Shown here piece by piece: positions 1-64,000 of a DNA stretch of 64,000 nt (position 1 is its first letter; the number at the start of each line of letters is the position of its first letter). A program made the translations under genes and the position numbers. The notes beneath the pieces are model-generated. The model ran no database searches. It was not told where the DNA came from and worked only from the letters and a program-made list of their open reading frames with translations. Source of the stretch: Candidatus Poribacteria bacterium (GTDB lineage Bacteria; Poribacteria; WGA-4E; WGA-3G); the NCBI GenBank assembly GCA_009841255.1, contig VXMD01000008.1, positions 63,445 through 127,444 of the forward strand. Direction: 5' to 3'.

Positions 1-1
1 T

Positions 2-619
2 GCCGAACTGACGCGCGGACGCACAGGGCGTGTCTACGGCGCATTGCTCGACTTGTTGACGAATCTCAAGGGGTTACCGATGGGCTATAATCGCGATTTT
101 CAGGAGGATAAACCGCCGCTCTGGGAGGCGTTTGATGTTGTGAAGGCGTGCCTCGGGCTGCTACCGGAACTCCTCAGAACGACAGATTTCAAAACCGAAC
201 GGATGGCGGAATTGGCGAATGCGAACTTCGCGACGGCGACGGAGTTGGCAAATTATCTCGTTAAAGAACATCGGATCAGTTTTCGGGAGTGTCATGAGGT
301 TGTCGGATGGCTTGTTGGGAAACTCGTGCAACAGGAAAGGACCTTCTCAGATTGGGAACTCACGCAAAAACTTCTGAAACAGCGAGAGATTGCTATACCG
401 ATCGCACAACTCAAGCAGATATTGGATGCGGAATTGGCGATTCAAAACAACCAGAGCCTCGGTGGCACCTCGCCTGCAGAGGTGCATCGGATGATAGACG
501 CGTTTCAAGTGCAACTGAATGAGAGCGCAGCGCATATTGATGCTTGCCAGACAGAAATTGATGACGCACACCGGGAAACACTGCGAATCGTTGATGAAAT
601 TTTAGGAAGGCTGATCTGA
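2..619 (+). CDS. argH: argininosuccinate lyase, 3' part (cut by window edge)
   Basis: Final 205 or so residues of argininosuccinate lyase, which splits argininosuccinate into arginine and fumarate in the last step of arginine synthesis. The reading frame is open from base 2. It contains the family's AELTRGRTGRVYGAL helix and the LKGLPMGYNRDFQEDK segment that line the active site of the tetramer. The fumarase-type signature loop (GSSIMPQKKNP) and the N-terminal catalytic residues lie before the window and cannot be checked. The C-terminal helical domain is complete and ends at a TGA. No downstream partner is visible; a long repeat-rich gap follows. Confidence 0.93.
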   Translation, partial: AELTRGRTGRVYGALLDLLTNLKGLPMGYNRDFQEDKPPLWEAFDVVKACLGLLPELLRTTDFKTERMAELANANFATATELANYLVKEHRISFRECHEVVGWLVGKLVQQERTFSDWELTQKLLKQREIAIPIAQLKQILDAELAIQNNQSLGGTSPAEVHRMIDAFQVQLNESAAHIDACQTEIDDAHRETLRIVDEILGRLI

Positions 620-703
620 AATTGAAACAGAGGCATTCAGTTTTCAGCAATTAGCAGTCAGAATATTATAGTAAATCCTAAAGATATATGGACAGTTTCG
701 TAG

Positions 704-772
704 GGGTGTTTTTGCTTGGTGTTTTTGCTTGGTGTCTTTGCTTGGGTGTTTCTGCGGATTTCTGCGGATTTC
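704..772. repeat. short tandem repeats (TTTGCTTGGTG and TTTCTGCGGA units)
   Basis: Three near-copies of TTTGCTTGGTG are followed by two copies of a TTTCTGCGGA decamer. The same two-part arrangement recurs at 61085-61150. The gap 620-976 shows no convincing gene. It also holds fragments of the heptamer-type repeat (637-662) and a hairpin. Confidence 0.7.
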
Positions 773-810
773 CCCTAGGTCTCCCAACCCGAAACGCACC
801 CCCTATCACG

Positions 811-834
811 GTAGGCGAGGTTTCTAACCTCGCC
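811..834. repeat. GTAGG-type hairpin repeat
   Basis: GTA is followed by a perfect 9-bp stem (GGCGAGGTT / AACCTCGCC) around a 3-base loop. Same design as the hairpins at 17875-17921 and 30007-30033. No T-run follows, so it is better read as a dispersed repeat than as a terminator. Confidence 0.7.
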
Positions 835-976
835 GATGCAGCATGTTAAAGTAATTCTAAAACCTACCATAGTTGTCAGTTTGCTTTGCAGTGGAATGGG
901 GCGAGATTGGGAACCCCAGCGGCGGAGAGTCAGATTGCGCGTAAAACCAGAGCCCCTGAAGTTGGCATGACAAGAC

Positions 977-1006
977 TTGACAAGTGCACGGTAGAGATTG
1001 TATAAT
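977..1006 (+). promoter_or_regulatory. consensus sigma-70-type promoter
   Basis: TTGACA at 977-982 and TATAAT at 1001-1006 with an 18-bp spacer: both hexamers are perfect. It points to the small unknown gene and HNH remnant, with transcription expected to begin near 1013. Confidence 0.75.
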
Positions 1007-1017
1007 ATGTCAAGTTC

Positions 1018-1509
1018 ATGGGGTGCCTATATCCCCACGCTACGTTATTCAATCCAAGCGGAGGAGGAACGATCATATCAGCCTACGAAGTCCCTGGGCA
1101 ATTAAGTGTAGAGTATTTGCTGAGTGGTGTTAAGCAGTTATCGCACCCAGAACTACGGGAGTTTATTGAGAAACTCACTGAATGGCAGAAGCAGAGAAAA
1201 GCCGCAAAGGAATCTGAGTTGTTAGGGGTAATCCAAGCAAATTCCCAATTGCCAGAAAAGGAGCACCGGCGTTATCGTGAACTGTGGCGTAAATGTGAGG
1301 ATGGAACCTTAAGTGAAGTTGAACGTGTTGAGTATCAGGCGTTGTTGAACCAGTTGGAAGTTCGGAACGCGAAGCGTATTGAAGCCCTTATCCTTTTAGC
1401 ACAACTCCGCGGAAAAACGTTACCGGAAGTTACCACCGAGGTGGGCACAAAAGAGGGAAGTGTGCGCTCTGAGCATATTCCTGCCGCCCTACGCTGGCGT
1501 GTACAGTAG
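1018..1509 (+). CDS. small unknown protein paired with HNH nuclease
   Basis: Hypothetical protein of about 145-163 residues, mostly charged helices; no catalytic motif is seen. In many bacteria, notably cyanobacteria, a small unknown gene sits directly before an HNH endonuclease gene, and this pair looks alike (from memory of such loci). The start is unclear. ATG 1018 gives an implausible N-terminus. The best Shine-Dalgarno, GGAGGAGG near 1060-1067, precedes an ATA at 1075 followed by TCA-GCC-TAC, as if an ATG had mutated. The last residues (HIPAALRWRVQ) look like the beginning of the HNH protein, so the ancestral stop of this gene has probably been lost and it now reads into the nuclease frame until the TAG at 1507. 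Confidence 0.5.
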   Translation: MGCLYPHATLFNPSGGGTIISAYEVPGQLSVEYLLSGVKQLSHPELREFIEKLTEWQKQRKAAKESELLGVIQANSQLPEKEHRRYRELWRKCEDGTLSEVERVEYQALLNQLEVRNAKRIEALILLAQLRGKTLPEVTTEVGTKEGSVRSEHIPAALRWRVQ

Positions 1510-1887
1510 CGTGCCAAAGGACGTTGCGAATACTGTCTGTATCCCGATGATTTCACCACCGCTTCTTTTCATTGTGATCACATTGTTCCCCGAAAGAAAA
1601 CAGGTAAAACCGAGTTAGATAATTTGGCATGGGCATGTCCATGGTGTAACACGCATAAACACACGAAGACATACGCCCAGGATCCGCAAACAGGGCAGCG
1701 AGTCGCACTTTTTAACCAACGTCTCAAAAAATGGGAACGGCATTTCATGTGGAGTAAGAGTCTGCTCACTATTATCGGACGTACGCAGACCGGCAGAGCG
1801 ACCGTTGAGGCGTTGAATATGAATCGCGCTGAACATATTAATTTGAGACGACTATTAAAAATTGCGGACGAACACCCACCTAAATAG
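1462..1887 (+). pseudogene. HNH endonuclease broken by an in-frame amber codon
   Basis: From GTG 1462 the frame encodes HIPAALRWRVQ, a TAG at 1507-1509, then RAKGRCEYC and a full HNH core to 1887. Zn ligands CEYC and CPWC are present, with the catalytic CDHIVPRKK strand and the N of CNTHK. Intact relatives normally read straight through from the IPAALR start into RCEYC, so the TAG looks like a CAG-to-TAG nonsense change. The only ATG after the stop (1624) would drop half of the HNH domain. Alternatives are amber readthrough or a sequencing error. The substrate of an intact protein would be double-stranded DNA. Confidence 0.6.
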
Positions 1888-1919
1888 GTAGCACAATTCC
1901 TGGCACAGGAGGGCGAAAA

Positions 1920-2630
1920 TTGAGAGACAGATTGATTGTCGCATTGGATACGGACGATGGTGAGAAGATTGACTCCCTATCTGGTACGCTTAGGGATACA
2001 GTCGGTTGGTTTAAGATGGGCTTTCAGGCATTCAGTGCGCTCGGAATGGAGGCTTTTTCACGGTTCGAGCAGAACGGACATAGCGTCTTTGTTGACCTGA
2101 AGTTCCACGACATCCCGAATACAGTCGCACGCGATGTCGGCATGATGACAAAACACGGGGCACACATGATTAATATGCACGCCTCCGGTGGGTTTGAGAT
2201 GATGCAGGCAGCACGGAAAAGTGCAGAAAACGCCGCTGAAAACGGTATCCCGATGCCGATTCTGCTCGGTGTAACGGTGCTGACGAGTATTGACGAAGAC
2301 GGCTTTCAACAGAATTTCGGTTCAGAGCGCGGACTTACAAAACAGGTCGTTTATCTCGCACAGTTAGCACAGGAAGCCGGATTGAGTGGCGTCGTCGCAT
2401 CACCATTGGAAATCGAGTCGATACGAAAAGCGTGTGGTGATGATTTTGTAATCGTCACACCGGGTATCCGTCCGAAGTGGGCGGAAACTGGTGACCAACG
2501 TCGTATTACCACGCCGGCGGAGGCGATTCAACGAGGCGCAGATTACATTGTTGTCGGAAGACCGATTATTGCAGCAGAGGATCCCTTAGAGGCGACCGAA
2601 ATGATCCTTGAAGAGATAAAAGGGGCATAA
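1920..2630 (+). CDS. pyrF: orotidine 5'-phosphate decarboxylase
   Basis: Converts OMP to UMP, the last step of de novo pyrimidine synthesis, in the cytoplasm. The 236-residue TIM barrel has the standard length. The catalytic Asp59-Lys61-Asp64 set lies in the DLKFHDIPNT motif, the phosphate site in VTPGIRP and the terminal GADYIVVGRPI loop is present. The TTG start at 1920 is preceded by AGGAGGG with good spacing. The next gene begins 4 bases after the stop, so the two are probably co-transcribed, although no functional link to a sulfatase-like enzyme is known. Confidence 0.96.
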   Translation: MRDRLIVALDTDDGEKIDSLSGTLRDTVGWFKMGFQAFSALGMEAFSRFEQNGHSVFVDLKFHDIPNTVARDVGMMTKHGAHMINMHASGGFEMMQAARKSAENAAENGIPMPILLGVTVLTSIDEDGFQQNFGSERGLTKQVVYLAQLAQEAGLSGVVASPLEIESIRKACGDDFVIVTPGIRPKWAETGDQRRITTPAEAIQRGADYIVVGRPIIAAEDPLEATEMILEEIKGA

Positions 2631-2634
2631 GACT

Positions 2635-4071
2635 ATGAACATTGTCTGTATCTGTTTGGACACGTTTCGTGCGGACATCATTGGTGAGGGCAAGAAGTAT
2701 AGCCACGTACAAACACCGAACCTTGATGCCTTGGCATCGGAGAGTGTCCGTTTCACACGGGCGTTTGGTGAGGGACAGCCGACGCTTCAGATCCGTCGCG
2801 GCAATTTTACCGGAATGCGGAGCTTTCCGTGGCGGTATAACTTCGACCGACGTGGACATTGGCACCATGCTCCCGGTTGGCATAAGATCCCACCTGAACA
2901 GGATACGATCGCTGAGGTCCTACTGGAACGCGGTTATCTCACTGCACTGATTGCAGATACGTATCACATGTTCAAGCCGACGATGAATTTCTCACGCGGG
3001 TTCGCACATTTTGACTTCATCCGCGGACAGGAATCGGATAACTGGCACAGCGGCGATCCGAGGTTAATTGAGGCGCAGCTCCGAAAGCACGTCCGGGAAC
3101 CGCTCAACTGGCAACGGCATGCGGGACTCGTCAACTACCTCTTGTCGCAACGACATCGTCAATCCGAAGATGACTACAGTGGTGCGCGGGTCTTCCGTGC
3201 CGCAGCGGATTGGCTCCAGGACAATCATACCGTCGGTCCGTTCTTCTTATGGGTGGATAGTTTCGACCCGCATGAGCCGTGGGACCCACCGAAGTCCTAT
3301 GCAGATCTCTATTTCTCCGACTATTCCGGCAAGGATTTCATTACACCGGGCAGTGCGAACGAAGGCGATGGACCTACGGAGGCTGAACGCCGTCGTATTG
3401 AGGCACTCTACCTCGGCGAAGTAACATTTGTCGATAAATGGGTCGGCGTGCTACTTGACAAGATAGAGCAGCTCAACATCCGCGACGAGACGCTGATTGT
3501 GCTCATGTCCGACCACGGCACACAACTCCGAGATCACGGAAGTTTCGGGAAGGGACCGAACAAGTTACATCCCTTCAATACGCAGCTGAACCTGATGATT
3601 CGGCACCCGGAAGGACCGCATGACAAGGAGATTTTCGCGTTCGTGCAGAACCACGATCTAATGCCGACGCTTTTAAATCTGCTTGACATTCCGTGCGGTT
3701 GGACGGATGGCGAGGATATGTGGCAACTCGTTACACAGGAGAAAGCGTCTCTCCGTGAACGGATTATCACCGGTTGGGCAGGATTCATCACAGGCAATGC
3801 GCGCGGACGTGTCAGTGTCCGCGATGACCACTGGAACTTCTGCACTTCAGTCGGCTATAATGATGAGAACGGCGATGAACTCTTTGATATCCGAAACGAT
3901 CCAGAGGAAACGGTCAACGTTGCGAGTGACCATCCCGCGGTTGTTGCCGAACGGCGACGGGATGTCGAGGCGTTGATCGGGCAATCCTTACCGGGACATT
4001 TCATTGAGGTCTGCGATCCGGGACAAGCACCGATGACGCAGTGGCTTGAGAAGAAATTGGCGGAGATGTAG
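2635..4071 (+). CDS. sulfatase-like hydrolase (alkaline phosphatase superfamily) with Thr at the nucleophile site
   Basis: 478 residues with the sulfatase/phosphodiesterase fold. The metal site begins at ICLDTFRAD (Asp9) and is completed by SDHG (Asp293-His294) with the following HGSFGKGP. Normal type I sulfatases carry C/S-x-P-S-R, whose Cys or Ser becomes formylglycine. Here the aligned stretch is PTLQIRRGNFTG, putting Thr50 where the Cys should be. That makes a formylglycine sulfatase unlikely and a phosphodiesterase, phosphonate-ester hydrolase or divergent sulfatase more likely (inference). No signal peptide, so probably cytoplasmic. Starts 4 bases after pyrF. Confidence 0.85.
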   Translation: MNIVCICLDTFRADIIGEGKKYSHVQTPNLDALASESVRFTRAFGEGQPTLQIRRGNFTGMRSFPWRYNFDRRGHWHHAPGWHKIPPEQDTIAEVLLERGYLTALIADTYHMFKPTMNFSRGFAHFDFIRGQESDNWHSGDPRLIEAQLRKHVREPLNWQRHAGLVNYLLSQRHRQSEDDYSGARVFRAAADWLQDNHTVGPFFLWVDSFDPHEPWDPPKSYADLYFSDYSGKDFITPGSANEGDGPTEAERRRIEALYLGEVTFVDKWVGVLLDKIEQLNIRDETLIVLMSDHGTQLRDHGSFGKGPNKLHPFNTQLNLMIRHPEGPHDKEIFAFVQNHDLMPTLLNLLDIPCGWTDGEDMWQLVTQEKASLRERIITGWAGFITGNARGRVSVRDDHWNFCTSVGYNDENGDELFDIRNDPEETVNVASDHPAVVAERRRDVEALIGQSLPGHFIEVCDPGQAPMTQWLEKKLAEM

Positions 4072-4076
4072 AAGTC

Positions 4077-4113
4077 GCTGTCAGCAGTCGGCTGGTTTCC
4101 AATGGCTGACAGC
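4077..4113. terminator. inverted repeat between convergent genes
   Basis: GCTGTCAG at 4077-4084 pairs with CTGACAGC at 4106-4113, between two converging genes. The arms also resemble the heptamer-type repeat seen elsewhere (CAGTCGGC). A T-rich run follows on the plus strand (inside the minus-strand gene's end), so it could end plus-strand transcription. Confidence 0.5.
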
Positions 4114-6101
4114 TATTTGAGTTTTTCCCAATCCCAGAGCAGGATTGTGCCGTCGCCGCTACTGCTTGCGAGCGTTTTCCCATCCGGAGAGAACATCAAC
4201 ACGTAAACCGAGCCTTGATGTCCTGTGAGAGTGGCGTGTATCTGGTAGTCCGGATCGGGTTTCCACACCTGAATGAGCCCTTCCCAACTTCCACTGACAA
4301 GCGTCTTTCCATCTGGAGAAAAGGCTAAAGCACTGACATTTTTCACGGCATTGATCGGTCCAGTTCGGTCACCCGTGTTCACATCCCAGAGGCGAATCTC
4401 GTTTCCACTTCCGTTTGCGAGTGTTTTACTGTCGGATGAGAAGGCTAACGCGGTGATAGGCTTCGGGTGCCCGATGAGTTTTGATAAGTTTTGACCGGTC
4501 TTGGCATCCCATAAAACGATGGTTCCGTGTTCGTCGCCGCTGGCAAAGCGCGTGCTGTCGGGTGAGAATATGTATTCGCTCACAGTACCCGTGTGTCCTT
4601 CAAGTGTGAACAGGTGGGCACCGGTATCAGTCTGCCAAAGTTCCACTTTGTTACGGAGGAGGCTTGAAAGCCTAGACCTGCCGGCGAGGGTTTTTCCATC
4701 TGGTGAAAATACCAGGGGCCAGCAATCAAACATCTGGTCGGTGCCTTCCAAGATAGACAGCTGTTCTTTCGTCTCAGCCTCCCACACCTGAATCCCGCCA
4801 AGAAACTTATGTCCTGCAAGTTTTTTCAGGTCTGGAGAGAACATGAGTCTGGAAACTTGTTGTGGAGGTGTAAGGATAGCGTGTTGTGTAAAGGTTTCTA
4901 TACTCCAAACGCGTACCCGCGGTTCAAGTGCGCTATTATTTATAAGATATTTGCTATCTGTAGAAAAGGTGAGGGCACTCGTCCACTCGGCGTGTGCTCC
5001 AAGGGAGAAGGATAACTCGTAGCGTCCGGTGTCAACATCCCAGAGATGAAGGCTGCCATCACTACTCACGCTCACGAGTTGGGTGCCGTCTTTAGAGAAT
5101 TTCACACTATAAACGTCATCCCGCTTCCCAGGAAGAACGCCCCATTCAAGCAGTTTGAGCACTTGGTTTGCTGCCACGAGTGGATTGATTTTATCGTCAG
5201 GGGAGGGAAAATTCTTCTGTTCGGTGCCAGTGCTGATATCCCACAGTCGCATTGTCTTATCACGACTTGCGGTGATGAGTCTGGTGTTATCTGGCGAAAA
5301 CGCCATGTCACGAATTTTACCGGTGTGGCCTTTGAGAGCGGTCAGGAGCGTACCTGTATCGACATCCCACAGATGCACCGTGTGGTCCCACCCTCCTCCG
5401 GTTGCGAGTGTTTTGCCGTCGGGTGAGAAGGCGAGTAGGTCAATGGATCCCAAGTCTTTACTATCGGCATGTAACAGCTCACCGGTGTCGGTATCCCACA
5501 GACGGAGCGTGCTTCCCGCACTCGCAAGAATTTGACCGTCTGGCGAAAACGCGACCGCATTGACTGCACTCGGATGCCCTTTCAAACTGTTGATATATTT
5601 ACCGGTGTTGACCTCCCATAAACGCACCGTCCAGTCTCCACCTGCAGTGGCGAGTTTTGTGCTATCGGGTGAAAGGGCGATTGCGTTGATTACGTCGGGA
5701 TGTTCATTGAGCATAGCAAAGGCGTTTCCTGTGAAGGTGTCCCAGACGTAAATGCTGTTTCCGTGTGCAGTCGCGACAATTAAAGCGTCGGGTGAGAAGG
5801 CCAATGCCTCTGGTGGTGTTTTGGACAAAAATCTGTCCATTTCGTCGATTTGTGTTTCCGTGAACAGTGAAACGACTTCGCCGGTCTGTGCATCGTAAAT
5901 CCAGATGCCGATCGGAGTTGACGCGACAACGCGTGTGCTGTCGGGTGAGAGTTTGATATTAATTACTCTGCCCCTTCCGAGACGGGCTTTTGCACCTTCG
6001 GGCAGATGCCATTGTGTCGCAAAGTCCTGTGCGAGACTGTTGCGTAGCAGTAAACTGGAAAGCAAAAGACATACGATATAGAGAAGGTGTGTCTTTTTCA
6101 T
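4113..6101 (-). CDS. secreted WD40-repeat protein, 14 repeats
   Basis: 662 residues: a Sec signal peptide (MKKTHLLYIVCLLLSSLLL, cleavage likely after SLAQ) followed by about 14 WD40 repeats, enough for two seven-bladed propellers. Repeats carry the usual AFSPDGKTLASGS and LWD...TG signatures. No enzymatic domain is present, so it probably acts as a binding scaffold in the periplasm or outside the cell; partners are unknown. The first 60 residues closely resemble those of the WD40-protease at 7373-9820 (both have WHLP.GAKARLG after the signal peptide), so the two are paralogues. An AAGGAG stands before ATG 6101. Confidence 0.88.
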   Translation of the reverse strand: MKKTHLLYIVCLLLSSLLLRNSLAQDFATQWHLPEGAKARLGRGRVINIKLSPDSTRVVASTPIGIWIYDAQTGEVVSLFTETQIDEMDRFLSKTPPEALAFSPDALIVATAHGNSIYVWDTFTGNAFAMLNEHPDVINAIALSPDSTKLATAGGDWTVRLWEVNTGKYINSLKGHPSAVNAVAFSPDGQILASAGSTLRLWDTDTGELLHADSKDLGSIDLLAFSPDGKTLATGGGWDHTVHLWDVDTGTLLTALKGHTGKIRDMAFSPDNTRLITASRDKTMRLWDISTGTEQKNFPSPDDKINPLVAANQVLKLLEWGVLPGKRDDVYSVKFSKDGTQLVSVSSDGSLHLWDVDTGRYELSFSLGAHAEWTSALTFSTDSKYLINNSALEPRVRVWSIETFTQHAILTPPQQVSRLMFSPDLKKLAGHKFLGGIQVWEAETKEQLSILEGTDQMFDCWPLVFSPDGKTLAGRSRLSSLLRNKVELWQTDTGAHLFTLEGHTGTVSEYIFSPDSTRFASGDEHGTIVLWDAKTGQNLSKLIGHPKPITALAFSSDSKTLANGSGNEIRLWDVNTGDRTGPINAVKNVSALAFSPDGKTLVSGSWEGLIQVWKPDPDYQIHATLTGHQGSVYVLMFSPDGKTLASSSGDGTILLWDWEKLK

Positions 6102-6370
6102 GAACCGGAACTCCTTTTTAAGAAAAGAATCTGTATCATACTGGAGAGCAAATTCCGTGCCGATTTGAACATGACCACGCTCAGGACTTTAGGCAGAATA
6201 GTGGAGAGAAACTCCCCAGAATTGGGCGTTCTCTATACACAATCGCACAAAATTGGGCAAATTTGGTTCATCTTTCATATTTTAGTGTATCACGAAAGAT
6301 CCCTGAATCGCAACAATTCCGTGTAGGCGCGAGTGTTTTGGCTTGGGGTGTTTTTCATGCTCGCGACTCT

Positions 6371-6405
6371 TGCTGACTGCTGATTGCTGATAACTGATAG
6401 CCAAT
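6371..6405 (+). repeat. heptamer-type repeat array
   Basis: GCTGACT-GCTGATT-GCTGATA-ACTGATA-GCC reads as degenerate 7-base units. It lies between the divergent WD40 gene and the reductase promoter. The rest of 6102-6418 has no supported gene; an 80-codon open frame there lacks a ribosome site and domain. Confidence 0.65.
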
Positions 6406-6418
6406 CCTAGAAAAAGAC

Positions 6419-6447
6419 TTGATTTCAGTTTTCGTTTTAAGTATAAT
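6419..6447 (+). promoter_or_regulatory. sigma-70-type promoter for the reductase gene
   Basis: TTGATT at 6419-6424, a 17-bp spacer and TATAAT at 6442-6447. Transcription would start near 6454, giving a leader of about 45 bases before ATG 6499 and arguing against the upstream in-frame ATG at 6451. Confidence 0.7.
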
Positions 6448-6498
6448 GTCTTGAAAAGGTCATCAAAATTCTATTTTCTATCTTTGAAGGGAAATATT

Positions 6499-7275
6499 AT
6501 GGGAAGAAGAAGACGCTCCAGAGCGCAATATTTAAAGGGTGAATTGATTGAACGCGAGGATTTTTCTGAAGATTTAGCCGCGTTCAAATTCCGTGTCGAT
6601 AAGCAGTTGCCGTTTATACCCGGGCAATACGCCACCATCGGTTTTCAGGTTGGTGAAAAGATTGCTCAGCGTCCGTATTCGATCGTCTCCTCACCCCACG
6701 AGCCGTTTATGGAGGTTTTCGTGGAGTTGGTGCCGGAGGGTGAAACGACCCCCCTGTTTTGGGAACTGAAATTGGGGGACAGTGTGTTTTTCCGGGAACG
6801 TCTCGTCGGACGGTTTGTCATGGACACGGAGAGCGGGATGACGCGCCACGTCATGGCGGGGACTGTCACGGGTGCTGCGCCGTATATTAGTATTGCGCGG
6901 ACACAAAAGATTGAGCAGGAACAGGGCAAAACGAGTCCACATCAGATTTTGGCGATCGTCGGTGCGAGCCGTTCATGGGAACTTGGGTATTACATGGATG
7001 AACTCAACGAACTCGCCGCGCAGGAAGAGTGGTTCACATTCGTCCCGACGGTGAGTCGTCCCTGGGAGGACCCAGAGTGGCAAGGTGAGAGCGGACGTGC
7101 CGAAGATGTGGTTCGCAAGTACGGCGATCAGCTCGGTTACGATCACACGAATGCGGTCGTTTATGCGTGCGGGCATCCACAGATGATCGAGAATGCGAAG
7201 GCGATCTGGGCGCGTGCGCGTTTCCCTGAAGAACGGATTAAAGAGGAAAAATTCTTCGTGATGAAGGAAGAGTAG
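6499..7275 (+). CDS. ferredoxin/flavodoxin-NADP reductase family protein
   Basis: 258-residue FAD- and NAD(P)-binding oxidoreductase. The N-terminal FAD barrel has the PGQYATIGF segment and the RPYSIVSS flavin motif (residues 58-65). The NAD(P) half begins with a glycine-rich GTVTGAAPYISIAR, a variant of the usual GTGIAP loop, and continues through IVGASRSWELGY and VYACGHPQMI to a short C-terminal tail (EEKFFVMKEE). It should pass electrons between NADPH and ferredoxin or flavodoxin. ATG 6499 is chosen because GAAGG lies 8 bases upstream and MGRRRR matches where the fold begins. It is monocistronic, between two WD40 genes on the other strand. Confidence 0.85.
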   Translation: MGRRRRSRAQYLKGELIEREDFSEDLAAFKFRVDKQLPFIPGQYATIGFQVGEKIAQRPYSIVSSPHEPFMEVFVELVPEGETTPLFWELKLGDSVFFRERLVGRFVMDTESGMTRHVMAGTVTGAAPYISIARTQKIEQEQGKTSPHQILAIVGASRSWELGYYMDELNELAAQEEWFTFVPTVSRPWEDPEWQGESGRAEDVVRKYGDQLGYDHTNAVVYACGHPQMIENAKAIWARARFPEERIKEEKFFVMKEE

Positions 7276-7308
7276 GTAGGAACCTACGCGAATAGAGAGA
7301 CATTCCCT

Positions 7309-7358
7309 AAACAGCGGCATTGTGCGGATAGAATACCATTCGCGCAATGCCGCTGTTT
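7309..7358. terminator. long hairpin between convergent genes
   Basis: AAACAGCGGCATTGTGCG (7309-7326) pairs with an 18-base right arm at 7341-7358 with one wobble position. It sits between the ends of the reductase gene and the WD40-protease gene. A-rich and T-rich flanks suit a bidirectional terminator. Confidence 0.7.
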
Positions 7359-7372
7359 CGCGTGGTGAGATA

Positions 7373-9820
7373 TTATTTCACCTTACGGAGCAATTCCTTG
7401 AGATAATTTGATGGAACAGCGAAATTGAGATTTTGTGCATCTAAATCTCGGTGTACAGAAACTGACACACCTATTACCTTACCATTTTCGTTTAGGACAG
7501 GGCCGCCGCTGTTTCCGGGAGAAATTGGTGCGTCAATTTGGATACGGGCACCTCTATCACCAAAATCTCGTATACTACTGATAATGCCCCGTGAAACTGT
7601 CCCTTGCAAGCCTTTAGGATTACCGATGGTATAGATAGTTTCACCTATGTGAACATCATCGCTGTCACCGAGGTCAAGGACTGGATGCTCAGTAATGGAA
7701 ATCTTGATAATGGCGAGATCGTATTTTTCATTTATCTCTGTGATTTCCTCAACGGTATATGTTATATCATTTGCAACGGATTTCACGTAAGTCGCCTCTG
7801 CCCCTTTAACAACATGGTAGTTAGTCGCAACATAACCCGGATGGACGAAGAACCCGCTTCCCTGTGAATCTTGTCCTTCTCCTTTCCCTATTTTCAAATG
7901 AACGGTGGAATTAAGCGCACTTTGAATGAGTGGTGTTGCCTTATGCTTTTTTAGTCTATGGATTTCTTCTGTCTGAGCTGGTTGTCCCCCCACATTCCAG
8001 AGTAGAATAGTGCCATCCTCACTACCACTAACGAGGGTAGTGTCGTCTTTGGAAAAAACGAGAGCAGTTATCTTACGGGTATGACGGGTGGTGATTTCTC
8101 TCTTATATTTTTCAATAGCATCAAATAGCCAAATTGTTCCTATCTCATTCCCAATTGCGAGAAAGCGAGCATTACGAGAAAATGCTAAGGCAGTAATAGG
8201 ATTGAAATCAGGTTCAGCAACGCGATCTTCTTCCCCGCTTAGTGCGTTCCACTGACGCACGCTTCCGTTTTCTTCCCCGCTGAAAAGGATGGTGCCATCG
8301 TAGACGAATGTCAACGCGGTAACAGTGCTCTGGGCACCTCTGAGTGTTTTGAGTTCTCGCCGAGTGTTAATATTTATTAGGTGAATCTTTCCGTCCTTGC
8401 CACCACTAGCAAGCGTGGTATCAGCGGGTGAGAATGAGAGCGCAGTGATACCATGAGTATTTCCTGATAGTATTGAGATTAAACTTTCTGTATCCAAGCT
8501 TTCGCTATTTATAAGAATCTTGGGAACATCAGATAAGAAAATCGTGTCATCTTCGTCCCCACCACTGGCGAGTATTTTGCCATTTTTAGAAAAAGCAACT
8601 GCTTGCGTTAAACCTGTATGTTCTCGGAGTATAGAAAGTTCGCTGCTTGTGCCGGCATCCCACAGTCGAAGTTTACCGTCCAATCCTGTACCGCATGCAC
8701 GAATACGGTTATCTTCTGTGTACACCAAAGTCTTGACCCCACCGGTATGTCCTGGTATCTTGATTCTTGCACGGTTACCAACTCTATCCCATAATAGTAT
8801 TGTACCATCTGGGCTACCGCTGGCAAGAGTATCATCGTCTGGTGAAAAATCCACATCTGACACTAAATCTTTGTGTCCTGTCAGGATAAAATTACGTTCT
8901 GCTGTGCGTGTATCCCATAATTGAATTGACTTGTCTGCGCTGCCTGTGGCAAAGGAGTTTCCATCTGGAGAGAACTTCACTGCGTATACCGGTGTATTAT
9001 GTTGTGTTGGGGAATGGAGTATGCCGCCAGCACCAACAAGACTCCACAGCCGGACAGAACCGTCCAAGCTAGCACTCGCAAGGCTGGTTCTGTCAGGTGA
9101 AAAATCTACCGCCCAAACTGAACCTGTATGCTCTTTAAACTCATAAATTTGGTCTCCTGTACCAGCATCCCAGACTTGAATGGTACCATCTCCACTTCCA
9201 CCAGCCAATAGTTGATTATCTGGTGAAAATGCCACGGTGTAGACAAAACCCTTATATGGTAGAATTGAAATCAGTTTTTCGTCGTGGACATTCCAGACTC
9301 GGATAGTGTTGTCTGCACTTCCACTGGCAAGTAGACTGCCATCTGAGGAGAATGCAATATCATAGATAGCCCCTGTATGTCCCTCAAAAATAGATAGTGG
9401 TTCTGGAGAAGTAGAAGTAGGCATTGAATTGCGATAGTCGTTGCTGACGTCCCACAATCTAATCTTCCTGTCCCAGTGTGCCACTGCAAGAATAATTCCA
9501 CCCGGGGAATACGAAATAGCGTTGGCTCCGCCCATGGATTCAGGGAATAACTTTGGTTTTGCCTCATCGGTATAGACATCTGTTATCAAATCAATTTCCT
9601 TGCCAGTGCGAACATCATAAATCCAAACGCCAATAGTCGTTGCGACAGCTAACCGATCTCCGTGAGGTGAAAATTTTATATCATTTATCCAGCCTTTGCC
9701 GAGGCGCGCTTTTGCACCTGGTGGTAAATGCCATTTTGTATAATCTTGCGCGAAAATATCCAATAGTAACAAAGTAGTGTTTAATACTACAGCAACGAGT
9801 AGAACGTATTTCTTTTTCAT
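7373..9820 (-). CDS. secreted WD40-repeat protein fused to a trypsin-like (HtrA-type) serine protease
   Basis: 815 residues from ATG 9820, which has AAGGAA upstream; an in-frame ATG 14 codons earlier is less likely. Order: signal peptide (ending near DIFAQ), about 13 WD40 repeats (residues 30-620), a short linker, then an S1C/trypsin-like peptidase. The full catalytic triad is visible: His669 in TNYHVV, Asp701 in KYDLAIIK and Ser771 in GNSGGPV. No PDZ domain follows, unlike DegP. A periplasmic or surface protease whose substrates are chosen by the propellers is the simplest reading (inference). The N-terminal module matches the neighbouring WD40 protein. Confidence 0.9.
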   Translation of the reverse strand: MKKKYVLLVAVVLNTTLLLLDIFAQDYTKWHLPPGAKARLGKGWINDIKFSPHGDRLAVATTIGVWIYDVRTGKEIDLITDVYTDEAKPKLFPESMGGANAISYSPGGIILAVAHWDRKIRLWDVSNDYRNSMPTSTSPEPLSIFEGHTGAIYDIAFSSDGSLLASGSADNTIRVWNVHDEKLISILPYKGFVYTVAFSPDNQLLAGGSGDGTIQVWDAGTGDQIYEFKEHTGSVWAVDFSPDRTSLASASLDGSVRLWSLVGAGGILHSPTQHNTPVYAVKFSPDGNSFATGSADKSIQLWDTRTAERNFILTGHKDLVSDVDFSPDDDTLASGSPDGTILLWDRVGNRARIKIPGHTGGVKTLVYTEDNRIRACGTGLDGKLRLWDAGTSSELSILREHTGLTQAVAFSKNGKILASGGDEDDTIFLSDVPKILINSESLDTESLISILSGNTHGITALSFSPADTTLASGGKDGKIHLININTRRELKTLRGAQSTVTALTFVYDGTILFSGEENGSVRQWNALSGEEDRVAEPDFNPITALAFSRNARFLAIGNEIGTIWLFDAIEKYKREITTRHTRKITALVFSKDDTTLVSGSEDGTILLWNVGGQPAQTEEIHRLKKHKATPLIQSALNSTVHLKIGKGEGQDSQGSGFFVHPGYVATNYHVVKGAEATYVKSVANDITYTVEEITEINEKYDLAIIKISITEHPVLDLGDSDDVHIGETIYTIGNPKGLQGTVSRGIISSIRDFGDRGARIQIDAPISPGNSGGPVLNENGKVIGVSVSVHRDLDAQNLNFAVPSNYLKELLRKVK

Positions 9821-9917
9821 ATAGCACAGTTCCTTCTGAGTAGTTATTTCACAAAAATGCACATTCGCGTATTCTACATTTTGACACCCACTTAGTTTAA
9901 TGTCAAACTCTTTTAAG

Positions 9918-9942
9918 GTAGGGTCATTTAAAATGACCCTAC
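9918..9942. repeat. palindromic GTAGG-type hairpin
   Basis: Twelve-base arms (GTAGGGTCATTT / AAATGACCCTAC) around one central base. It lies between the end of the TPR gene and the start of the WD40-protease gene, so it may also end the TPR transcript. It starts GTAGG like other hairpins in the window. Confidence 0.7.
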
Positions 9943-10032
9943 TTTTAAGGCAACATTTCGTTCTTTGTGATGTTGTGGTGTATTCTTGGAAGGTGTACCC
10001 GTATGCGGGTTTCGTCCGCGCTCAAGTTTTGT

Positions 10033-11952
10033 CTAATCTGCAATAGAGTCCAAAAGATCTTGTACTGGTTCATAATTTGGATTAATGTTTAAGGCTGCGT
10101 TCGCTGCATTTCTCGCGGCTTCAAATTTGCCAATTCTTAAGTAAGCGATACCGAGATTAAAATACGCCTCTATAAAATCTGGGTCAATACGGGTTGCCTC
10201 TTGAAGGGTGGGTATCGCCTTTTCATATGATCCCTGCTCAATATAAGCAACCGCCAAGTTGCAGTGTGCTTCTTTAAATTGCGAATCATGTTTTAATGCC
10301 TTTTGGAATTGGACAATTGCATTACGATATTGTTTCTGATCAAGGTAAGAAAGTCCTTGTCCGTAGTGTTTTTCTTTTGCTTTTTCTATAGTTATATGGG
10401 ATTGCCTTTTTGGGGTGTTGCTATCTTCATTCCTATCATCTTTGGAAGTCTGTGTTTTTTGCCTCGTAGTTTTACCATTAGGTTCGGGTGGGATTTTATC
10501 TTCCGTTTGATATCGCTTTTCTTCCGCTGTATTTTTAAAAGACTCCATACGACCAAGAAATCGCTGTTCAGTTAGATTGCCACTGATAGCATACTTCGTG
10601 TTGGCTTCTACAACTGTATTAATTACCGACTGCCATTTGGATGCATATCCTGGTGTTTGTGCCCAGTCAGTGTATACTAAAGTCAATCGATAATAGGCTT
10701 CAATAGCATTTGAACTGTCCCCATAATTGTTAATAATTCTCCTGAAGGCGTTAACTGATTTACTGAAAAGTGTTACATCCGTGAAAGCAGCGTAGTGGTA
10801 ACACCTGCCAGCCCAATAGAGCGCGTACACTGCATCTTCAACAAGTGGATTCGTGTTAGCAGAATATTCATACTGCTGAGCAGCTTCTGCATAAAGTTTT
10901 TGTGCTCGAAGAAGGTTAGCTTTAACAAGAGCCTTATCATCCCTAGATGTTAGGGCTTCAATCTTAGAATCGTCGCTTATGTACTGCGGTATAAGATAGG
11001 TGTTTTGATATCTCTCGTAAACTTCTTTTTTTTCTCCTTCAGTATCTTCTTCTGCCAAGCGGTTCAAGGCTTTCTTATAACTGTCTCGGGCATTCTTGCT
11101 ATCCCGCATCTTGAAATAAAGATCGCCCATATCAACATAAGCTTTAGTAGCATATTGGCTTTCCGGATATTGTGTCACAATATTTATATATCGTTGAAGT
11201 GCTGCATTAACACTGCCCTGCTGTTTTGAGGCACGAGCGTTGTCGTACATTATCTTAGCTTGCCGTTCTGGATCAGGCTTAGACCAGTCCTGATGGTCAT
11301 CATCAGAATCTTCGGAAGATTTTCTTTGTTCATCCGGTGGTTCAAATTCGGCAATACGCTGTTCCGTCTCCGCCTTAAATTCAGAATGTGGAAACTCAGC
11401 AATAAGTTTTTGGAAAGTCTCTTGTGCTGCGTCATAATCTTGATATTGATAGTTAATCTCCCCAATAGTATAAAGTGCCTTTGCCACCCAGCGACCATTT
11501 GGAAATTTGTCTATTAGTTGCAGGAATTTAGACTTTGCTTGATTGAGGTCTCCGGTTTTGTAAAGGATATCTGCCCAGAGATAAGTGAGTTCTTCTTCGT
11601 GTTTGGGAACCTTGGCATCCAATACCACCTCTCTAACATGTGTAAGCGCGCTTTGATAGTCTCTGTCATCGCTGCTGTCCTCAGCGAGTTCATAGTAGCA
11701 TTGCGCGATTTTAAGATTGGCGAGGGTCGTAAAGTCCGGGTCGATCCGCTCCGTTTTGGCGCCGAGTTTTTTTGACTCTTTTAGTGCTGCTTTGTATTTT
11801 ATAATTGCGCCTTCATAATCTGAACGTTCATATAACGCTTCAGCGGATTCAAAAAATCTTTCTACTTTTTGAGCACTCCCTAAGACAAGGGGGGATAAAA
11901 GGGCAAGCACCAAGGCGACTCCCCCGATGATACCCCAAATTCTGTCATTCAT
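10033..11952 (-). CDS. exported TPR-repeat protein
   Basis: 639 residues. An N-terminal hydrophobic segment (IIGGVALVLALLSPLVLG) acts as signal peptide or anchor. It is followed by TPR units typical of YbgF/BamD-like proteins (residues 30-210), an acidic low-complexity linker (SSEDSDDDHQDW), more TPRs, a second charged linker, and a C-terminal three-TPR block that copies the unit repeated in the upstream gene. Probably a periplasmic protein-interaction scaffold. Three consecutive ATGs follow AAGGAG directly; the third (11952) has the best spacing. The stop of the upstream gene overlaps the first ATG, so the two are translationally coupled. Confidence 0.87.
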   Translation of the reverse strand: MNDRIWGIIGGVALVLALLSPLVLGSAQKVERFFESAEALYERSDYEGAIIKYKAALKESKKLGAKTERIDPDFTTLANLKIAQCYYELAEDSSDDRDYQSALTHVREVVLDAKVPKHEEELTYLWADILYKTGDLNQAKSKFLQLIDKFPNGRWVAKALYTIGEINYQYQDYDAAQETFQKLIAEFPHSEFKAETEQRIAEFEPPDEQRKSSEDSDDDHQDWSKPDPERQAKIMYDNARASKQQGSVNAALQRYINIVTQYPESQYATKAYVDMGDLYFKMRDSKNARDSYKKALNRLAEEDTEGEKKEVYERYQNTYLIPQYISDDSKIEALTSRDDKALVKANLLRAQKLYAEAAQQYEYSANTNPLVEDAVYALYWAGRCYHYAAFTDVTLFSKSVNAFRRIINNYGDSSNAIEAYYRLTLVYTDWAQTPGYASKWQSVINTVVEANTKYAISGNLTEQRFLGRMESFKNTAEEKRYQTEDKIPPEPNGKTTRQKTQTSKDDRNEDSNTPKRQSHITIEKAKEKHYGQGLSYLDQKQYRNAIVQFQKALKHDSQFKEAHCNLAVAYIEQGSYEKAIPTLQEATRIDPDFIEAYFNLGIAYLRIGKFEAARNAANAALNINPNYEPVQDLLDSIAD

Positions 11953-11954
11953 CA

Positions 11955-14114
11955 TCATCTCCTTGGTCGTTCAGGTTCCGGTGTTACTGGTATAATCGTG
12001 AAGCAAAATTCATTGGTTGTGAGGAGTGTTCTATTCTCTCCAAACAATTGGATTTCTAAGGCTTGGTCGCGCCCTTGCACTTTCTTATCGGCTGTAATCG
12101 GGATTCGAATAGTTTCTATACTGTTTTGACGCAATTCTGGAATCATCGTGGGTTTTCTGAAGGTTAAACCTGCTATAGACGGTGGCTCAAATCTAAGTTC
12201 GACATTGCGAGCTGGACCACCCTTATTGCTGATGGTTAACCTGATACGACCCGTCTCCCCGGCATCAAGGAAACCGTTGCCTGACGGTTCTTCTAAAGAG
12301 ACTATTATGGAAAGAATAGGATCCGGAGGGGCTGGCTTGGGCCAGAGAAAGAAAGCAAGTATCCCAATAATGCCTAAAACAGCAGTATAAGACAGGCTTT
12401 TTTTCCAAAATCTTTCTCTACGCTGGTTGGTTTCGACGTGCCGTATTGCTGTAAGCAGTTCGTGTATGAGTTGACGATCAACTTTCAGTTTTGATGCCTC
12501 TTCCGCCGCTGTTTTCGCGTCATTGAGTGCTCCCATTTCCAGATAAGCGACACCTAAACTGTAATGAGCATCTGCAAAATTTGGATCTGCCTTTATTACT
12601 CTTTTGAATGCGGCGGCAGCTTCGTTATATTGCCCATTGTTGAGGAATGCTTCTCCACGCTCATATTGCTTTTTGACGTCTGTGGCGTTTGAAGGCATAC
12701 GGGAGGGTTGCGTAGATTGGATTGGTCGTGCTTGCCTGATGTCATCCAGAAGTTGACGCGCGGGTTGCGAGTTGGCATCAATCCTTAACGCCGCATTCGC
12801 CGCATTTTCTGCCTTATCAAGTTGTCCCATCTCAAGATAAACTTCGCCTAAACTTGTGTGCGCCGCTACGAAATCGGAATCCAGATCTATCGCTTTTTGG
12901 AACTCCGTAATCGCCTCTGTATACATTTTTGAGTCTCGGTAAGCGGTGCCGAGTTCATGGTGCGTTTCCTGCCTCAATTTCAGAGTGGGTTGTGGCTTTA
13001 CGGGTTGCTCTGGTTCTGAAGGCGTAGCAGCCTGTATCTCAGGTGGCGTGAAACTCGGATCGATGGCTTCTAAGAGAGAAAGTGCGGGTTGATAGTTTGC
13101 GTCCAGTTTCAGCGCATCCCTGGCAGTATCTCTTGCCTTTCCAAGTTCTTGTTGTCCGAGGTAGGCAAGGGCAAGCGAGTGGTATGCGGCTTTATAGTTA
13201 CGATCCAAGGTTACCGCCTTCTGAAGGGCATCTACAGCGCGAGGGTAGGTTTCCATCTTGAGGTAGGTTAACCCGAGATTGTAATGTGCAGTGGTAAAAT
13301 CGGGATCGAGTGTTATTGCGTTCTGGAAGGCTGTAACGGCTTCGCTATAGCGTTCATCGTTAAGATAGGTGATGCCTTTGTTGTAGTGTGCCTGTTTTAT
13401 TGCGTTTGCAAGTTCATGGGCGCGTTGATAATTAGGATCGAGTCTTAAGGTTTCTGTAAGGGCATGTGTCGCCGCTTCCAAATTGCCTAATTCTCGGTGG
13501 GCACGTGCGCGGTGGTAGTGCGCACGTTTGAGATTTGGGGCAATCGCTATGGCGCGCTCAAGATGTGGTATTGCTTGGTCGTAGGACCCCTGTTCGACGT
13601 AAGCATAGCCGAGGTTGTAGTGAGCGTCAACAAGATCGGCATCAAGGGCTATCGCGTTTTGTAGTGCGTCGATCGCTTCCTGATACGCCTTTAGTCCAAT
13701 GTAAGCGGCACCGAGATGCGCATAGATATGCTTATTTTCAATATCGGAGACCTGTGAACTGCGTCCTAAATCGGCATCAAGCGTTAAAGCTTTCTGGAAC
13801 GTCGAAACGGCTTCTGCATAGCGTCCAGCATTGAGGTGTTCTTTCCCGCTGCCATAGTATGCTTGTGTTATGGTGTCACACAGCAGCAGCGCGGGTTGAT
13901 GAGTGGGATCGAGTTTTAATGCCGCTGTGACCGAGGTGTGGGCTTTCTCTAATTCGTCCTGCTCGAGATATGCGCGGCAGAGCGCGCAGTGTGCAACTAT
14001 GAAATCCGCATCCAATTTTATCGCGGTTTCAAACTCAGGAACGGCTCTGTCGTATTGCCCCGCCTCTAGATAAGCGATACCAAGGTTATAGTGTGCCTCT
14101 TTTATAGTGTCCAT
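11955..14114 (-). CDS. membrane-anchored TPR protein with C-terminal Ig-like domain
   Basis: 719 residues: about 13 TPRs (residues 1-560), one membrane span (YTAVLGIIGILAFFLWP, near 576-592), then a beta-rich domain of about 120 residues resembling CARDB/Ig-like repeats (GFLDAGETGRIRLTISNKG). With no signal peptide, the TPRs should face the cytoplasm and the Ig-like domain the periplasm. The TPRs come in blocks of three, each closing with a longer linker such as LKLDPTHQPALLLCDTI, so the gene grew by duplicating a three-TPR unit. The start at 14114 has no clear Shine-Dalgarno. Overlaps the downstream TPR gene. Confidence 0.87.
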   Translation of the reverse strand: MDTIKEAHYNLGIAYLEAGQYDRAVPEFETAIKLDADFIVAHCALCRAYLEQDELEKAHTSVTAALKLDPTHQPALLLCDTITQAYYGSGKEHLNAGRYAEAVSTFQKALTLDADLGRSSQVSDIENKHIYAHLGAAYIGLKAYQEAIDALQNAIALDADLVDAHYNLGYAYVEQGSYDQAIPHLERAIAIAPNLKRAHYHRARAHRELGNLEAATHALTETLRLDPNYQRAHELANAIKQAHYNKGITYLNDERYSEAVTAFQNAITLDPDFTTAHYNLGLTYLKMETYPRAVDALQKAVTLDRNYKAAYHSLALAYLGQQELGKARDTARDALKLDANYQPALSLLEAIDPSFTPPEIQAATPSEPEQPVKPQPTLKLRQETHHELGTAYRDSKMYTEAITEFQKAIDLDSDFVAAHTSLGEVYLEMGQLDKAENAANAALRIDANSQPARQLLDDIRQARPIQSTQPSRMPSNATDVKKQYERGEAFLNNGQYNEAAAAFKRVIKADPNFADAHYSLGVAYLEMGALNDAKTAAEEASKLKVDRQLIHELLTAIRHVETNQRRERFWKKSLSYTAVLGIIGILAFFLWPKPAPPDPILSIIVSLEEPSGNGFLDAGETGRIRLTISNKGGPARNVELRFEPPSIAGLTFRKPTMIPELRQNSIETIRIPITADKKVQGRDQALEIQLFGENRTLLTTNEFCFTIIPVTPEPERPRR

Positions 14115-14198
14115 TTGCTTGGGAAAGAAGAAGGTTACTTTAAGGGTTAGTTTTAGTGGTATTTTACCAAATCCGCTTTAATTTTGCAAACAAAAATC

Positions 14199-14227
14199 TT
14201 GAGTGCAGTTCAATGTTAGAGTATAAT
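14199..14227 (+). promoter_or_regulatory. sigma-70-type promoter for the membrane protein gene
   Basis: TTGAGT at 14199-14204, 17-bp spacer, TATAAT at 14222-14227. Placed about 50 bases before ATG 14277 in the gap between divergent genes. Confidence 0.65.
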
Positions 14228-14276
14228 GGCGTTGTGAATTTAGAGTAAACGACACGCACCTCGACTGGGATTCTCT

Positions 14277-16184
14277 ATGCAGCAACACTCGCCTGCTCTT
14301 TCTACGTCTCCTCGCCAGAAAATCCGTTGGCGGATTATTTGGATCGGGCTCGCGCTGATTCCCTTCAATAACTATTGGGTCTTCGCATCGCTACGTTGGG
14401 ATCAGGGGTTCCCGACGACGATGTCCCTCTTTTTCAATACCATCTTCGCACTCGCCCTCCTGATTGCTATCAATGCGATCCTTCACCGGTTCGCACCGCG
14501 CGCCACGCTCACCCAAGGCGAATTGTTGACACTCTACGCAATGCTATCTATCGCCTCGGCCATCTGTGGGCACGACCTGTTTGAGGTCATCATTACGAAT
14601 ATTGCCACGGTCGGCTGGTTGGCGACGGAGGAAAACGAGTGGGCGACACTGTTCCATCGCTATCTCCCAGACTGGCTCGCCTTGACGGATAAGAATCGTT
14701 TGACCGTCTATTTTACAGGGGAATCGAGCCTTTATCTGCGTCCGCACCTTGAGATGTGGTGGAAACCTGTGCTTGCGTGGAGCGGATTTATCATCGTCCT
14801 GCTGTTCACGACGTTTTGCATCAACGTGATGCTGCGAAGACAGTGGATTGAAATAGAACGGCTCAGTTATCCGATCATTGAGTTGCCCTATCAGATGACA
14901 ACGGCGCGTTTCTTCCGCTCAAAACCGTTGTGGGTCGGCATCATCCTCGCGGGTGGGATAGATGTCGTTAACGGGCTACATTTTCTATATCCAAACTTTC
15001 CGGGACTCGGGGGTGAGTTCTATGACCTGCGTCCGCTGTTTACGACAAAACCGTGGAACGCGATTGGCTGGACACCCATCGTTTTCTTTCCTTTCGTTAT
15101 CGGAATGGCGTATTTTATTCCGCTCGACCTCTCATTTACGTTCTGGTTCTTCTACATCTTCTGGAAATTTGAGATGATCTTCGGGAGTATCGCTGGCTTG
15201 CAGCGGATTCCGGGGTTTCCGTTCATCTTCGACCAGTCGTTCGGGGTGTGCGTCGGTGTCCTATGTATGACGTTGTGGAGTGCGCGTGATCATTTGCGGG
15301 ATGTCCTTAGGCAGGCGTGGCACGGAGGCAGAAGAGCCGGCGCAAACGAACCGATGTCCTATCGCATCGCTGTGTTAGGGCTGATTTTTGGGTTTCTCCT
15401 GCTCGTCGGCTTTTGGTGGGTTGCGGGGTTGTCTTTCTGGGTGGCGGTCCTTGTCTTTGCGATCCATCTGACGACGGTGACAGTGATTACGCGCGTCCGT
15501 GCTGAATTGGGTCCACCGATTCACGACTTACGCTCCATGGGACCCGATGTCTTACTCCCCAAAATGTTTGGGATGCGGCGGCTCGGCGGTCAGAATTTGG
15601 CACTCTTTTCGCTGATATTCTGTTTCAATCGTGCCTACCGCGGCAATACGATGCCGCATCAATTAGAGGGGTTTAAATTGGCGGAACGATCGCGTAGTTC
15701 TTCGCGGCGAATTGCCGTTGCGATGCTTCTGGCGATGGTACTCAGCCCCTTTGCAGCGTTTTGGGGCGCGCTCCATCTCGGTTATGAGAGTGGAGCGATA
15801 GAGGTCTGGTCGGGGTCTGTGTTCAACCGTACCCAAAGTTGGTTGACGAACCCAATGCCCGTGGATATTCCGTCGTTGATTGCGATGGTTTGCGGTCTTC
15901 TGTTCGCGTTCGGTCTGACGCTGGTTCGACTCCGTTTTTTTTGGTGGTCCCTCTATCCGATTGGATACGCCATCTCTGGAACATGGGCAGTGAATTTCTT
16001 CTGGTTTTCGGTTTTCATCAGTTATTTCATCAAGTTAGCGATTCTACGTTTCGGGGGTGTACGAACGTTTCGGCGGATCGCGCCGTTCTTCTTAGGACTG
16101 ATTGTCGGTGAATTCTTGGTGGGAAGTGTCTGGGGACTGCTCGGTATCTTCCTCGAAAAGCCGATGTATCGCTTTATTTGGTAA
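14277..16184 (+). CDS. large multi-pass membrane protein (DUF6785-like)
   Basis: 635 residues with about 12-14 hydrophobic segments distributed along the length and a short basic N-terminus. The pattern (NNYWVFASLRWDQGFPTT near the start, RVRAELGPPIHDLRSMGP in the middle, FNRAYRGNTMPHQLEGFK) recalls the DUF6785/DUF6784 membrane proteins found in Poribacteria and related environmental genomes (from memory). No transport or enzyme motif is recognised. It has its own promoter and no operon partner. The substrate is unknown. Confidence 0.8.
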   Translation: MQQHSPALSTSPRQKIRWRIIWIGLALIPFNNYWVFASLRWDQGFPTTMSLFFNTIFALALLIAINAILHRFAPRATLTQGELLTLYAMLSIASAICGHDLFEVIITNIATVGWLATEENEWATLFHRYLPDWLALTDKNRLTVYFTGESSLYLRPHLEMWWKPVLAWSGFIIVLLFTTFCINVMLRRQWIEIERLSYPIIELPYQMTTARFFRSKPLWVGIILAGGIDVVNGLHFLYPNFPGLGGEFYDLRPLFTTKPWNAIGWTPIVFFPFVIGMAYFIPLDLSFTFWFFYIFWKFEMIFGSIAGLQRIPGFPFIFDQSFGVCVGVLCMTLWSARDHLRDVLRQAWHGGRRAGANEPMSYRIAVLGLIFGFLLLVGFWWVAGLSFWVAVLVFAIHLTTVTVITRVRAELGPPIHDLRSMGPDVLLPKMFGMRRLGGQNLALFSLIFCFNRAYRGNTMPHQLEGFKLAERSRSSSRRIAVAMLLAMVLSPFAAFWGALHLGYESGAIEVWSGSVFNRTQSWLTNPMPVDIPSLIAMVCGLLFAFGLTLVRLRFFWWSLYPIGYAISGTWAVNFFWFSVFISYFIKLAILRFGGVRTFRRIAPFFLGLIVGEFLVGSVWGLLGIFLEKPMYRFIW

Positions 16185-16209
16185 GAGGACCGCGTCTCCC
16201 ATTTTTCGC

Positions 16210-16239
16210 TTGACAAAGCGTCGTGGGTTCCTTTAAAAT
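16210..16239 (+). promoter_or_regulatory. sigma-70-type promoter for tyrA-cmk
   Basis: Perfect TTGACA at 16210-16215 and TAAAAT at 16234-16239 with an 18-bp spacer. The leader would be about 50 bases to ATG 16296. Confidence 0.6.
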
Positions 16240-16295
16240 ATAGTGGGATTTCTACCTATCGGGTATATACAGATTGAAGGTTTCTGAGATTAACT

Positions 16296-17201
16296 ATGGA
16301 ACAGATACAACAACTTCGTCGAATTACAATATGGGGTGTCGGTTTAATCGGAGGGTCGCTTGGACTCGCCCTAAAAAAGAACGGATTTCAAGGGCAACGC
16401 GTCGGGTTAGGACGCAACATCGGTAGGCTTGAAAAGGCACTCCAGCACGATGCGGTTGATGTGGTTACGACAGAGATGGCGGAAGGGTTGCACGAAAGCG
16501 ACCTTGTTGTCCTATGTACGCCTGTTGAACTGGTACCCGTGTTGGTACAGTATATTGTTGAAAGTGTTGACTCGCGACAGTCTATGGTGCTGACGGATGT
16601 CGGTAGTACGAAATCGGTGTTAGTGCAGGCGGTTGAAGCGCAGCTCGGAAAACAAGATTCGGATACCCTTTCCTTTGTCGGTGGGCATCCAATGGCAGGC
16701 TCACACGAGACCGGGGTTGACGCGGCGTATGCAACGCTTTTTGAAAACGCCACGTGTATTGTTACACCCACAGAAACCACTCGGTCCGATCCGCTACAGT
16801 TGGTCAGAAACCTATGGGAATTTGTCGGGGGCGTTCCGTGTCTTCTCTCTCCTGAAACCCACGATCTCCTCATCGGTGCCGCAAGCCACCTCCCCCATCT
16901 CATTGCGAGCCTACTCACCAATACCGTTGCGAATGTAGGAACGGAACAGCAGAAAGCGTTGGACTTTACGGCGACCGGCTTTCGGGATTCCACGCGTATT
17001 GCGGCGGGTTCGCCGGATTTGTGGACCGGGATCTTTACGCAAAATAGGGATGTCCTTTTATCACTCATTGATGACATCGTTGATAACTTAAATGAATTCA
17101 AAACCTTGCTTCAGACGGATAACCTTGTCGAAATTGAACGTGTACTTCTGGAGGCGAAGGGTATTGTTGAAAAACGCAGGAAAATGTTAGGAGGCTCATG
17201 A
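16296..17201 (+). CDS. tyrA: prephenate dehydrogenase
   Basis: 301-residue NAD(P)-dependent enzyme that decarboxylates prephenate to 4-hydroxyphenylpyruvate on the tyrosine path (an arogenate-specific variant cannot be excluded). It has the Rossmann motif GVGLIGGSLG (14-23), TDVGSTKS, and the catalytic GGHPMAGSHETG with His131. The C-terminal dimer domain carries ATGFRDSTRIAAGSPDLW. No ACT or chorismate mutase domain is attached. It overlaps cmk by four bases (ATGA), a pairing common next to aroA in other bacteria. Confidence 0.94.
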   Translation: MEQIQQLRRITIWGVGLIGGSLGLALKKNGFQGQRVGLGRNIGRLEKALQHDAVDVVTTEMAEGLHESDLVVLCTPVELVPVLVQYIVESVDSRQSMVLTDVGSTKSVLVQAVEAQLGKQDSDTLSFVGGHPMAGSHETGVDAAYATLFENATCIVTPTETTRSDPLQLVRNLWEFVGGVPCLLSPETHDLLIGAASHLPHLIASLLTNTVANVGTEQQKALDFTATGFRDSTRIAAGSPDLWTGIFTQNRDVLLSLIDDIVDNLNEFKTLLQTDNLVEIERVLLEAKGIVEKRRKMLGGS

Positions 17202-17872
17202 AAAAACCAGGATCTCAGGTGACGATTGCGATGGATGGACCCGCCGGGTCTGGGAAAAGCACGGTCGCTCGGCGGGTCGCAGAAAAACTCGGATTGCTTT
17301 ATCTCGATTCGGGGGCAATGTACCGAGCGGTGACCCTGTTGGCATTACACGAAGGACTCGCAGCGGAGAGTCCGAAACTGATTGACCGCGTGAAAGCGTG
17401 TCATATCGAATTCACGGATAACGGTAGAACGATTCTGCTCGATACGGAGGATGTATCTGTCCAGATCCGAACCCCAGCCGTCAACAGATTGGTCGCAGAT
17501 GTCGCGAAAATCCCAAAGATTCGCCGTGAAATTGTGAGACATCAGCAGCGGATCGGTGCCGAAGGGAGTATCATCGCTGAAGGCAGAGATCTAACGACGA
17601 TCGTTTTTCCGAACGCTGATTTTAAGTTCTATCTTGATGCTTCTGTAAGGGAGCGTGCGAAACGTAGACTTGCCGAGTTCCAAGCACAAAACGAAGAAGC
17701 AACGTTAGCCGCGGTTGAAGCAGAAATCCGTGAGCGCGATGAAAAAGATATAACACGGGAACACAGCCCTTTACGGGCGGCTCCTGATGCGATTATCGTC
17801 AATACGACCGATAAAACGATTGAAGAAGTAGTGGATTTGATTGTTGCACACGTGTGTGCAAACGAACAATGA
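17198..17872 (+). CDS. cmk: cytidylate kinase
   Basis: 224 residues. Phosphorylates CMP and dCMP with ATP. P-loop GPAGSGKST (14-22), the DSGAMYRAVTL substrate segment, the AEGRDLTTIVFPNAD motif and the LID arginines (RERAKRR) are all visible, and the length is normal for the family. AGGAGG stands 5 bases before the ATG inside the end of tyrA, so translation is coupled. The next gene, plsC, follows after a pair of hairpin repeats. Confidence 0.96.
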   Translation: MKKPGSQVTIAMDGPAGSGKSTVARRVAEKLGLLYLDSGAMYRAVTLLALHEGLAAESPKLIDRVKACHIEFTDNGRTILLDTEDVSVQIRTPAVNRLVADVAKIPKIRREIVRHQQRIGAEGSIIAEGRDLTTIVFPNADFKFYLDASVRERAKRRLAEFQAQNEEATLAAVEAEIRERDEKDITREHSPLRAAPDAIIVNTTDKTIEEVVDLIVAHVCANEQ

Positions 17873-17874
17873 TG

Positions 17875-17921
17875 GTAGGAGAGGTTTGTAACCTCGATAG
17901 GTAGGCGGGGTTTGTAACCCC
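17875..17921. repeat. two tandem GTAGG-type hairpins
   Basis: Two units, each GTAGG plus a short spacer and a stem: GAGGTT-TGT-AACCTC (17881-17895) and GGGGTT-TGT-AACCCC (17907-17921). A T-run follows and the plsC ATG comes 10 bases after the second stem. The pair could weaken transcription into plsC or mask its start. Confidence 0.75.
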
Positions 17922-17931
17922 GATATTTTTT

Positions 17932-18600
17932 ATGTGGTATACCAATAATCAGTTTTGGACACCCCGTGCGATCTATCGGTGGGGACACCGTTTTACAAGT
18001 CTTTTCTGTAAAACGATGGGACGGCTTGAAGCGCGCGGCGTTCATCATATTCCGAGAGAAGGTGGGGTGCTGTTTGTTTCAAATCACGTCAGCTTTCTTG
18101 ACCCCGTTATTGTCGGCTCCGCCGCCAATCGTGAGATCCATTATATGGCGCGGAGTAATGCATTCGACATTCCTGGATTAGGGAGACTCATCTCAACCTA
18201 TAATGCCTACCCAGTAAATAGAGGTGCCCCGGACTTAAAGGCGTTACGAAACACAATTTCTCTCTTGAAAAATGGCAACGCCGTGCTTATATTTCCCGAA
18301 GGCACTCGTAGTGTCGATGGCACATTAGGTAAAGCGCGGGACGGTGCCTGTTTTATTGCGCACCGAGCAGGCGTGCCGACGATTCCCGTTTTCCACAGTG
18401 GTGCGGAACGGATGCTACCACGCAACAGTAAACGGTTGCGCCGCGCAAAATTAACCGTTACATTCGGTACCCCTCTTGAACTCACTGCTGAAGGATTTGA
18501 AACGAAGCGCGAGATGTATCAACAGATGGGTAATCAGATCATGGAGGCAATCGCGGATTTGCGGGATGATATGTTTAGTTGGTCGGATTCGCCAGAATGA
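17932..18600 (+). CDS. plsC: 1-acyl-sn-glycerol-3-phosphate acyltransferase
   Basis: 222 residues. Transfers an acyl chain to lysophosphatidic acid to give phosphatidic acid at the inner membrane. The catalytic H-x4-D is NHVSFLDP (His52, Asp57); FPEGTRS (121-127) binds the glycerol phosphate; the AYPVNRG block is present. The start at 17932 has no Shine-Dalgarno because hairpin repeats and a T-run occupy that place. ATG 18016 is an alternative that keeps the catalytic core. The cmk-plsC order is common, supporting one operon. Its last 26 bases overlap the end of ychF on the other strand. Confidence 0.92.
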   Translation: MWYTNNQFWTPRAIYRWGHRFTSLFCKTMGRLEARGVHHIPREGGVLFVSNHVSFLDPVIVGSAANREIHYMARSNAFDIPGLGRLISTYNAYPVNRGAPDLKALRNTISLLKNGNAVLIFPEGTRSVDGTLGKARDGACFIAHRAGVPTIPVFHSGAERMLPRNSKRLRRAKLTVTFGTPLELTAEGFETKREMYQQMGNQIMEAIADLRDDMFSWSDSPE

Positions 18601-19669
18601 GTAAAACATCACCCTCTTGAACCTGATAAGTCTTACCCTCGGCGCGCAACACCCCTTTACTACGCGCTTGTGGATAACTGCCGCATGCGACGAAGTCAGC
18701 CCAATGAATCGTTTCGGAACGGATGAAACCTGTCGCGAAATCGGTGTGGACGCGTCCCGCGGCTTCCACAGCCGTTTGCCCTTCACGTAATGTCCATGCG
18801 CGCGTCTCGACGGGACCGGTTGTAAAGAACGTTAGTAACCCTAAGAGCCGATACGACGTCTGGATGAACCGCTCTAAAGCGGATTCCTGCAATCCCAATT
18901 CTTCCATGAAAATCTCGGTATCTGTTTCGTCGAGTTGCGACAACTCCATTTCCAGTTGCGCGGCGAGTACAATGACTGCCGTTTGGGGTTCCGTTTCATA
19001 TTTGGTAAAACGTTTGAGAATGTCATCAGCGGTGTCGAGTTGTGTTTCACTAATGTTGCAAACTAACAACAACGGTTTCTGCGTCAAAAACCCGTAACCG
19101 CGTATCAACTTTTCTTCATTGGCAGAGAGGTCGAGGATTCGGAGCGGTTTTCCAGTTTCAAGCGTTTTTTGACACGTCTCTAAAAGTTTAATTTCACTTT
19201 GCTGTTCCGGGAGTTTTTGATTTTGAAATTGTTTACGGAGCCGTGTGAGCCTGCCTTCAACGATCTGCAAATCTGCCAATGCGAACTCAAGGGCGACGCT
19301 TTCAATATCGCGTTCTGCGTCAACGCTTCCGTCGACGTGTGGAACCGTTTCGGCTTCAAAACACCTGACGACATGGGCAAGCGCATCGACTGTACGGAGT
19401 TCTGCGAGCATCCCGGAATCTAATTCTGCGTGTTCCAGGTCCGATTTCGTTACCCCAGCAACGTCTACATAGTCAATGGTAGCAGGCGTTGTTTTTTTCG
19501 AAGCGGATATCTTTGCTATCTGATCCAGGCGTTCGTCTGGGATGTTGGCAGTGCTTAGGTTGATCTGCCCGCGACTGGTGTAGCCCCCAATTTCTGCAGT
19601 GGACTGCGCTAATGTGTTAAACACTGTCGTTTTTCCGACTTGGGGTCTGCCTACGATACCTATCCTCAT
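18575..19669 (-). CDS. ychF: YchF/OLA1-type nucleotide-binding protein
   Basis: 364-residue Obg-family P-loop protein that binds ribosomes and, in E. coli, hydrolyses ATP rather than GTP. The P-loop is GRPQVGKTT (7-15). The base-recognition motif reads NISE (family NxxE) instead of NKxD, which fits ATP preference. VDVAGV marks switch II. A coiled-coil region follows, and a C-terminal TGS domain ends in YQVQEGDVLLILANPTN. An AGGT precedes the ATG. Convergent overlap with plsC. Confidence 0.94.
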   Translation of the reverse strand: MRIGIVGRPQVGKTTVFNTLAQSTAEIGGYTSRGQINLSTANIPDERLDQIAKISASKKTTPATIDYVDVAGVTKSDLEHAELDSGMLAELRTVDALAHVVRCFEAETVPHVDGSVDAERDIESVALEFALADLQIVEGRLTRLRKQFQNQKLPEQQSEIKLLETCQKTLETGKPLRILDLSANEEKLIRGYGFLTQKPLLLVCNISETQLDTADDILKRFTKYETEPQTAVIVLAAQLEMELSQLDETDTEIFMEELGLQESALERFIQTSYRLLGLLTFFTTGPVETRAWTLREGQTAVEAAGRVHTDFATGFIRSETIHWADFVACGSYPQARSKGVLRAEGKTYQVQEGDVLLILANPTN

Positions 19670-19730
19670 TTTTTTACCTATTTATTTTGCGAGTAAGGTT
19701 CTCACCTCACCGGTGCTACAGAAAAATCTA

Positions 19731-19759
19731 TTGACAATATCCGTCTTAAGCATTAAGAT
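19731..19759 (+). promoter_or_regulatory. sigma-70-type promoter
   Basis: TTGACA at 19731-19736, 17-bp spacer, TAAGAT at 19754-19759. It drives the small membrane protein gene starting at 19800. Confidence 0.6.
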
Positions 19760-19799
19760 AAAGGTTAAACATAGAATCTAACCTTAAGGGGCTTAGAAC

Positions 19800-20189
19800 A
19801 TGGCGGCGGAAAACGGAACATGGAGACGACACATTGTCAAAGGTTTGACGGTTCTCTTAATCCTCACGATATGCCTTGCCGTTTTGCAATGGTTTATCAT
19901 CAGGGAGCTCTTTGGTTTCGGCGCGGATATGGTGAAAGATGCTCTGATTCGGCAAGCTCCTGAAGGGGTGGATCAGTATGACGTTGAGGCGACCTTTGAT
20001 CGGGTCAAGACAGCCGGTATGCAGCTACCGTTCAGTTTCCTTACGGGGAAAATCAGTCTTCGCAAAATCAGAGCGGTTGGTAGATATGCGATAGAAGCGA
20101 ATGCTGATGAATCTTGGGACGCCGATGAGATTAATACACTCCTACGAATGATGGATGCTTCTGTTGGCGTTAAAGGAGGAACCGAGTAA
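19800..20189 (+). CDS. small single-span membrane protein, unknown
   Basis: 129 residues: basic N-terminus, one membrane span (GLTVLLILTICLAVLQWFII, about 15-34), then a soluble tail of about 90 residues with no recognised motif. The tail should lie in the periplasm. AAGGGG precedes the ATG. Its end lies about 35 bases before the methyltransferase start, so the two may be co-transcribed. Confidence 0.75.
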   Translation: MAAENGTWRRHIVKGLTVLLILTICLAVLQWFIIRELFGFGADMVKDALIRQAPEGVDQYDVEATFDRVKTAGMQLPFSFLTGKISLRKIRAVGRYAIEANADESWDADEINTLLRMMDASVGVKGGTE

Positions 20190-20223
20190 CCGACAGGATC
20201 GGTTTGCAAGCGACACTGAGACA

Positions 20224-20982
20224 ATGCGGACACAACTAACTCCCCCTTATGAGAAATTCGCCTACGCCTACGATAGGATGATGGCAAACGTCAACTACAC
20301 GCGTTGGACACATTATATTGAGTCGCTTTTCGACAAATATGATTGTAAACCCCGTACGGTTCTCGACGTGGCGTGTGGTACCTGTGCTTTGACGATAGAG
20401 CTCGCATTAAGGGACTATGAGATGACTGGGGTGGACCGAGCCGTGGGTATGCTCGACGTTGCGAAGGAAAAAGCCGCGGCGCACGATGTAAATATCGAAT
20501 TCCATTACGGCGACATGCGTGAGTTTCAATTGAACCAACGGTTTGACGCCGTCCTCTGCACCTACGATAGCATTAATTATGCCTACGATGAAACCGAATT
20601 AAGCAACGTCTTTCAGTGTGTTGCCGAACATCTCGAACCGGATGGCTTATTTATCTTTGACGTGACGACGGAACGGAACATTGTTGAGCATTTTCACAAC
20701 AGAACCTTCGCGTCAAATCATGAGGATTATACCTACATCTGGAAAAACAACTACCTCCATCAGAGTAAGATGTGTCGCACAATCTTAACCTTTTTTATTC
20801 GGGAGGGCGAGCTGTTTCGCCGTTATGAAGAGATTCACCAACAGCGAATCTTTGAAGTCAGTACCGTTAATGAGCTGCTCAAAGCCGCTGGCTACAAGCC
20901 ACTGAGTGCTTACGACATGTACACCTTCAATCGTTGGAACCGCTATTCGGATCGGATTAATTTCACAGCCCGTTTGCTCTGA
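20224..20982 (+). CDS. SAM-dependent methyltransferase (class I)
   Basis: 252 residues. YEKFAYAYDRMM near the N-terminus, SAM-binding motif I VLDVACGTCALTIELA, acidic strand MTGVDRAVGML and YGDMREF; a Methyltransf_25-type domain also found in glycine/sarcosine-like and small-molecule methyltransferases. The substrate cannot be read. An upstream in-frame ATG at 20155 lies inside the previous gene; MRTQLTPPYEKF at 20224 fits the family start better. Confidence 0.85.
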   Translation: MRTQLTPPYEKFAYAYDRMMANVNYTRWTHYIESLFDKYDCKPRTVLDVACGTCALTIELALRDYEMTGVDRAVGMLDVAKEKAAAHDVNIEFHYGDMREFQLNQRFDAVLCTYDSINYAYDETELSNVFQCVAEHLEPDGLFIFDVTTERNIVEHFHNRTFASNHEDYTYIWKNNYLHQSKMCRTILTFFIREGELFRRYEEIHQQRIFEVSTVNELLKAAGYKPLSAYDMYTFNRWNRYSDRINFTARLL

Positions 20983-20997
20983 AGTCAAAAAATGGGT

Positions 20998-21067
20998 GTA
21001 GGGGCAGGTCTTGTGCCTGCCCGCGTATTACAATCTTCTGCAACGCGTATTACAACCCTTCTGCAAC
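20998..21067. repeat. GTAGG-type hairpin joined to a duplicated gene end
   Basis: A hairpin (GGGCAGG / CCTGCCC, 21002-21022) runs straight into a 22-base segment (21023-21044) that is repeated, with small changes, at 21045-21067, where it forms the last codons of leuB. The leuB 3' end has therefore been tandemly duplicated beside a repeat insertion. Confidence 0.7.
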
Positions 21068-22102
21068 AAGATCGCCAACCTCTTCAGTCGTGTAGCCCAT
21101 CCGTCCAGCACCGAGATCCTTGATTTTCCCACTCGCAAGCAAATCACTCATGGATTTTTCCACTTTTGTTGCGGCTTCTCCATGCCCAAGATGGTCGAGC
21201 ATCATTCCAGCTGCGCCTATCGCCGCAATCGGATTAATCTGATTTTTGCCAGTATAACGCGGGGCGGAGCCGTGGATCGGTTCAAACATAGCGACGCTTT
21301 CTGGGTTCAGGTTGCCAGACGCGGCGACCCCCATGCCCCCCTGAATCATCGCGCCGAGGTCGGTGATAATGTCTCCAAACATGTTGCATGTCACAATGAC
21401 ATCGAACCATTCAGGGTTTTTCACCATCCACATTGTTGTTGCATCGACAAAGGCGTATTCCTTCTTAATATCCGGATAATCTTCGCCGACCTCGTCAAAG
21501 ACACGTCGCCAGAGATCGTGTGCGTAAGTGAGGACGTTTGCTTTGTCGCAGAGCGTCAGCGTATTTTCCTTGTCGCGCTTTTTCGTGAGTTCATAAGCAT
21601 AGCGCACGCAACGTTCCACGCCTGTGTAGGTGTTAATCATTTCCTGAATCGCAACTTCATCCCGCGTGCCGCGTTTTAGGAAACCACCGATACCGGCGTA
21701 TAAGCCTTCGGTATTCTCGCGAACAATGATGAAATCAATTTCTTCAGGTCCTTTGTCTTTCACGGGTGTCGGGACACCGGGATAGAGTTTGACGGGACGG
21801 AGATTGATATAGAGATCGAGTTCAAACCGGACCTTGAGCAGGATGCCTTTCTCTAAAATACCGGGTTTGACATCAGGGTGTCCGATTGCGCCGAGGTAGA
21901 TAGCGTCTAATCCCCGGAGTTCCTCTAAAACGGAATCCGGCAACACTTCACCGGTTGCAAGATACCGGTCACCGCCGACATCGTATTCGACTGTCTCGTA
22001 TTGTATTCCTTCCTGTTCGGCTGCTGCCCCGAAGACCTTCATTGCTTCGCGCGTCACTTCGGGGCCGATTCCATCGCCAGGGATGAGACCGATTTTGTAC
22101 AT
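21050..22102 (-). CDS. leuB: 3-isopropylmalate dehydrogenase-type beta-decarboxylating dehydrogenase
   Basis: 350 residues. NAD-dependent oxidative decarboxylation, most likely of 3-isopropylmalate on the leucine path. Seen: GDGIGPEV, the substrate arginines in [14 protein letters not shown], the [14 protein letters not shown] loop, the Mg-binding Asp of [13 protein letters not shown] and the NAD-binding [13 protein letters not shown]. Tartrate or homoisocitrate dehydrogenase activity is possible in this branch; no other leu gene is near to decide it. GGAG lies 8 bases before the ATG. Confidence 0.88.
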
Positions 22103-22131
22103 AGATGTTCTCCAAGTGTTAATGTGATGAC

Positions 22132-22156
22132 TTTCGGCGTAGCTTGCAAGCCGAAA
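22132..22156. repeat. hairpin TTTCGGC / GCCGAAA
   Basis: Seven-base arms around an 11-base loop (GTAGCTTGCAA) in the gap between leuB and the binding-protein gene. A second smaller inverted repeat (TACCAC / GTGGTA) lies at 22188-22206. Either may end the upstream minus-strand transcript. Confidence 0.5.
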
Positions 22157-22224
22157 CTTGCTCTAAAAAAGTAGACTCCTTATATTTTACCACATCTGAG
22201 GTGGTATTGCAAATTGGGTAGGAT

Positions 22225-23373
22225 CTACTCATCTGCTTTCACAACAGTGTATTGCTGCGGTTGACCATCAACAATTTTCAACACACGGATACTCGCGGCA
22301 GGTTTGACAGGATGACGATTCCCATCAAAGCCAGAAATAGTTGTCGCCCCTTGGTAGTCAGTGATAGCAGCAACCGCATCCCGAATCGTAACAGGGTTTG
22401 TTGATTGCGCTTTTTCAATCGCTATTGCCAATAACCGCATGGCATCGTAACCTAATGGTGCGATACCAATAACCTGATTTTTAAACATTGTTTCATAAGC
22501 ATCCGTAAAATCTGCAGCAAGCTCATCCGAGATACTACAATAGTAGGAATTTTCGAGAGGGGTGTTATCCTCTAAAATGTCTAACATCAACGAATCATCC
22601 CAACCATCGCTGCCGATAAAGGTGGACTTAATACCCATCTCCCGTGCCTGTTTCACTATGATCGGGGTCTCTGGCGGAAAACTCGCGAGAAGCAAAACAT
22701 CAGGGCTTGCATCTTTGATGATCCCAAGTTGTCCATCAAACATTGTATCGCCCTGTTCATAGATTTGATTGGCAACAATGCGACCGCCAAGTTCCTGGAA
22801 ATTCGCATCAAATGCGTTCACGAAGCCTTTAGAGTAGACATCCCCGTTCTGCCAAACCATCGCTGCAGTTTTCTTTCCGAGGTCGTTCACCACAAAGCTT
22901 GCCATGACTTTTGCTTGCAAGGCATTTGAATTCGCCACGAGAAAGAGGAAATCTCTGGGATCATTCCCAGTATTCGTCACATCAGCACCTGTTGCACCCA
23001 CAATGACAGGGATATTGATGATCGGTCCAACTTTAACAGCACTACTTGAAAACATCGGACCTAATATAGCAACAACATTTTCCATTTCAGCTAATTCTCT
23101 TGCAGAAGCCGCAATGGTTCCTGTTTCCACTTTATAGATAAGCTCTACCTGCCTCCCAAGCACACCGCCTGCCTTGTTGATTTCGGCTAAGGCGAGTTTG
23201 GCACCGTCGCCGAAAGTGGCGTAATTCAGCAATGGATGAATCAAACCCACTTTAAGTGGAGGCATCGGTTCTTCAGTTATTTCGACATCTTCTGTTTTCT
23301 CCCCCGTAGAAAGGTAAGCAACTGAGAGTACAAGTAATACGCATAGTGTTAACCTAAAAATTTTCGGATTCAT
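22225..23373 (-). CDS. periplasmic binding protein of the branched-chain amino-acid (LivJ/LivK) type
   Basis: 382 residues with an N-terminal signal peptide (LTLCVLLVLSVAYLSTG), an acidic linker and a Peripla_BP_6-type two-lobe domain: LKVGLIHPL, GDGAKLALAEINKAGGVLGR, AILGPMFSSSAV and VIVGATGADVTNTG. It should bind a small solute such as an amino acid for an ABC importer or receptor. No permease or ATPase gene is near. AGGAG stands before ATG 23373. Confidence 0.88.
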   Translation of the reverse strand: MNPKIFRLTLCVLLVLSVAYLSTGEKTEDVEITEEPMPPLKVGLIHPLLNYATFGDGAKLALAEINKAGGVLGRQVELIYKVETGTIAASARELAEMENVVAILGPMFSSSAVKVGPIINIPVIVGATGADVTNTGNDPRDFLFLVANSNALQAKVMASFVVNDLGKKTAAMVWQNGDVYSKGFVNAFDANFQELGGRIVANQIYEQGDTMFDGQLGIIKDASPDVLLLASFPPETPIIVKQAREMGIKSTFIGSDGWDDSLMLDILEDNTPLENSYYCSISDELAADFTDAYETMFKNQVIGIAPLGYDAMRLLAIAIEKAQSTNPVTIRDAVAAITDYQGATTISGFDGNRHPVKPAASIRVLKIVDGQPQQYTVVKADE

Positions 23374-23452
23374 AAACTACTCCTATGTTTTTAGACCAAC
23401 GCACCCAGTGCAGGATAGTCTAACTATTCTGTTTGAGGGTTTTCGGTTAGAT

Positions 23453-23498
23453 AATGATGGGCTCGCAATCGCGATTCTAATGCGGCTGTCCCATCATT
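23453..23498. other. inverted repeat between divergent genes
   Basis: AATGATGGG (23453-23461) pairs with CCCATCATT (23490-23498), and the loop contains the palindrome AATCGCGATT (23467-23476). It lies in the divergent gap before both genes and could be a cruciform or an operator-like site. Confidence 0.5.
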
Positions 23499-23591
23499 GT
23501 TCAGTTTTCAAAAGTATAACAAGCGTAAGAAAATAGTCAAGAAAAAATTACAAGGTTTGAGGATTTGGTGTTACCGCAAAAAAGATAGGTG

Positions 23592-23600
23592 TGCTATAAT
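23592..23600 (+). promoter_or_regulatory. extended -10 promoter (TGCTATAAT)
   Basis: TG-C-TATAAT is a perfect extended -10; no good -35 is present. Transcription near 23607 would leave a 37-base leader to TTG 23644 with GGAGG inside it. Confidence 0.6.
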
Positions 23601-23643
23601 GGCTATCTACGTTGCAATGTATTTAAGGCACCGGAGGCGCACA

Positions 23644-24696
23644 TTGATTAGCGAAGCGCGCTTGGAGACGATTCTCAACCAATTTCAGGACCAGCGGATT
23701 CTGGTTGTTGGCGATTTTTATCTTGATGCCTATTGGTACATAGATAAGACTCGTTCAACACTCTCCTTAGAAACGCCGTGGCATACCAATCCCGTTGTAG
23801 AGCAACGCTATAGTCCTGGCGCGGCAGGGACTGTCACAAATAACCTGAAGGCGTTAGGTGTGGGTGTCGTCTATACGTTGGGTGTTATCGGTGAAGACGG
23901 GTTCGGTGGGACGCTGCTGGAATGCCTACAGACGAACGAATGCCTGACGGATTTTATGATACAGGTGCCGGAGTGGGTGACACCTACCTATCTTAAACCT
24001 ATTCATCGTGGCTATGAAGGCGTGGAGACGGAGGGACCGCGGTTCGATATTGAGAACCAATCGGCGATGGATGAGACAGTCGAAACTGCTGTGATTGATG
24101 CCCTTCGAAATTGTATACCGCTTGTTGATGGTGTAATTGTCGGGGATCAGATGCCGATTGAGAACTTAGGCGTTATCACCGACCGCGTGAGAGAAGAATT
24201 ATGCGAGTTGGGAGGGGCGTTTCCTGATAAAATCTTTTTCGTCGACTCCCGCACGCGGATTGGGAAGTATCGAAACGTTATCATTAAGCCGAATCGGTTT
24301 GAGGCGAAACGTACCCTTCAACCAGCATGGCATGGGCAAGAGGTTGATATCGAAGTGGCGAGACAGTGCGCCGTTGCCCTCGCAGAACAGACGCAACGGA
24401 CGGTCTATGTCACCCTTGGGGAAAACGGTATTCTCGTCTATGGTGACGGTGCGTTCACACACATCCCCGGTATCTCGATTCATGATGAGATCGATCCTGT
24501 TGGAGCGGGCGACAGTGTTTCGGCGGGACTCGTTGCAACGCTCTGTAGTCTACGCACTTCACAAGCGGAGGCATTTGCTGAGGCGGCTTATGTCGGCAAT
24601 TTGGTGGCTTCGATTACCGTCACCAAAATCGGCACGACGGGGACAGCATCACCCGCAGAAATCCTACAACGTCATCGGGATCATGAGAATCTATGA
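23644..24696 (+). CDS. PfkB-family carbohydrate kinase (RfaE/HldE-like)
   Basis: 350 residues. Opens with ILVVGDFYLDAYWY, like the kinase half of HldE, has the glycine-rich YSPGAAGTVTNNLKALG, and ends with the anion-hole/catalytic motif DPVGAGDSVSAG (Asp290). An ATP-dependent sugar or sugar-phosphate kinase; the exact sugar is unclear and no nucleotidyltransferase domain is attached. The TTG start is chosen because GGAGG lies 6 bases upstream and the promoter lies between it and earlier in-frame starts. Overlaps the next gene by 4 bases. Confidence 0.86.
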   Translation: MISEARLETILNQFQDQRILVVGDFYLDAYWYIDKTRSTLSLETPWHTNPVVEQRYSPGAAGTVTNNLKALGVGVVYTLGVIGEDGFGGTLLECLQTNECLTDFMIQVPEWVTPTYLKPIHRGYEGVETEGPRFDIENQSAMDETVETAVIDALRNCIPLVDGVIVGDQMPIENLGVITDRVREELCELGGAFPDKIFFVDSRTRIGKYRNVIIKPNRFEAKRTLQPAWHGQEVDIEVARQCAVALAEQTQRTVYVTLGENGILVYGDGAFTHIPGISIHDEIDPVGAGDSVSAGLVATLCSLRTSQAEAFAEAAYVGNLVASITVTKIGTTGTASPAEILQRHRDHENL

Positions 24697-25463
24697 ATAT
24701 TTTTGACGCCATAACACAGCGCCGAAGCCATCGCGGGACGTTTCAGGACCGCCCAATTGATGCAGCAGACCTTGAAAAGCTTGTTGAGGCTGCGCGATGG
24801 ACGCCCTCGCCGTTCAATGTTCAACCGTGGGAACTTGTGCTGATCCAAGAAACAGCGGGCAAGGTTGCACTCGCCGAGGTAACGGAGCACGCTATCGTTG
24901 AACAGTTCAAAGATGCCAAGTTTCTTGATGACAATAGTCGTTGGATGCGTCTCACGGAGGCGGATTTGAAGAAATTAGGGGATGGCGTGCTACTGACTGA
25001 CCACGTTACGTTGCCGAAATTGCTTCAGGATGCGCCAGAGGGGGTATTGGAAGGGATGTTGAAGAACGCGAAGGCGTTTACACTATTGGGACACTTAGGG
25101 GCAGGGAAGATACCCGCTCAGGAGATCGCCGCACAGGTCCGTGAAGCACCGCTCCTCATGCTGGTTACGATGAACTGCAAGAGATACCCGCCTGGTGACG
25201 GCGGAACACGATGGATGTGGTTGAGTATGGGGATGTTAATTCAAAATGTGCTGCTCGCGGCAACTGCGTTGGGCATCGGCGTGCAGTTTGTCAGCGCCCC
25301 TTTGGAACGCCCGGCGGATCGTGAACGGATTCGTCAACTTTTCAATATGCCGACCTCTCATGAAGTGATTACGCTGCTCAGGATGGGATATATTGAAGAG
25401 GGTCGTGGGAACTCTGTCCGGTTACAACCCTCAGAGTTTGTTCACCTTGAAAAGGTAGAATAG
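24693..25463 (+). CDS. nitroreductase family protein
   Basis: 256 residues. FMN-binding oxidoreductase: the N-terminal QRRSHRGTF arginine cluster binds the FMN phosphate, AARWTPSPFNVQPWELVLI is the typical first-helix block, and a C-terminal GIGVQFVSAPL segment closes the pocket. It carries a longer middle part than the minimal NfsB fold. Translationally coupled to the PfkB kinase. Its TAG stop is the TAG of a hairpin repeat that starts there. Confidence 0.88.
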   Translation: MNIFDAITQRRSHRGTFQDRPIDAADLEKLVEAARWTPSPFNVQPWELVLIQETAGKVALAEVTEHAIVEQFKDAKFLDDNSRWMRLTEADLKKLGDGVLLTDHVTLPKLLQDAPEGVLEGMLKNAKAFTLLGHLGAGKIPAQEIAAQVREAPLLMLVTMNCKRYPPGDGGTRWMWLSMGMLIQNVLLAATALGIGVQFVSAPLERPADRERIRQLFNMPTSHEVITLLRMGYIEEGRGNSVRLQPSEFVHLEKVE

Positions 25464-25482
25464 GCGGGCACAGCGACCCGCC
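25461..25482. repeat. GTAGG-like hairpin overlapping a stop codon
   Basis: TAGGCGGG pairs through GGCGGG / CCCGCC (25463-25468 with 25477-25482). The first three bases are the stop codon of the nitroreductase gene. Confidence 0.55.
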
Positions 25483-25501
25483 GCTATCGAAAGGTCGTAT
25501 A

Positions 25502-25621
25502 TTAAGTGCCGCTGTTTTGTAAGAGTTCTTTCAATGCTGCTTTCTTTTTTTTCAAGCGCCGTTGTTGGCGTTGGCGGATTTGTGTCCTCCGTCGGACCTG
25601 TCCGCTTTTACTCCGTGGCAT
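25502..25621 (-). CDS. 39-residue very basic protein, unknown
   Basis: ATG 25621 is preceded by a near-perfect Shine-Dalgarno (AAAGGAGGT) that lies over the end of the upstream gene, and the frame ends at TAA 25502. The product is rich in Arg, Lys and Gln (RRRTQIRQRQQRRLKKKK), with a short helix at the end. Nucleic-acid or ribosome binding is plausible from charge alone. It starts 4 bases after the 414-residue gene, whose own N-terminus is similarly basic. Confidence 0.6.
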   Translation of the reverse strand: MPRSKSGQVRRRTQIRQRQQRRLKKKKAALKELLQNSGT

Positions 25622-25625
25622 AGCG

Positions 25626-26870
25626 TTACCTCCTTTCTTCGATTGTTTTGGCGAGGTACAGAACTGCTGATGTACACTGCGCTTCTACTTCTGCCATTGC
25701 AATAGTCAGTTCTGCGCCTGAGCGCGCGTGTAACTGCAGTCTCTCTTCGGTGACCGTGATATAGCGTTCGTTTTCCACATCAACAAATTCAACCTGTTCT
25801 TCGCTTTCATGCACCAAAGCGTAGTTGCTGAGTCCCACCTGTAAGGACGCGTCGTCTGTCCGTCCCTCGAAATTTTCTTTTATTGCCAAACCGTTGAAAT
25901 TTTTATAAAGTGCCCGAGCAGGAAGTTCATCAGGGGACACTGTCGGTATTTCTATCTCTGGGGTAGGTGGATCGGAGAGATCGGCGGATTCTGAAAGTGG
26001 TGCAGAAGCCTCTTCAAGCAGAGGCACACCCTTTCGTGGATCGGGTATCTCAATACTTGCCCGGTTAAAATGCGGCGCGGGCAGTTCTGGTAGAGCAACT
26101 TCGGAATCCGTTTCCTTGGGGTGTTCTGGATTTTGTCCAGCCTCTGAAAAAACAGACATCGGTTGAGATTCATACACTTCTGAGTCTTCGTATTCCAGAA
26201 CGTTAGAAAGAATTTCTTTGACCTCTTCGTGTCTGTCAATAACTATATCCGGTTCTTCCACAAGTATCCGTAGGGTTTCAATACCGATGGTTTGGATCAT
26301 CGGATGGAACGTCAGTATTTCCGGTGGAGCGGCTTCAAAAAGCGATCGGGTGACATAAGCCACTTCTGCGAGGTCTCGGTTGCCCGTGAGTTTAAGACGT
26401 GTTTCACACGCCGTGAGTGCTTGCACCAATTGTCGCATAAAGTCTGGTGTAACAAGATGTGGGAGCACTTCTAATCGGAAATGTTCACATGCACGCTCAG
26501 CTTCCGGTAAAGGATTGAGTTCCTCTTCATACGCCGGTTCTTCTGTTACATGTGTCGTTAGGTGGATGGGCTCTTCTTCAGATTCGTCTGTGAGGGCGCT
26601 GGTTTTGTCTGCTTGGTAATTATCGAGTACTTCCGTCACCCGTGCGTACATCAATTCAAAGTCGAAAAGAACGCCTTCAAGTTCGGGTTCCTCAAGAAGT
26701 TTTCGACTCTGTGAGATACAGGCGTGTAAATGTTCCTCTTCTGACTTTTCATAAAGGAGTTTACGTTGCTTTTCGATAGCAAGCTGTTTCTGCCTATATT
26801 TCCGGTCACGGTTTCGTTTCTCGCGTTTCCGTGCCACATTTATGGAGCGGCGTCCCTTTTTCTTTGCCAT
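25626..26870 (-). CDS. unknown protein with basic N-terminus and acidic body
   Basis: 414 residues, family not recognised. Residues 1-45 are Arg/Lys-rich and helical (KKKGRRSINVARKREKRNRD). Next come a helical part (60-230) and a long acidic, Pro/Ser-rich linker (about 240-320). A final region of about 90 residues alternates beta strands and a helix (QVEFVDVENERYITVTEE). No signal peptide or membrane span. The charge split suggests binding to nucleic acid or ribosomes, but no motif supports a function. Forms a two-gene unit with the 39-residue gene. Confidence 0.75.
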   Translation of the reverse strand: MAKKKGRRSINVARKREKRNRDRKYRQKQLAIEKQRKLLYEKSEEEHLHACISQSRKLLEEPELEGVLFDFELMYARVTEVLDNYQADKTSALTDESEEEPIHLTTHVTEEPAYEEELNPLPEAERACEHFRLEVLPHLVTPDFMRQLVQALTACETRLKLTGNRDLAEVAYVTRSLFEAAPPEILTFHPMIQTIGIETLRILVEEPDIVIDRHEEVKEILSNVLEYEDSEVYESQPMSVFSEAGQNPEHPKETDSEVALPELPAPHFNRASIEIPDPRKGVPLLEEASAPLSESADLSDPPTPEIEIPTVSPDELPARALYKNFNGLAIKENFEGRTDDASLQVGLSNYALVHESEEQVEFVDVENERYITVTEERLQLHARSGAELTIAMAEVEAQCTSAVLYLAKTIEERR

Positions 26871-27041
26871 AGTCGTATTTTTTGCTATTGAGGGTAGCGA
26901 TTGGGTGAACTTTTTTAGGGATTTTGATATTCCAGCCGTAGGATAACATCAAGTTTAGCGTGCTGTGCGTTATTAAAGTAAGTATATACCATTGCCGATT
27001 TATTGTCAAGTTAAAATTTTTTCACGTTTCTCGCCCAAAAC

Positions 27042-27070
27042 TTGACTCAATAGGAATTTTGTGGTATTAT
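27042..27070 (+). promoter_or_regulatory. sigma-70-type promoter for the TonB receptor gene
   Basis: TTGACT at 27042-27047, 17-bp spacer, TATTAT at 27065-27070. It leaves an unusually long leader (about 190 bases) before ATG 27267. The rest of 26871-27041 is AT-rich with no gene seen. Confidence 0.65.
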
Positions 27071-27266
27071 ATATTATTAATGAATCCAAACTGCCACTTA
27101 CCAAATTTTAGGAAAGATGGCGGTCTGGTTATTGTCTGGGTTGTTAATTATTAAGGTTATATTTTTTAATTAGGAATGTGGGGGTCCTCACTCTGCGTTT
27201 TTGCGTTTATTAGCTAAGGGTTAAGGGTGGTTTAACGTTTATATTAGAACCAAGAGGAGAAATTCT

Positions 27267-29969
27267 ATGTATTACAGTAAATATATCAAACTGATCGTCT
27301 TCACACTCAGTATCTTTATAGGAGTTGCGATGTGTGCGTTTACGACGGTTATGGCGGACCAACACGCCGAGGCGGCAGAAGAAGCGGAGGCCACAGAGGA
27401 AGCTGAAGCGTCTGAAGAGGCGTCTGAAGAAACATCGGAAACGGATGCTCCTGTGAGGCTTGAGAGTCTCGTTGTTGTGGGGAGTCGTGCGCAACCGCGT
27501 TCCGTCTTGGATTCGGCAGTCCCGATTGACATTGTATCCAACGAATCCTTTGAGAAGCAGGGTGGCGCGGATCTACCGGATCTACTGAGAACTTTGGTGC
27601 CATCTTATAACGTCAATACGCAGCCAATTAGCGATGCGTCAACAGTGGTCCGTCCGGCAAATTTACGGGGACTTGCCCCAGACCATACGCTGGTGCTCGT
27701 TAACGGTAAACGGCGACACCGTGCCGCGGTGATTCACTGGCTCGGGAACGGTTTGTCTGATGGCTCACAGGGACCTGACCTGGCACCTATTCCCGCAATT
27801 GCCCTGCAACAGGTAGAGGTCCTCCGTGATGGCGCATCCGCACAATACGGCTCTGATGCCATTGCGGGTGTGATGAACTTCCAATTGAAAGACAACTACG
27901 AAGGCGGCTCGTTCGAATTCAAACCCGGTATCTACCAATACGGCGACGGTAGACAATTTGCGGTCGCTGGCAACATCGGTTTAGGGAATCCAGACGCCTG
28001 GAGTAGCCTCAGTTTTGAATACGGGGGTGCAGATCCCACCATCCGTTCTGTGCAACGTAATGATGCGATAAGTTTGATTAACGCAGGCAATTTTAGTGTG
28101 AAAGACCCGGCGCAAATTTGGGGACAGCCGATTATAGAGAATGACATCAAATTGTTTGCCAACTACGGTGCGACCCTTACGGATGACATCGACTTCTATG
28201 GGCACGCCAACTACGCCCGCAAACGGGTTGAAGGCGGATTCTATTTCCGTAACCCGAATACCCGCGGTGGTGTGTTTAGTACAACAGGTGGGAAAACGTT
28301 GCTCGTCGGGGATATGCGGGGTTTGACAAACGAAATGGCGGATTGGGAAGCCCGAAAGGCGACAGCGGAGGCCGCCGGACAGGAGTTTACCGAACTCTCA
28401 CCTCATGATGCTGACGATATCCCGATAACCAACCACGTTCCGGATCCCGAACGGTTGCAAGCCGTCAAGAACGATCCGAATCTATTCACATTCCAAGAGA
28501 TGTTCCCAGGCGGGTTCACACCCAGATTCGGGGCATTCATGTGGGATACTTCCGTCGTCGTTGGCGTTAAAGGCACCGCGCTCAGAGACACGTTGGGTAA
28601 GGACTTAACGTGGGATCTGAGTGGCTCTTTTGGACGCAACCATGCTGATTTCTTTATCTTCAATACCGTTAATGCTTCGCTCGGTCCAGATACACCGACA
28701 TATTTTGATCCGGGCGACTATATCCAAACGGATTATAACCTCAACTTTGATGTAACCTATCCGCTCAGCGACATGGTGTTCCTCGCTTCGGGTTTGGAAT
28801 ATCGGGATGAAGGATTTGAAATCATAGAGGGCGAACGCGAGTCGCATCAGATCGGGCCCCTCGCAGCGCAAGGCTTCACTGCCGCATCCAATGGGTTTTC
28901 GGGGTTCAGTCCGGTTGCAGCAGGCAAGTGGTACCGTTCCAACGTTGCGATGTATCTGGAAACTGAAATCAGACCGATTGATCCGCTCCTGATCGCGCTC
29001 GCTGTGCGCGGTGAACAATTTGAGATTTTCGGTAGCACCCTGAACTACAAAGCCGCTGCAAACTACAAGATTACGGAAACCATGCGGTTGCGGGGAAGTT
29101 ATAGTACTGGGTTCCGTGCACCGACACCCGGACAGCAAAATACGTTCAACATTACCACTGAATACGATTTTGCGAAGGGGGATCTTGTTAATAAAGGAAC
29201 AATTCCTTCCACCAACCCCGCTGTTGATGTTGTGACAGGCAAGGAAGATAACTCGCTTGACCCGGAAACGTCAAATAACTTCACAGGTGGATTTACCGTC
29301 GATATTTTGGGCGTAAATTTCACGATGGACTTTTTTGATATTCGGCTGAAAAACCGGTTATCTGTGTCACAACACTTTAAATTGACTGACGCGCAGAAGG
29401 CGCAGCTCATCGCCGCAGGTGTAACCAGCGCGGCGAATCTGGAAACATTCCAGTTCTTTATCAATGACTTCTCTACTACAACCAATGGTATTGATACCGT
29501 CGTTACAGCACCAATACCCAACGGAACTCTCATCGCTGTGTATAACTTTACGAACACCACAGTTACCGATCACAATCCGGACACGCTGGACGATCATCGA
29601 ATCAGGGAACTGCAAGAGAATTTACCCGCACACCGCGGCAGCCTGACTGTCTTTCAATCCATAACGGATGCGTGGGGGGTGCTCGGACGTGCCAGTTATT
29701 TCAGCGGTTGGTTCGATTCTGAAGATTACTTACAGAATCCAGATGTGCCAGGCACTGGAGAATACTCTGGAAAGGTTATTTTCGACTTAGAAACCTCTTA
29801 CACCGTGGGGGCCGGATTGACTCTCACGCTCGGTGGAAGAAATATCCTTAATACCTATCCCGATGAAAATCCGAATGGTGCTGATTCTGTCGGCAACAAA
29901 TACGGTCAGTTCAGTCCGTTCGGTTTTGATGGGGCGTACTGGTATGCCAAAGTCGGATACAGTTTCTAA
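27267..29969 (+). CDS. TonB-dependent outer-membrane receptor
   Basis: 900 residues. Signal peptide (1-31), a low-complexity Glu/Ala stretch (about 33-60), then a plug domain (ESLVVVGSRAQPRSVLDSAVPIDIV; VEVLRDGASAQYGSDAIAGVMNF) and a large beta barrel that ends in Phe (GAYWYAKVGYSF), the usual outer-membrane signature. RGSYSTGFRAPTPGQ is the conserved barrel segment. It imports an unidentified ligand using TonB energy. AGAGGAG precedes the start. No substrate-processing genes are adjacent. Confidence 0.94.
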   Translation: MYYSKYIKLIVFTLSIFIGVAMCAFTTVMADQHAEAAEEAEATEEAEASEEASEETSETDAPVRLESLVVVGSRAQPRSVLDSAVPIDIVSNESFEKQGGADLPDLLRTLVPSYNVNTQPISDASTVVRPANLRGLAPDHTLVLVNGKRRHRAAVIHWLGNGLSDGSQGPDLAPIPAIALQQVEVLRDGASAQYGSDAIAGVMNFQLKDNYEGGSFEFKPGIYQYGDGRQFAVAGNIGLGNPDAWSSLSFEYGGADPTIRSVQRNDAISLINAGNFSVKDPAQIWGQPIIENDIKLFANYGATLTDDIDFYGHANYARKRVEGGFYFRNPNTRGGVFSTTGGKTLLVGDMRGLTNEMADWEARKATAEAAGQEFTELSPHDADDIPITNHVPDPERLQAVKNDPNLFTFQEMFPGGFTPRFGAFMWDTSVVVGVKGTALRDTLGKDLTWDLSGSFGRNHADFFIFNTVNASLGPDTPTYFDPGDYIQTDYNLNFDVTYPLSDMVFLASGLEYRDEGFEIIEGERESHQIGPLAAQGFTAASNGFSGFSPVAAGKWYRSNVAMYLETEIRPIDPLLIALAVRGEQFEIFGSTLNYKAAANYKITETMRLRGSYSTGFRAPTPGQQNTFNITTEYDFAKGDLVNKGTIPSTNPAVDVVTGKEDNSLDPETSNNFTGGFTVDILGVNFTMDFFDIRLKNRLSVSQHFKLTDAQKAQLIAAGVTSAANLETFQFFINDFSTTTNGIDTVVTAPIPNGTLIAVYNFTNTTVTDHNPDTLDDHRIRELQENLPAHRGSLTVFQSITDAWGVLGRASYFSGWFDSEDYLQNPDVPGTGEYSGKVIFDLETSYTVGAGLTLTLGGRNILNTYPDENPNGADSVGNKYGQFSPFGFDGAYWYAKVGYSF

Positions 29970-30006
29970 ACCTATCTCGTGAAGAGTGCTGAATATGCTT
30001 TTCATA

Positions 30007-30033
30007 ATAGGCGCGGTTTCCTACCGCGCCTAT
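30007..30033. repeat. ATAGG-type hairpin after the TonB receptor gene
   Basis: Perfect 11-base arms ATAGGCGCGGT / ACCGCGCCTAT with a 5-base loop, 38 bases after the stop. No T-run, but it may still act as a 3' boundary. Confidence 0.7.
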
Positions 30034-30037
30034 TCAA

Positions 30038-30069
30038 TATTATATAATCTCAGTATTATATAATCTCAG
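30038..30069. repeat. 16-bp unit repeated twice in tandem
   Basis: The unit TATTATATAATCTCAG occurs twice back to back directly after the hairpin. The remaining sequence to 30262 shows no gene. Confidence 0.75.
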
Positions 30070-30262
30070 TTGCCATCTCGGCATGACAGTCCTGTCGCAT
30101 TTTGCTGAGAATCGGCGCGCAATCAAAAGTCCTGTTATCAACACTGTCAAAGATGGAAAGACACAGTTCCATCAATTTTTCCCATAATACTTGCAATTAT
30201 AGATATTACGCATGCTGTCTCCCGCTCCAGCGGAGCGGTATGTCTATAGAGAGGTAAATTAC

Positions 30263-31099
30263 ATGAGCAATCAGACCCGAGACGCAGAATATACAATGGG
30301 CCGCAGCAAAGAGGAGACGGAACGCCTCATCGAGCAATCACAACTTTATGACGAGGTAACACGGCGTTTTTTTCTCAGAAGTGGCATTGCCAAAGGAATG
30401 AAAGTCCTTGATGTTGGGAGTGGTGCCGGCGATGTGGCACTCACGCTCGCCGAATTTGTCGGTCCCGATGGCTCGGTTATTGGGGTAGATGTCAACCCTG
30501 ATATTCTCAAAACGGCACAGAGCCGAGCGGATGCCGAGGGTCTTTCAAATGTTGAATTCATCGCAGGCGATATCCGAACCCTTGAACTCCCAGACGACTT
30601 TGATGCGATTGTTGGACGGCTTGTACTGTTGTATATGGCAGACCCAGCAGAGGCACTTAAAAAGTTAGTTACCCATCTCCGCAGCAGCGGAATTGTTGCC
30701 TTTCAGGATACTGAACTCGCACTCTACCGCGTCGTCGCGCATCCGAGCACGCCTCTGATTAACCAGTTGATTGAATGGGGACTCGCGGTGTTTGAGCGTT
30801 CAGGGGCACATCTCAATATGGGGATGGAACTTTACCGCGTGTTCGTTGATGCCGGTTTGCCTGAACCTACCTTACATTTTGAGGCACCCATGGGTGGACC
30901 TAAAGACTGGCCCGGGTACGCGTATCTCGCCAACAGTTTTAGGAGCCTTGTGCCACTGATGGAGGCTTACGGCATTGCCACGGCTGAGGAGATCGATATT
31001 GACACACTCGCAGAACGGATACAAGCGGAAGTCACGACATCGAAACGACCGCTCCTGTTGCCACCGCATATCACGGCGTATGCCTCTCTAACGGCATAG
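30263..31099 (+). CDS. SAM-dependent methyltransferase, first of a tandem pair
   Basis: 278 residues. Motif I is VLDVGSGAGDVALTLAE (48-64), followed by the acidic VIGVDVNPDIL and EFIAGDIRTLEL; a UbiE/Methyltransf_25-type fold. The N-terminus has the TMGRSKEETERLIEQSQLYD helix that its neighbour shares. The substrate is unknown. ATG 30263 with GAGAGG upstream is preferred to an earlier in-frame start at 30212. The next gene begins immediately after its stop. Confidence 0.86.
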   Translation: MSNQTRDAEYTMGRSKEETERLIEQSQLYDEVTRRFFLRSGIAKGMKVLDVGSGAGDVALTLAEFVGPDGSVIGVDVNPDILKTAQSRADAEGLSNVEFIAGDIRTLELPDDFDAIVGRLVLLYMADPAEALKKLVTHLRSSGIVAFQDTELALYRVVAHPSTPLINQLIEWGLAVFERSGAHLNMGMELYRVFVDAGLPEPTLHFEAPMGGPKDWPGYAYLANSFRSLVPLMEAYGIATAEEIDIDTLAERIQAEVTTSKRPLLLPPHITAYASLTA

Positions 31100-31972
31100 A
31101 TGGTGCCACGCATGGCGAAAAATAACTCAGGTAGTTTACATCTTTCACCTCGCGATGCCACCTATACCTTAGGGCGTACCTCACACGAAACAACGCGCCT
31201 CATTGAGCAATCAAGAATCTATGGGGAATCGACGCAACGTCTCTGTAAGCGCGCCGGTATAACGGAAGGGATGCGAGTCCTTGAGATCGGTAGTGGGGCG
31301 GGTGATGTTGCCCTCACGATCGCTGAACTTGTCGGACCCGCGGGACAGATTGTTGGTGTGGATGTCAATGCCGCAATTCTTGACACTGCACGCCAGCGCG
31401 TAACCGATGCGGGCATACGGAATGTGGAATTTATTGCCGGTGATGCGCGGGAGCTTGCCTTTGCGGACAAATTTGATGCCATTGTTGGACGATTTGTGTT
31501 GATGTATATGGCGGATCCAAGGGAGGCATTCGCGACGCTCATGACGCATTTGAAACCGGGGGGTATTGCGGCGTTTCAAGAACCCGAATACACGCTCTAT
31601 CCAGCGTTTTTACACCCCGATACGCCGCTCATCAACCAACTGATTCGATGGATTTTGGATGTGTTTGAACATTCAGGAGCACATCTTGACATGGGCCTTG
31701 GACTTTATCGTGCTTTTCTTGACGCGGGTTTACCGCCACCCATGATGCATCTTGAATCGCCTATCGGTGCCGCCAAAACTTGGGCGGGTTACCGATACAT
31801 GGCGACAATCTTTCAGAGTCTCCTTCCGCTCTTAGAAAAATACGGACTTGCAACGGCGGAACAGGTCGGTGTGGGTACATTAGCCACACGGCTGCGAGAA
31901 GAGGTGCTTGCGTCGAAGCGTCCATTTTTCTTGCCGTTGCACATAACTGCGCATGCAGTACTTCCAACCTAA
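31100..31972 (+). CDS. SAM-dependent methyltransferase, second of a tandem pair
   Basis: 290 residues, clearly paralogous to the gene before it along the whole length: TLGRTSHETTRLIEQSRIYG, VLEIGSGAGDVALTIAELVG, VGVDVNAAIL and GRFVLMYMADPREAF line up one to one. It starts at ATG 31100 with no gap after the upstream TAG; MAKNNSG (31112) is an alternative start. A local duplication produced the pair; divergence around the acceptor-side residues suggests different substrates (inference). Confidence 0.86.
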   Translation: MVPRMAKNNSGSLHLSPRDATYTLGRTSHETTRLIEQSRIYGESTQRLCKRAGITEGMRVLEIGSGAGDVALTIAELVGPAGQIVGVDVNAAILDTARQRVTDAGIRNVEFIAGDARELAFADKFDAIVGRFVLMYMADPREAFATLMTHLKPGGIAAFQEPEYTLYPAFLHPDTPLINQLIRWILDVFEHSGAHLDMGLGLYRAFLDAGLPPPMMHLESPIGAAKTWAGYRYMATIFQSLLPLLEKYGLATAEQVGVGTLATRLREEVLASKRPFFLPLHITAHAVLPT

Positions 31973-31995
31973 ATTTCCCAAATTTCCTGATGTGA

Positions 31996-32048
31996 CGAAC
32001 CGCTGATTGTTGATTACCGATCGCTGATAACCGATGACCGATAGCCAT
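31996..32048 (+). repeat. heptamer-type repeat array
   Basis: Degenerate 7-base units (ACCGCTGATT, ACCGATCGCTGATAACCGATGACCGATAGCC read as shifted AACCGAT-like words) between the methyltransferase pair and the ribosomal operon promoter. Confidence 0.65.
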
Positions 32049-32066
32049 AAAAAATAGTATTTTGGG

Positions 32067-32095
32067 TTGATATACGAATTGGAATGTGGTATAAT
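32067..32095 (+). promoter_or_regulatory. strong sigma-70-type promoter of the rpsF operon
   Basis: TTGATA at 32067-32072, 17-bp spacer, TATAAT at 32090-32095. The leader to rpsF is about 160 bases long, room for an S6/S18 autoregulatory structure, which was not resolved by eye. Confidence 0.75.
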
Positions 32096-32260
32096 TATAT
32101 TAGTTAAAATTTAACGAATAGAATTCCATCTCACCTGTGATATCCGATTTAATTCAAAGGCGATTCACAGACATCAGATGGGCTTCACTTAATTAATCTC
32201 TGCTCTCTGCTTTTATTTCAAAAGCGGTGGAGCCATCAGTCCGAAGAGAGGCATGAAAAT

Positions 32261-32710
32261 TTGAATCCTTATGAACTCCTGCTTATCATTACTCCCGACC
32301 ACGATGAAAACGAAGCAGAGGCTCTTACGAATCAGGTAAAGAGCATCATCGAAGGTGGCGGGACTCTCCTGAAGGTTGATCCCTGGGGAAAAAAACGACT
32401 CGCGTATCCTATTCGGAAACGGAATGAGGGGTATTATGTGCTCTATATTTTTGAGTGCGTACCGAGTTTTGTTGCAGAATTGAACCAATCCCTGCATGTC
32501 ATTGAAGCGATTTTACGGTATATGGTCGTCCAATACGAGGATGATATTGATAAGTTGAAAGCCGAAATAACCGCTGAGACCGCCGAGGTCGAAGAATCAA
32601 CGTCAAATAAGAAATCGGCATCGGATAAGGAATCAACGTCGGGTGATAATGCAGAGGCTGAAGATACAACAGAGGGTGCGGAGGCTGAAGATAAAGCAGC
32701 ATCTGCCTGA
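32261..32710 (+). CDS. rpsF: 30S ribosomal protein S6
   Basis: 149 residues; S6 binds S18 and 16S rRNA on the small-subunit platform. The core (NPYELLLIITPDHDENEA to LRYMVVQYEDD) is typical. A Glu/Ser/Ala-rich tail of about 45 residues (after residue 100) is longer than in most S6 and is probably disordered. TTG start with AGAGAGG upstream; a nearby ATG at 32253 is followed by an early stop. First gene of rpsF-ssb-rpsR-rplI-dnaB. Confidence 0.95.
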   Translation: MNPYELLLIITPDHDENEAEALTNQVKSIIEGGGTLLKVDPWGKKRLAYPIRKRNEGYYVLYIFECVPSFVAELNQSLHVIEAILRYMVVQYEDDIDKLKAEITAETAEVEESTSNKKSASDKESTSGDNAEAEDTTEGAEAEDKAASA

Positions 32711-32795
32711 AATAAGCATTATCCGAGATTTTAAATGAATGTTTGGGTTGTAGGCACCCTCGAAAGAGCTACGTCTACAATAAAAAGGAGAAACC

Positions 32796-33269
32796 ATGGC
32801 AAGTTACAACAGGGTCATACTGCTGGGGAATCTTACCCGCGACCCCGAAATGAAATATATTCCAAGCGGAACTGCCGTTACGAACTTTGGACTCGCTATG
32901 AGTGAGCGGTATACTGACCGGCAGACCGGTGAACAGAAAGAGAATGTCTGCTTTGTTGATGTAGAGGCGTGGGGCAGGCAAGCTGAGATTGCAAGCGAGT
33001 ATTTGAGCAAAGGGCGACCTGTCTTCATTGAGGGGGCTCTCAAGTTTGATTCTTGGGAAACTGAGGATGGAACGAGAAGGAACAAACTTTCAGTTCGCGC
33101 CTTTCGACTCCAATTAATCGGTGGACGACGCGATGACGATGAAATGGCCGGTGGTTACACCGATGCCCAACCCGCAGCTGCGTCAACGCAGACTGCATCT
33201 TATCAGGACACACCTGCGCCTGATGCGAGCAACGCCCCTTCCGCAACAGAGGACGACATTCCGTTTTAG
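32796..33269 (+). CDS. ssb: single-stranded DNA-binding protein
   Basis: 157 residues. OB fold (MASYNRVILLGNLTRDPEMKY; VDVEAWGRQAEIASEYLSKG), a Gln/Ala/Thr-rich linker and the acidic tip DDIPF that recruits repair and replication proteins. AAGGAGA precedes the ATG. It protects ssDNA during replication and recombination, and sits in the classic place between rpsF and rpsR. Confidence 0.97.
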   Translation: MASYNRVILLGNLTRDPEMKYIPSGTAVTNFGLAMSERYTDRQTGEQKENVCFVDVEAWGRQAEIASEYLSKGRPVFIEGALKFDSWETEDGTRRNKLSVRAFRLQLIGGRRDDDEMAGGYTDAQPAAASTQTASYQDTPAPDASNAPSATEDDIPF

Positions 33270-33285
33270 TAAGCAATAGCGATTA

Positions 33286-33372
33286 GTAATCAGCAGTCGG
33301 CAGTTAGCAAGAGGGGTTTGTTAGACAATGGGAAACACCTCTTTTCTGACTGCCGATACCTGAAAGCCGAAA
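33286..33372. repeat. heptamer-type inverted-repeat element
   Basis: Left arm 33294-33319 (CAGTCGGCAGTTAGCAAGAG...) and right arm 33333-33358 (AAACACCTCTTTTCTGACTG...) are near-complements with a 13-base loop. The gene-proximal arm has the CCTCTTT core. It lies in the ssb-rpsR gap, 37 bases before the rpsR ATG. Confidence 0.7.
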
Positions 33373-33394
33373 GAAAAAAAGGAACAAAATTGAT

Positions 33395-33595
33395 ATGGCA
33401 TTCCGTCGCAGGCAGCGCTATCATAAGATTGAATCTTTCGATTACAAAGATATAGATACGCTGCGAAAATTTATTAATGAACGTGGCAAAATTGTGAGTC
33501 GTCGGGTCACAGGACTCTCGGCGAAACAACAACGAATGGTAACGCGTGCAGTCAAGCGCGCCCGTAATATGGCACTGTTGCCGTTTACGCGATAA
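33395..33595 (+). CDS. rpsR: 30S ribosomal protein S18
   Basis: 66 residues, basic, with the usual [19 protein letters not shown] core and [23 protein letters not shown]-binding helix. No zinc-binding cysteines. Partner of S6 on the small-subunit platform. AAAGGAA lies upstream; the intercistronic region is largely a repeat element. Confidence 0.97.
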
Positions 33596-33610
33596 AGGGA
33601 AAATTAAAAA

Positions 33611-34057
33611 ATGGAAGTCATTCTAAAGCAGAGTGTTGAAGGTCTCGGGCAGCCAGGCGATGTATTGAAGGTCGCCGATGGCTACGCCCGTAACTATCTT
33701 CTTCCTATGCAGTTGGCGGTCCACGCAACGGAACGAAATCGCCGACACTTAGAGCACGAGAAACGGATAATCGATCATCAAGAGACGAAGAATAAAGAAC
33801 ATGCACGTGAAATCGCCGGACAGATGGCGGGTGTTACATGTACACTGAGCAGACGTGCGGGTGAGAACGATCGTCTCTTCGGATCGGTTACTTCTATGGA
33901 TATCGCAGAAAATTTGCGAACGCAGGGGTTTGATTTGGAACGGCGGTTCTTTGAACTCTCAGAGCCGATTCGCGAACTCGGCGTATTTATGGTGCCGGTC
34001 AAATTATATACAGACGTTGTCGTCGAACTCCGCGTTGTTGTTGAACGTGAAGCGTAA
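33611..34057 (+). CDS. rplI: 50S ribosomal protein L9
   Basis: 148 residues. The N-terminal domain (MEVILKQSVEGLGQPGDVLKVADGYARNYLLP) binds 23S rRNA; a long connecting helix and C-terminal domain follow at the normal length. AAGGGAAAATTAAAAA precedes the ATG; this A-rich tail resembles the start-codon repeat element found elsewhere. dnaB begins 2 bases after the stop. Confidence 0.97.
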   Translation: MEVILKQSVEGLGQPGDVLKVADGYARNYLLPMQLAVHATERNRRHLEHEKRIIDHQETKNKEHAREIAGQMAGVTCTLSRRAGENDRLFGSVTSMDIAENLRTQGFDLERRFFELSEPIRELGVFMVPVKLYTDVVVELRVVVEREA

Positions 34058-34059
34058 TT

Positions 34060-35394
34060 ATGCAGGCACAACTGGTTGATTCCCTCTCTGACAATGAAGC
34101 TGAACAAGCCGTCCTGGGGGCCATGATGACCGAGAAATCGGTTATTCCGCCAGTAATAACCAAGCTCGGACAAAATGCTGATGTGTTTTTAACTGTAGAC
34201 CATCAGCTAATCTATTCAGCGATCCTTGCTGTCTATGACCGCGTTAGCAAGGCAGATCCGCTTCTTGTTGCAGATGAGTTGAAACGCATAAGCCAGTTGA
34301 ACCGGGCTGGAGGGACGGAGTACTTATATGAACTACAGGCTCCGATTGTGGAGACGGAGAGTACGGAGTTTTATGCAGATATCCTGTATGAAAAGGCGAC
34401 GCGCCGTCGGTTAATTCGAGCGACCGCTCAGATTCGCGAGATGGCCTCCGACGAGAGTGTAGGTATTGTTGATGTACTGAATCAATCACAGGAAGCCGTC
34501 TTTGATCTGAGCCAAGCAGATACACAACGCGGGTTTGTTGCTATCCGGGCATTACTCACAGAGAGTTTGGATGCAGTTGAACGTTTGTATCATAAAAAGA
34601 GTAGATATTTAGGTGTGCCGACCGGTTTTATGGATTTTGACCATCTGACGTCGGGGTTACAGCCCGGTAATCTTATTATCCTTGCCGCGCGACCGAGTAT
34701 GGGAAAAACGACCTTAGTGCTGAACATGGCGCAGAACATTGCCCTTGAAGAAAAACGTCCAGTCGCCATCTTTAGTCTTGAGATGCCCTCACAGGATATC
34801 ACGATGCGGATATTAGCCAGCGAAGCCCGGATTGATTTTACGCGGCTCCGAACCGGTAATTTCGGTGAAGATCATTGGAGACCCTTGTTTGAAGCGGCTG
34901 ATCGTTTGACGAAAGCACCTATCCTCATTAACGACAATCGTGGACTTACGGTTCAGAGTTTACGAGCCGAGGGACGACGCTTAAAGGGCGAATACAGCGA
35001 TCTCGCACTCATTATCGTTGACTACCTGCAACTCTTGAGAGGGACGGGTAGATATCACGTTCGCGAACAGGAGATCTCTGAAATCTCACGCGCTTTGAAA
35101 ATCCTTGCCTGGGAACTTAATGTCCCGATTGTCGCTTGTTCGCAATTGAGTCGTGAGATTGAACGGCGCCCCGATAAACGTCCGCAGCTTTCAGATTTAC
35201 GGGAGTCTGGAGCGATCGAACAGGATGCCGATCTCGTTGCCTTTTTACACCGGGATGATTATTACGAAGATGAAGATGTTGCTGACAATAGGGTTGAAGC
35301 GTACATCATGATTAAGAAACAGCGTAACGGACCAACAGGGACAGTGATTCTTTATTTTACCAAAAGCGAGATGCGGTTTGAAAACCCGAGTTAG
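34060..35394 (+). CDS. dnaB: replicative DNA helicase
   Basis: 444 residues. Hexameric 5'-3' helicase at the fork. N-terminal domain with NDEAEQAVLGAMM-like helices (here DNEAEQAVLGAMM), linker, then a RecA-like motor with Walker A ARPSMGKTTL (Lys216), Walker B IIVDYLQLL and the LSDLRESGAIEQDAD and IMIKKQRNGPTGT motifs. No intein interrupts it. Starts directly after rplI, so coupled translation is likely. Confidence 0.97.
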   Translation: MQAQLVDSLSDNEAEQAVLGAMMTEKSVIPPVITKLGQNADVFLTVDHQLIYSAILAVYDRVSKADPLLVADELKRISQLNRAGGTEYLYELQAPIVETESTEFYADILYEKATRRRLIRATAQIREMASDESVGIVDVLNQSQEAVFDLSQADTQRGFVAIRALLTESLDAVERLYHKKSRYLGVPTGFMDFDHLTSGLQPGNLIILAARPSMGKTTLVLNMAQNIALEEKRPVAIFSLEMPSQDITMRILASEARIDFTRLRTGNFGEDHWRPLFEAADRLTKAPILINDNRGLTVQSLRAEGRRLKGEYSDLALIIVDYLQLLRGTGRYHVREQEISEISRALKILAWELNVPIVACSQLSREIERRPDKRPQLSDLRESGAIEQDADLVAFLHRDDYYEDEDVADNRVEAYIMIKKQRNGPTGTVILYFTKSEMRFENPS

Positions 35395-35430
35395 GTGGCT
35401 TTCAGTCCCCTACGCTCTCAGCGCGGTTTT

Positions 35431-35492
35431 GAGTTAAGAGGTGTGTTACCGAAATCAGATCCTTCTTTTAACCGATAGCTGATAACGATTCG
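35431..35492 (+). repeat. heptamer-type element before mlaE
   Basis: GAGTTAAGAGGTG (35431-35443) faces CCTTCTTTTAACCGATAGCTGATAACG (from 35461), i.e. the core in inverse and direct orientation with heptamers on the gene side. It ends 11 bases before the mlaE ATG. Confidence 0.6.
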
Positions 35493-35502
35493 AATAAGAA
35501 AT

Positions 35503-36324
35503 ATGGAGCAGCCCACTATACACGAAGCCCCTGTTGGTTTCTCTGATTTGGTTAAGATTCGGTTGCACAACGTGCTCTCCGAGGTAGGACACGCCTTTAC
35601 GCTCTTTTTTCAAACACTTATTCAAATTTTCCGTCCTCCTTTTCAGTTTGATTTGTTAGTTAAGCAGTTGTTGTTGATCGGGTTCAATTCTTTGGCTGTT
35701 GTTATTGTCTCAGGATTTTTCACGGGAATGGTGTTGGGTGTTCAGGGATATATTCAGCTCAAACCTTATGCGGTGGAAGGCTCGGTAGCGCGATTCGTCT
35801 GTGTTTCTGTTGTGAAGGAACTCGGTCCCATGATTACTGCGTTTGTGCTTGCCGGACGTATCGGTGCATCGATTACAGCTGAGCTTTCAACGATGAAGGT
35901 TACGGAGCAAATTGATGCCCTTGAGGTGATGGGCACAAATCCGATCAAGTATCTGGTGGTGCCGCGTTTTCTCGCCTGTTCTATAATGTTACCGACGCTG
36001 ACGATCTATTCGACATTTGCGGGCATCGGTGGTGGTTTTGTTGCCGTTGTTACACTGTTTGATGTAAATGGCTCCTTTTTTCTTTTGGAAGTCCAGAAAA
36101 ATCTTTTTGTCGGAAGTGTTCTGATTAGTTTGATTAAAGCGACCTCTTTCGGGATGGCGATCGCTGCGGTCGGTTGTTACAAGGGATTTAGTATCTCAAC
36201 GGCGGGCGGAGCAGAGGGAGTGGGAATTGCGACCACTGGCTCTGCTGTAATCTCTCTTATTGCGATTCTCGTTTTAGATTTTGTCTTGAATCATATACTC
36301 TTTAACATTTTGGGGTTGGTATAA
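35503..36324 (+). CDS. mlaE: MlaE-type lipid ABC transporter permease
   Basis: 273 residues with five or six membrane spans and the conserved ELGPMITAFVLAGRIGASITAELSTMKVTEQIDALEVMG region. That segment is the MlaE/YrbE family signature and contains the coupling helix (EQIDALEVMG). Works with MlaF (ATPase) and MlaD (MCE ring) to move phospholipids between inner and outer membranes. No Shine-Dalgarno stands out before the ATG; a heptamer repeat fills the site. Confidence 0.95.
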   Translation: MEQPTIHEAPVGFSDLVKIRLHNVLSEVGHAFTLFFQTLIQIFRPPFQFDLLVKQLLLIGFNSLAVVIVSGFFTGMVLGVQGYIQLKPYAVEGSVARFVCVSVVKELGPMITAFVLAGRIGASITAELSTMKVTEQIDALEVMGTNPIKYLVVPRFLACSIMLPTLTIYSTFAGIGGGFVAVVTLFDVNGSFFLLEVQKNLFVGSVLISLIKATSFGMAIAAVGCYKGFSISTAGGAEGVGIATTGSAVISLIAILVLDFVLNHILFNILGLV

Positions 36325-36429
36325 TTAGCCATCAGGCATCAGTCGTCGGTAAATCAGCGTTTACTCTAAGACGTAGCTCGTAATGAAATTATGCCTAAAT
36401 GGCATAATTTGTCTTTGCTTTACATTTGG

Positions 36430-36498
36430 AGAGCGGATTTGAGAAAGATGCTTCAAAGTCCAAACGCACGTTATTCCTCCGCCAGGTAAAATTAAAAA
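36430..36498 (+). repeat. start-codon repeat element, copy A
   Basis: Segment ACTTCAAAGTC-like ... AAACGCACGTTATT ... CCGCCAGGTAAAATTAAAAA running straight into the mlaF ATG. It aligns with copies at 38967-39008, 48403-48518, 53198-53290 and, reversed, 60977-61026. A heptamer-like piece lies at 36326-36362 in the same gap. Confidence 0.75.
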
Positions 36499-37278
36499 AT
36501 GATTTCAATTAGGAATGTCACAAAGAATTTTGGGGGCAAAAATGTTTTAAACGAACTCAGCCTCGAAATTCCGCGTGGTGAAACACTCGTGATTATGGGA
36601 CAAAGCGGGTGTGGTAAGAGTGTACTCCTCAAAATTATTACAGGATTGATGTCCGCGGATGCCGGTGAAATTTGGTTTGATGGGACGGAAATATCAAGCC
36701 TGAAAGGCAAGCAAATAAATGTCCTCCGTCGAAGGATTGGAATGCTATTTCAGTCCGCTGCCCTCTTTGATTCGATGACTGTGGCAGAGAACGTGGCTTT
36801 TATGTTGGATCAGCATACAAATCTTGACAGGCGAGAGATGCGTAAGATTGTTGATGAGAAACTCAGTCTTGTTGATTTAGAGGGTGTTCAGGACTTGCGT
36901 CCTGCCGAACTGAGTGGCGGTATGCGAAAACGGGTTGGTCTCGCACGCGCCTTGGCATTTGATCCAGAGGTTATTTTTTACGATGAGCCTACAACTGGGC
37001 TTGACCCGGTTACGTGTACTGAAATCAACCAACTTATTAGAGATCTCCACGAAAGGCTGCAAGTTACCTCTGTTGTGGTTACACATGATATGCACAGTGC
37101 TTTTAGTGTCGCGACGCGGATGGCGATGATTCATGAAGGTAAGCAGATCGCATACGGCAGGCCAGATGAGATTATTAACATCGACGATCCTATTTTGCAA
37201 CAGTTCATCCTATTTGGGGCACCAGACCAGATTCTCAACATGGAAAATCCCATTTTGAAAACGTATTTGGGGAGATAG
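36499..37278 (+). CDS. mlaF: MlaF-type lipid ABC transporter ATPase
   Basis: 259 residues. Walker A GQSGCGKSVLL, Q-loop FQSAALFDSMT, signature LSGGMRKRVGLARAL, Walker B EVIFYDEPTTGLDP and the switch His in VVTHDM. It powers lipid transport with MlaE and MlaD. The only upstream ribosome-binding candidate (CAGG) is supplied by the repeat element. mlaD starts one base after the stop. Confidence 0.96.
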   Translation: MISIRNVTKNFGGKNVLNELSLEIPRGETLVIMGQSGCGKSVLLKIITGLMSADAGEIWFDGTEISSLKGKQINVLRRRIGMLFQSAALFDSMTVAENVAFMLDQHTNLDRREMRKIVDEKLSLVDLEGVQDLRPAELSGGMRKRVGLARALAFDPEVIFYDEPTTGLDPVTCTEINQLIRDLHERLQVTSVVVTHDMHSAFSVATRMAMIHEGKQIAYGRPDEIINIDDPILQQFILFGAPDQILNMENPILKTYLGR

Positions 37279-37279
37279 T

Positions 37280-38842
37280 ATGAACTTTTGGACGGCGTCT
37301 GTAAAAGTCGGTGTAATGGTTCTTATCGGAATCGTTCTTCTGACAATCCTTCTGACGAATGCTGAGAATTGGCCCTGGGCAACTGCTGGGGATGAACTAA
37401 CGTTTCAATTTCGTTCTGTCAATGGGCTTTATGTCGGGGCAGGGGTTTACCTATATGGTGTTCCTATTGGCAAAGTAACTGCGATTGAACTCCGTCCTGA
37501 TACCGATAATGTACACATCAAGGCGAAAGTCAGAAATGCGTTTGAGTGGTTACGGGAGGACTGTAGTGCCAGAATTTCTATGAATGGGTTTGTTGGCGAA
37601 ATTTATATCGCGCTTGACAATGGACCGGTGGGGCATCCGATATTAAAACCTGCCAACTTGCCGATTGTTGGAAAAGATCCTGTGAATGCTTTGGAACTCC
37701 TCGAGCAGACAAGTGCTGGTATGACCCAGGCTATTGAACTCACAACGGCTGCAAATGAAGTGCTGCAGGCGAACCAAGAAGCGATTCAACTCGCCATTAA
37801 AGAGATTCGGGAGGTCGTTGCACTCACTGGAAAAACGATTGAGAAATTAAGTCTTGATTCTGAAGAGACGGTAAAAACGCTAACACAACTCGCCTTAGAA
37901 AACGATAGACGGTTTCAGGGAACCCTCGTAAAGGTGAATAACCTTATAACACAGTTGGAAGGCGATTCCGTGATGGTGAGTAGTCAAATTAGCGACATTA
38001 CGCGTGAACTCTTTAGGCTTCTGAATCAGAATTCACCGAAGCTCAATACGATTTTTACGGATATTCGCGCAACAACATCGGAATTTCGACAAATAACACA
38101 GGATTTTCGCTCAGATTTCGACGCATTAGCGACACAGGTTTCTGCCCTCGTTTCGCAAAGTCGTCGTGCTATTAAAACGGGAGAAGCGAATATCGCACCA
38201 ATATTAGAAAATCTACAGGCAGCGACGGCTTCGGTCGCGGCGTTGGAGACGAGTGTCGATCGTTTTCTCACCACGCTTAATGAAGGGGAAGGTACTGTCG
38301 CGCAATTGCTGAACACACGGGAACCACTTGAAGATGTCCGCCGAACCTTGCGAAATGTGGACAAAACGATGGGCGCCGTAACGGAACTTTCTCAAGAAAC
38401 TGAGAGGCAGTTGGCGCAATTTGATTTACCGCAGTTTGGTTGGGATTATGAACTCCGTTATTTAAGTCTCGAAGAGCGACTCCACAACGAATTGGGGTTT
38501 TTACTCTCTCAAAGCCCTAATGCGCACTATAGATTCGGGGTGGGAGTTCGGGACGAGGAGGTTCGATTTGAGTTTCAGTATATCCATGATGTAACAGATT
38601 TTCTTCGGGCACGCGCTGGATTCATGCGCTCCAGAGTCGGCGCGGGGCTGGATTTGTGGTTGTGGTCCCGGCGTTTTGGTATCAGTGTTGAAGGTGCAGG
38701 ATTGACAAGCAAGCAACCGGAGTTGAACGCGGAAGTAGCGTTCAGATTCTTCCGATATGGACAGTTCCTGCTTGGGGCGGAGAATTTGACAGGTGAGCGG
38801 CGGTGGACAACAGGATTTCGCTTTTTTGGCGGTGAGTGGTAG
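37280..38842 (+). CDS. mlaD: MCE/MlaD-type lipid-binding protein with coiled coil and C-terminal beta domain
   Basis: 520 residues, much longer than E. coli MlaD (about 180). Membrane anchor (VMVLIGIVLLTILLTNAE, about 12-30), one MCE domain (about 38-135, FQFRSVNGLYVGAGVYLYG), a long helical region (about 150-385) that likely forms the needle, then about 130 residues of alternating strands ending in an aromatic (WTTGFRFFGGEW). The last part looks like outer-membrane beta strands. This could bridge both membranes alone, as longer MCE proteins do (inference). Confidence 0.9.
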   Translation: MNFWTASVKVGVMVLIGIVLLTILLTNAENWPWATAGDELTFQFRSVNGLYVGAGVYLYGVPIGKVTAIELRPDTDNVHIKAKVRNAFEWLREDCSARISMNGFVGEIYIALDNGPVGHPILKPANLPIVGKDPVNALELLEQTSAGMTQAIELTTAANEVLQANQEAIQLAIKEIREVVALTGKTIEKLSLDSEETVKTLTQLALENDRRFQGTLVKVNNLITQLEGDSVMVSSQISDITRELFRLLNQNSPKLNTIFTDIRATTSEFRQITQDFRSDFDALATQVSALVSQSRRAIKTGEANIAPILENLQAATASVAALETSVDRFLTTLNEGEGTVAQLLNTREPLEDVRRTLRNVDKTMGAVTELSQETERQLAQFDLPQFGWDYELRYLSLEERLHNELGFLLSQSPNAHYRFGVGVRDEEVRFEFQYIHDVTDFLRARAGFMRSRVGAGLDLWLWSRRFGISVEGAGLTSKQPELNAEVAFRFFRYGQFLLGAENLTGERRWTTGFRFFGGEW

Positions 38843-38849
38843 GGGGCAG

Positions 38850-38891
38850 AGTCGAAACGCACGTTATGTAACCGCAAGGTAAGCTTAAAAA
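38850..38891 (+). repeat. start-codon repeat element, copy B (42 bp)
   Basis: Exact 42-base copy of 38967-39008. It lies just after the mlaD stop and is not followed by a gene start. Confidence 0.85.
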
Positions 38892-38917
38892 GGGTTTCCT
38901 CAAGGTATAAGTAAAAA

Positions 38918-39008
38918 ACCGTAGCCTGCAACAACGGCGCAGGCGGATATAAGAAACGCACTTCAAAGTCGAAACGCACGTTATGTAACCGCAAGGTAAG
39001 CTTAAAAA
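38918..39008 (+). repeat. start-codon repeat element, copy C, with its 5' extension
   Basis: Begins CCGTAGCCTGCAACAACGG, runs through AAACGCACGTTATGTAACC and GCAAGGTAAGCTTAAAAA and ends at the radA ATG (39009). Collinear with 53198-53290 over its whole length. Confidence 0.85.
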
Positions 39009-40370
39009 ATGGCACGAGAGCGACGTAAATTTGTCTGTCAAGAGTGTGGCTATATAACGCCGAAGACGCTGGGACGGTGTCCGAGTTGTAAGAGTTGGCA
39101 GAGTTTCGCCGAAGAGGTAGAGACCCTTACGACGCTATCGAAACACCGGGACATCGGACAAGTGTCCCGCGAACCCGAACCTATTTCGCAAGTTACAGCA
39201 AACGAAGTAGAGCGACATCTAACCGGGATGTTGGAATTTGACAGAGTCTTGGGCGGTGGGATTGTACCCGGCTCTGTGGTCCTTATCGGCGGCGATCCTG
39301 GGATAGGCAAATCTACATTGTTACTACAAGCCGGTGATGCATTAAGTCGGAACTATGGAGATGTGCTTTACGTTTCCGGTGAGGAATCTGTGAGCCAGAC
39401 GAAACTCCGTGCGACTCGGCTCGGCGTTGCATCTGATACACTTTATGTACTGTGTGAAAACAATTTGGAACAGATTGAAAAGTATATAGAGGCGCGCGAA
39501 CCGAAGGTCGTCATCGTTGATTCTATACAGACGGTTTATTTGTCGAGTATTCCATCTGCCCCTGGAAGCGTTACGCAGATTCGTGAGTGTGCGGGGCATC
39601 TCCTAATTTGTGCAAAGAATCGGAATATCCCGGTGTTTCTCGTTGGGCACGTTACGAAGGATGGGGCACTCGCGGGGCCCCGCGTTTTAGAACACATGGT
39701 GGATGCTGTCCTCTATTTTGAAGGTGAGCAACATCACATTTACCGTATGCTTCGAGCGATCAAAAATCGGTTCGGTTCCACGAATGAGATCGGGATTTTT
39801 GAGATGCAAAGCACAGGGCTGGTGGATGTGATGAACCCGTCAGAACTCTTTTTAAGCAACCGAGAGGAAGAAGTTTCAGGATCTGTCGTCGTTTCCAGTA
39901 TAGAGGGGACCCGTCCCCTGCTCATGGAAGTGCAAGCACTCGTTGTGCCTACGCATTACGGGAATCCCCGTAATACAGCGGCTGGGGTGGACCGACACCG
40001 GATCGCTTTGCTCATTGCGGTCCTTAATAAAAGGGTAGGAATTAATGTTGGGGATTCTGATGTTTTTGTTAACATTACGGGTGGGTTACGCATTAATGAA
40101 CCGGGAATAGATCTTGGTGTGATGATGGCAATATCCTCAAGTCATCGCGATCTCCCTGTGGATCGGAAGACTGTCGTCATCGGTGAGGTTGGGCTTGGTG
40201 GTGAAATTCGTCCTGTGACGCATGTTGACAGGCGAATTCGAGAAGCCGCAAAGTTAGGCTTCAGACGAGTGATCTTTCCCGAATATAACCGAAAAGGTTT
40301 GGAAATTGATGAGGATATTGAACTTGTAGGTGTTAACGACGTATATGATAGTCTGGGAGCTTTGCTATAA
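39009..40370 (+). CDS. radA: DNA repair protein RadA
   Basis: 453 residues. N-terminal zinc finger (Cys10, Cys13, Cys24, Cys27), RecA-like ATPase with GGDPGIGKST (Lys101), the RadA-specific KNRFGSTNE motif and a C-terminal Lon-protease-like domain. Processes recombination intermediates by driving branch migration. Its ATG directly follows a repeat element. The last codons (TTG-CTA-TAA) contain an extended -10 sequence. Confidence 0.96.
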   Translation: MARERRKFVCQECGYITPKTLGRCPSCKSWQSFAEEVETLTTLSKHRDIGQVSREPEPISQVTANEVERHLTGMLEFDRVLGGGIVPGSVVLIGGDPGIGKSTLLLQAGDALSRNYGDVLYVSGEESVSQTKLRATRLGVASDTLYVLCENNLEQIEKYIEAREPKVVIVDSIQTVYLSSIPSAPGSVTQIRECAGHLLICAKNRNIPVFLVGHVTKDGALAGPRVLEHMVDAVLYFEGEQHHIYRMLRAIKNRFGSTNEIGIFEMQSTGLVDVMNPSELFLSNREEEVSGSVVVSSIEGTRPLLMEVQALVVPTHYGNPRNTAAGVDRHRIALLIAVLNKRVGINVGDSDVFVNITGGLRINEPGIDLGVMMAISSSHRDLPVDRKTVVIGEVGLGGEIRPVTHVDRRIREAAKLGFRRVIFPEYNRKGLEIDEDIELVGVNDVYDSLGALL

Positions 40371-40371
40371 T
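40363..40371 (+). promoter_or_regulatory. possible extended -10 promoter (TGCTATAAT) at the radA stop
   Basis: TGCTATAAT overlaps the radA stop codon. It could give a separate transcript for the PIN/TRAM gene with a leader of about 140 bases. No clear -35. Confidence 0.4.
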
Positions 40372-40428
40372 ACGATTCATAATGTGTTCATAATTAGAAA
40401 ACCTAAATCGGGGCGTGGTTAGCCGGGC

Positions 40429-40453
40429 TGCTTACAGAGACGCCTTGTAAGCA
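40429..40453 (+). other. stem-loop in the leader of the PIN/TRAM gene
   Basis: TGCTTACA / TGTAAGCA, 8 bp, with a 9-base loop. Perfect stem; function unknown. Confidence 0.45.
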
Positions 40454-40516
40454 CAAGTGAAGTCTGCGTCCGAAAGAGGCATCACTATTTTTCGAGTTGC
40501 ACGTGGAGTACAAAAA

Positions 40517-41545
40517 ATGACAGTTTGGGGTATCCGTCTCTTTTTTTTAATTGCAAGTGCGGCGAGTTGCTATATAATTTATAAGGACCCAATTGCAGCA
40601 GGTGTCGGATTTATTGTTGCCCTTCTTCTTGTTGGGGCAGAAATTTGTCTGCGTACACCCAGCGTGCGTAGCATCATTGCGAGTCTGATAGGACTTGCTG
40701 TAGGTCTATTGATTTCTTTTGCCATACTACCTATTTTTTCTCAATTCGATGGTAATTTAAAAACAGGGATTGTTCTCTGTCTGAGTTACGTGGGCCTGAT
40801 GGGGGGTTACTATCTTTCTACGACATTGGATTTAAGTCAACTATCAAGATCAAACGGACCAGCGCGCGCGGGTGAATCACGTTCGATTCAAGCCGCAAGT
40901 AACTTCAAAATTTTGGACACAAGTGTTATTATTGATGGTAGGATTCTTGAGATCTGTCAAACAAGGTTTATTGAAGGCGTACTTGTCATTCCGCGGTTTG
41001 TTCTTAATGAGTTACAGCATATTGCGGACTCATCGGAACCACTGCGGAGAAATAAAGGACGACGCGGTTTCGATATTCTCCGAGCACTGCAGAACAACCC
41101 AGCGATTGATGTTGAGATCTCAGAGGAAGAAGTCCCGCATTTGCCCGAAGTTGATGCAAAGTTGGTTCATCTGGCACAAAAGCGCGGCGCAACGATTATC
41201 ACAAATGATTTAAATCTCAACAAAGTCGCTGAATTGCAGAGTGTGAAGGTCCTCAATATCAACGAGTTATCGAACGCTGTCCGTCCTGTGGTCATTGCCG
41301 GTGAGGTCATCCAAGTGCTGCTCCTAAAGGAAGGTAAGGAACCGAATCAAGGCGTTGGTTACCTTGATGATGGAACAATGGTAATTGTTGAAGATGGGAA
41401 GCCGTACATCGGAAGTACACTTAACGTTGAAGTTACACAGACGTTGCGGACGAGTGCAGGTCAAATGATTTTCACGCGGATCAAAGAAAATGAAGTGGAC
41501 GCTGATGAACAGCAAGGTATGCGTGCTTATCCCCGCAGCTGGTAA
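40517..41545 (+). CDS. membrane-anchored PIN-domain protein with TRAM domain (YacL-like)
   Basis: 342 residues: four membrane spans (1-105), a PIN domain (about 128-255; KILDTSVIIDGRI with Asp134, and TNDLNL) and a C-terminal TRAM RNA-binding domain (GVGYLDDGTMVIVEDG). Probable RNase at the inner membrane. The radA-yacL-ispD-ispF-cysS order is well known in Firmicutes and supports the assignment. ATG 40517 with GTGGAG upstream is preferred to GTG 40457. Its end overlaps the start of ispD. Confidence 0.92.
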   Translation: MTVWGIRLFFLIASAASCYIIYKDPIAAGVGFIVALLLVGAEICLRTPSVRSIIASLIGLAVGLLISFAILPIFSQFDGNLKTGIVLCLSYVGLMGGYYLSTTLDLSQLSRSNGPARAGESRSIQAASNFKILDTSVIIDGRILEICQTRFIEGVLVIPRFVLNELQHIADSSEPLRRNKGRRGFDILRALQNNPAIDVEISEEEVPHLPEVDAKLVHLAQKRGATIITNDLNLNKVAELQSVKVLNINELSNAVRPVVIAGEVIQVLLLKEGKEPNQGVGYLDDGTMVIVEDGKPYIGSTLNVEVTQTLRTSAGQMIFTRIKENEVDADEQQGMRAYPRSW

Positions 41546-42206
41546 AGGGAGCCGGATGGCGCATTCGGTGAAAAAACCTTACTTAAAATTGGCACAAAAA
41601 CCGATTTTGGCACATACGATTCAGCGGTTTGAGCAAAATAGTGCCGTGGATGCGATTTTCGTCATTGTTGACCGAGATGATTTTAGTGAGTGTCGCTCCG
41701 CTGTATTGCGCCCCTATCCGTTTACAAAAGTCCAGGAGCTGGTTGGAGGCGGAGAAACCCGTCAGAAATCCGTCTATAACGGGGTCCGTGCCCTGTCAGC
41801 AGATGTGGATTTTGTGATTGTCCATGATGCGGTGCGCCCTTTTGTGACGGATGACATCATTTTGGCATGCCTCACCGCAGCAGATGCGTATGGCGCCGCT
41901 GTTGCCGCTGTTCCAGTCAAGGATACAATTAAAGTCGTCAACGAAGACCGTTTCATTGTTGAAACCCCGGCGCGTGATCAGCTGTGGGCGGTGCAAACCC
42001 CTCAAGTTTTTCGGAAATCTCTTTTAGAGGAGGCACATCAAGCAGCACAAGCGCACCAACTTACAGCGACTGATGATGCCTCTCTTGTTGAGCAGCTCGG
42101 TTTTCCTGTTAAGCTGGTAAAGGGGAGTTACGCGAATCTAAAGATAACGACACCTATTGATTTGCGAGTCGCTGAAGTGTTGATCTCAGATGCTACCCTT
42201 TGGTAA
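41505..42206 (+). CDS. ispD: 2-C-methyl-D-erythritol 4-phosphate cytidylyltransferase
   Basis: About 233 residues. Third step of the MEP isoprenoid pathway: MEP plus CTP to CDP-ME. VLIPAAGKGSRM (CTP site), the GGGETRQKSVYNG loop, VIVHDAVRPFV and TPQVFR are all present. ATG 41505 fits the family N-terminus; ATG 41490 is also in frame. The gene overlaps the PIN/TRAM end by about 40 bases, suggesting coupling. Confidence 0.95.
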   Translation: MNSKVCVLIPAAGKGSRMAHSVKKPYLKLAQKPILAHTIQRFEQNSAVDAIFVIVDRDDFSECRSAVLRPYPFTKVQELVGGGETRQKSVYNGVRALSADVDFVIVHDAVRPFVTDDIILACLTAADAYGAAVAAVPVKDTIKVVNEDRFIVETPARDQLWAVQTPQVFRKSLLEEAHQAAQAHQLTATDDASLVEQLGFPVKLVKGSYANLKITTPIDLRVAEVLISDATLW

Positions 42207-42267
42207 ATGGTTTTCGATTATCGGTCACTCGTGTGGCGGTTGCATGCGTTTTATCCACTACAACGTC

Positions 42268-42302
42268 TCTCTTTTAACCGACAACTAATAACTGACAACT
42301 AT
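42268..42302 (+). repeat. heptamer-type element before ispF
   Basis: CTCTCTTTTAACCG core followed by ACAACTA-ATAACTG-ACAACTA units, ending 13 bases before the ispF ATG. An inverse partner may lie in ATCGGTCACTCG near 42220. Confidence 0.7.
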
Positions 42303-42314
42303 CTATAAGAAAGA

Positions 42315-42788
42315 ATGCGAGTAGGTATTGGTTACGACGTTCATCGATTGGTTTCTGATAGAAAATTGATTCTCGGTGGTGTTGAGATCTCATATCATTT
42401 GGGATTGTTAGGACATTCGGATGCGGATGTCCTGACCCACGCAATCGTAGATGCGATTTTAGGAGCCGCCGCACTCGGTGATATTGGCACGCATTTTCCC
42501 GATACAGATGAGCGTTATGAAGGAATGGACAGTCTTATTTTCTTGAGGGATGCCGCCGCGAAAGTGAGACAGTGTGGTTATCAGATTGAAAATATAGACA
42601 GTACAGTTATCGCGCAGCGTCCGAGATTAGCACCTTATATTTCGGAGATGTGCACACGAGTTGCCAACGTGCTTGATATTGCCGTGACACAAGTGAGCGT
42701 TAAGGCGACTACAGCGGAAGAATTAGGTGTTGTCGGTGAAGGAAGAGCGATTGTCGCTCATGCCATTGCCTGTCTCTCCAGGCTATAG
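42315..42788 (+). CDS. ispF: 2-C-methyl-D-erythritol 2,4-cyclodiphosphate synthase
   Basis: 157 residues, trimeric zinc enzyme after IspE in the MEP pathway. GYDVHRL provides the Zn ligands; LGHSDADVLTHAIVDAILGAAALGDIG and HFPDTD are the signature, with KATTAEELGVVGEG near the end. Follows ispD as in many genomes; ispE is not in the window. The leader contains a heptamer repeat. Confidence 0.96.
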   Translation: MRVGIGYDVHRLVSDRKLILGGVEISYHLGLLGHSDADVLTHAIVDAILGAAALGDIGTHFPDTDERYEGMDSLIFLRDAAAKVRQCGYQIENIDSTVIAQRPRLAPYISEMCTRVANVLDIAVTQVSVKATTAEELGVVGEGRAIVAHAIACLSRL

Positions 42789-42856
42789 GTGTTGTTTCGT
42801 GTGTCTAAGAAGGATTCTAATATTGTTGACTATAGATTAAAAAAATCGGAAACTGA

Positions 42857-42900
42857 ACCCCGTAGGGGTGGCATGTTTATAGAGGAGGGCAATCCAGGAG
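42857..42900 (+). repeat. CCCCGTAGGGG repeat before cysS
   Basis: Palindrome ACCCCGTAGGGGT (42857-42869), then GGCATGTTTATAG and CAATCCAGGAG, leading to cysS. The layout matches 52449-52476 before nuoI. Confidence 0.75.
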
Positions 42901-42915
42901 CCCATAGTTAGAAAA

Positions 42916-44331
42916 ATGAAAATTTATAACTCGCTGAGCCGGCAATTGGAGGATTTTGTCCCGCTAAATCCCGAACAGGTATCTATTTACAGTTGCGGTC
43001 CGACTGTTTACGATTACATTCACATGGGTAACGCACGCACTGCTTTAGTAACAGACATTATTCGGCGTTATCTCGAGTATAGAGGGTACAAAGTCAAACT
43101 GGTTCAAAATTTGACGGATATTGATGATAAAATTATCAATCGTGCGGCGGAGTTAGGTGTGAGTGCAAAGCAGCTCGCACATCGAAACGGCGAAGCCTAC
43201 TTTGAGGATACCCAACGTCTCGGTATCCATGCGGCAGATGTCCATCCGAAAGCGACCGAACACATCCCAGAAATGATAAGTTTAATTCAGACCCTGATTG
43301 ATAAAGGGGCGGCGTATGTCGTTGATGGCAGTGTTTATTACCGTGTGAATCAATTTGCTGAATATGGGAAACTTTCCGGTCGAAAGCCAGAGGATCTGCT
43401 CGCGGGGGCACGGGTTGAAATTGATGAACGGAAGGAAGATCCGCGAGATTTTGATATGTGGAAAGCCGCGAAGCCGGGTGAGCCTTTTTGGGAGAGTCCG
43501 TGGGGGAACGGCAGACCGGGATGGCATATAGAATGTTCCGCCATGGCGATGAAACATCTCGGTGAGACGATTGATATCCACGCAGGTGGCGAAGATTTAC
43601 AGTTTCCACACCACGAAAACGAGATAGCGCAGAGTGAATTGGCAACAGGGTGTACCTTCGCACGCTACTGGATGCACGTCGCTTTTTTGAAGATTGATGG
43701 CAGACGGATGGGCAAGTCGGAACACAATTTTATTCTGCTACGCGATGCACTTGACCATTATCCGACCGAAGTGATTCGTCATTTCCTGATTTCGGCGCAC
43801 TATCGGCACCCACTTGACTACAATCCGGAGAGTTTGGCGAAATCGGAAGGGGCTCTCAGGCGCTTGAACAACTGTTTGGATGCATTGAAAAAGTATGAAG
43901 GGCAGTTTGATGCAAGCGAAACCGAGACCGCGCCGCTTCAAGATGCCGTCCAAACGATGAAGTCGCGGTTTAAGAAAGCGATGGATACAGACTTCAACAC
44001 CGCGCAGGCACTCGGTGCTATTTTCACGCTTGTTGCTGAAGTCAACAGGTCGCTTGCGACTTCTGATGGAGCAGTTGCTCCCGTTTTCGCACAAGCATAT
44101 CAGGCGTTGACTGAAACCTGTGAAGTGCTCGGTATTTACAATGGAGATGCCCAAGATGGCGGTAATGTAGAGCAACGTGACCAACTCATTGCCTTATTGT
44201 TAGAGGTCCGACAAGAGGCTCGGAGTCGCAAAGATTGGGATACGTCCGATAAAATTCGGGACAGACTTAAAGAACTCAACATTGAAATCCAGGATACCCG
44301 CGAAGGGGCTACTTGGAAAATTATATCATAA
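42916..44331 (+). CDS. cysS: cysteinyl-tRNA synthetase
   Basis: 471 residues, class I synthetase. Zn-binding CGPTVYDY, the HIGH motif as HMGN, the HIECSAMAMKHLG substrate block, HAGGEDLQFPHHENEIAQSE, and a KMSKS variant (RRMGKSEHN). The C-terminal helical domain is of normal length. The only ribosome-binding candidate (CAGGAG) lies 15 bases upstream in the repeat. Completes the ispD-ispF-cysS order. Confidence 0.96.
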   Translation: MKIYNSLSRQLEDFVPLNPEQVSIYSCGPTVYDYIHMGNARTALVTDIIRRYLEYRGYKVKLVQNLTDIDDKIINRAAELGVSAKQLAHRNGEAYFEDTQRLGIHAADVHPKATEHIPEMISLIQTLIDKGAAYVVDGSVYYRVNQFAEYGKLSGRKPEDLLAGARVEIDERKEDPRDFDMWKAAKPGEPFWESPWGNGRPGWHIECSAMAMKHLGETIDIHAGGEDLQFPHHENEIAQSELATGCTFARYWMHVAFLKIDGRRMGKSEHNFILLRDALDHYPTEVIRHFLISAHYRHPLDYNPESLAKSEGALRRLNNCLDALKKYEGQFDASETETAPLQDAVQTMKSRFKKAMDTDFNTAQALGAIFTLVAEVNRSLATSDGAVAPVFAQAYQALTETCEVLGIYNGDAQDGGNVEQRDQLIALLLEVRQEARSRKDWDTSDKIRDRLKELNIEIQDTREGATWKIIS

Positions 44332-44333
44332 AT

Positions 44334-44432
44334 GGTTGTTGGTCGTCAGGCGTCGGTTGTCAGTTAAAAGATGGGTTTGTGAAACTGAAGCCCTCTTTAA
44401 CCAATAACGGATGACTGATAACGGGTAACTAT
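44334..44432. repeat. heptamer-type inverted-repeat element, most complete copy
   Basis: Left arm 44334-44375 (heptamers then GTCAGTTAAAAGATGGG) and right arm 44391-44430 (CCCTCTTTAACC then AATAACGGATGACTGATAACG) are imperfect complements around a 15-base loop. AAGGAG and ATG 44449 follow. Confidence 0.75.
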
Positions 44433-44448
44433 TAAAAGGAGTAAAAAG

Positions 44449-45084
44449 ATGATTTATCGATTTACTGCGTTTTTTTCCCTGTTCTGTTGTGTCATTATTT
44501 TCGCAGGATGCGCCGCACTCTTTTCGGAACAGGAGTGGAGCGAAAATTATGCCCTCATGGAGGGCGTACAAGCGACAAGTCCACAGATGATTGACGGCAA
44601 GTTGAATACTATCGGTGAAACCACCTTCCCCGCAGGCTCGCAAGGATTCATCGGCGCGAACCCCGCTTCGCAGGTAATAATTACGTTACCCGAAAAAAAG
44701 ACGATCCGTCGGATCGTCATACATTCGGATAATTTGTCGGAGTTTGATATTTACGCCGATAAAGGTAGCATCGCCGTTGATGCGGACTGGCAGTTAATTA
44801 AAGACGTCCGGAGCGTCAAACAGAATCCGATTAAAATTTCACTGCTGATCCCGTTTCCAACAGATCGAATTCGGTTGCGCGTTTTAGGCACGAAAGATGA
44901 CGCCCTCTTGAGCCGACAGGAACGCGCGCGTTCGGGCGGTAGAGGGTGGAATATCGGAAGCCGGCGCGCTGTTGGAAAAGTTCGAGAGATTGAACTTTAC
45001 GGCTATAAAACCGCTGAACAGGTGGAAGAGGAACAGGCTACCGATAAACGTGAAAAAGAACTTGATGAATTGCTCGATTTGTAG
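44449..45084 (+). CDS. lipoprotein with discoidin-like beta domain
   Basis: 211 residues. Signal peptide with lipobox IFAGC (Cys near residue 21), then a beta-rich region resembling F5/8-type C (galactose-binding) domains: LPEKKTIRRIVIHSDNLSEFDIYAD and IRLRVLGTKDD. A charged tail ends the protein. Probably anchored to a membrane. Paralogous in layout to the next gene. AAGGAG lies upstream. Confidence 0.75.
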   Translation: MIYRFTAFFSLFCCVIIFAGCAALFSEQEWSENYALMEGVQATSPQMIDGKLNTIGETTFPAGSQGFIGANPASQVIITLPEKKTIRRIVIHSDNLSEFDIYADKGSIAVDADWQLIKDVRSVKQNPIKISLLIPFPTDRIRLRVLGTKDDALLSRQERARSGGRGWNIGSRRAVGKVREIELYGYKTAEQVEEEQATDKREKELDELLDL

Positions 45085-45105
45085 TAACATAAGGTAGGAC
45101 ATCAA

Positions 45106-45129
45106 GGCGGTTGTTTCTGCAATGCCGCC
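45106..45129. repeat. GGCGG / CCGCC hairpin between the lipoprotein genes
   Basis: GGCGGTTG pairs with CAA-TG-CCGCC with a small bulge, preceded by GTAGG at 45094-45098. Likely a divergent member of the GTAGG-type hairpins. Confidence 0.45.
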
Positions 45130-45188
45130 GCAACTTTATACCGTAGTGGACGGCATGTACACCGTTCCACACAACAAGGAGGCAAGAC

Positions 45189-45776
45189 ATGCGTTTTGAA
45201 TTATTGATACTGACCCTCTGTGTGGTGATTGGGATGTCGGGCTGTATTCTCGCGTCGAATCCATCTATTAACTTGAGCAAGAACATCGCACTTGATGCGA
45301 CAAGCGAGGATTCAAAGTACCATGACGACAATATCTACTCAATAGGAACGACAGGTCCCATTCTTGAAGACGGGAAGGATGAGGCATCCCAAATGGAGTC
45401 TGATAAATACACGGAGGCTGTTTTGAGATGGCGGCAGCCACAAACAATTCAACAGGTTGTGGTAAAAGCCGAGCCTGGTCAATTGGAGTTCTTCGCCGTT
45501 CAGTACATGAATGACGAGGAGGAGTGGGTTACCATAAAAGAGGTTCGGGACAATATGCGTCCTGCGTACAAGTTCACCTTGAAGGATCCGATTGTGACGA
45601 CGAGGTTTCGGCTCAAAGTGCCGCGCCGTTGGGATTCGCGCCGGATCGGTGGGGCGAAACGCTCAACCCGCGGCGAAACTGGGGCACCCACTGCGCAAGA
45701 ATATAAAGAGATTCAGGAAATTGAAATCTATTACGCGCTCCCACCGGATCCGATGGAAGCAGGCACAGCAGAATAG
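45189..45776 (+). CDS. lipoprotein with discoidin-like beta domain, second copy
   Basis: 195 residues. Lipobox GMSGC (Cys near 19) and a region of the same type as its neighbour: WRQPQTIQQVVVKAEPGQLEFFAVQY and RFRLKVPRRWDSRR, closing with EIQEIEIYYALPP like the VREIELYGYK of the first. The two genes are related by duplication. AAGGAGG precedes the ATG. Function unknown; carbohydrate binding is possible from the fold only. Confidence 0.75.
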   Translation: MRFELLILTLCVVIGMSGCILASNPSINLSKNIALDATSEDSKYHDDNIYSIGTTGPILEDGKDEASQMESDKYTEAVLRWRQPQTIQQVVVKAEPGQLEFFAVQYMNDEEEWVTIKEVRDNMRPAYKFTLKDPIVTTRFRLKVPRRWDSRRIGGAKRSTRGETGAPTAQEYKEIQEIEIYYALPPDPMEAGTAE

Positions 45777-45813
45777 TTTTCAGTACGGCTTGCTATGCAA
45801 TCCTTTCAGTTTT

Positions 45814-45862
45814 AACCATCAACTCGTGCTTTAACATTTATAAGGGAGTCGAGTTGATGGTT
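45814..45862. terminator. 13-bp hairpin after the lipoprotein pair
   Basis: AACCATCAACTCG (45814-45826) pairs exactly with CGAGTTGATGGTT (45850-45862). It may end the lipoprotein transcript. The remaining gap to 46025 holds a segment AATTTGTCTTTGCTTTACA (near 45929) also seen near 36407, and a heptamer array (45984-46019). Confidence 0.6.
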
Positions 45863-45983
45863 AAGGTTAAGAGGAAACCATTTTTAACAATTTACCCAAA
45901 TTTTGCCCACACGCGGAGAACCAAATTTGTCTTTGCTTTACACGCTTGGAGTCGTCCAGAAAGAGGTGAATTGTTACGCGGAG

Positions 45984-46019
45984 ACCTCTTAACTGAAAAC
46001 GGATAACCGATAACCAGTT
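45984..46019 (+). repeat. heptamer-type element before dprA
   Basis: GACCTCTTAACTG core, then AAAACGG-ATAACCG-ATAACCA units, ending 7 bases before the dprA ATG. Confidence 0.7.
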
Positions 46020-46025
46020 GAAGAT

Positions 46026-47213
46026 ATGCTGTCTAACGAGACAATCAGTCTAATTCATTTAAACCTAATCCAAGGTGTAGGACTCAAGACTGTCCAAGTC
46101 TTGCGAGATGTTTTTGGGAGTACAGAGCGGGCACTTCAAGCAACACCCGACGAACTCAGAAAAACAGATCGACTTCCGCCGTTGGTCCGTGACCTCTTAA
46201 TTCACAAGCCCGTTTTGTATCCAGTCGAACGTGAGCTTGAATTGATACACAGATACGGGTGTCAGGTCGTAACACTCTATGACCCTACATATCCGCCCCA
46301 CTTGAAGGAGATTGAGACACCCCCATTTGTGCTATATGTAAAAGGGCACCTCACGCCTGAAGACGCGCTTGGCATCTCGGTCGTCGGTTCTCGAAACGCG
46401 AAGGATTACGGGCGTAAGGCGAGTTACCGCTTGAGTTACCAGATCGCGCAGCGTGGTTTAACGGTGGTGAGCGGGTTCGCTAAGGGTATTGATACCGCCG
46501 CGCATCGCGGCGCACTTGAAGCAGGCGGCAGGACAATTGCGGTGATGGGAAATGGATTAAGCCTTATCTATCCTGCCGCGAATAAGGACCTTGCTGAAAA
46601 AATTGAAGTCTCTGGTGCGTTAGTTTCCGAATTTCCAATGGCAGCCCGACCGAAGCCGAGAAACTTCCCACGTCGCAACCGTATCATTAGCGGTTTGACG
46701 CTTGGCACTGTTATCGTAGAAGCGTCAAACCGCAGTGGGGCATTGATTACCGCCCGTCTCGCCGCTGAACAGAACCGAGAGGTGTTCGCTGTACCGGGTG
46801 AGATTTTTTCTGAGCTTTCAGCGGGTACCCATCGGTTAATTAATGACGGTGCGAAACTCATTAACACTGTGGATGATCTGCTCAATGAACTGCCGCCTTA
46901 TGTACTAAACCAAATTCAGTCCCAGGCATCACCGGATGTACAAACACAGTCACCCCAAGCATCACCTGTTGAGAAGCGGGACCCTGAGATTTCTCCTGAA
47001 GCACAGCGATCCGTTTCGACGCCCCCTCCACCGGATTTAACGCCAGATGAGAAAACGGTTTTTGAGGCGATTGAAGTCCCTTCATCACATATTGATACCA
47101 TCGTTCGGACGACACAACTCCCGATTAGTCAGGTGTCGAGCGTGCTTTTGATGTTGGAGCTTAAGGGCATCGTTCAACAGTTGCCGGGAAAGCAATTCGC
47201 TAAAACCATCTGA
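46026..47213 (+). CDS. dprA: DNA processing protein A
   Basis: 395 residues. Loads RecA on incoming single-stranded DNA in natural transformation. N-terminal helical SAM-like part, Rossmann-type core (SVVGSRNAKDYG, VVSGFAKGIDTAAHRGALEAGG, FPRRNRIISGL, EASNRSGALITARLA), a Gln/Pro/Ser-rich linker (about 295-340), and a C-terminal winged helix. No Shine-Dalgarno is evident; a heptamer repeat stands there. tsaD follows 31 bases later. Confidence 0.95.
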   Translation: MLSNETISLIHLNLIQGVGLKTVQVLRDVFGSTERALQATPDELRKTDRLPPLVRDLLIHKPVLYPVERELELIHRYGCQVVTLYDPTYPPHLKEIETPPFVLYVKGHLTPEDALGISVVGSRNAKDYGRKASYRLSYQIAQRGLTVVSGFAKGIDTAAHRGALEAGGRTIAVMGNGLSLIYPAANKDLAEKIEVSGALVSEFPMAARPKPRNFPRRNRIISGLTLGTVIVEASNRSGALITARLAAEQNREVFAVPGEIFSELSAGTHRLINDGAKLINTVDDLLNELPPYVLNQIQSQASPDVQTQSPQASPVEKRDPEISPEAQRSVSTPPPPDLTPDEKTVFEAIEVPSSHIDTIVRTTQLPISQVSSVLLMLELKGIVQQLPGKQFAKTI

Positions 47214-47244
47214 TTTCTGCCCGTTTGCAGTTGAACAAAGAATT

Positions 47245-48294
47245 ATGAAGATACTTGGCATTGATACTTCATGTGATGAAACCGCTGCCGCAGTTGTCGC
47301 TGACGGAAGAGAAGTGCTTTCTAACGTTGTTGCTTCACAGATTGAAGTGCACCAAGAATATGGTGGCGTTGTCCCGGAACTCGCCTCGCGCAAACATATT
47401 GAAGCGATTAACTACATCGTGAGTCGGTCGTTGGCAGAAGCGGATGTCACATTCAAAGACTTGGAGGCGATAGCGGTGACGAATCGTCCCGGCTTAATCG
47501 GGGCATTGCTTGTCGGGGTCGCCGCGGCGAAAAGTCTTGCCTATTGTCACAAGTTGCCACTGCTCGGTATTAATCACGTTGAAGGGCATATCTACGCGAA
47601 CTTCATGGTGCATGATGCCCTGACTTTTCCGCATATCTGCCTCACGGTTTCTGGTGGGCATACGTTGCTCGTTGAGGTTCACGAAGGGTGGCACTATAAG
47701 GTATTGGGAGGGACACAAGACGATGCCGCCGGTGAAGTCTACGACAAAGTTGCGAAGTATCTCGGACTCGGTTTCCCCGGTGGAAAAGTGATCGATGACC
47801 TCGCACAGGAAGGTGACCCTTCGGCGATCAAATTTCCGAGACCGATGCGGCATACGGATGATTATCAATTCAGTTTTAGCGGTATCAAGACTTCGGTGCG
47901 CTATTTTGTGGAGAAGGCGCGACGCGCAGGTCTACTTGTGGAAAATGGACAAGGGAAGGTAGAGCCCACAAACCGTGATGAGATAACTGTTGAAGATATT
48001 GCTGCCAGTTTTCAAGCGGCTGTCGTAGATGTGCTTGTTTACAAGTCGATTCGCGCCGCGAAAGCCACTGGCTCTAGGGCGATAACTTTGACAGGTGGCG
48101 TTGCCGCAAACAGTCAGTTGCGTGCTTCATTAAAGGTCGCCGCTGCAGAGATCGGTGCGGAAGTCTACTATCCACCGATGAATCTGTGTACGGATAACGG
48201 CGCGATGATCGCCGGGATCGCTTACCAGAAATATCAGCAAGGATTCCGAGATGAACTTTCTCTGAATGCGACCCCGAACGGATCCCTTGTCTAA
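47245..48294 (+). CDS. tsaD: tRNA N6-adenosine threonylcarbamoyltransferase
   Basis: 349 residues. Catalyses t6A37 formation on ANN-decoding tRNAs with TsaB and TsaE. ILGIDTSCDETAAAVV start, the metal-binding HxxxH in NHVEGHIYA, SGGHTLL, the nucleotide site and TGGVAANSQLR are all visible. TsaC, which makes the precursor, lies just downstream; tsaB and tsaE are not in the window. Confidence 0.97.
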   Translation: MKILGIDTSCDETAAAVVADGREVLSNVVASQIEVHQEYGGVVPELASRKHIEAINYIVSRSLAEADVTFKDLEAIAVTNRPGLIGALLVGVAAAKSLAYCHKLPLLGINHVEGHIYANFMVHDALTFPHICLTVSGGHTLLVEVHEGWHYKVLGGTQDDAAGEVYDKVAKYLGLGFPGGKVIDDLAQEGDPSAIKFPRPMRHTDDYQFSFSGIKTSVRYFVEKARRAGLLVENGQGKVEPTNRDEITVEDIAASFQAAVVDVLVYKSIRAAKATGSRAITLTGGVAANSQLRASLKVAAAEIGAEVYYPPMNLCTDNGAMIAGIAYQKYQQGFRDELSLNATPNGSLV

Positions 48295-48319
48295 AATAAA
48301 GGTGACTTCTTAAGATAGT

Positions 48320-48382
48320 CCCAAAACCCATAGCCCGTAATGTATTCGTCGGATGGCCTCAAAACCCATAGTCCGTAATGAA
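48320..48382 (+). repeat. duplicated AAAACCCATAG-CCGTAATG segment
   Basis: Two near-identical copies of AAAACCCATAGYCCGTAATG (about 48324 and 48361), the second continuing GAAATGG. A related GTAGCTCGTAATGAAAT lies near 36373. Confidence 0.7.
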
Positions 48383-48402
48383 ATGGAGGACGGTTCTACG
48401 CA

Positions 48403-48518
48403 AGAGGACGTCAAGTTACAAAGCACCTAACCGAACCGCAAGGAAAAATTAAAAAACGTGAGAAGATGTCAAGTTCCAAATCACCTAATCGAATCGCAAG
48501 GAAAAATTAAAAAAGCCG
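48403..48518 (+). repeat. start-codon repeat element in 58-bp tandem (copies D and E)
   Basis: Two 58-bp units, each ending CGCAAGGAAAAATTAAAAAA. The first unit ends at GTG 48458, the best start of tsaC. The second lies inside the tsaC frame, where it reads as ESQGKIKK. Confidence 0.85.
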
Positions 48519-49102
48519 TCCAATGCCTAAAGTCAGGCGGTATTGTCGCTATTCCCACCGACACCGTCTATGGGTTAGGAGCCGACCCGTTTAATCCAAC
48601 TGCCGTGCAAAAACTCTACACGGTGAAGGGGCGCCCGGATGGGAATCCGATTCCGCTGGTTCTCGGTTCCGTTACGGATATCCATCGCTTCTCTCGAAAC
48701 CTACCGGATTTCTTCTTCCACCTCACAGATCGGTTTTGGCCCGGCGGTTTGACGATCGTCATTGAAAGCAAGGGGCTACTGCCCGTATTAACCGCTGGCG
48801 GGAAGACGGTCGGCGTCCGGATTCCAGATAATCCGTTACTTTTAGAAATCCTCCAGGCGTTTGGGGGACCGATGGCAATAACGAGCGCGAATCTTTCTGG
48901 AAAACCGCCCGCCACTTCTATCCAAGAAATCGGTGGAGAACTCGCCTCACGCATTGATATGGTCGTCGATGGTGGGAAGACGCCGGGGCCTATCCCTTCC
49001 ACAGTTTACGACATTTCCGTCTCGCCGCCACTCGTTCGACGACACGGCGTGATTTCAGAAGAAACACTCGCCAAGGAGTTCGTGTGCTACAGCAAGCGTT
49101 AA
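48458..49102 (+). CDS. tsaC: L-threonylcarbamoyladenylate synthase (Sua5/YciO/YrdC family)
   Basis: About 214 residues. Makes threonylcarbamoyl-AMP from threonine, bicarbonate and ATP for t6A37. The core LKSGGIVAIPTDTVYGLGADP, KGRPDGNPIPL (KxR..P motif), FWPGGLTIV, VGVRIPDN and AITSANLSGKPP is complete. The first 20 or so residues come from a repeat unit and have no counterpart in the family. GTG 48458 is chosen because it follows the first unit exactly as ATGs follow the element elsewhere. Its end overlaps the next gene by 19 bases. Confidence 0.92.
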   Translation: MRRCQVPNHLIESQGKIKKAVQCLKSGGIVAIPTDTVYGLGADPFNPTAVQKLYTVKGRPDGNPIPLVLGSVTDIHRFSRNLPDFFFHLTDRFWPGGLTIVIESKGLLPVLTAGGKTVGVRIPDNPLLLEILQAFGGPMAITSANLSGKPPATSIQEIGGELASRIDMVVDGGKTPGPIPSTVYDISVSPPLVRRHGVISEETLAKEFVCYSKR

Positions 49103-49668
49103 AGCAACTGCTTCAATTCTTAGCCACTCCCACGGGACAGTGGGTGCTCCTCGGTTTCGTCAGTTTTGTAGCATTGGCAATCGTCTATAACAGGAAAAGA
49201 CAGATTCCGGGATTGACGGTAGCGGTGATCCCAGAAGATACGTGGTTTATCAACCGCGACGACAATCATCGGCTCGCTATTGTTGTTTCGTTACACCTGA
49301 TTAACAAATCAAGTGCGCCTATCCGGATTCGGAGATGTAAACTGAGCGGATATTCACCGAAACCGCCACCTGAAAAGTTGCTTTTACAAGGACATGATGT
49401 GAGTGTTGAATTGGAGTACCCGAAGCATGATCTCTTTGTTGACGAAGGTGGACATCCTGCTGAACACACCTCAGAGTATGTTCTGAACCCTTACACCGAG
49501 CAACGTATGTGGGCTTTTTATCATTCCGGTATTGTTACAATGACAAATATGCTTCGCGCACCTATTGTACTCCGAGATGTGAATCGGAAGCGTAAGTCAC
49601 TCCAAATAGCGGTGCCTCGCAATATGGAGCAGATTCAACTCTATCGCGAGGCAGCAATGCGATGGTGA
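49084..49668 (+). CDS. unknown single-span membrane protein
   Basis: 194 residues. GTG start inside the end of tsaC with AAGGAG 5 bases upstream. One membrane span (WVLLGFVSFVALAIVY, about 20-35), then a beta-rich soluble domain (about 45-190) with no recognised family. Probably one operon with tsaC. The stop is directly adjacent to the end of the convergent oxidoreductase gene. Confidence 0.75.
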   Translation: MLQQALKQLLQFLATPTGQWVLLGFVSFVALAIVYNRKRQIPGLTVAVIPEDTWFINRDDNHRLAIVVSLHLINKSSAPIRIRRCKLSGYSPKPPPEKLLLQGHDVSVELEYPKHDLFVDEGGHPAEHTSEYVLNPYTEQRMWAFYHSGIVTMTNMLRAPIVLRDVNRKRKSLQIAVPRNMEQIQLYREAAMRW

Positions 49669-50712
49669 TTAAGCGAGTTCGGACAGTTTAACGGTTCTGC
49701 CACTCGCTTCTGCGGACATGTCAGAAGCAAAGACGACGCGATGTGTTTCGAATGCGGTGTCAAAGTCGGTCAGTGGCATCGGCTCATCGCGTCTGATGCT
49801 GTCTACGAACGCTTGGAATTGCGGTTCATATGGATGATCGCTGACATCGCCAGAATCAATAAGCGAGGTCTCAAGCGTACTCCATCGACTCTTATCCATA
49901 CCGTGGAGTTTCGCAGAATAAATACGATTGTCAAGCAAGCTTCCCTCGCTACCGACGAGATGGATATGGAAGTAATACGGTTGTAAACAATCGACACAGG
50001 AGGTGACTTTGCCGATTTTTCCGCCACCTTCAAACTTAAGGAGACTGACGCTCGTTGTTTTATATTCGTAGGGTTGAAAATACGCGCCTGTGGATTGCGT
50101 ATGGTAACTTGTTACCTCTTCAACGTTTCCATCCATAAAGAAAAGGAGGGCATCGAGGGCGTGACAGCCGGCGGTGAGTAGGGTGCTACCGCCAAAGTCT
50201 TTTTTGATGTTCCATTCGTATTGTCCATACCACGGTCCGATGCCGTGGTAGTAGTCGACTTCGGCATAGTGGAGTTCCCCGAGTAATCCGTTGTCGATTA
50301 CGGAGCGGATCATCGTAAAGTGGGCACTGTATCGACACTCGAAACAGACACAGACGTTGACGCCTGTACTTTTGACAGCATCACGGATGGCTTTTGCATC
50401 TTCATAGGTAAGGCAGATGGGCTTCTCTATGATGAGGTGTTTTCCCGCTTGAGCAGCAGCGATGGCTTGTTCAGCATGAAAGGGATGTGGCGTACAAATA
50501 TCAATGATGTGGACATCCGGATCCGCAAGCATTTTGTCAAAATCGGTATAGGCTTTGAGAGGTGTTCCGTATGTTTCTGCTAGCACAGATTCATCATGTT
50601 CCCGACGCGAGCAGATGGCAGTCACATCCGAATCTGTAACCGCTTTGAAGGCTTCGATATGAGCACCGGCTACCCAACCGAGCCCGACAATTCCAACGTT
50701 TAAATTATCCAT
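49669..50712 (-). CDS. Gfo/Idh/MocA-family NAD(P)-dependent oxidoreductase
   Basis: 347 residues. Rossmann start [20 protein letters not shown], the [11 protein letters not shown] motif with the conserved Lys, and a C-terminal alpha/beta dimer domain with [20 protein letters not shown] (active-site His). Probable sugar, inositol or sugar-acid dehydrogenase; the substrate is not readable. AAGGAG stands before the ATG. Divergent from guaB across a repeat-bearing promoter region. Confidence 0.92.
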
Positions 50713-50725
50713 TTTGTATCTCCTT

Positions 50726-50760
50726 TGACAACTGATGACTGGTAACTGATAACTGACGAC
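50726..50760. repeat. heptamer-type array
   Basis: TGACAACTGATGACTGGTAACTGATAACTGACGAC: five or so 7-base units (AACTGAT-like), just upstream of the oxidoreductase ribosome site (here the array is read opposite to that gene). Confidence 0.75.
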
Positions 50761-50761
50761 T

Positions 50762-50791
50762 ATTATATCATGGATGTGGATTTTGAGGGAA
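50762..50791 (-). promoter_or_regulatory. possible promoter for the oxidoreductase gene
   Basis: On the minus strand TATAAT (50767-50762) with a weak TTCCCT 18 bp upstream. The heptamer array would then lie in the leader. It backs onto the guaB promoter. Confidence 0.35.
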
Positions 50792-50799
50792 AAAATTGG

Positions 50800-52419
<1,620 letters not shown>

Positions 52420-52448
52420 CTATTATTTACCTGCCCTTTCCCTTTTGA

Positions 52449-52476
52449 ACCCCATAGGGGAGGACAGTCCAGGAGG
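52449..52476 (+). repeat. CCCCATAGGGG repeat before nuoI
   Basis: ACCCCATAGGGGA, then GTCCAGGAGG and an AATAATTAAAAT tail leading to the nuoI ATG. Same layout as before cysS, with the ribosome site inside the repeat. Confidence 0.7.
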
Positions 52477-52489
52477 CAATAATTAAAAT

Positions 52490-53038
52490 ATGAAAGTTAA
52501 CGAAGAAATGTCGTTTTGGGATAGACTCTATATCCCCGCGTTGATTAAGGGAATGTTTACGACCCTGAAACATATCCCGAAAAAGAAATTGACGTATCAA
52601 TACCCTGAAGACCCTCGAAGTGTGGATGAACGTAACGATAGGTACCGCGGCATTCACAAACTGACGGTGACAGAAAAAGACGAGATCAAATGCGTAGCAT
52701 GTTTCTTGTGCGCGACTGCCTGTCCTGCGGATTGCATCACAATTCAAGCAGCACCTGCTCCAGAAGGTTGGGAGACCCGGGAAGGCTATCAGCGCGAAAA
52801 ATATCCGGATGTCTTTGAAATCAATATGCTTCGTTGCATATTTTGTGGGTATTGCGTCGAGGCTTGCCCTGAAGATGCGATCCGGATGACAGGGTTAACG
52901 CTCCCGCAATACTTCCGTGAACGTCAAAAAGAGGGAGAAAGTCTTGGAAGTTCCCGCAGTGACTTCATCTTTGATCGGGACATGCTCGTCGCAAACAACG
53001 ACATCCCCCAAGAAGGGCTGAGTGTTGAAGCGAAGTAG
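52490..53038 (+). CDS. nuoI: NuoI-like two [4Fe-4S] ferredoxin subunit
   Basis: 182 residues. Amphipathic N-terminal helix, then two 4Fe-4S motifs: CVACFLCATACP and CIFCGYCVEACP, spaced as in complex I subunit I. FEINMLRCIFCG and the EDAIRMT helix are typical. In complex I it carries clusters N6a and N6b. No other nuo gene is in the window, so it is either a stand-alone copy or separated from the operon. AGGAGG lies 13 bases upstream, within a repeat. Confidence 0.9.
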   Translation: MKVNEEMSFWDRLYIPALIKGMFTTLKHIPKKKLTYQYPEDPRSVDERNDRYRGIHKLTVTEKDEIKCVACFLCATACPADCITIQAAPAPEGWETREGYQREKYPDVFEINMLRCIFCGYCVEACPEDAIRMTGLTLPQYFRERQKEGESLGSSRSDFIFDRDMLVANNDIPQEGLSVEAK

Positions 53039-53075
53039 GTTTTTTAACGATCAGGTTTCGTCCTGCGCTCCTTGT

Positions 53076-53100
53076 GCAGGTTTCCTATAAAGGAACCTGC
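53076..53100. terminator. hairpin after nuoI
   Basis: GCAGGTTTCCT pairs with AGGAACCTGC with one bulge. The surrounding 53056-53130 has further CAGG/CCTG words (CCTGCGCTCCTTGTGCAGG). No T-run follows. Confidence 0.45.
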
Positions 53101-53197
53101 GGGACAATGTTGCGCGCAGGTTTTCGGTGAATGCACGGCTGAAATAAGGATCTGTATGGTTTTTAAGAGGTGCTTTGTAGGTTTCATAGCATCAAAA

Positions 53198-53290
53198 ACG
53201 GTAGCCTGCAACAACGGCGCAGGCGGATTTAAGGAATGCCCGCGAAAGTCTTAACGCACGCAGTTTCTCCGCAAGGTATCATTAAAAACG
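53198..53290 (+). repeat. start-codon repeat element, copy F
   Basis: Collinear with 38918-39008 (CGGTAGCCTGCAACAACGG ... CCGCAAGGTATCATTAAAAA). The terminal ATG is missing; instead an ATG inside the element (53236) opens the methyltransferase frame. Confidence 0.82.
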
Positions 53291-53829
53291 CTCCCTTCCC
53301 GAATAAGAAGTACAGCATCATATACGCCGATCCGCCGTGGGATTACAAGGGGCAACTCCAACACACAGGAAGTGGTGGCAAGGAAACGGGCGGCGCGATT
53401 CGACATTATCCGACTGTCCCGGTGTCAGAAATGAGGACATGGGATGTTGCCTCCATTAGTGAAGAGAATTGTTTGCTTTTTATGTGGAGTTCTTCTCCAC
53501 ATCTGGATCAGGCGATTCAGCTCGGCAAAGCTTGGGGTTTTCGATGGGCAACGGTCGCTTTTATCTGGGATAAGCAACGCCCGAACCCGGGGTCCTATAC
53601 CCTGAGTCAATGTGAGTTATGCCTTGTTTTCAGGCGTGGTAACATCCCGCAGCCGCGAGGGGCAAGAAATATGAGGCAACTCGTCCAAGTTAAACGGACA
53701 CGCCACTCTGAAAAACCCGATGCCGTGCGTGAACGCATCGAGAAAATGTTTCCACAGCAGTGTAAAATTGAACTCTTCGCTCGAAAGCGGCACCAAGGCT
53801 GGGACGCATGGGGACTCGAAATTCACTAA
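53236..53829 (+). CDS. MT-A70-family adenine N6-methyltransferase
   Basis: 197 residues. IIYADPPWDYKG (DPPW at 32-35) is the catalytic motif; SENCLLFMWSSSP-like, GFRWATVAFIWDK and ARNMRQLVQVKRTRHSEKPD complete the fold. Likely modifies adenine in DNA; phage and bacterial relatives are often solitary. The first 19 residues (MPAKVLTHAVSPQGIIKNA) are the translated repeat element. No restriction gene is nearby. A core of standard length starts at KKYSIIYADPPW. Confidence 0.88.
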   Translation: MPAKVLTHAVSPQGIIKNAPFPNKKYSIIYADPPWDYKGQLQHTGSGGKETGGAIRHYPTVPVSEMRTWDVASISEENCLLFMWSSSPHLDQAIQLGKAWGFRWATVAFIWDKQRPNPGSYTLSQCELCLVFRRGNIPQPRGARNMRQLVQVKRTRHSEKPDAVRERIEKMFPQQCKIELFARKRHQGWDAWGLEIH

Positions 53830-53980
53830 CCTCAGGAAAATCTGCTGTACCTTTAGCGCATTCGTTGAGCCGAGAAGGCGGGAGTAGAAATATTAATTTT
53901 TTAGTTATTAACGGACCGGGCATGACGGTTTGGAGTTAACAGTGAACTGTTGTGTTTTCATCGGTCATTCACACATTTAT

Positions 53981-54010
53981 TTGCCTAAATTTATTTGAAA
54001 GGCATACAAT
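53981..54010 (+). promoter_or_regulatory. weak promoter candidate
   Basis: TTGCCT, 18 bp, TACAAT. The next ATG (54023) would leave almost no leader, so the mRNA could be leaderless. The gap 53830-54022 has a small inverted repeat (AACAGT/ACTGTT near 53939) and no gene. Confidence 0.3.
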
Positions 54011-54022
54011 CGAATCGACCCA

Positions 54023-56830
54023 ATGCAAGGATTATCGCTTAATTTTCGTTCGGAAACGCTTTTCGCGTTAACTGATAAAATCAAATCCAGTATTGAGGGA
54101 CGGATGAGTTGGGGAGATACCTTTGGCTTAGGACTTGGTGTAAAGTCGGATAAACATCTGATTGTTTGGACACCAAAAGAGAGTTCAGAGGGCGACATTC
54201 TACCCGGTTTTGACTCAGAAGATGGCGAACTTACGGTAAAGATGCGACCGCGTCCAGGGGCATGGGTTTCCTGGATTGACGAGGCGAAGGTCACGGCCGA
54301 GACACAGGACGACTATGACCGGGTCCATAGAAGCATACACGAATTGGAGCGGAACGCGCGCCAAATCACAGATTTCGCCGATGGTATTGTCGCGGACATC
54401 ACTATTCAAAACTTGGGAAAATCCCTAACGCTTTCCGAACTCGCTCAGGATGTTTTGAAAGCACGCTTGACAATACCCAGTACCATCAAAACGGGTGGAT
54501 ATCTGCTCGCAAACGTTGATGATACTGAGACTGGGGGGATGCCCCCGGCGACTGTTATTGTTCCAGAGCAAACCCACATTCATCGCGTTCATCTCAATGA
54601 AGATGTTCTTTTTGACAGAATACTCGCACAAGACGACAATCTGCTTCTTGTCGTCATCAGAACCCATATTAAGCAGTACCCTGACCTGATTGATTTGGGG
54701 TACGGTTTAACACTTCATACTCGACTGTCTAATGTATTCGATGATCACGAGGCAGAGACATCGGAGACAAGTAAAGAAGAGTTTGATCCCATTCAAGTGC
54801 TTGCCACAGCGGCGATTTATGATCCTCTTGAACCAGAGACGCTGCGGTTAGTGCCTATTGCATTCAACGCACCTGCTGAGGAAATTGAGACCGCAATTAG
54901 CGAGAGTTCGAAAAAAATCGAAACGTACACGGTGAAAGCCAATCAGAACGCCTACCAACTCATGGCGCAATTTCAACAGGGTGTAGAAACCCGTTTGAGA
55001 GCCCTTGTCCTTGGACCTGGACAGCGCGTCCATAATAAGGTATGGGACGATCTGGTGATCCGTGAGTTACGGAATACTATGCTCGCTTTCGTCGAATTCT
55101 ATGCGGAATATCTCACTGAACATTTTGAGGCATCCGTCGCAGCGGCGAAAACCGAAGTTCTCAAAGAGAATATTGACCCTATGATAGAATTTTGGCAGCT
55201 GCAGGATAATCAACAGTTAACCCTGAATCACCTTATTCAATCCTCCTACAAACTGGCGAATCAGGTGCTGGATCGGGCGGCTGGATTGTTTCATGATCTG
55301 GTGTTTGAACAGGACTTTATTGAAGTCGAGCTTGTTAAGCCGGTGGAACTCTCTATTTTTGAGAATAACGAACTCTTAAACGAGATTTACTTGCCGCAAT
55401 GGACGCGTGGAACGGTGCGTGAGAAGATGGCAGGTATGAACCTTCGCTCGAGTTTACATGCGGCTCAAGTCGAACGGTTGACAACTATTTGGTTGGAATT
55501 GCTGGAACTTGCGAACTTCGTGAGTCAGCACAAGCAGGATTTTGAAGCCGTTATTCAACCCTTAGTCAACCTCCTATTAGCGGCGAAAGCAGGGAAATCA
55601 ACACACCGCCGAAATCAGCAGGCACAGCCTCGAGGCGGAGCTACTAATTTTGCTGGTTTTGAAATCCCTGATAAAACTGTCGATCAGCTGCTGGATCATG
55701 TAAAACTGCATTTACCCACGATAAAGCAATGGTTGCAGAATATGCCTTCAGCAGTAGATGCGCAACAGCATTACGCAACTTTGTGGGCGTTGGTGCTTGA
55801 TGGGCAGCTACGTGAACGACTTCTTGCCGATATTCAACCTACTTGTGATATTAATCTGAGTGTGCCGGACCAGACCAAACGGTTAATCAACCTCATGCTC
55901 GAAAGTGCTCTTATTATTCAGGCGGAGAAGGACCGCAAGTCAATAGAGCGTAACCTGAACCGGGCGATTATCTCAAAGACCGGACACGAATTGGCGAATG
56001 TCACAACCGCGGCGATGCTTGCTATCCATGGGGATACCCTACTCGCAACGCTTTACGAGGAATTGCTGGGGTATCATGACACGCTGGCAAAACGGGCAGG
56101 TCGGCTCGCAAATGCCCCGCAAAAGGGGAAGAAGCGGAAGCGCGGTCAAGCACGAAATAACGGTACCGCGAACGCCGCAGCGATTGAAGCGGAGCAGCAA
56201 AAAGTTGCAGAACTCATGGCTTTCCTCAAACCTTACCGCCAAGAAGAGGTTATCGCCACTTTAGCGACAGCCGGTATTGATCCGCGCGCCATTAACCTCG
56301 AAGAGATCCGGAAACAGCAGGTACTCAGTTTTGATGTCAGCGATTTACCTGCGATAGACGAAACATGGCTCGGGGACAGTAAGAGCGTTGAAGATTATCC
56401 AAATTTGCGGATGTTCCTCCTGCAAAATCAACTTCCGGTATCTACGACTGGCAGATTGCTTATGGAATTGCGGCAGCAATTTCCAGATGAACTGTTCAAT
56501 CACGTGTTAGGACTCATCCAAGAGGTTAAAGCGCTCCAAAGCAATGATTTTAAAGGCGATCTCCTCAATCAGTTTGTCACCTATATCTCTGAAAAGGTGT
56601 GGCGATGGGAGTTAACACAGATTACGGAATCTGAACTTCCGCTTCTGCTAAAGGAGAAGGTGCTTGCCTCAGCAATCTGCTATGAAAAAGAGGTGGATAC
56701 TTTGCTCGAATACGTTGAGCGTTACGATGAACTGGTATCTACGAAGTTAACAGCGGGTTCAGAAATGGACAATCATCGTCAATATATTGAGGGACAATTT
56801 CAGGCGATCGTTGAAACCCTTTTATGGTAA
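54023..56830 (+). CDS. 935-residue unknown cytoplasmic protein
   Basis: Family not recognised. No signal peptide or membrane span. Residues 1-260 mix strands and helices (LGLGVKSDKHLIVWTPKESS; RPRPGAWVSWIDEAKV). Residues 290-560 are helical and acidic; a Lys/Arg-rich patch (GKKRKRGQARNN, about 705) sits in a linker; 730-935 is again helical. No P-loop or nuclease motif was found. The size, single gene and long helices suggest a scaffold. It follows the MT-A70 gene by about 190 bases; no link is proven. No Shine-Dalgarno at the ATG. Confidence 0.8.
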   Translation: MQGLSLNFRSETLFALTDKIKSSIEGRMSWGDTFGLGLGVKSDKHLIVWTPKESSEGDILPGFDSEDGELTVKMRPRPGAWVSWIDEAKVTAETQDDYDRVHRSIHELERNARQITDFADGIVADITIQNLGKSLTLSELAQDVLKARLTIPSTIKTGGYLLANVDDTETGGMPPATVIVPEQTHIHRVHLNEDVLFDRILAQDDNLLLVVIRTHIKQYPDLIDLGYGLTLHTRLSNVFDDHEAETSETSKEEFDPIQVLATAAIYDPLEPETLRLVPIAFNAPAEEIETAISESSKKIETYTVKANQNAYQLMAQFQQGVETRLRALVLGPGQRVHNKVWDDLVIRELRNTMLAFVEFYAEYLTEHFEASVAAAKTEVLKENIDPMIEFWQLQDNQQLTLNHLIQSSYKLANQVLDRAAGLFHDLVFEQDFIEVELVKPVELSIFENNELLNEIYLPQWTRGTVREKMAGMNLRSSLHAAQVERLTTIWLELLELANFVSQHKQDFEAVIQPLVNLLLAAKAGKSTHRRNQQAQPRGGATNFAGFEIPDKTVDQLLDHVKLHLPTIKQWLQNMPSAVDAQQHYATLWALVLDGQLRERLLADIQPTCDINLSVPDQTKRLINLMLESALIIQAEKDRKSIERNLNRAIISKTGHELANVTTAAMLAIHGDTLLATLYEELLGYHDTLAKRAGRLANAPQKGKKRKRGQARNNGTANAAAIEAEQQKVAELMAFLKPYRQEEVIATLATAGIDPRAINLEEIRKQQVLSFDVSDLPAIDETWLGDSKSVEDYPNLRMFLLQNQLPVSTTGRLLMELRQQFPDELFNHVLGLIQEVKALQSNDFKGDLLNQFVTYISEKVWRWELTQITESELPLLLKEKVLASAICYEKEVDTLLEYVERYDELVSTKLTAGSEMDNHRQYIEGQFQAIVETLLW

Positions 56831-56910
56831 AATAGTTATGAGTTGTCAGTTAAAGTCTGAACTATGATTAATGTGCCAGCGATATAAGAAGGCGGATTTA
56901 CCATGATGAG

Positions 56911-56992
56911 TGGTGAATCGCATGAATCACAAAAATCCTGGTCAAGAATCATGGTGAATCACATAAATCACAAAAATTCTGGTCAAAAATGA
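56911..56992 (+). repeat. 41-bp tandem repeat running into a start codon
   Basis: Two copies (56911-56951, 56952-56992) of TGGTGAATC..ATGAATCACAAAAAT-type sequence. The last bases of copy 2 contain ATG 56989 of the next gene. Confidence 0.8.
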
Positions 56993-57900
56993 AAGTAGCT
57001 TTATTGGGCAACAGTCAGTCAGCCGTCTCAACTGCCTGGGGCTTGTGTCAATCGGAGGCGGCGCGTGAAGTTGTCTTTGTGTCGGATGCTGCGTCGAACA
57101 CGAATAGGTTTGTTCATCCAAAAGAGGGTACACCCGGAAACCTTCGAGATCTCATAGAAGCAAACGCTTTAAGTCCAAGTGACACAGCGGTTTCCGCTTT
57201 CGATTCCTTAGAAGGGTTGACGAACGCAGACGTAGTTGTGCTGTTGCCCCCGGTGGGGCAATCCGGTTTTCGGTCGCCGCAAGCCTCAAAGACGACAGGT
57301 ATCGCGCTTGCTCGGAGGTTTGTAACCGGAATCCAACAGTATGCCTCGGATGCAAAGATTCTGGTAGCAATATCCCCCACGAATTACATCTCTACATGGA
57401 TACATCAGACGCTTGATGGAGGACAGATTATCGGACTCGGAAATGGGGCGGCTACAGCGCATTTAGCCTCTGAAATTGCGAAACGTGTTAATGTGTCCGT
57501 AAAAGACGTGGCGGCTCTGGCGATCGGAAGTGACCAAGAGACGTATCCACTGCCACAATACTGCCGGGTGAACGGTATTCCACTGGCACAACTGATGTCC
57601 GAAACTGACATTGAGAGTCTTTGCGAAGCCGTTGCACAGCGGTGCCCGTATACCATAAGTGGCGAATGGACATTGGTCAGTCATATTTTACAGGTTGTTT
57701 CGGCGATTGCGCTTGATAAGAGACGCGTGATGAGTGTCGGTACACGTATTTCAGCAGGGACAACGTCGGTTTACCTGAATGTTCCCGCACAGGTCGGGGA
57801 CGGTGGTGTTGCTGCTATTGTCCCACTTGAGTTGACTGAGCAACAACGCGATCAGTTTAAGAGATTAGTCGCGCAGAGTGCTGAAGACCAAGTCCTATAA
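56989..57900 (+). CDS. lactate/malate-dehydrogenase-like protein with altered active site
   Basis: 303 residues. The layout follows LDH/MDH: Rossmann start, NADVVVLLPPVGQSGFR (usual arginine loop), the LVAISPTNYIS segment where LDH has NPVD, LGNGAATAHLASEIAKR, VAALAIGSDQETYPLPQY and a C-terminal SVGTRISAGTT. The glycine motif is degenerate (GNSQSA), the catalytic His site reads GSDQET instead of GEHGDS, and the first substrate Arg is absent. It is probably not a normal 2-hydroxyacid dehydrogenase. The start lies in the end of a tandem repeat. Confidence 0.75.
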   Translation: MKVALLGNSQSAVSTAWGLCQSEAAREVVFVSDAASNTNRFVHPKEGTPGNLRDLIEANALSPSDTAVSAFDSLEGLTNADVVVLLPPVGQSGFRSPQASKTTGIALARRFVTGIQQYASDAKILVAISPTNYISTWIHQTLDGGQIIGLGNGAATAHLASEIAKRVNVSVKDVAALAIGSDQETYPLPQYCRVNGIPLAQLMSETDIESLCEAVAQRCPYTISGEWTLVSHILQVVSAIALDKRRVMSVGTRISAGTTSVYLNVPAQVGDGGVAAIVPLELTEQQRDQFKRLVAQSAEDQVL

Positions 57901-57959
57901 AAATTTCATTCATGGAACTACTATCAGCGGTCGGAAAGGAGACTCTGGTTTATCAGAAA

Positions 57960-57995
57960 ACCTCTTTACTGACAACTGACAACCGACACCCATTA
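57960..57995 (+). repeat. heptamer-type element before the XdhC-like gene
   Basis: ACCTCTTTACTG core, then ACAACTG-ACAACCG-ACACCC, 10 bases before ATG 58000. A looser inverse half (ATCAGCGGTCGGAAAGGAG) lies at 57923-57941. Confidence 0.7.
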
Positions 57996-57999
57996 AAAG

Positions 58000-59106
58000 A
58001 TGAGAGAAATATACCAAAAAATTCCAGAACTAATTGAGTCCTCCCAAGTCGGGGCATACTGCACTGTTGTAGAGACGAAAGGCTCGACCCCACAAAAGCC
58101 CGGCTCGAAGCTTTTGATTCTCCCGGATTTACGGAACATTGGGACGCTCGGTGGGGGGTGTGTTGAAGCCGAAGCGCGGCGACAGGCGATCGGATTGATG
58201 CAGGACGGTCTGCCGCGACTACTTGAGTTTCAGTTGGATAGCGATTACGGTTGGGATGATGGACTCATCTGCGGCGGGAATATGAAAATCTTTATCGATC
58301 TGCCGAAAACACCCGCCGAAGCCGAGATGTTTGAGAGGCTCCAAGCGTTGAACGCTGAAAAAATTCCACTCGTCTGTGCGACGATTGTTGCGACTGAAAA
58401 ACAGGGCGTTGATGTCGGCATGAAGATGATCTTCGCGAACACGGGGGAGCATATCGGCACGTTGGGCGATCCGGCTTTGGAGGCGGCAGTGGAAGCAGAG
58501 ACTGCGAAGGTGCTTCAGCGGAACAGTGCCGGCTTGTTTCAGGAGAACGAAACGGCTTCAGTCTTCTTAGAGCCGTTACAACCGAGACCCACGTTGCTGA
58601 TTGCAGGCGCAGGACATGTCGGTCAGGCACTCTGTCATCTCGGGAACTGGTTGGATTTTGACATCGCGATTGTTGACGACCGTGCCGACTTTGCTTCCGC
58701 TGAACGGTTGCCGGAGGCGGACGAAATTATCATCGGCGATATCGCAGCGGAACTCCGAAGATATCCGATCACCCCGTTGACATATGTCGTGATTGTCACA
58801 CGTGGGCATCAGCACGATGAATCCGCACTCCACAGTGTCGTTGAATCGGATGCCGGTTACATCGGCTTAATCGGCAGTCGTCGTAAGATTAAACTGATAT
58901 TTGACGATCTGCTGGAGGCGGGGATTTCCGAGGAGAGGCTCCAGCGGGTTTACGCACCCATTGGGCTGGATATTAACTCAAAGACCGTACCGGAAATCGC
59001 AGTCAGTATCGCATCGCAACTCATTCAGATCCGTAACGCCGCTGATACCATTGGCACCTTTGACGCCCAACCGGCACGAATGCCTACCGTTAAAATAGCG
59101 GGGTGA
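58000..59106 (+). CDS. XdhC/CoxF-family molybdoenzyme accessory protein
   Basis: 368 residues. N-terminal XdhC/CoxI domain (VVETKGSTPQKPGSKLLI; IGTLGGGCVEAEARRQA) and C-terminal Rossmann domain (LLIAGAGHVGQALCHLGNWLDF; YIGLIGSRRKIKLI). XdhC binds molybdopterin and sulfurates the cofactor for xanthine dehydrogenase or related enzymes. No xanthine dehydrogenase subunits are in the window, so the target is elsewhere or absent. No Shine-Dalgarno; an A-rich ATTAAAAG precedes the ATG. The next gene starts 6 bases after its stop. Confidence 0.9.
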   Translation: MREIYQKIPELIESSQVGAYCTVVETKGSTPQKPGSKLLILPDLRNIGTLGGGCVEAEARRQAIGLMQDGLPRLLEFQLDSDYGWDDGLICGGNMKIFIDLPKTPAEAEMFERLQALNAEKIPLVCATIVATEKQGVDVGMKMIFANTGEHIGTLGDPALEAAVEAETAKVLQRNSAGLFQENETASVFLEPLQPRPTLLIAGAGHVGQALCHLGNWLDFDIAIVDDRADFASAERLPEADEIIIGDIAAELRRYPITPLTYVVIVTRGHQHDESALHSVVESDAGYIGLIGSRRKIKLIFDDLLEAGISEERLQRVYAPIGLDINSKTVPEIAVSIASQLIQIRNAADTIGTFDAQPARMPTVKIAG

Positions 59107-59112
59107 CAAAAA

Positions 59113-59463
59113 ATGAAGAAGATTGAGATAACAGAGGGCAAAGTCTATACGCTTTCGGAAGTGATAGATTTTGTAAAACAGACGTTGGACCGCGTTGGTG
59201 AAAAGTCTACCCGGGACCCACTGCGATATTCGTCTGTCGATGTTTATTGGTTACTCTGTGATATGCTTCGGTATGTGAACAGGAATATCTCCGGTGAGTT
59301 TATTCTCAAGCAGACTGAGAAGGATACTTACCGAGTGGCATATACGACTGAGGATTCTGCGAAGCAGAGATCGGATAAGAAACTCAAGGCGGAGATAAAC
59401 CGAACCGCAAAATATCTGAAAAAACTGACCGGCAGAAAGCCATCATGGGGTGACAGAGAGTAA
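59113..59463 (+). CDS. small unknown protein after xdhC
   Basis: 116 residues, no family seen. Mixed helix and strand (KIEITEGKVYTLSEVIDFVKQ), Lys/Arg-rich end (TAKYLKKLTGRKPSWGDRE). Only 6 bases after the XdhC-like stop, so probably the same transcript. The following gap 59464-59631 holds nothing clear. Confidence 0.6.
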   Translation: MKKIEITEGKVYTLSEVIDFVKQTLDRVGEKSTRDPLRYSSVDVYWLLCDMLRYVNRNISGEFILKQTEKDTYRVAYTTEDSAKQRSDKKLKAEINRTAKYLKKLTGRKPSWGDRE

Positions 59464-59631
59464 GCGTAATAGGCACACGCCGCGGGTTCTCCTTAACCAA
59501 TCCATCCACAATCATTTCCCACTAAACTCTCAGGACGTTTATTTCCCTCACATAAGACTTTATCCGTTACAGATCCGAAGGAATTATCGCTATTAATCCA
59601 TCTGAAGAAATAAATTAAAGGGGAACATTTC

Positions 59632-60528
59632 ATGAACCACGAACCTAAAGTAACAGTTGAAGATATTGAGGTGTCCGTGGATGCGTTGGATGTCCAGAAA
59701 GCGGCAAACATCTTTGAGGAACACGGGTGTCTTGTCGTGCGCGGGCTGATGGCACCTTATATTGAGGCGATCCATCAGGACATTGAGGCTGCCGCGTCGG
59801 AGTCCATATCCCTGCTTGACGAGGCAGAACGGATCGTTGAAGGATGGCGCACACCGAACGGCACACTCTTCCTGCCCGCACCAGAAGGCTACGAACGCGA
59901 CAAACAAATTATGGTCCTATCAATAGGCTATCAGACGAGTGCGGCATTTTTCCAATCCGCGCTCGATGAAACGACAGTCAATATCGTGGAGGCGATCTTG
60001 GGACCGAATGTGGAGATCTTTGGTAACGGACAGTGCCTCTATAAAGAACCGGTTGGCGGGCACCCGAAGCACCTCCATCAGGATTCTGCCTATTTTGAAC
60101 ACCGTTATCAGGGACCCGTCGGCATTCTGAACTACGTTGTGGACACGGACTTGATAAATGGGGCGTTACACGTCGTGCCGGGTTCACACAAACTCGGACA
60201 ACTCAAACATATCGACACGTTCTCACACCTCGGTCTGGCGGAAGATGAGTGGCCCTGGGAGAGCGCACTCCCGGTTATTGGCAAAGCCGGTGATTCGATC
60301 TTCTTCAATGTCAAGACAGTACACGGGTCCAAACAGAATATGTCGGATAAACCGCGTCCGATTTTCATCAACCGCTACCGCCGAACAGATGACTATGTGA
60401 TTATTGGTGGGACAACCACGGCGAACCGGGCAGAGGCAGAGAAACGGGCTGCCGCCGCTGAGGAAGCGAAGAAATCTAATAGTGATCGAGGTTTGATGTT
60501 GCGTGGGTTCCGGCCCTTTGATTCATAG
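59632..60528 (+). CDS. phytanoyl-CoA dioxygenase-like Fe(II)/2-oxoglutarate oxygenase, copy 1
   Basis: 298 residues. Double-stranded beta-helix with the Fe-binding His149-x-Asp151 (HLHQDSAYF) and distal His231 (VKTVHGSKQN); the 2-oxoglutarate arginine follows in FINRYRR. ALHVVPGSHKLG is the family's middle motif. The substrate is unknown. AAGGGGA precedes the ATG. Two further members lie downstream on the other strand, but the three differ in detail. Confidence 0.9.
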   Translation: MNHEPKVTVEDIEVSVDALDVQKAANIFEEHGCLVVRGLMAPYIEAIHQDIEAAASESISLLDEAERIVEGWRTPNGTLFLPAPEGYERDKQIMVLSIGYQTSAAFFQSALDETTVNIVEAILGPNVEIFGNGQCLYKEPVGGHPKHLHQDSAYFEHRYQGPVGILNYVVDTDLINGALHVVPGSHKLGQLKHIDTFSHLGLAEDEWPWESALPVIGKAGDSIFFNVKTVHGSKQNMSDKPRPIFINRYRRTDDYVIIGGTTTANRAEAEKRAAAAEEAKKSNSDRGLMLRGFRPFDS

Positions 60529-60559
60529 AGGGGTAGAATAGGTATCATTCTATCTGTCA

Positions 60560-60976
60560 CTATAATTGATACAGCATCAGATAGATAATCACGCCTGTTA
60601 CCGAGACGTATAACCAGATCGGAAAGGTTATCTTTGCGATACGACGGTGTTTCTCAAACCGCTCACGCCACGCCAAGTAGAGGGTCCGCAACGCCAACGG
60701 CACGATCACGAACGCCAAAATAATGTGCGAAATCAGGATGGTGAAGTAGACCGGGCGAATCCACCCCTGCTTTGTAAACGGCTTTGACCCGGCGTGGTAG
60801 TGGTAGATAACATAGCAGACCAGAAAAAGCACGGACACGCCGAAAGCCGCGAGCATACAGTTTTTATGTGCCGTGATTTTTCGTTGTCGGATTTGCACAT
60901 ACCCGATCGTCAACAGGATGCCACTTATTGTGTTCAGCGTTGCATTGACCGTTGGCAGATCTGAAATCTCAATCAT
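60560..60976 (-). CDS. DUF420-type membrane protein
   Basis: 138 residues with four membrane spans (NTISGILLTIGYVQI; MLAAFGVSVLFLVCYVIYHY; VYFTILISHIILAFVIVP; FPIWLYVSVTGVIIYLMLY) and conserved His residues (YHYHAG, SHIIL). DUF420/YozB proteins are found near haem-copper oxidase assembly genes and may help haem or oxidase biogenesis (inference). Its ATG follows a copy of the start-codon repeat element. Confidence 0.85.
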   Translation of the reverse strand: MIEISDLPTVNATLNTISGILLTIGYVQIRQRKITAHKNCMLAAFGVSVLFLVCYVIYHYHAGSKPFTKQGWIRPVYFTILISHIILAFVIVPLALRTLYLAWRERFEKHRRIAKITFPIWLYVSVTGVIIYLMLYQL

Positions 60977-61026
60977 TTTTTAATTATTCCTTGCGGTTCG
61001 GTCAGGGGGGTTGGATAAATAACGTT
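60977..61026 (-). repeat. start-codon repeat element, copy G (reverse)
   Basis: On the minus strand AACGTTATTTATCC ... CCGAACCGCAAGGAATAATTAAAAA ending at the DUF420 ATG, the same end-point as copies A and C. Confidence 0.8.
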
Positions 61027-61084
61027 CCTTTCCGTATACTCGCCTGCGTGTTTTTGCGAACGCTGAAATCCAATGCGAAGAAAG

Positions 61085-61150
61085 TCTTTGCTTGGTGTCT
61101 TTGCTTGGGCGTTTCTGCGTATTTCTGCGTATTTCTGCGTATTTCTGCGT
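61085..61150. repeat. TTTGCTTGG repeat plus four-fold decamer
   Basis: Two TCTTTGCTTGG words, then four exact-register copies of a 10-base unit TTTCTGCGT(A) at 61111-61150. Beyond it lie the GTTGCAGGCTACCGG piece shared (reversed) with copies C and F, and a CCTCTTAACTG heptamer end near 61186. Confidence 0.8.
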
Positions 61151-61220
61151 ATTGTTGCAGGCTACCGGTTTGGAGTTAGCAAAACCTCTTAACTGAAAGC
61201 TGAGAACTCTTTTTTACCTT

Positions 61221-62099
61221 CTACCGGGGCCACCGATAGGCTTGTGCTCCCTTAGCGTTCTCTAATGCAAATGCCCACCGTTGACACCACGTCTCATATT
61301 GCGTGTTACCGGCTTCCGGTCGCAGACGACTCCGCATCAAAAACGCCGGATAGAAGGGTCTCCCGGTCGGTTGATAGACATCGTGATAGCGGAGATCGAA
61401 ACTCCATCGAATGCTCTGCGATTCGTTCGGTTTCGCGCTGTGGAGCGTGTAGTTGTGGAACAGAATAACACCGCCCGCCCGGATCGGCAACGGTTTCGGT
61501 GTGAGGTTATCGGGTTGATGTTCCGATGGAACCGCCAATCCTGCTGAACTCCAGTCGTGCTTGAAGAGTCCCATCTTATGGCTACCCGGTAGCACCTGTA
61601 GGCATCCGTTTTCCAACGTCGCATCCACGATCGGAACCCAGACGGTTAGCATGAAGTAAGGATCGGTATCGGGCCAGCACACGCCTGCGTCCTGGTGCCA
61701 AGGTGTCGGTTCCCGCTGTGAACTCCGTTTCGGTAGAACGGCGCGAATGTGTTGAATCGGATTGCAGATGATCTCGGAACCCACGAAAGACTCGGCGATG
61801 TCGAGGATTTTCGGGTTCTTGAGGAAGTTAAACGTCGCTTCGCCGCGCGCCTGCATAATGTCCAGATTCGCCGTTATCTCTGGTGCCTCCTTTGAGAGAT
61901 GGAGCAACCGTTCTGTGAAAGATTTATCGGCGTACGTATCTGTAACTTTCCCTTCGGCGTGCAACTTCTCGGCGCGTTCCGCTATAATCCCCTTATATTC
62001 GTCAATGACGGGACCCAGGTCGTTCTCATCAAGTGCATCTTCAAGCAGTAGATATCCGTTGTCGTGAAAGAAGGAAACTTGAGATTCAGTTAAACGCAT
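61221..62099 (-). CDS. phytanoyl-CoA dioxygenase-like oxygenase, copy 2
   Basis: 292 residues from ATG 62099, which has AAGGAGG 8 bases upstream; an in-frame ATG 27 bases earlier lacks one. The iron ligands are His135 and Asp137 (TPWHQDAGVC) with His220, and the 2-oxoglutarate arginine is near 231. NGCLQVLPGSHKMG is the family motif. It probably forms a unit with copy 3 upstream, with about 100 bases between them. Confidence 0.9.
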   Translation of the reverse strand: MRLTESQVSFFHDNGYLLLEDALDENDLGPVIDEYKGIIAERAEKLHAEGKVTDTYADKSFTERLLHLSKEAPEITANLDIMQARGEATFNFLKNPKILDIAESFVGSEIICNPIQHIRAVLPKRSSQREPTPWHQDAGVCWPDTDPYFMLTVWVPIVDATLENGCLQVLPGSHKMGLFKHDWSSAGLAVPSEHQPDNLTPKPLPIRAGGVILFHNYTLHSAKPNESQSIRWSFDLRYHDVYQPTGRPFYPAFLMRSRLRPEAGNTQYETWCQRWAFALENAKGAQAYRWPR

Positions 62100-62177
62100 A
62101 ATTGCGTCCTCCTTGCACGGAGGCACGCCATCACGATGATAGTGATCGCGTGACCTCCGAGTTGTATTGTAGGGCGT

Positions 62178-62189
62178 GGCTTATAAGCC
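62178..62189. repeat. palindrome GGCTTATAAGCC after GTAGGGCGT
   Basis: Perfect 12-base palindrome (62178-62189) preceded by GTAGGGCGT at 62169, between two oxygenase genes. Looks like a further GTAGG-type element. Confidence 0.5.
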
Positions 62190-62198
62190 TATATTGCA

Positions 62199-63002
62199 CT
62201 ATCCCCATCGCTGTTCTGGTGGATCGAAGACAAATCCGTGAAAAAACTTCCGCTGTTCCGGTGAGAGTTGCTTGTTATAGAAGGTTTTCGGATATCCCCA
62301 ATGTTCCTGTGAGGCGATCATCCACGGATGCTCGTAAGCGTAATAGAGCATTTCGCGAGAACCCGCCGGTTTTGTAAAGATGCCAGCGGAATGCCAAACG
62401 GCGTTGTGGAAGAGGATCGCGCTCCCCGGTGGCGCGCACACCTCCAAAGCACCGGGATATTCGTAAGGATGACGGAGGTCTTCATGGCTCGGGTCATACA
62501 TCGCCGTGTGGCTACCCGGTAGGAGCCACAGATTGCCCTGACCGCCTTCTGTCATGTCCGTCAGATAATAGCCGATTTTGAGTTGCAAAAACGGGATCGG
62601 ACGCAGGTTACGATAGCCTTCATCGTGTCCATCGATATGCCACCCCATCGAACGCTCCATGAAATCCGAAGCGTGCTCGACAATGGCATCCGAAGCGTGA
62701 TGGTGCGGCATTTTGTTGAGCAACCCCGTGACGTATGGCAGAATCGGTTGCCAATCCAGGAGTTCCAAAAACGCCGGATGGTCCCCGAGAATATAGAAGA
62801 TACGGGTGCTTTTCGCACCGTGGATGTGTGTCATTCCGGTTTCGGTTGACCCTTTCTCTTCACGTTCCCGCCGCTTCTCAATGACTTCAGCAAGGGCACT
62901 CCTGAGTGTTTCAACGTGTGAAGCCGCGAGAAAGTCTTCCAAAACGAGGTAGCCGTTGTTTTCGAAGAAAAACTTTTCAGCATGAGTCAGTTCGTATGGC
63001 AT
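62199..63002 (-). CDS. phytanoyl-CoA dioxygenase-like oxygenase, copy 3
   Basis: 267 residues. His122-x-Asp124 (GWHIDGHDEG) and distal His204 (AVWHSAGIF) form the iron site; NLWLLPGSHTAM is the family motif and ends the core. Unlike the others it has a His-rich MPHHHASDAIVEH stretch (98-110). The substrate is unknown. Same strand as copy 2. Confidence 0.9.
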   Translation of the reverse strand: MPYELTHAEKFFFENNGYLVLEDFLAASHVETLRSALAEVIEKRREREEKGSTETGMTHIHGAKSTRIFYILGDHPAFLELLDWQPILPYVTGLLNKMPHHHASDAIVEHASDFMERSMGWHIDGHDEGYRNLRPIPFLQLKIGYYLTDMTEGGQGNLWLLPGSHTAMYDPSHEDLRHPYEYPGALEVCAPPGSAILFHNAVWHSAGIFTKPAGSREMLYYAYEHPWMIASQEHWGYPKTFYNKQLSPEQRKFFHGFVFDPPEQRWG

Positions 63003-63154
63003 ATCCTAAACCCTCTTCTCTTTCGCGCCTTTCGCTGGCGAGGCTTCCAGTTTCATCCGTTTTCAAAAATCTCGTTTCTCAATCTCATATTTTAACCCAA
63101 GTTGCTACTAAAACGTTTAGGACTGGGCAAAACGGAGTTGCAAACAATTTCCCT

Positions 63155-63218
63155 ACCCCGTAGGGGTAATATGTCTATAGAAAACGGCATATTCATAGCC
63201 ACCGCACCCCGTAGGGGT
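63155..63218. repeat. two CCCCGTAGGGG repeats
   Basis: ACCCCGTAGGGGT at 63155-63167 and 63206-63218, each followed by a TATG-T(C/T)(T/A)AT(A/G) segment. No gene was found in 63003-63256. Confidence 0.75.
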
Positions 63219-63256
63219 GCTATGTTAATGAAAAGGTGGCAATTTGTGTTATTTTA

Positions 63257-64000
63257 CTACAAATCGAACAATTTTATGGCGTTTTCACTAAAAATTCGTG
63301 CTTTATCTGCTTCAGGGATCGGCATCTCCGCAATTAAACCGACAAATCGTGGCATATCGACCCACGGATGGTCTGTTCCGAACAACAGACGGTCCGCCCC
63401 AGAATACTCGTAGGCATACTGCAGCGATTGCACCGAGGGCGACACAGTATCCAGATAGATACGTCGCAGATACGCGCTCGGCGGCTGTGTTATATGCTCT
63501 CTGGCTCTCCCTAATACTTCCGTCTGATGATCGATCCTACCGCTCATATAGGGGAGAATGCCGCCGACGTGTGGCATCACGATTTGGAGGTGTGGATGAC
63601 GTTCAAGGATCCCGCTCAGAATCAGTCGTAACAGCGCGAAACTGTTGTCCACCTGTAACCCCATCATACCTATCATCCAGTGATCTTTGATCGTCTCTCC
63701 CCATGTCGGGACGGTGGGATGCATCACAATCGGCATACGGAGTGTTTCAGCGTGTGTATAGACAGGTTCAAATTGTGGCGCGTCAACAGGTGTGCCTCCG
63801 ATATGTGAATAGAGCATGATCCCGCGAAAACCGAGCCCCTTCACTCTGTCCATTTCTGTGATGGCTTCATCTGGATTTTGCCACGGCAGGCATGCCAGTC
63901 CTGCGAATCGGTTTGGATGGGCATCCACTAGTTCAGCGATGGCATCGTTGATCGCTTGCGCGCCCGTGTTCCCTAATTCAGGTGCGAGCATACAGGGTGG
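63257..64000 (-). CDS. amidohydrolase-family (amidohydrolase_2) protein, 3' part
   Basis: About 247 residues visible; the frame is open to the window edge, so the N-terminus with the usual HxH metal ligands is missing. Seen: ANRFAGLACLPWQNPDEAI-like block, GFRGIMLYSHIGG, MPIVMHPTVPTWG (metal His), MPHVGGILPYMSGRID and LLFGTDHPW with the catalytic Asp. Relatives include ACMSD-like decarboxylases and lactonases; the activity here is undetermined. Confidence 0.88.
   Translation of the reverse strand, partial: PPCMLAPELGNTGAQAINDAIAELVDAHPNRFAGLACLPWQNPDEAITEMDRVKGLGFRGIMLYSHIGGTPVDAPQFEPVYTHAETLRMPIVMHPTVPTWGETIKDHWMIGMMGLQVDNSFALLRLILSGILERHPHLQIVMPHVGGILPYMSGRIDHQTEVLGRAREHITQPPSAYLRRIYLDTVSPSVQSLQYAYEYSGADRLLFGTDHPWVDMPRFVGLIAEMPIPEADKARIFSENAIKLFDL

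Follow-up and report, generated by a model that had tools for sequence, protein, structure and literature searches.

The gene at 7373..9820 (minus strand) of the window, a 64,000-nucleotide stretch of Candidatus Poribacteria DNA, encodes a single chain of 815 residues. Its N-terminus resembles a signal peptide and is followed by 13 WD40 repeats, then by a disordered linker and finally by an HtrA-like (S1C) protease. We consider it probable that the protein is an exported WD40 scaffold bearing an accessory, exchangeable S1C protease that is active and cuts a substrate held by the scaffold. The modularity of scaffold and protease, as judged by comparing relatives at the same locus, is the new finding. 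The gene coordinates are exact: a GTG at 9862 opens the minus-strand frame 7373-9862, and the ATG at 9820, from which the 815 residues are counted, is the start that agrees with the orthologs. In-frame TAA stops seen in orthologs were an artefact of the GTG-start query and disappeared with the ATG-start query. The gene, its parts and its neighbours are as follows, all on the minus strand.

7373..9820, minus: WD40-S1C protease gene, 815 aa, ATG start
9749..9820, minus: signal-peptide-like N-terminus, aa 1-24, predicted cleavage between A24 and Q25 (ortholog conservation; model helix 2-19)
8756..9715, minus: WD40 blades 1-7, aa 36-355 (repeat search and model; assignment to a first propeller inferred)
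7988..8755, minus: WD40 blades 8-13, aa 356-611, blade 8 being the most conserved repeat
7937..7987, minus: low-confidence linker, aa 612-628 (pLDDT 35-37; near the relatives' recombination boundary)
7376..7936, minus: S1C/Trypsin_2 protease domain, aa 629-815 (domain search and 1l1j alignment)
7814..7816, minus: catalytic His669 (ortholog and 1l1j alignment)
7718..7720, minus: catalytic Asp701 (ortholog and 1l1j alignment)
7508..7510, minus: catalytic Ser771, in GNSGGP (ortholog and 1l1j alignment)
9878..9906, minus: promoter-like site TTGACA-17-CAAAAT, ~58 nt before the ATG (consensus match only)
10033..11958, minus: TPR_B, with an N-terminal hydrophobic segment and BamD/YfiO-like repeats, syntenic partner
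11955..14114, minus: TPR_A, TPR protein with one C-terminal hydrophobic segment, syntenic partner

The two TPR genes overlap by 4 nt, and the ATG of the fusion gene lies 212 nt beyond TPR_B. Upstream of the promoter-like site, at 9918-9942, lies a near-perfect 25-bp palindrome, GTAGGGTCATTTTAAATGACCCTAC, which occurs once in the window. An exported WD40-only paralog of 662 aa (4113-6101, minus strand) is located near the fusion and is syntenic in several relatives of the same genus.

The WD40 part matched the Pfam WD40 model with an E-value of 2.4e-105 (341 bits, compared to a gathering score of 27). A custom repeat search, using a repeat model built from the window protein, and the secondary structure of an AlphaFold2 model agree on 13 repeats or blades. 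These repeats average 35% identity, and thus the array was not recently amplified. The AlphaFold2 model was obtained from 22 sequences (L177, a stretch that contained stops, was left out of the alignment) and has a mean pLDDT of 80.5 and a pTM of 0.68. It consists of an N-terminal helix, 13 four-stranded blades over residues 36-609, the disordered linker (612-628) and the protease, with strand 36-40 probably closing the last blade. The best Foldseek match was the repetitive propeller 2ymu, which was also best by sequence. Double propellers were among the matches as well, for example 1nr0 (TMt 0.59, ~640 columns), and we infer two propellers of about seven and about six blades. Blade 8 is the most conserved: 42% of its columns are invariant when orthologs lacking the protease are part of the alignment. 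It is a likely site for partner binding whether or not a protease is attached.

At the N-terminus, a basic n-region and a hydrophobic core precede a predicted cleavage point between MKKKYVLLVAVVLNTTLLLLDIFA and QD. The K-rich n-region and the hydrophobic core are conserved among full-length orthologs, and the A-Q pair at the cleavage point is near-invariant. The WD40-S1C protein is apparently exported, to a periplasmic or secreted location.

The protease domain matched Trypsin_2 with an E-value of 3.1e-30. Its best solved relative is Thermotoga HtrA (1l1j, E 3.4e-31), with which all triad residues align; no residue of the triad (H669, D701 and S771) varies among 16 aligned sequences, namely the window protein and 15 orthologs of full length (49-61% identity). 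Pairwise dN/dS values for the protease range from 0.04 to 0.24, and by this measure the domain is under purifying selection. Confidence of the structural model is moderate in this part (block means of ~49-86 pLDDT). The score against the Do family model TIGR02037 was 136.5 bits, below the cut-off of 416.2 bits; the protease belongs to the peptidase superfamily, not to the Do family model. No PDZ domain was present among the domain-search hits shown, and the chain ends with the protease domain. Thus, the initial annotation, which had described a signal peptide, about 13 WD40 repeats and a complete S1C triad in one chain without PDZ, is borne out in each of these parts, the first as a signal-peptide-like sequence, and the structure prediction that it called for shows propeller blades.

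The related loci that were named are from Candidatus Poribacteria MAGs. A cassette of two TPR genes followed by the WD40 gene, with or without the protease, is a common locus in two genera of one family, including the genus of the window. Orthologs (E<=1e-90) were found in 21 of 38 genomes of this genus; 12 carry the protease, so the architecture recurs in relatives, where the initial annotation had proposed to look for it, and 9 end after the last blade. The protease-less orthologs occupy the same genomic locus. At one of them, L167, the distal half of the protease persists as an open relic ~870 nt downstream, with repeat-like sequence in between. Mapped onto the WD40 tree, the protease must have been gained or lost at least 5 times, and in a tree of the S1C domains of the phylum the proteases of the locus form one clade, albeit with weak support (SH-aLRT 74). 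The simplest reading of these sequence comparisons would be one old fusion followed by several losses, with regain of the protease by recombination a possibility.

Gene content around the cassette also varies. In many relatives the cassette is followed downstream by an additional gene, whose product has a hydrophobic segment at its N-terminus and a DUF4159 domain (e.g. L065:8708-10090); the window lacks this gene. In three protease-less loci (L168, L169 and L171), a conserved lipoprotein-like gene of 230-260 aa begins ~36 nt after the WD40 gene, at the place where the protease would be expected; one of these was tested and gave no Pfam match. The fused ortholog L179 (genome G071) is in two frames, split within the WD40 part, and represents either a pseudogene or a sequencing error.

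Nucleotide comparison of close relatives points to exchange of the protease. Identity between L154 and L158 is 76-94% across the propellers, rises to 96-100% at nt 1801, where blade 13 ends, stays there until ~250 nt beyond the stop codon, and falls back to 79-93% thereafter; the averages are ~99% in the shared tract and ~87% on both sides. The reverse pattern was observed for L156 and L117: identity is 94-100% upstream and over the N-terminal part, drops to 69-93% in the gene's second half and returns to 88-100% past it. The trees disagree accordingly: the protease tree joins the window protein with L160 and L114 (support 100/99) and L154 with L158 (98/95), groupings that AU tests on the WD40 data reject (p 0.0007 and p 0.006, respectively), and the AU test on the protease data rejects the WD40 pair L155 and L158 (p 0.0007). 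Note that these p values are somewhat optimistic, since the groups were picked after the trees had been seen. The nucleotide breakpoints constitute sequence evidence for exchange that is independent of the AU tests. Chimeric MAG assemblies are the main alternative and can mimic recombination, but each pattern would require two breakpoints, and several independent cases exist. The comparisons argue that the protease has been exchanged separately from the propeller by recombination, and the conflict between the trees extends to the window protein. Relatives retain the propeller at the locus, but their protease has gone missing or been substituted time and again, which gives the propeller the look of a stable scaffold and the protease that of an exchangeable tool.

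In the mechanism that we propose, the exported tandem propeller would provide a scaffold for binding, probably in concert with the TPR proteins encoded alongside, and the flexible linker would tether a putatively active HtrA-like S1C protease to it. With the protease tied to the propeller in this way, the propeller may do the job of the PDZ domain in Deg/HtrA enzymes, holding or bringing the substrate that the protease cuts. That the propeller may position the protease is the best general idea. The scaffold would be the conserved core, and the protease an accessory that some lineages have lost and others have replaced by homologous recombination. The target may be a protein of the envelope or of a host, or may belong to an enemy. 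A more specific version, which we regard as unlikely, is a cassette-type exported effector with a conserved WD40/TPR recognition scaffold, whose C-terminal protease recombination would swap or discard under shifting pressure from a host, phage or competitor; if true, this would in effect be a bacterial modular receptor-protease.

Three other readings were weighed. The protein could serve ordinary envelope quality control, as a Deg/HtrA-type enzyme with WD40 in place of PDZ that degrades misfolded envelope proteins. The relationship to Thermotoga HtrA and the resemblance of the adjoining TPR proteins to the envelope factors BamD/YbgF would fit such a role. However, the same genome has Deg-like proteases whose tails look PDZ-like (L019-L021, by eye), and a protease that is missing from 9 of 21 same-genus orthologs, and exchanged in others, does not fit housekeeping; we consider this reading quite unlikely. 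A second reading is a host-interaction factor, a secreted or surface protein whose WD40 part binds matrix or immune proteins of a sponge or coral for cleavage by the protease; exchange of the protease would then follow from a change of host or from an arms race. Loss and exchange of the protease count in its favour, and so does the biology of the Poribacteria, which live as symbionts of sponges and have many WD40 and other eukaryote-like repeat proteins that have been suggested to act in host interaction (PMC3909097). No outer-membrane secretion signal was found, however, and we hold this role to be distinctly improbable.

Least credible to us is an extracytoplasmic conflict effector, directed against phage or other bacteria, which we judge very improbable. 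In its favour, a second, non-orthologous exported WD40-S1C gene adjoins changing defence-type genes in several relatives, and an S1C-TPR-TIR protein is encoded in the same genome. However, the neighbours at the window's locus are stable, no defence gene was detected among those tested, and PADLOC returned only partial matches there, which were judged generic. Our preferred reading remains the exported scaffold with an exchangeable protease.

Throughout the phylum, S1C modules of the same kind have TPR, TIR, Ig-like and other fusion partners. In the genome of the window, 126 stretches match the window protein, mostly as WD40 paralogs, and 14 match the protease, the partners there being TPR, TPR-TIR or (by eye) FGE-like and PDZ-like parts. 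One of these proteins (L149:3881-6826, C50) has the order S1C protease-TPR-TIR-TPR and has close protease relatives in L150-L152. The second exported WD40-S1C family (L123, L125, L127, L131, L132, L136 and L137) is not orthologous to the window gene; its neighbours include an AAA ATPase with HEAT repeats, a Type ISP restriction enzyme and an N4/N6 methylase-HNH protein, and its surroundings are possibly a defence hotspot. The reversed order, S1C followed by WD40, occurs in L148:2472-4853 and L153:1128-3824, the latter with additional cohesin, dockerin and FlgD-like domains. This independent family and the reversed-order proteins suggest that the WD40-S1C pairing arose more than once in the phylum.

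Outside the phylum, no WD40-S1C chain in the window's order was found in 292 genomes of the phylum of the cyanobacterium Nostoc (G086) or in a set of 18 genomes rich in WD40, drawn mainly from cyanobacteria and Chloroflexi. The two sets share G086 and G092 and together amount to no more than 308 different genomes; in the 292-genome search few candidates were scored per genome and matches were listed at E<=1e-25, so fusions in another order or highly diverged ones could be missed. A Chloroflexi candidate of 1438 aa proved to be an S1C protein without WD40, and plasmid tblastn matches reaching the linker were ordinary proteases where annotated (L232 carried no annotation). Trypsin-plus-WD40 annotations exist in other phyla. 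We found no description of an HtrA-WD40 fusion in the open-licence literature.

Compared with systems already described, the protein is a variant of known parts, both domains being known. It resembles the eukaryote-like repeat proteins of Poribacteria, the same phylum, in which WD40 is abundant and many members have export signals; the main text of that study mentions neither proteases nor peptidases (PMC3909097). With STAND/VMAP/EAD conflict systems it shares the combination of repeat sensors and trypsin-like effectors, and an S8 peptidase with WD40 repeats has been reported at one conflict locus (PMC10907252). These systems are described as NTPase-centred with adaptor domains, whereas the window protein has a signal-peptide-like N-terminus and neither NTPase nor adaptor. 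No STAND NTPase, effector-associated domain or VMAP was found in the protein or in the tested neighbouring genes, and the contrast with intracellular conflict systems drawn in the initial annotation is therefore a fair one. Prokaryotic tandem WD40 propellers (2ymu; PkwA) are another close comparison, 2ymu ranking top by sequence and by fold E-value. Unlike these, the window protein has diverged repeats (mean 35%), is apparently exported and carries a protease, and trypsin goes unmentioned in the main text of a survey of prokaryotic WD40 proteins (PMC5587647).

Sponge symbionts have many unexplained repeat proteins of eukaryote-like type, and the window protein may supply a concrete and testable function for one of them; its bacterium is associated with sponges and corals. 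Fused and naturally protease-less versions at the same locus provide ready-made pairs for asking what the propeller binds and what the protease adds. Do/HtrA (Deg) proteases of MEROPS family S1C share with the window protein the trypsin-like His-Asp-Ser triad, the GNSGG-type motif, apparent export and the best match, 1l1j. In contrast to them, it has no PDZ domain, carries 13 N-terminal WD40 repeats and scores far below the NCBIfam Do cut-off. Exported S1C proteases normally handle their substrates through PDZ domains, and here a WD40 propeller is attached instead.
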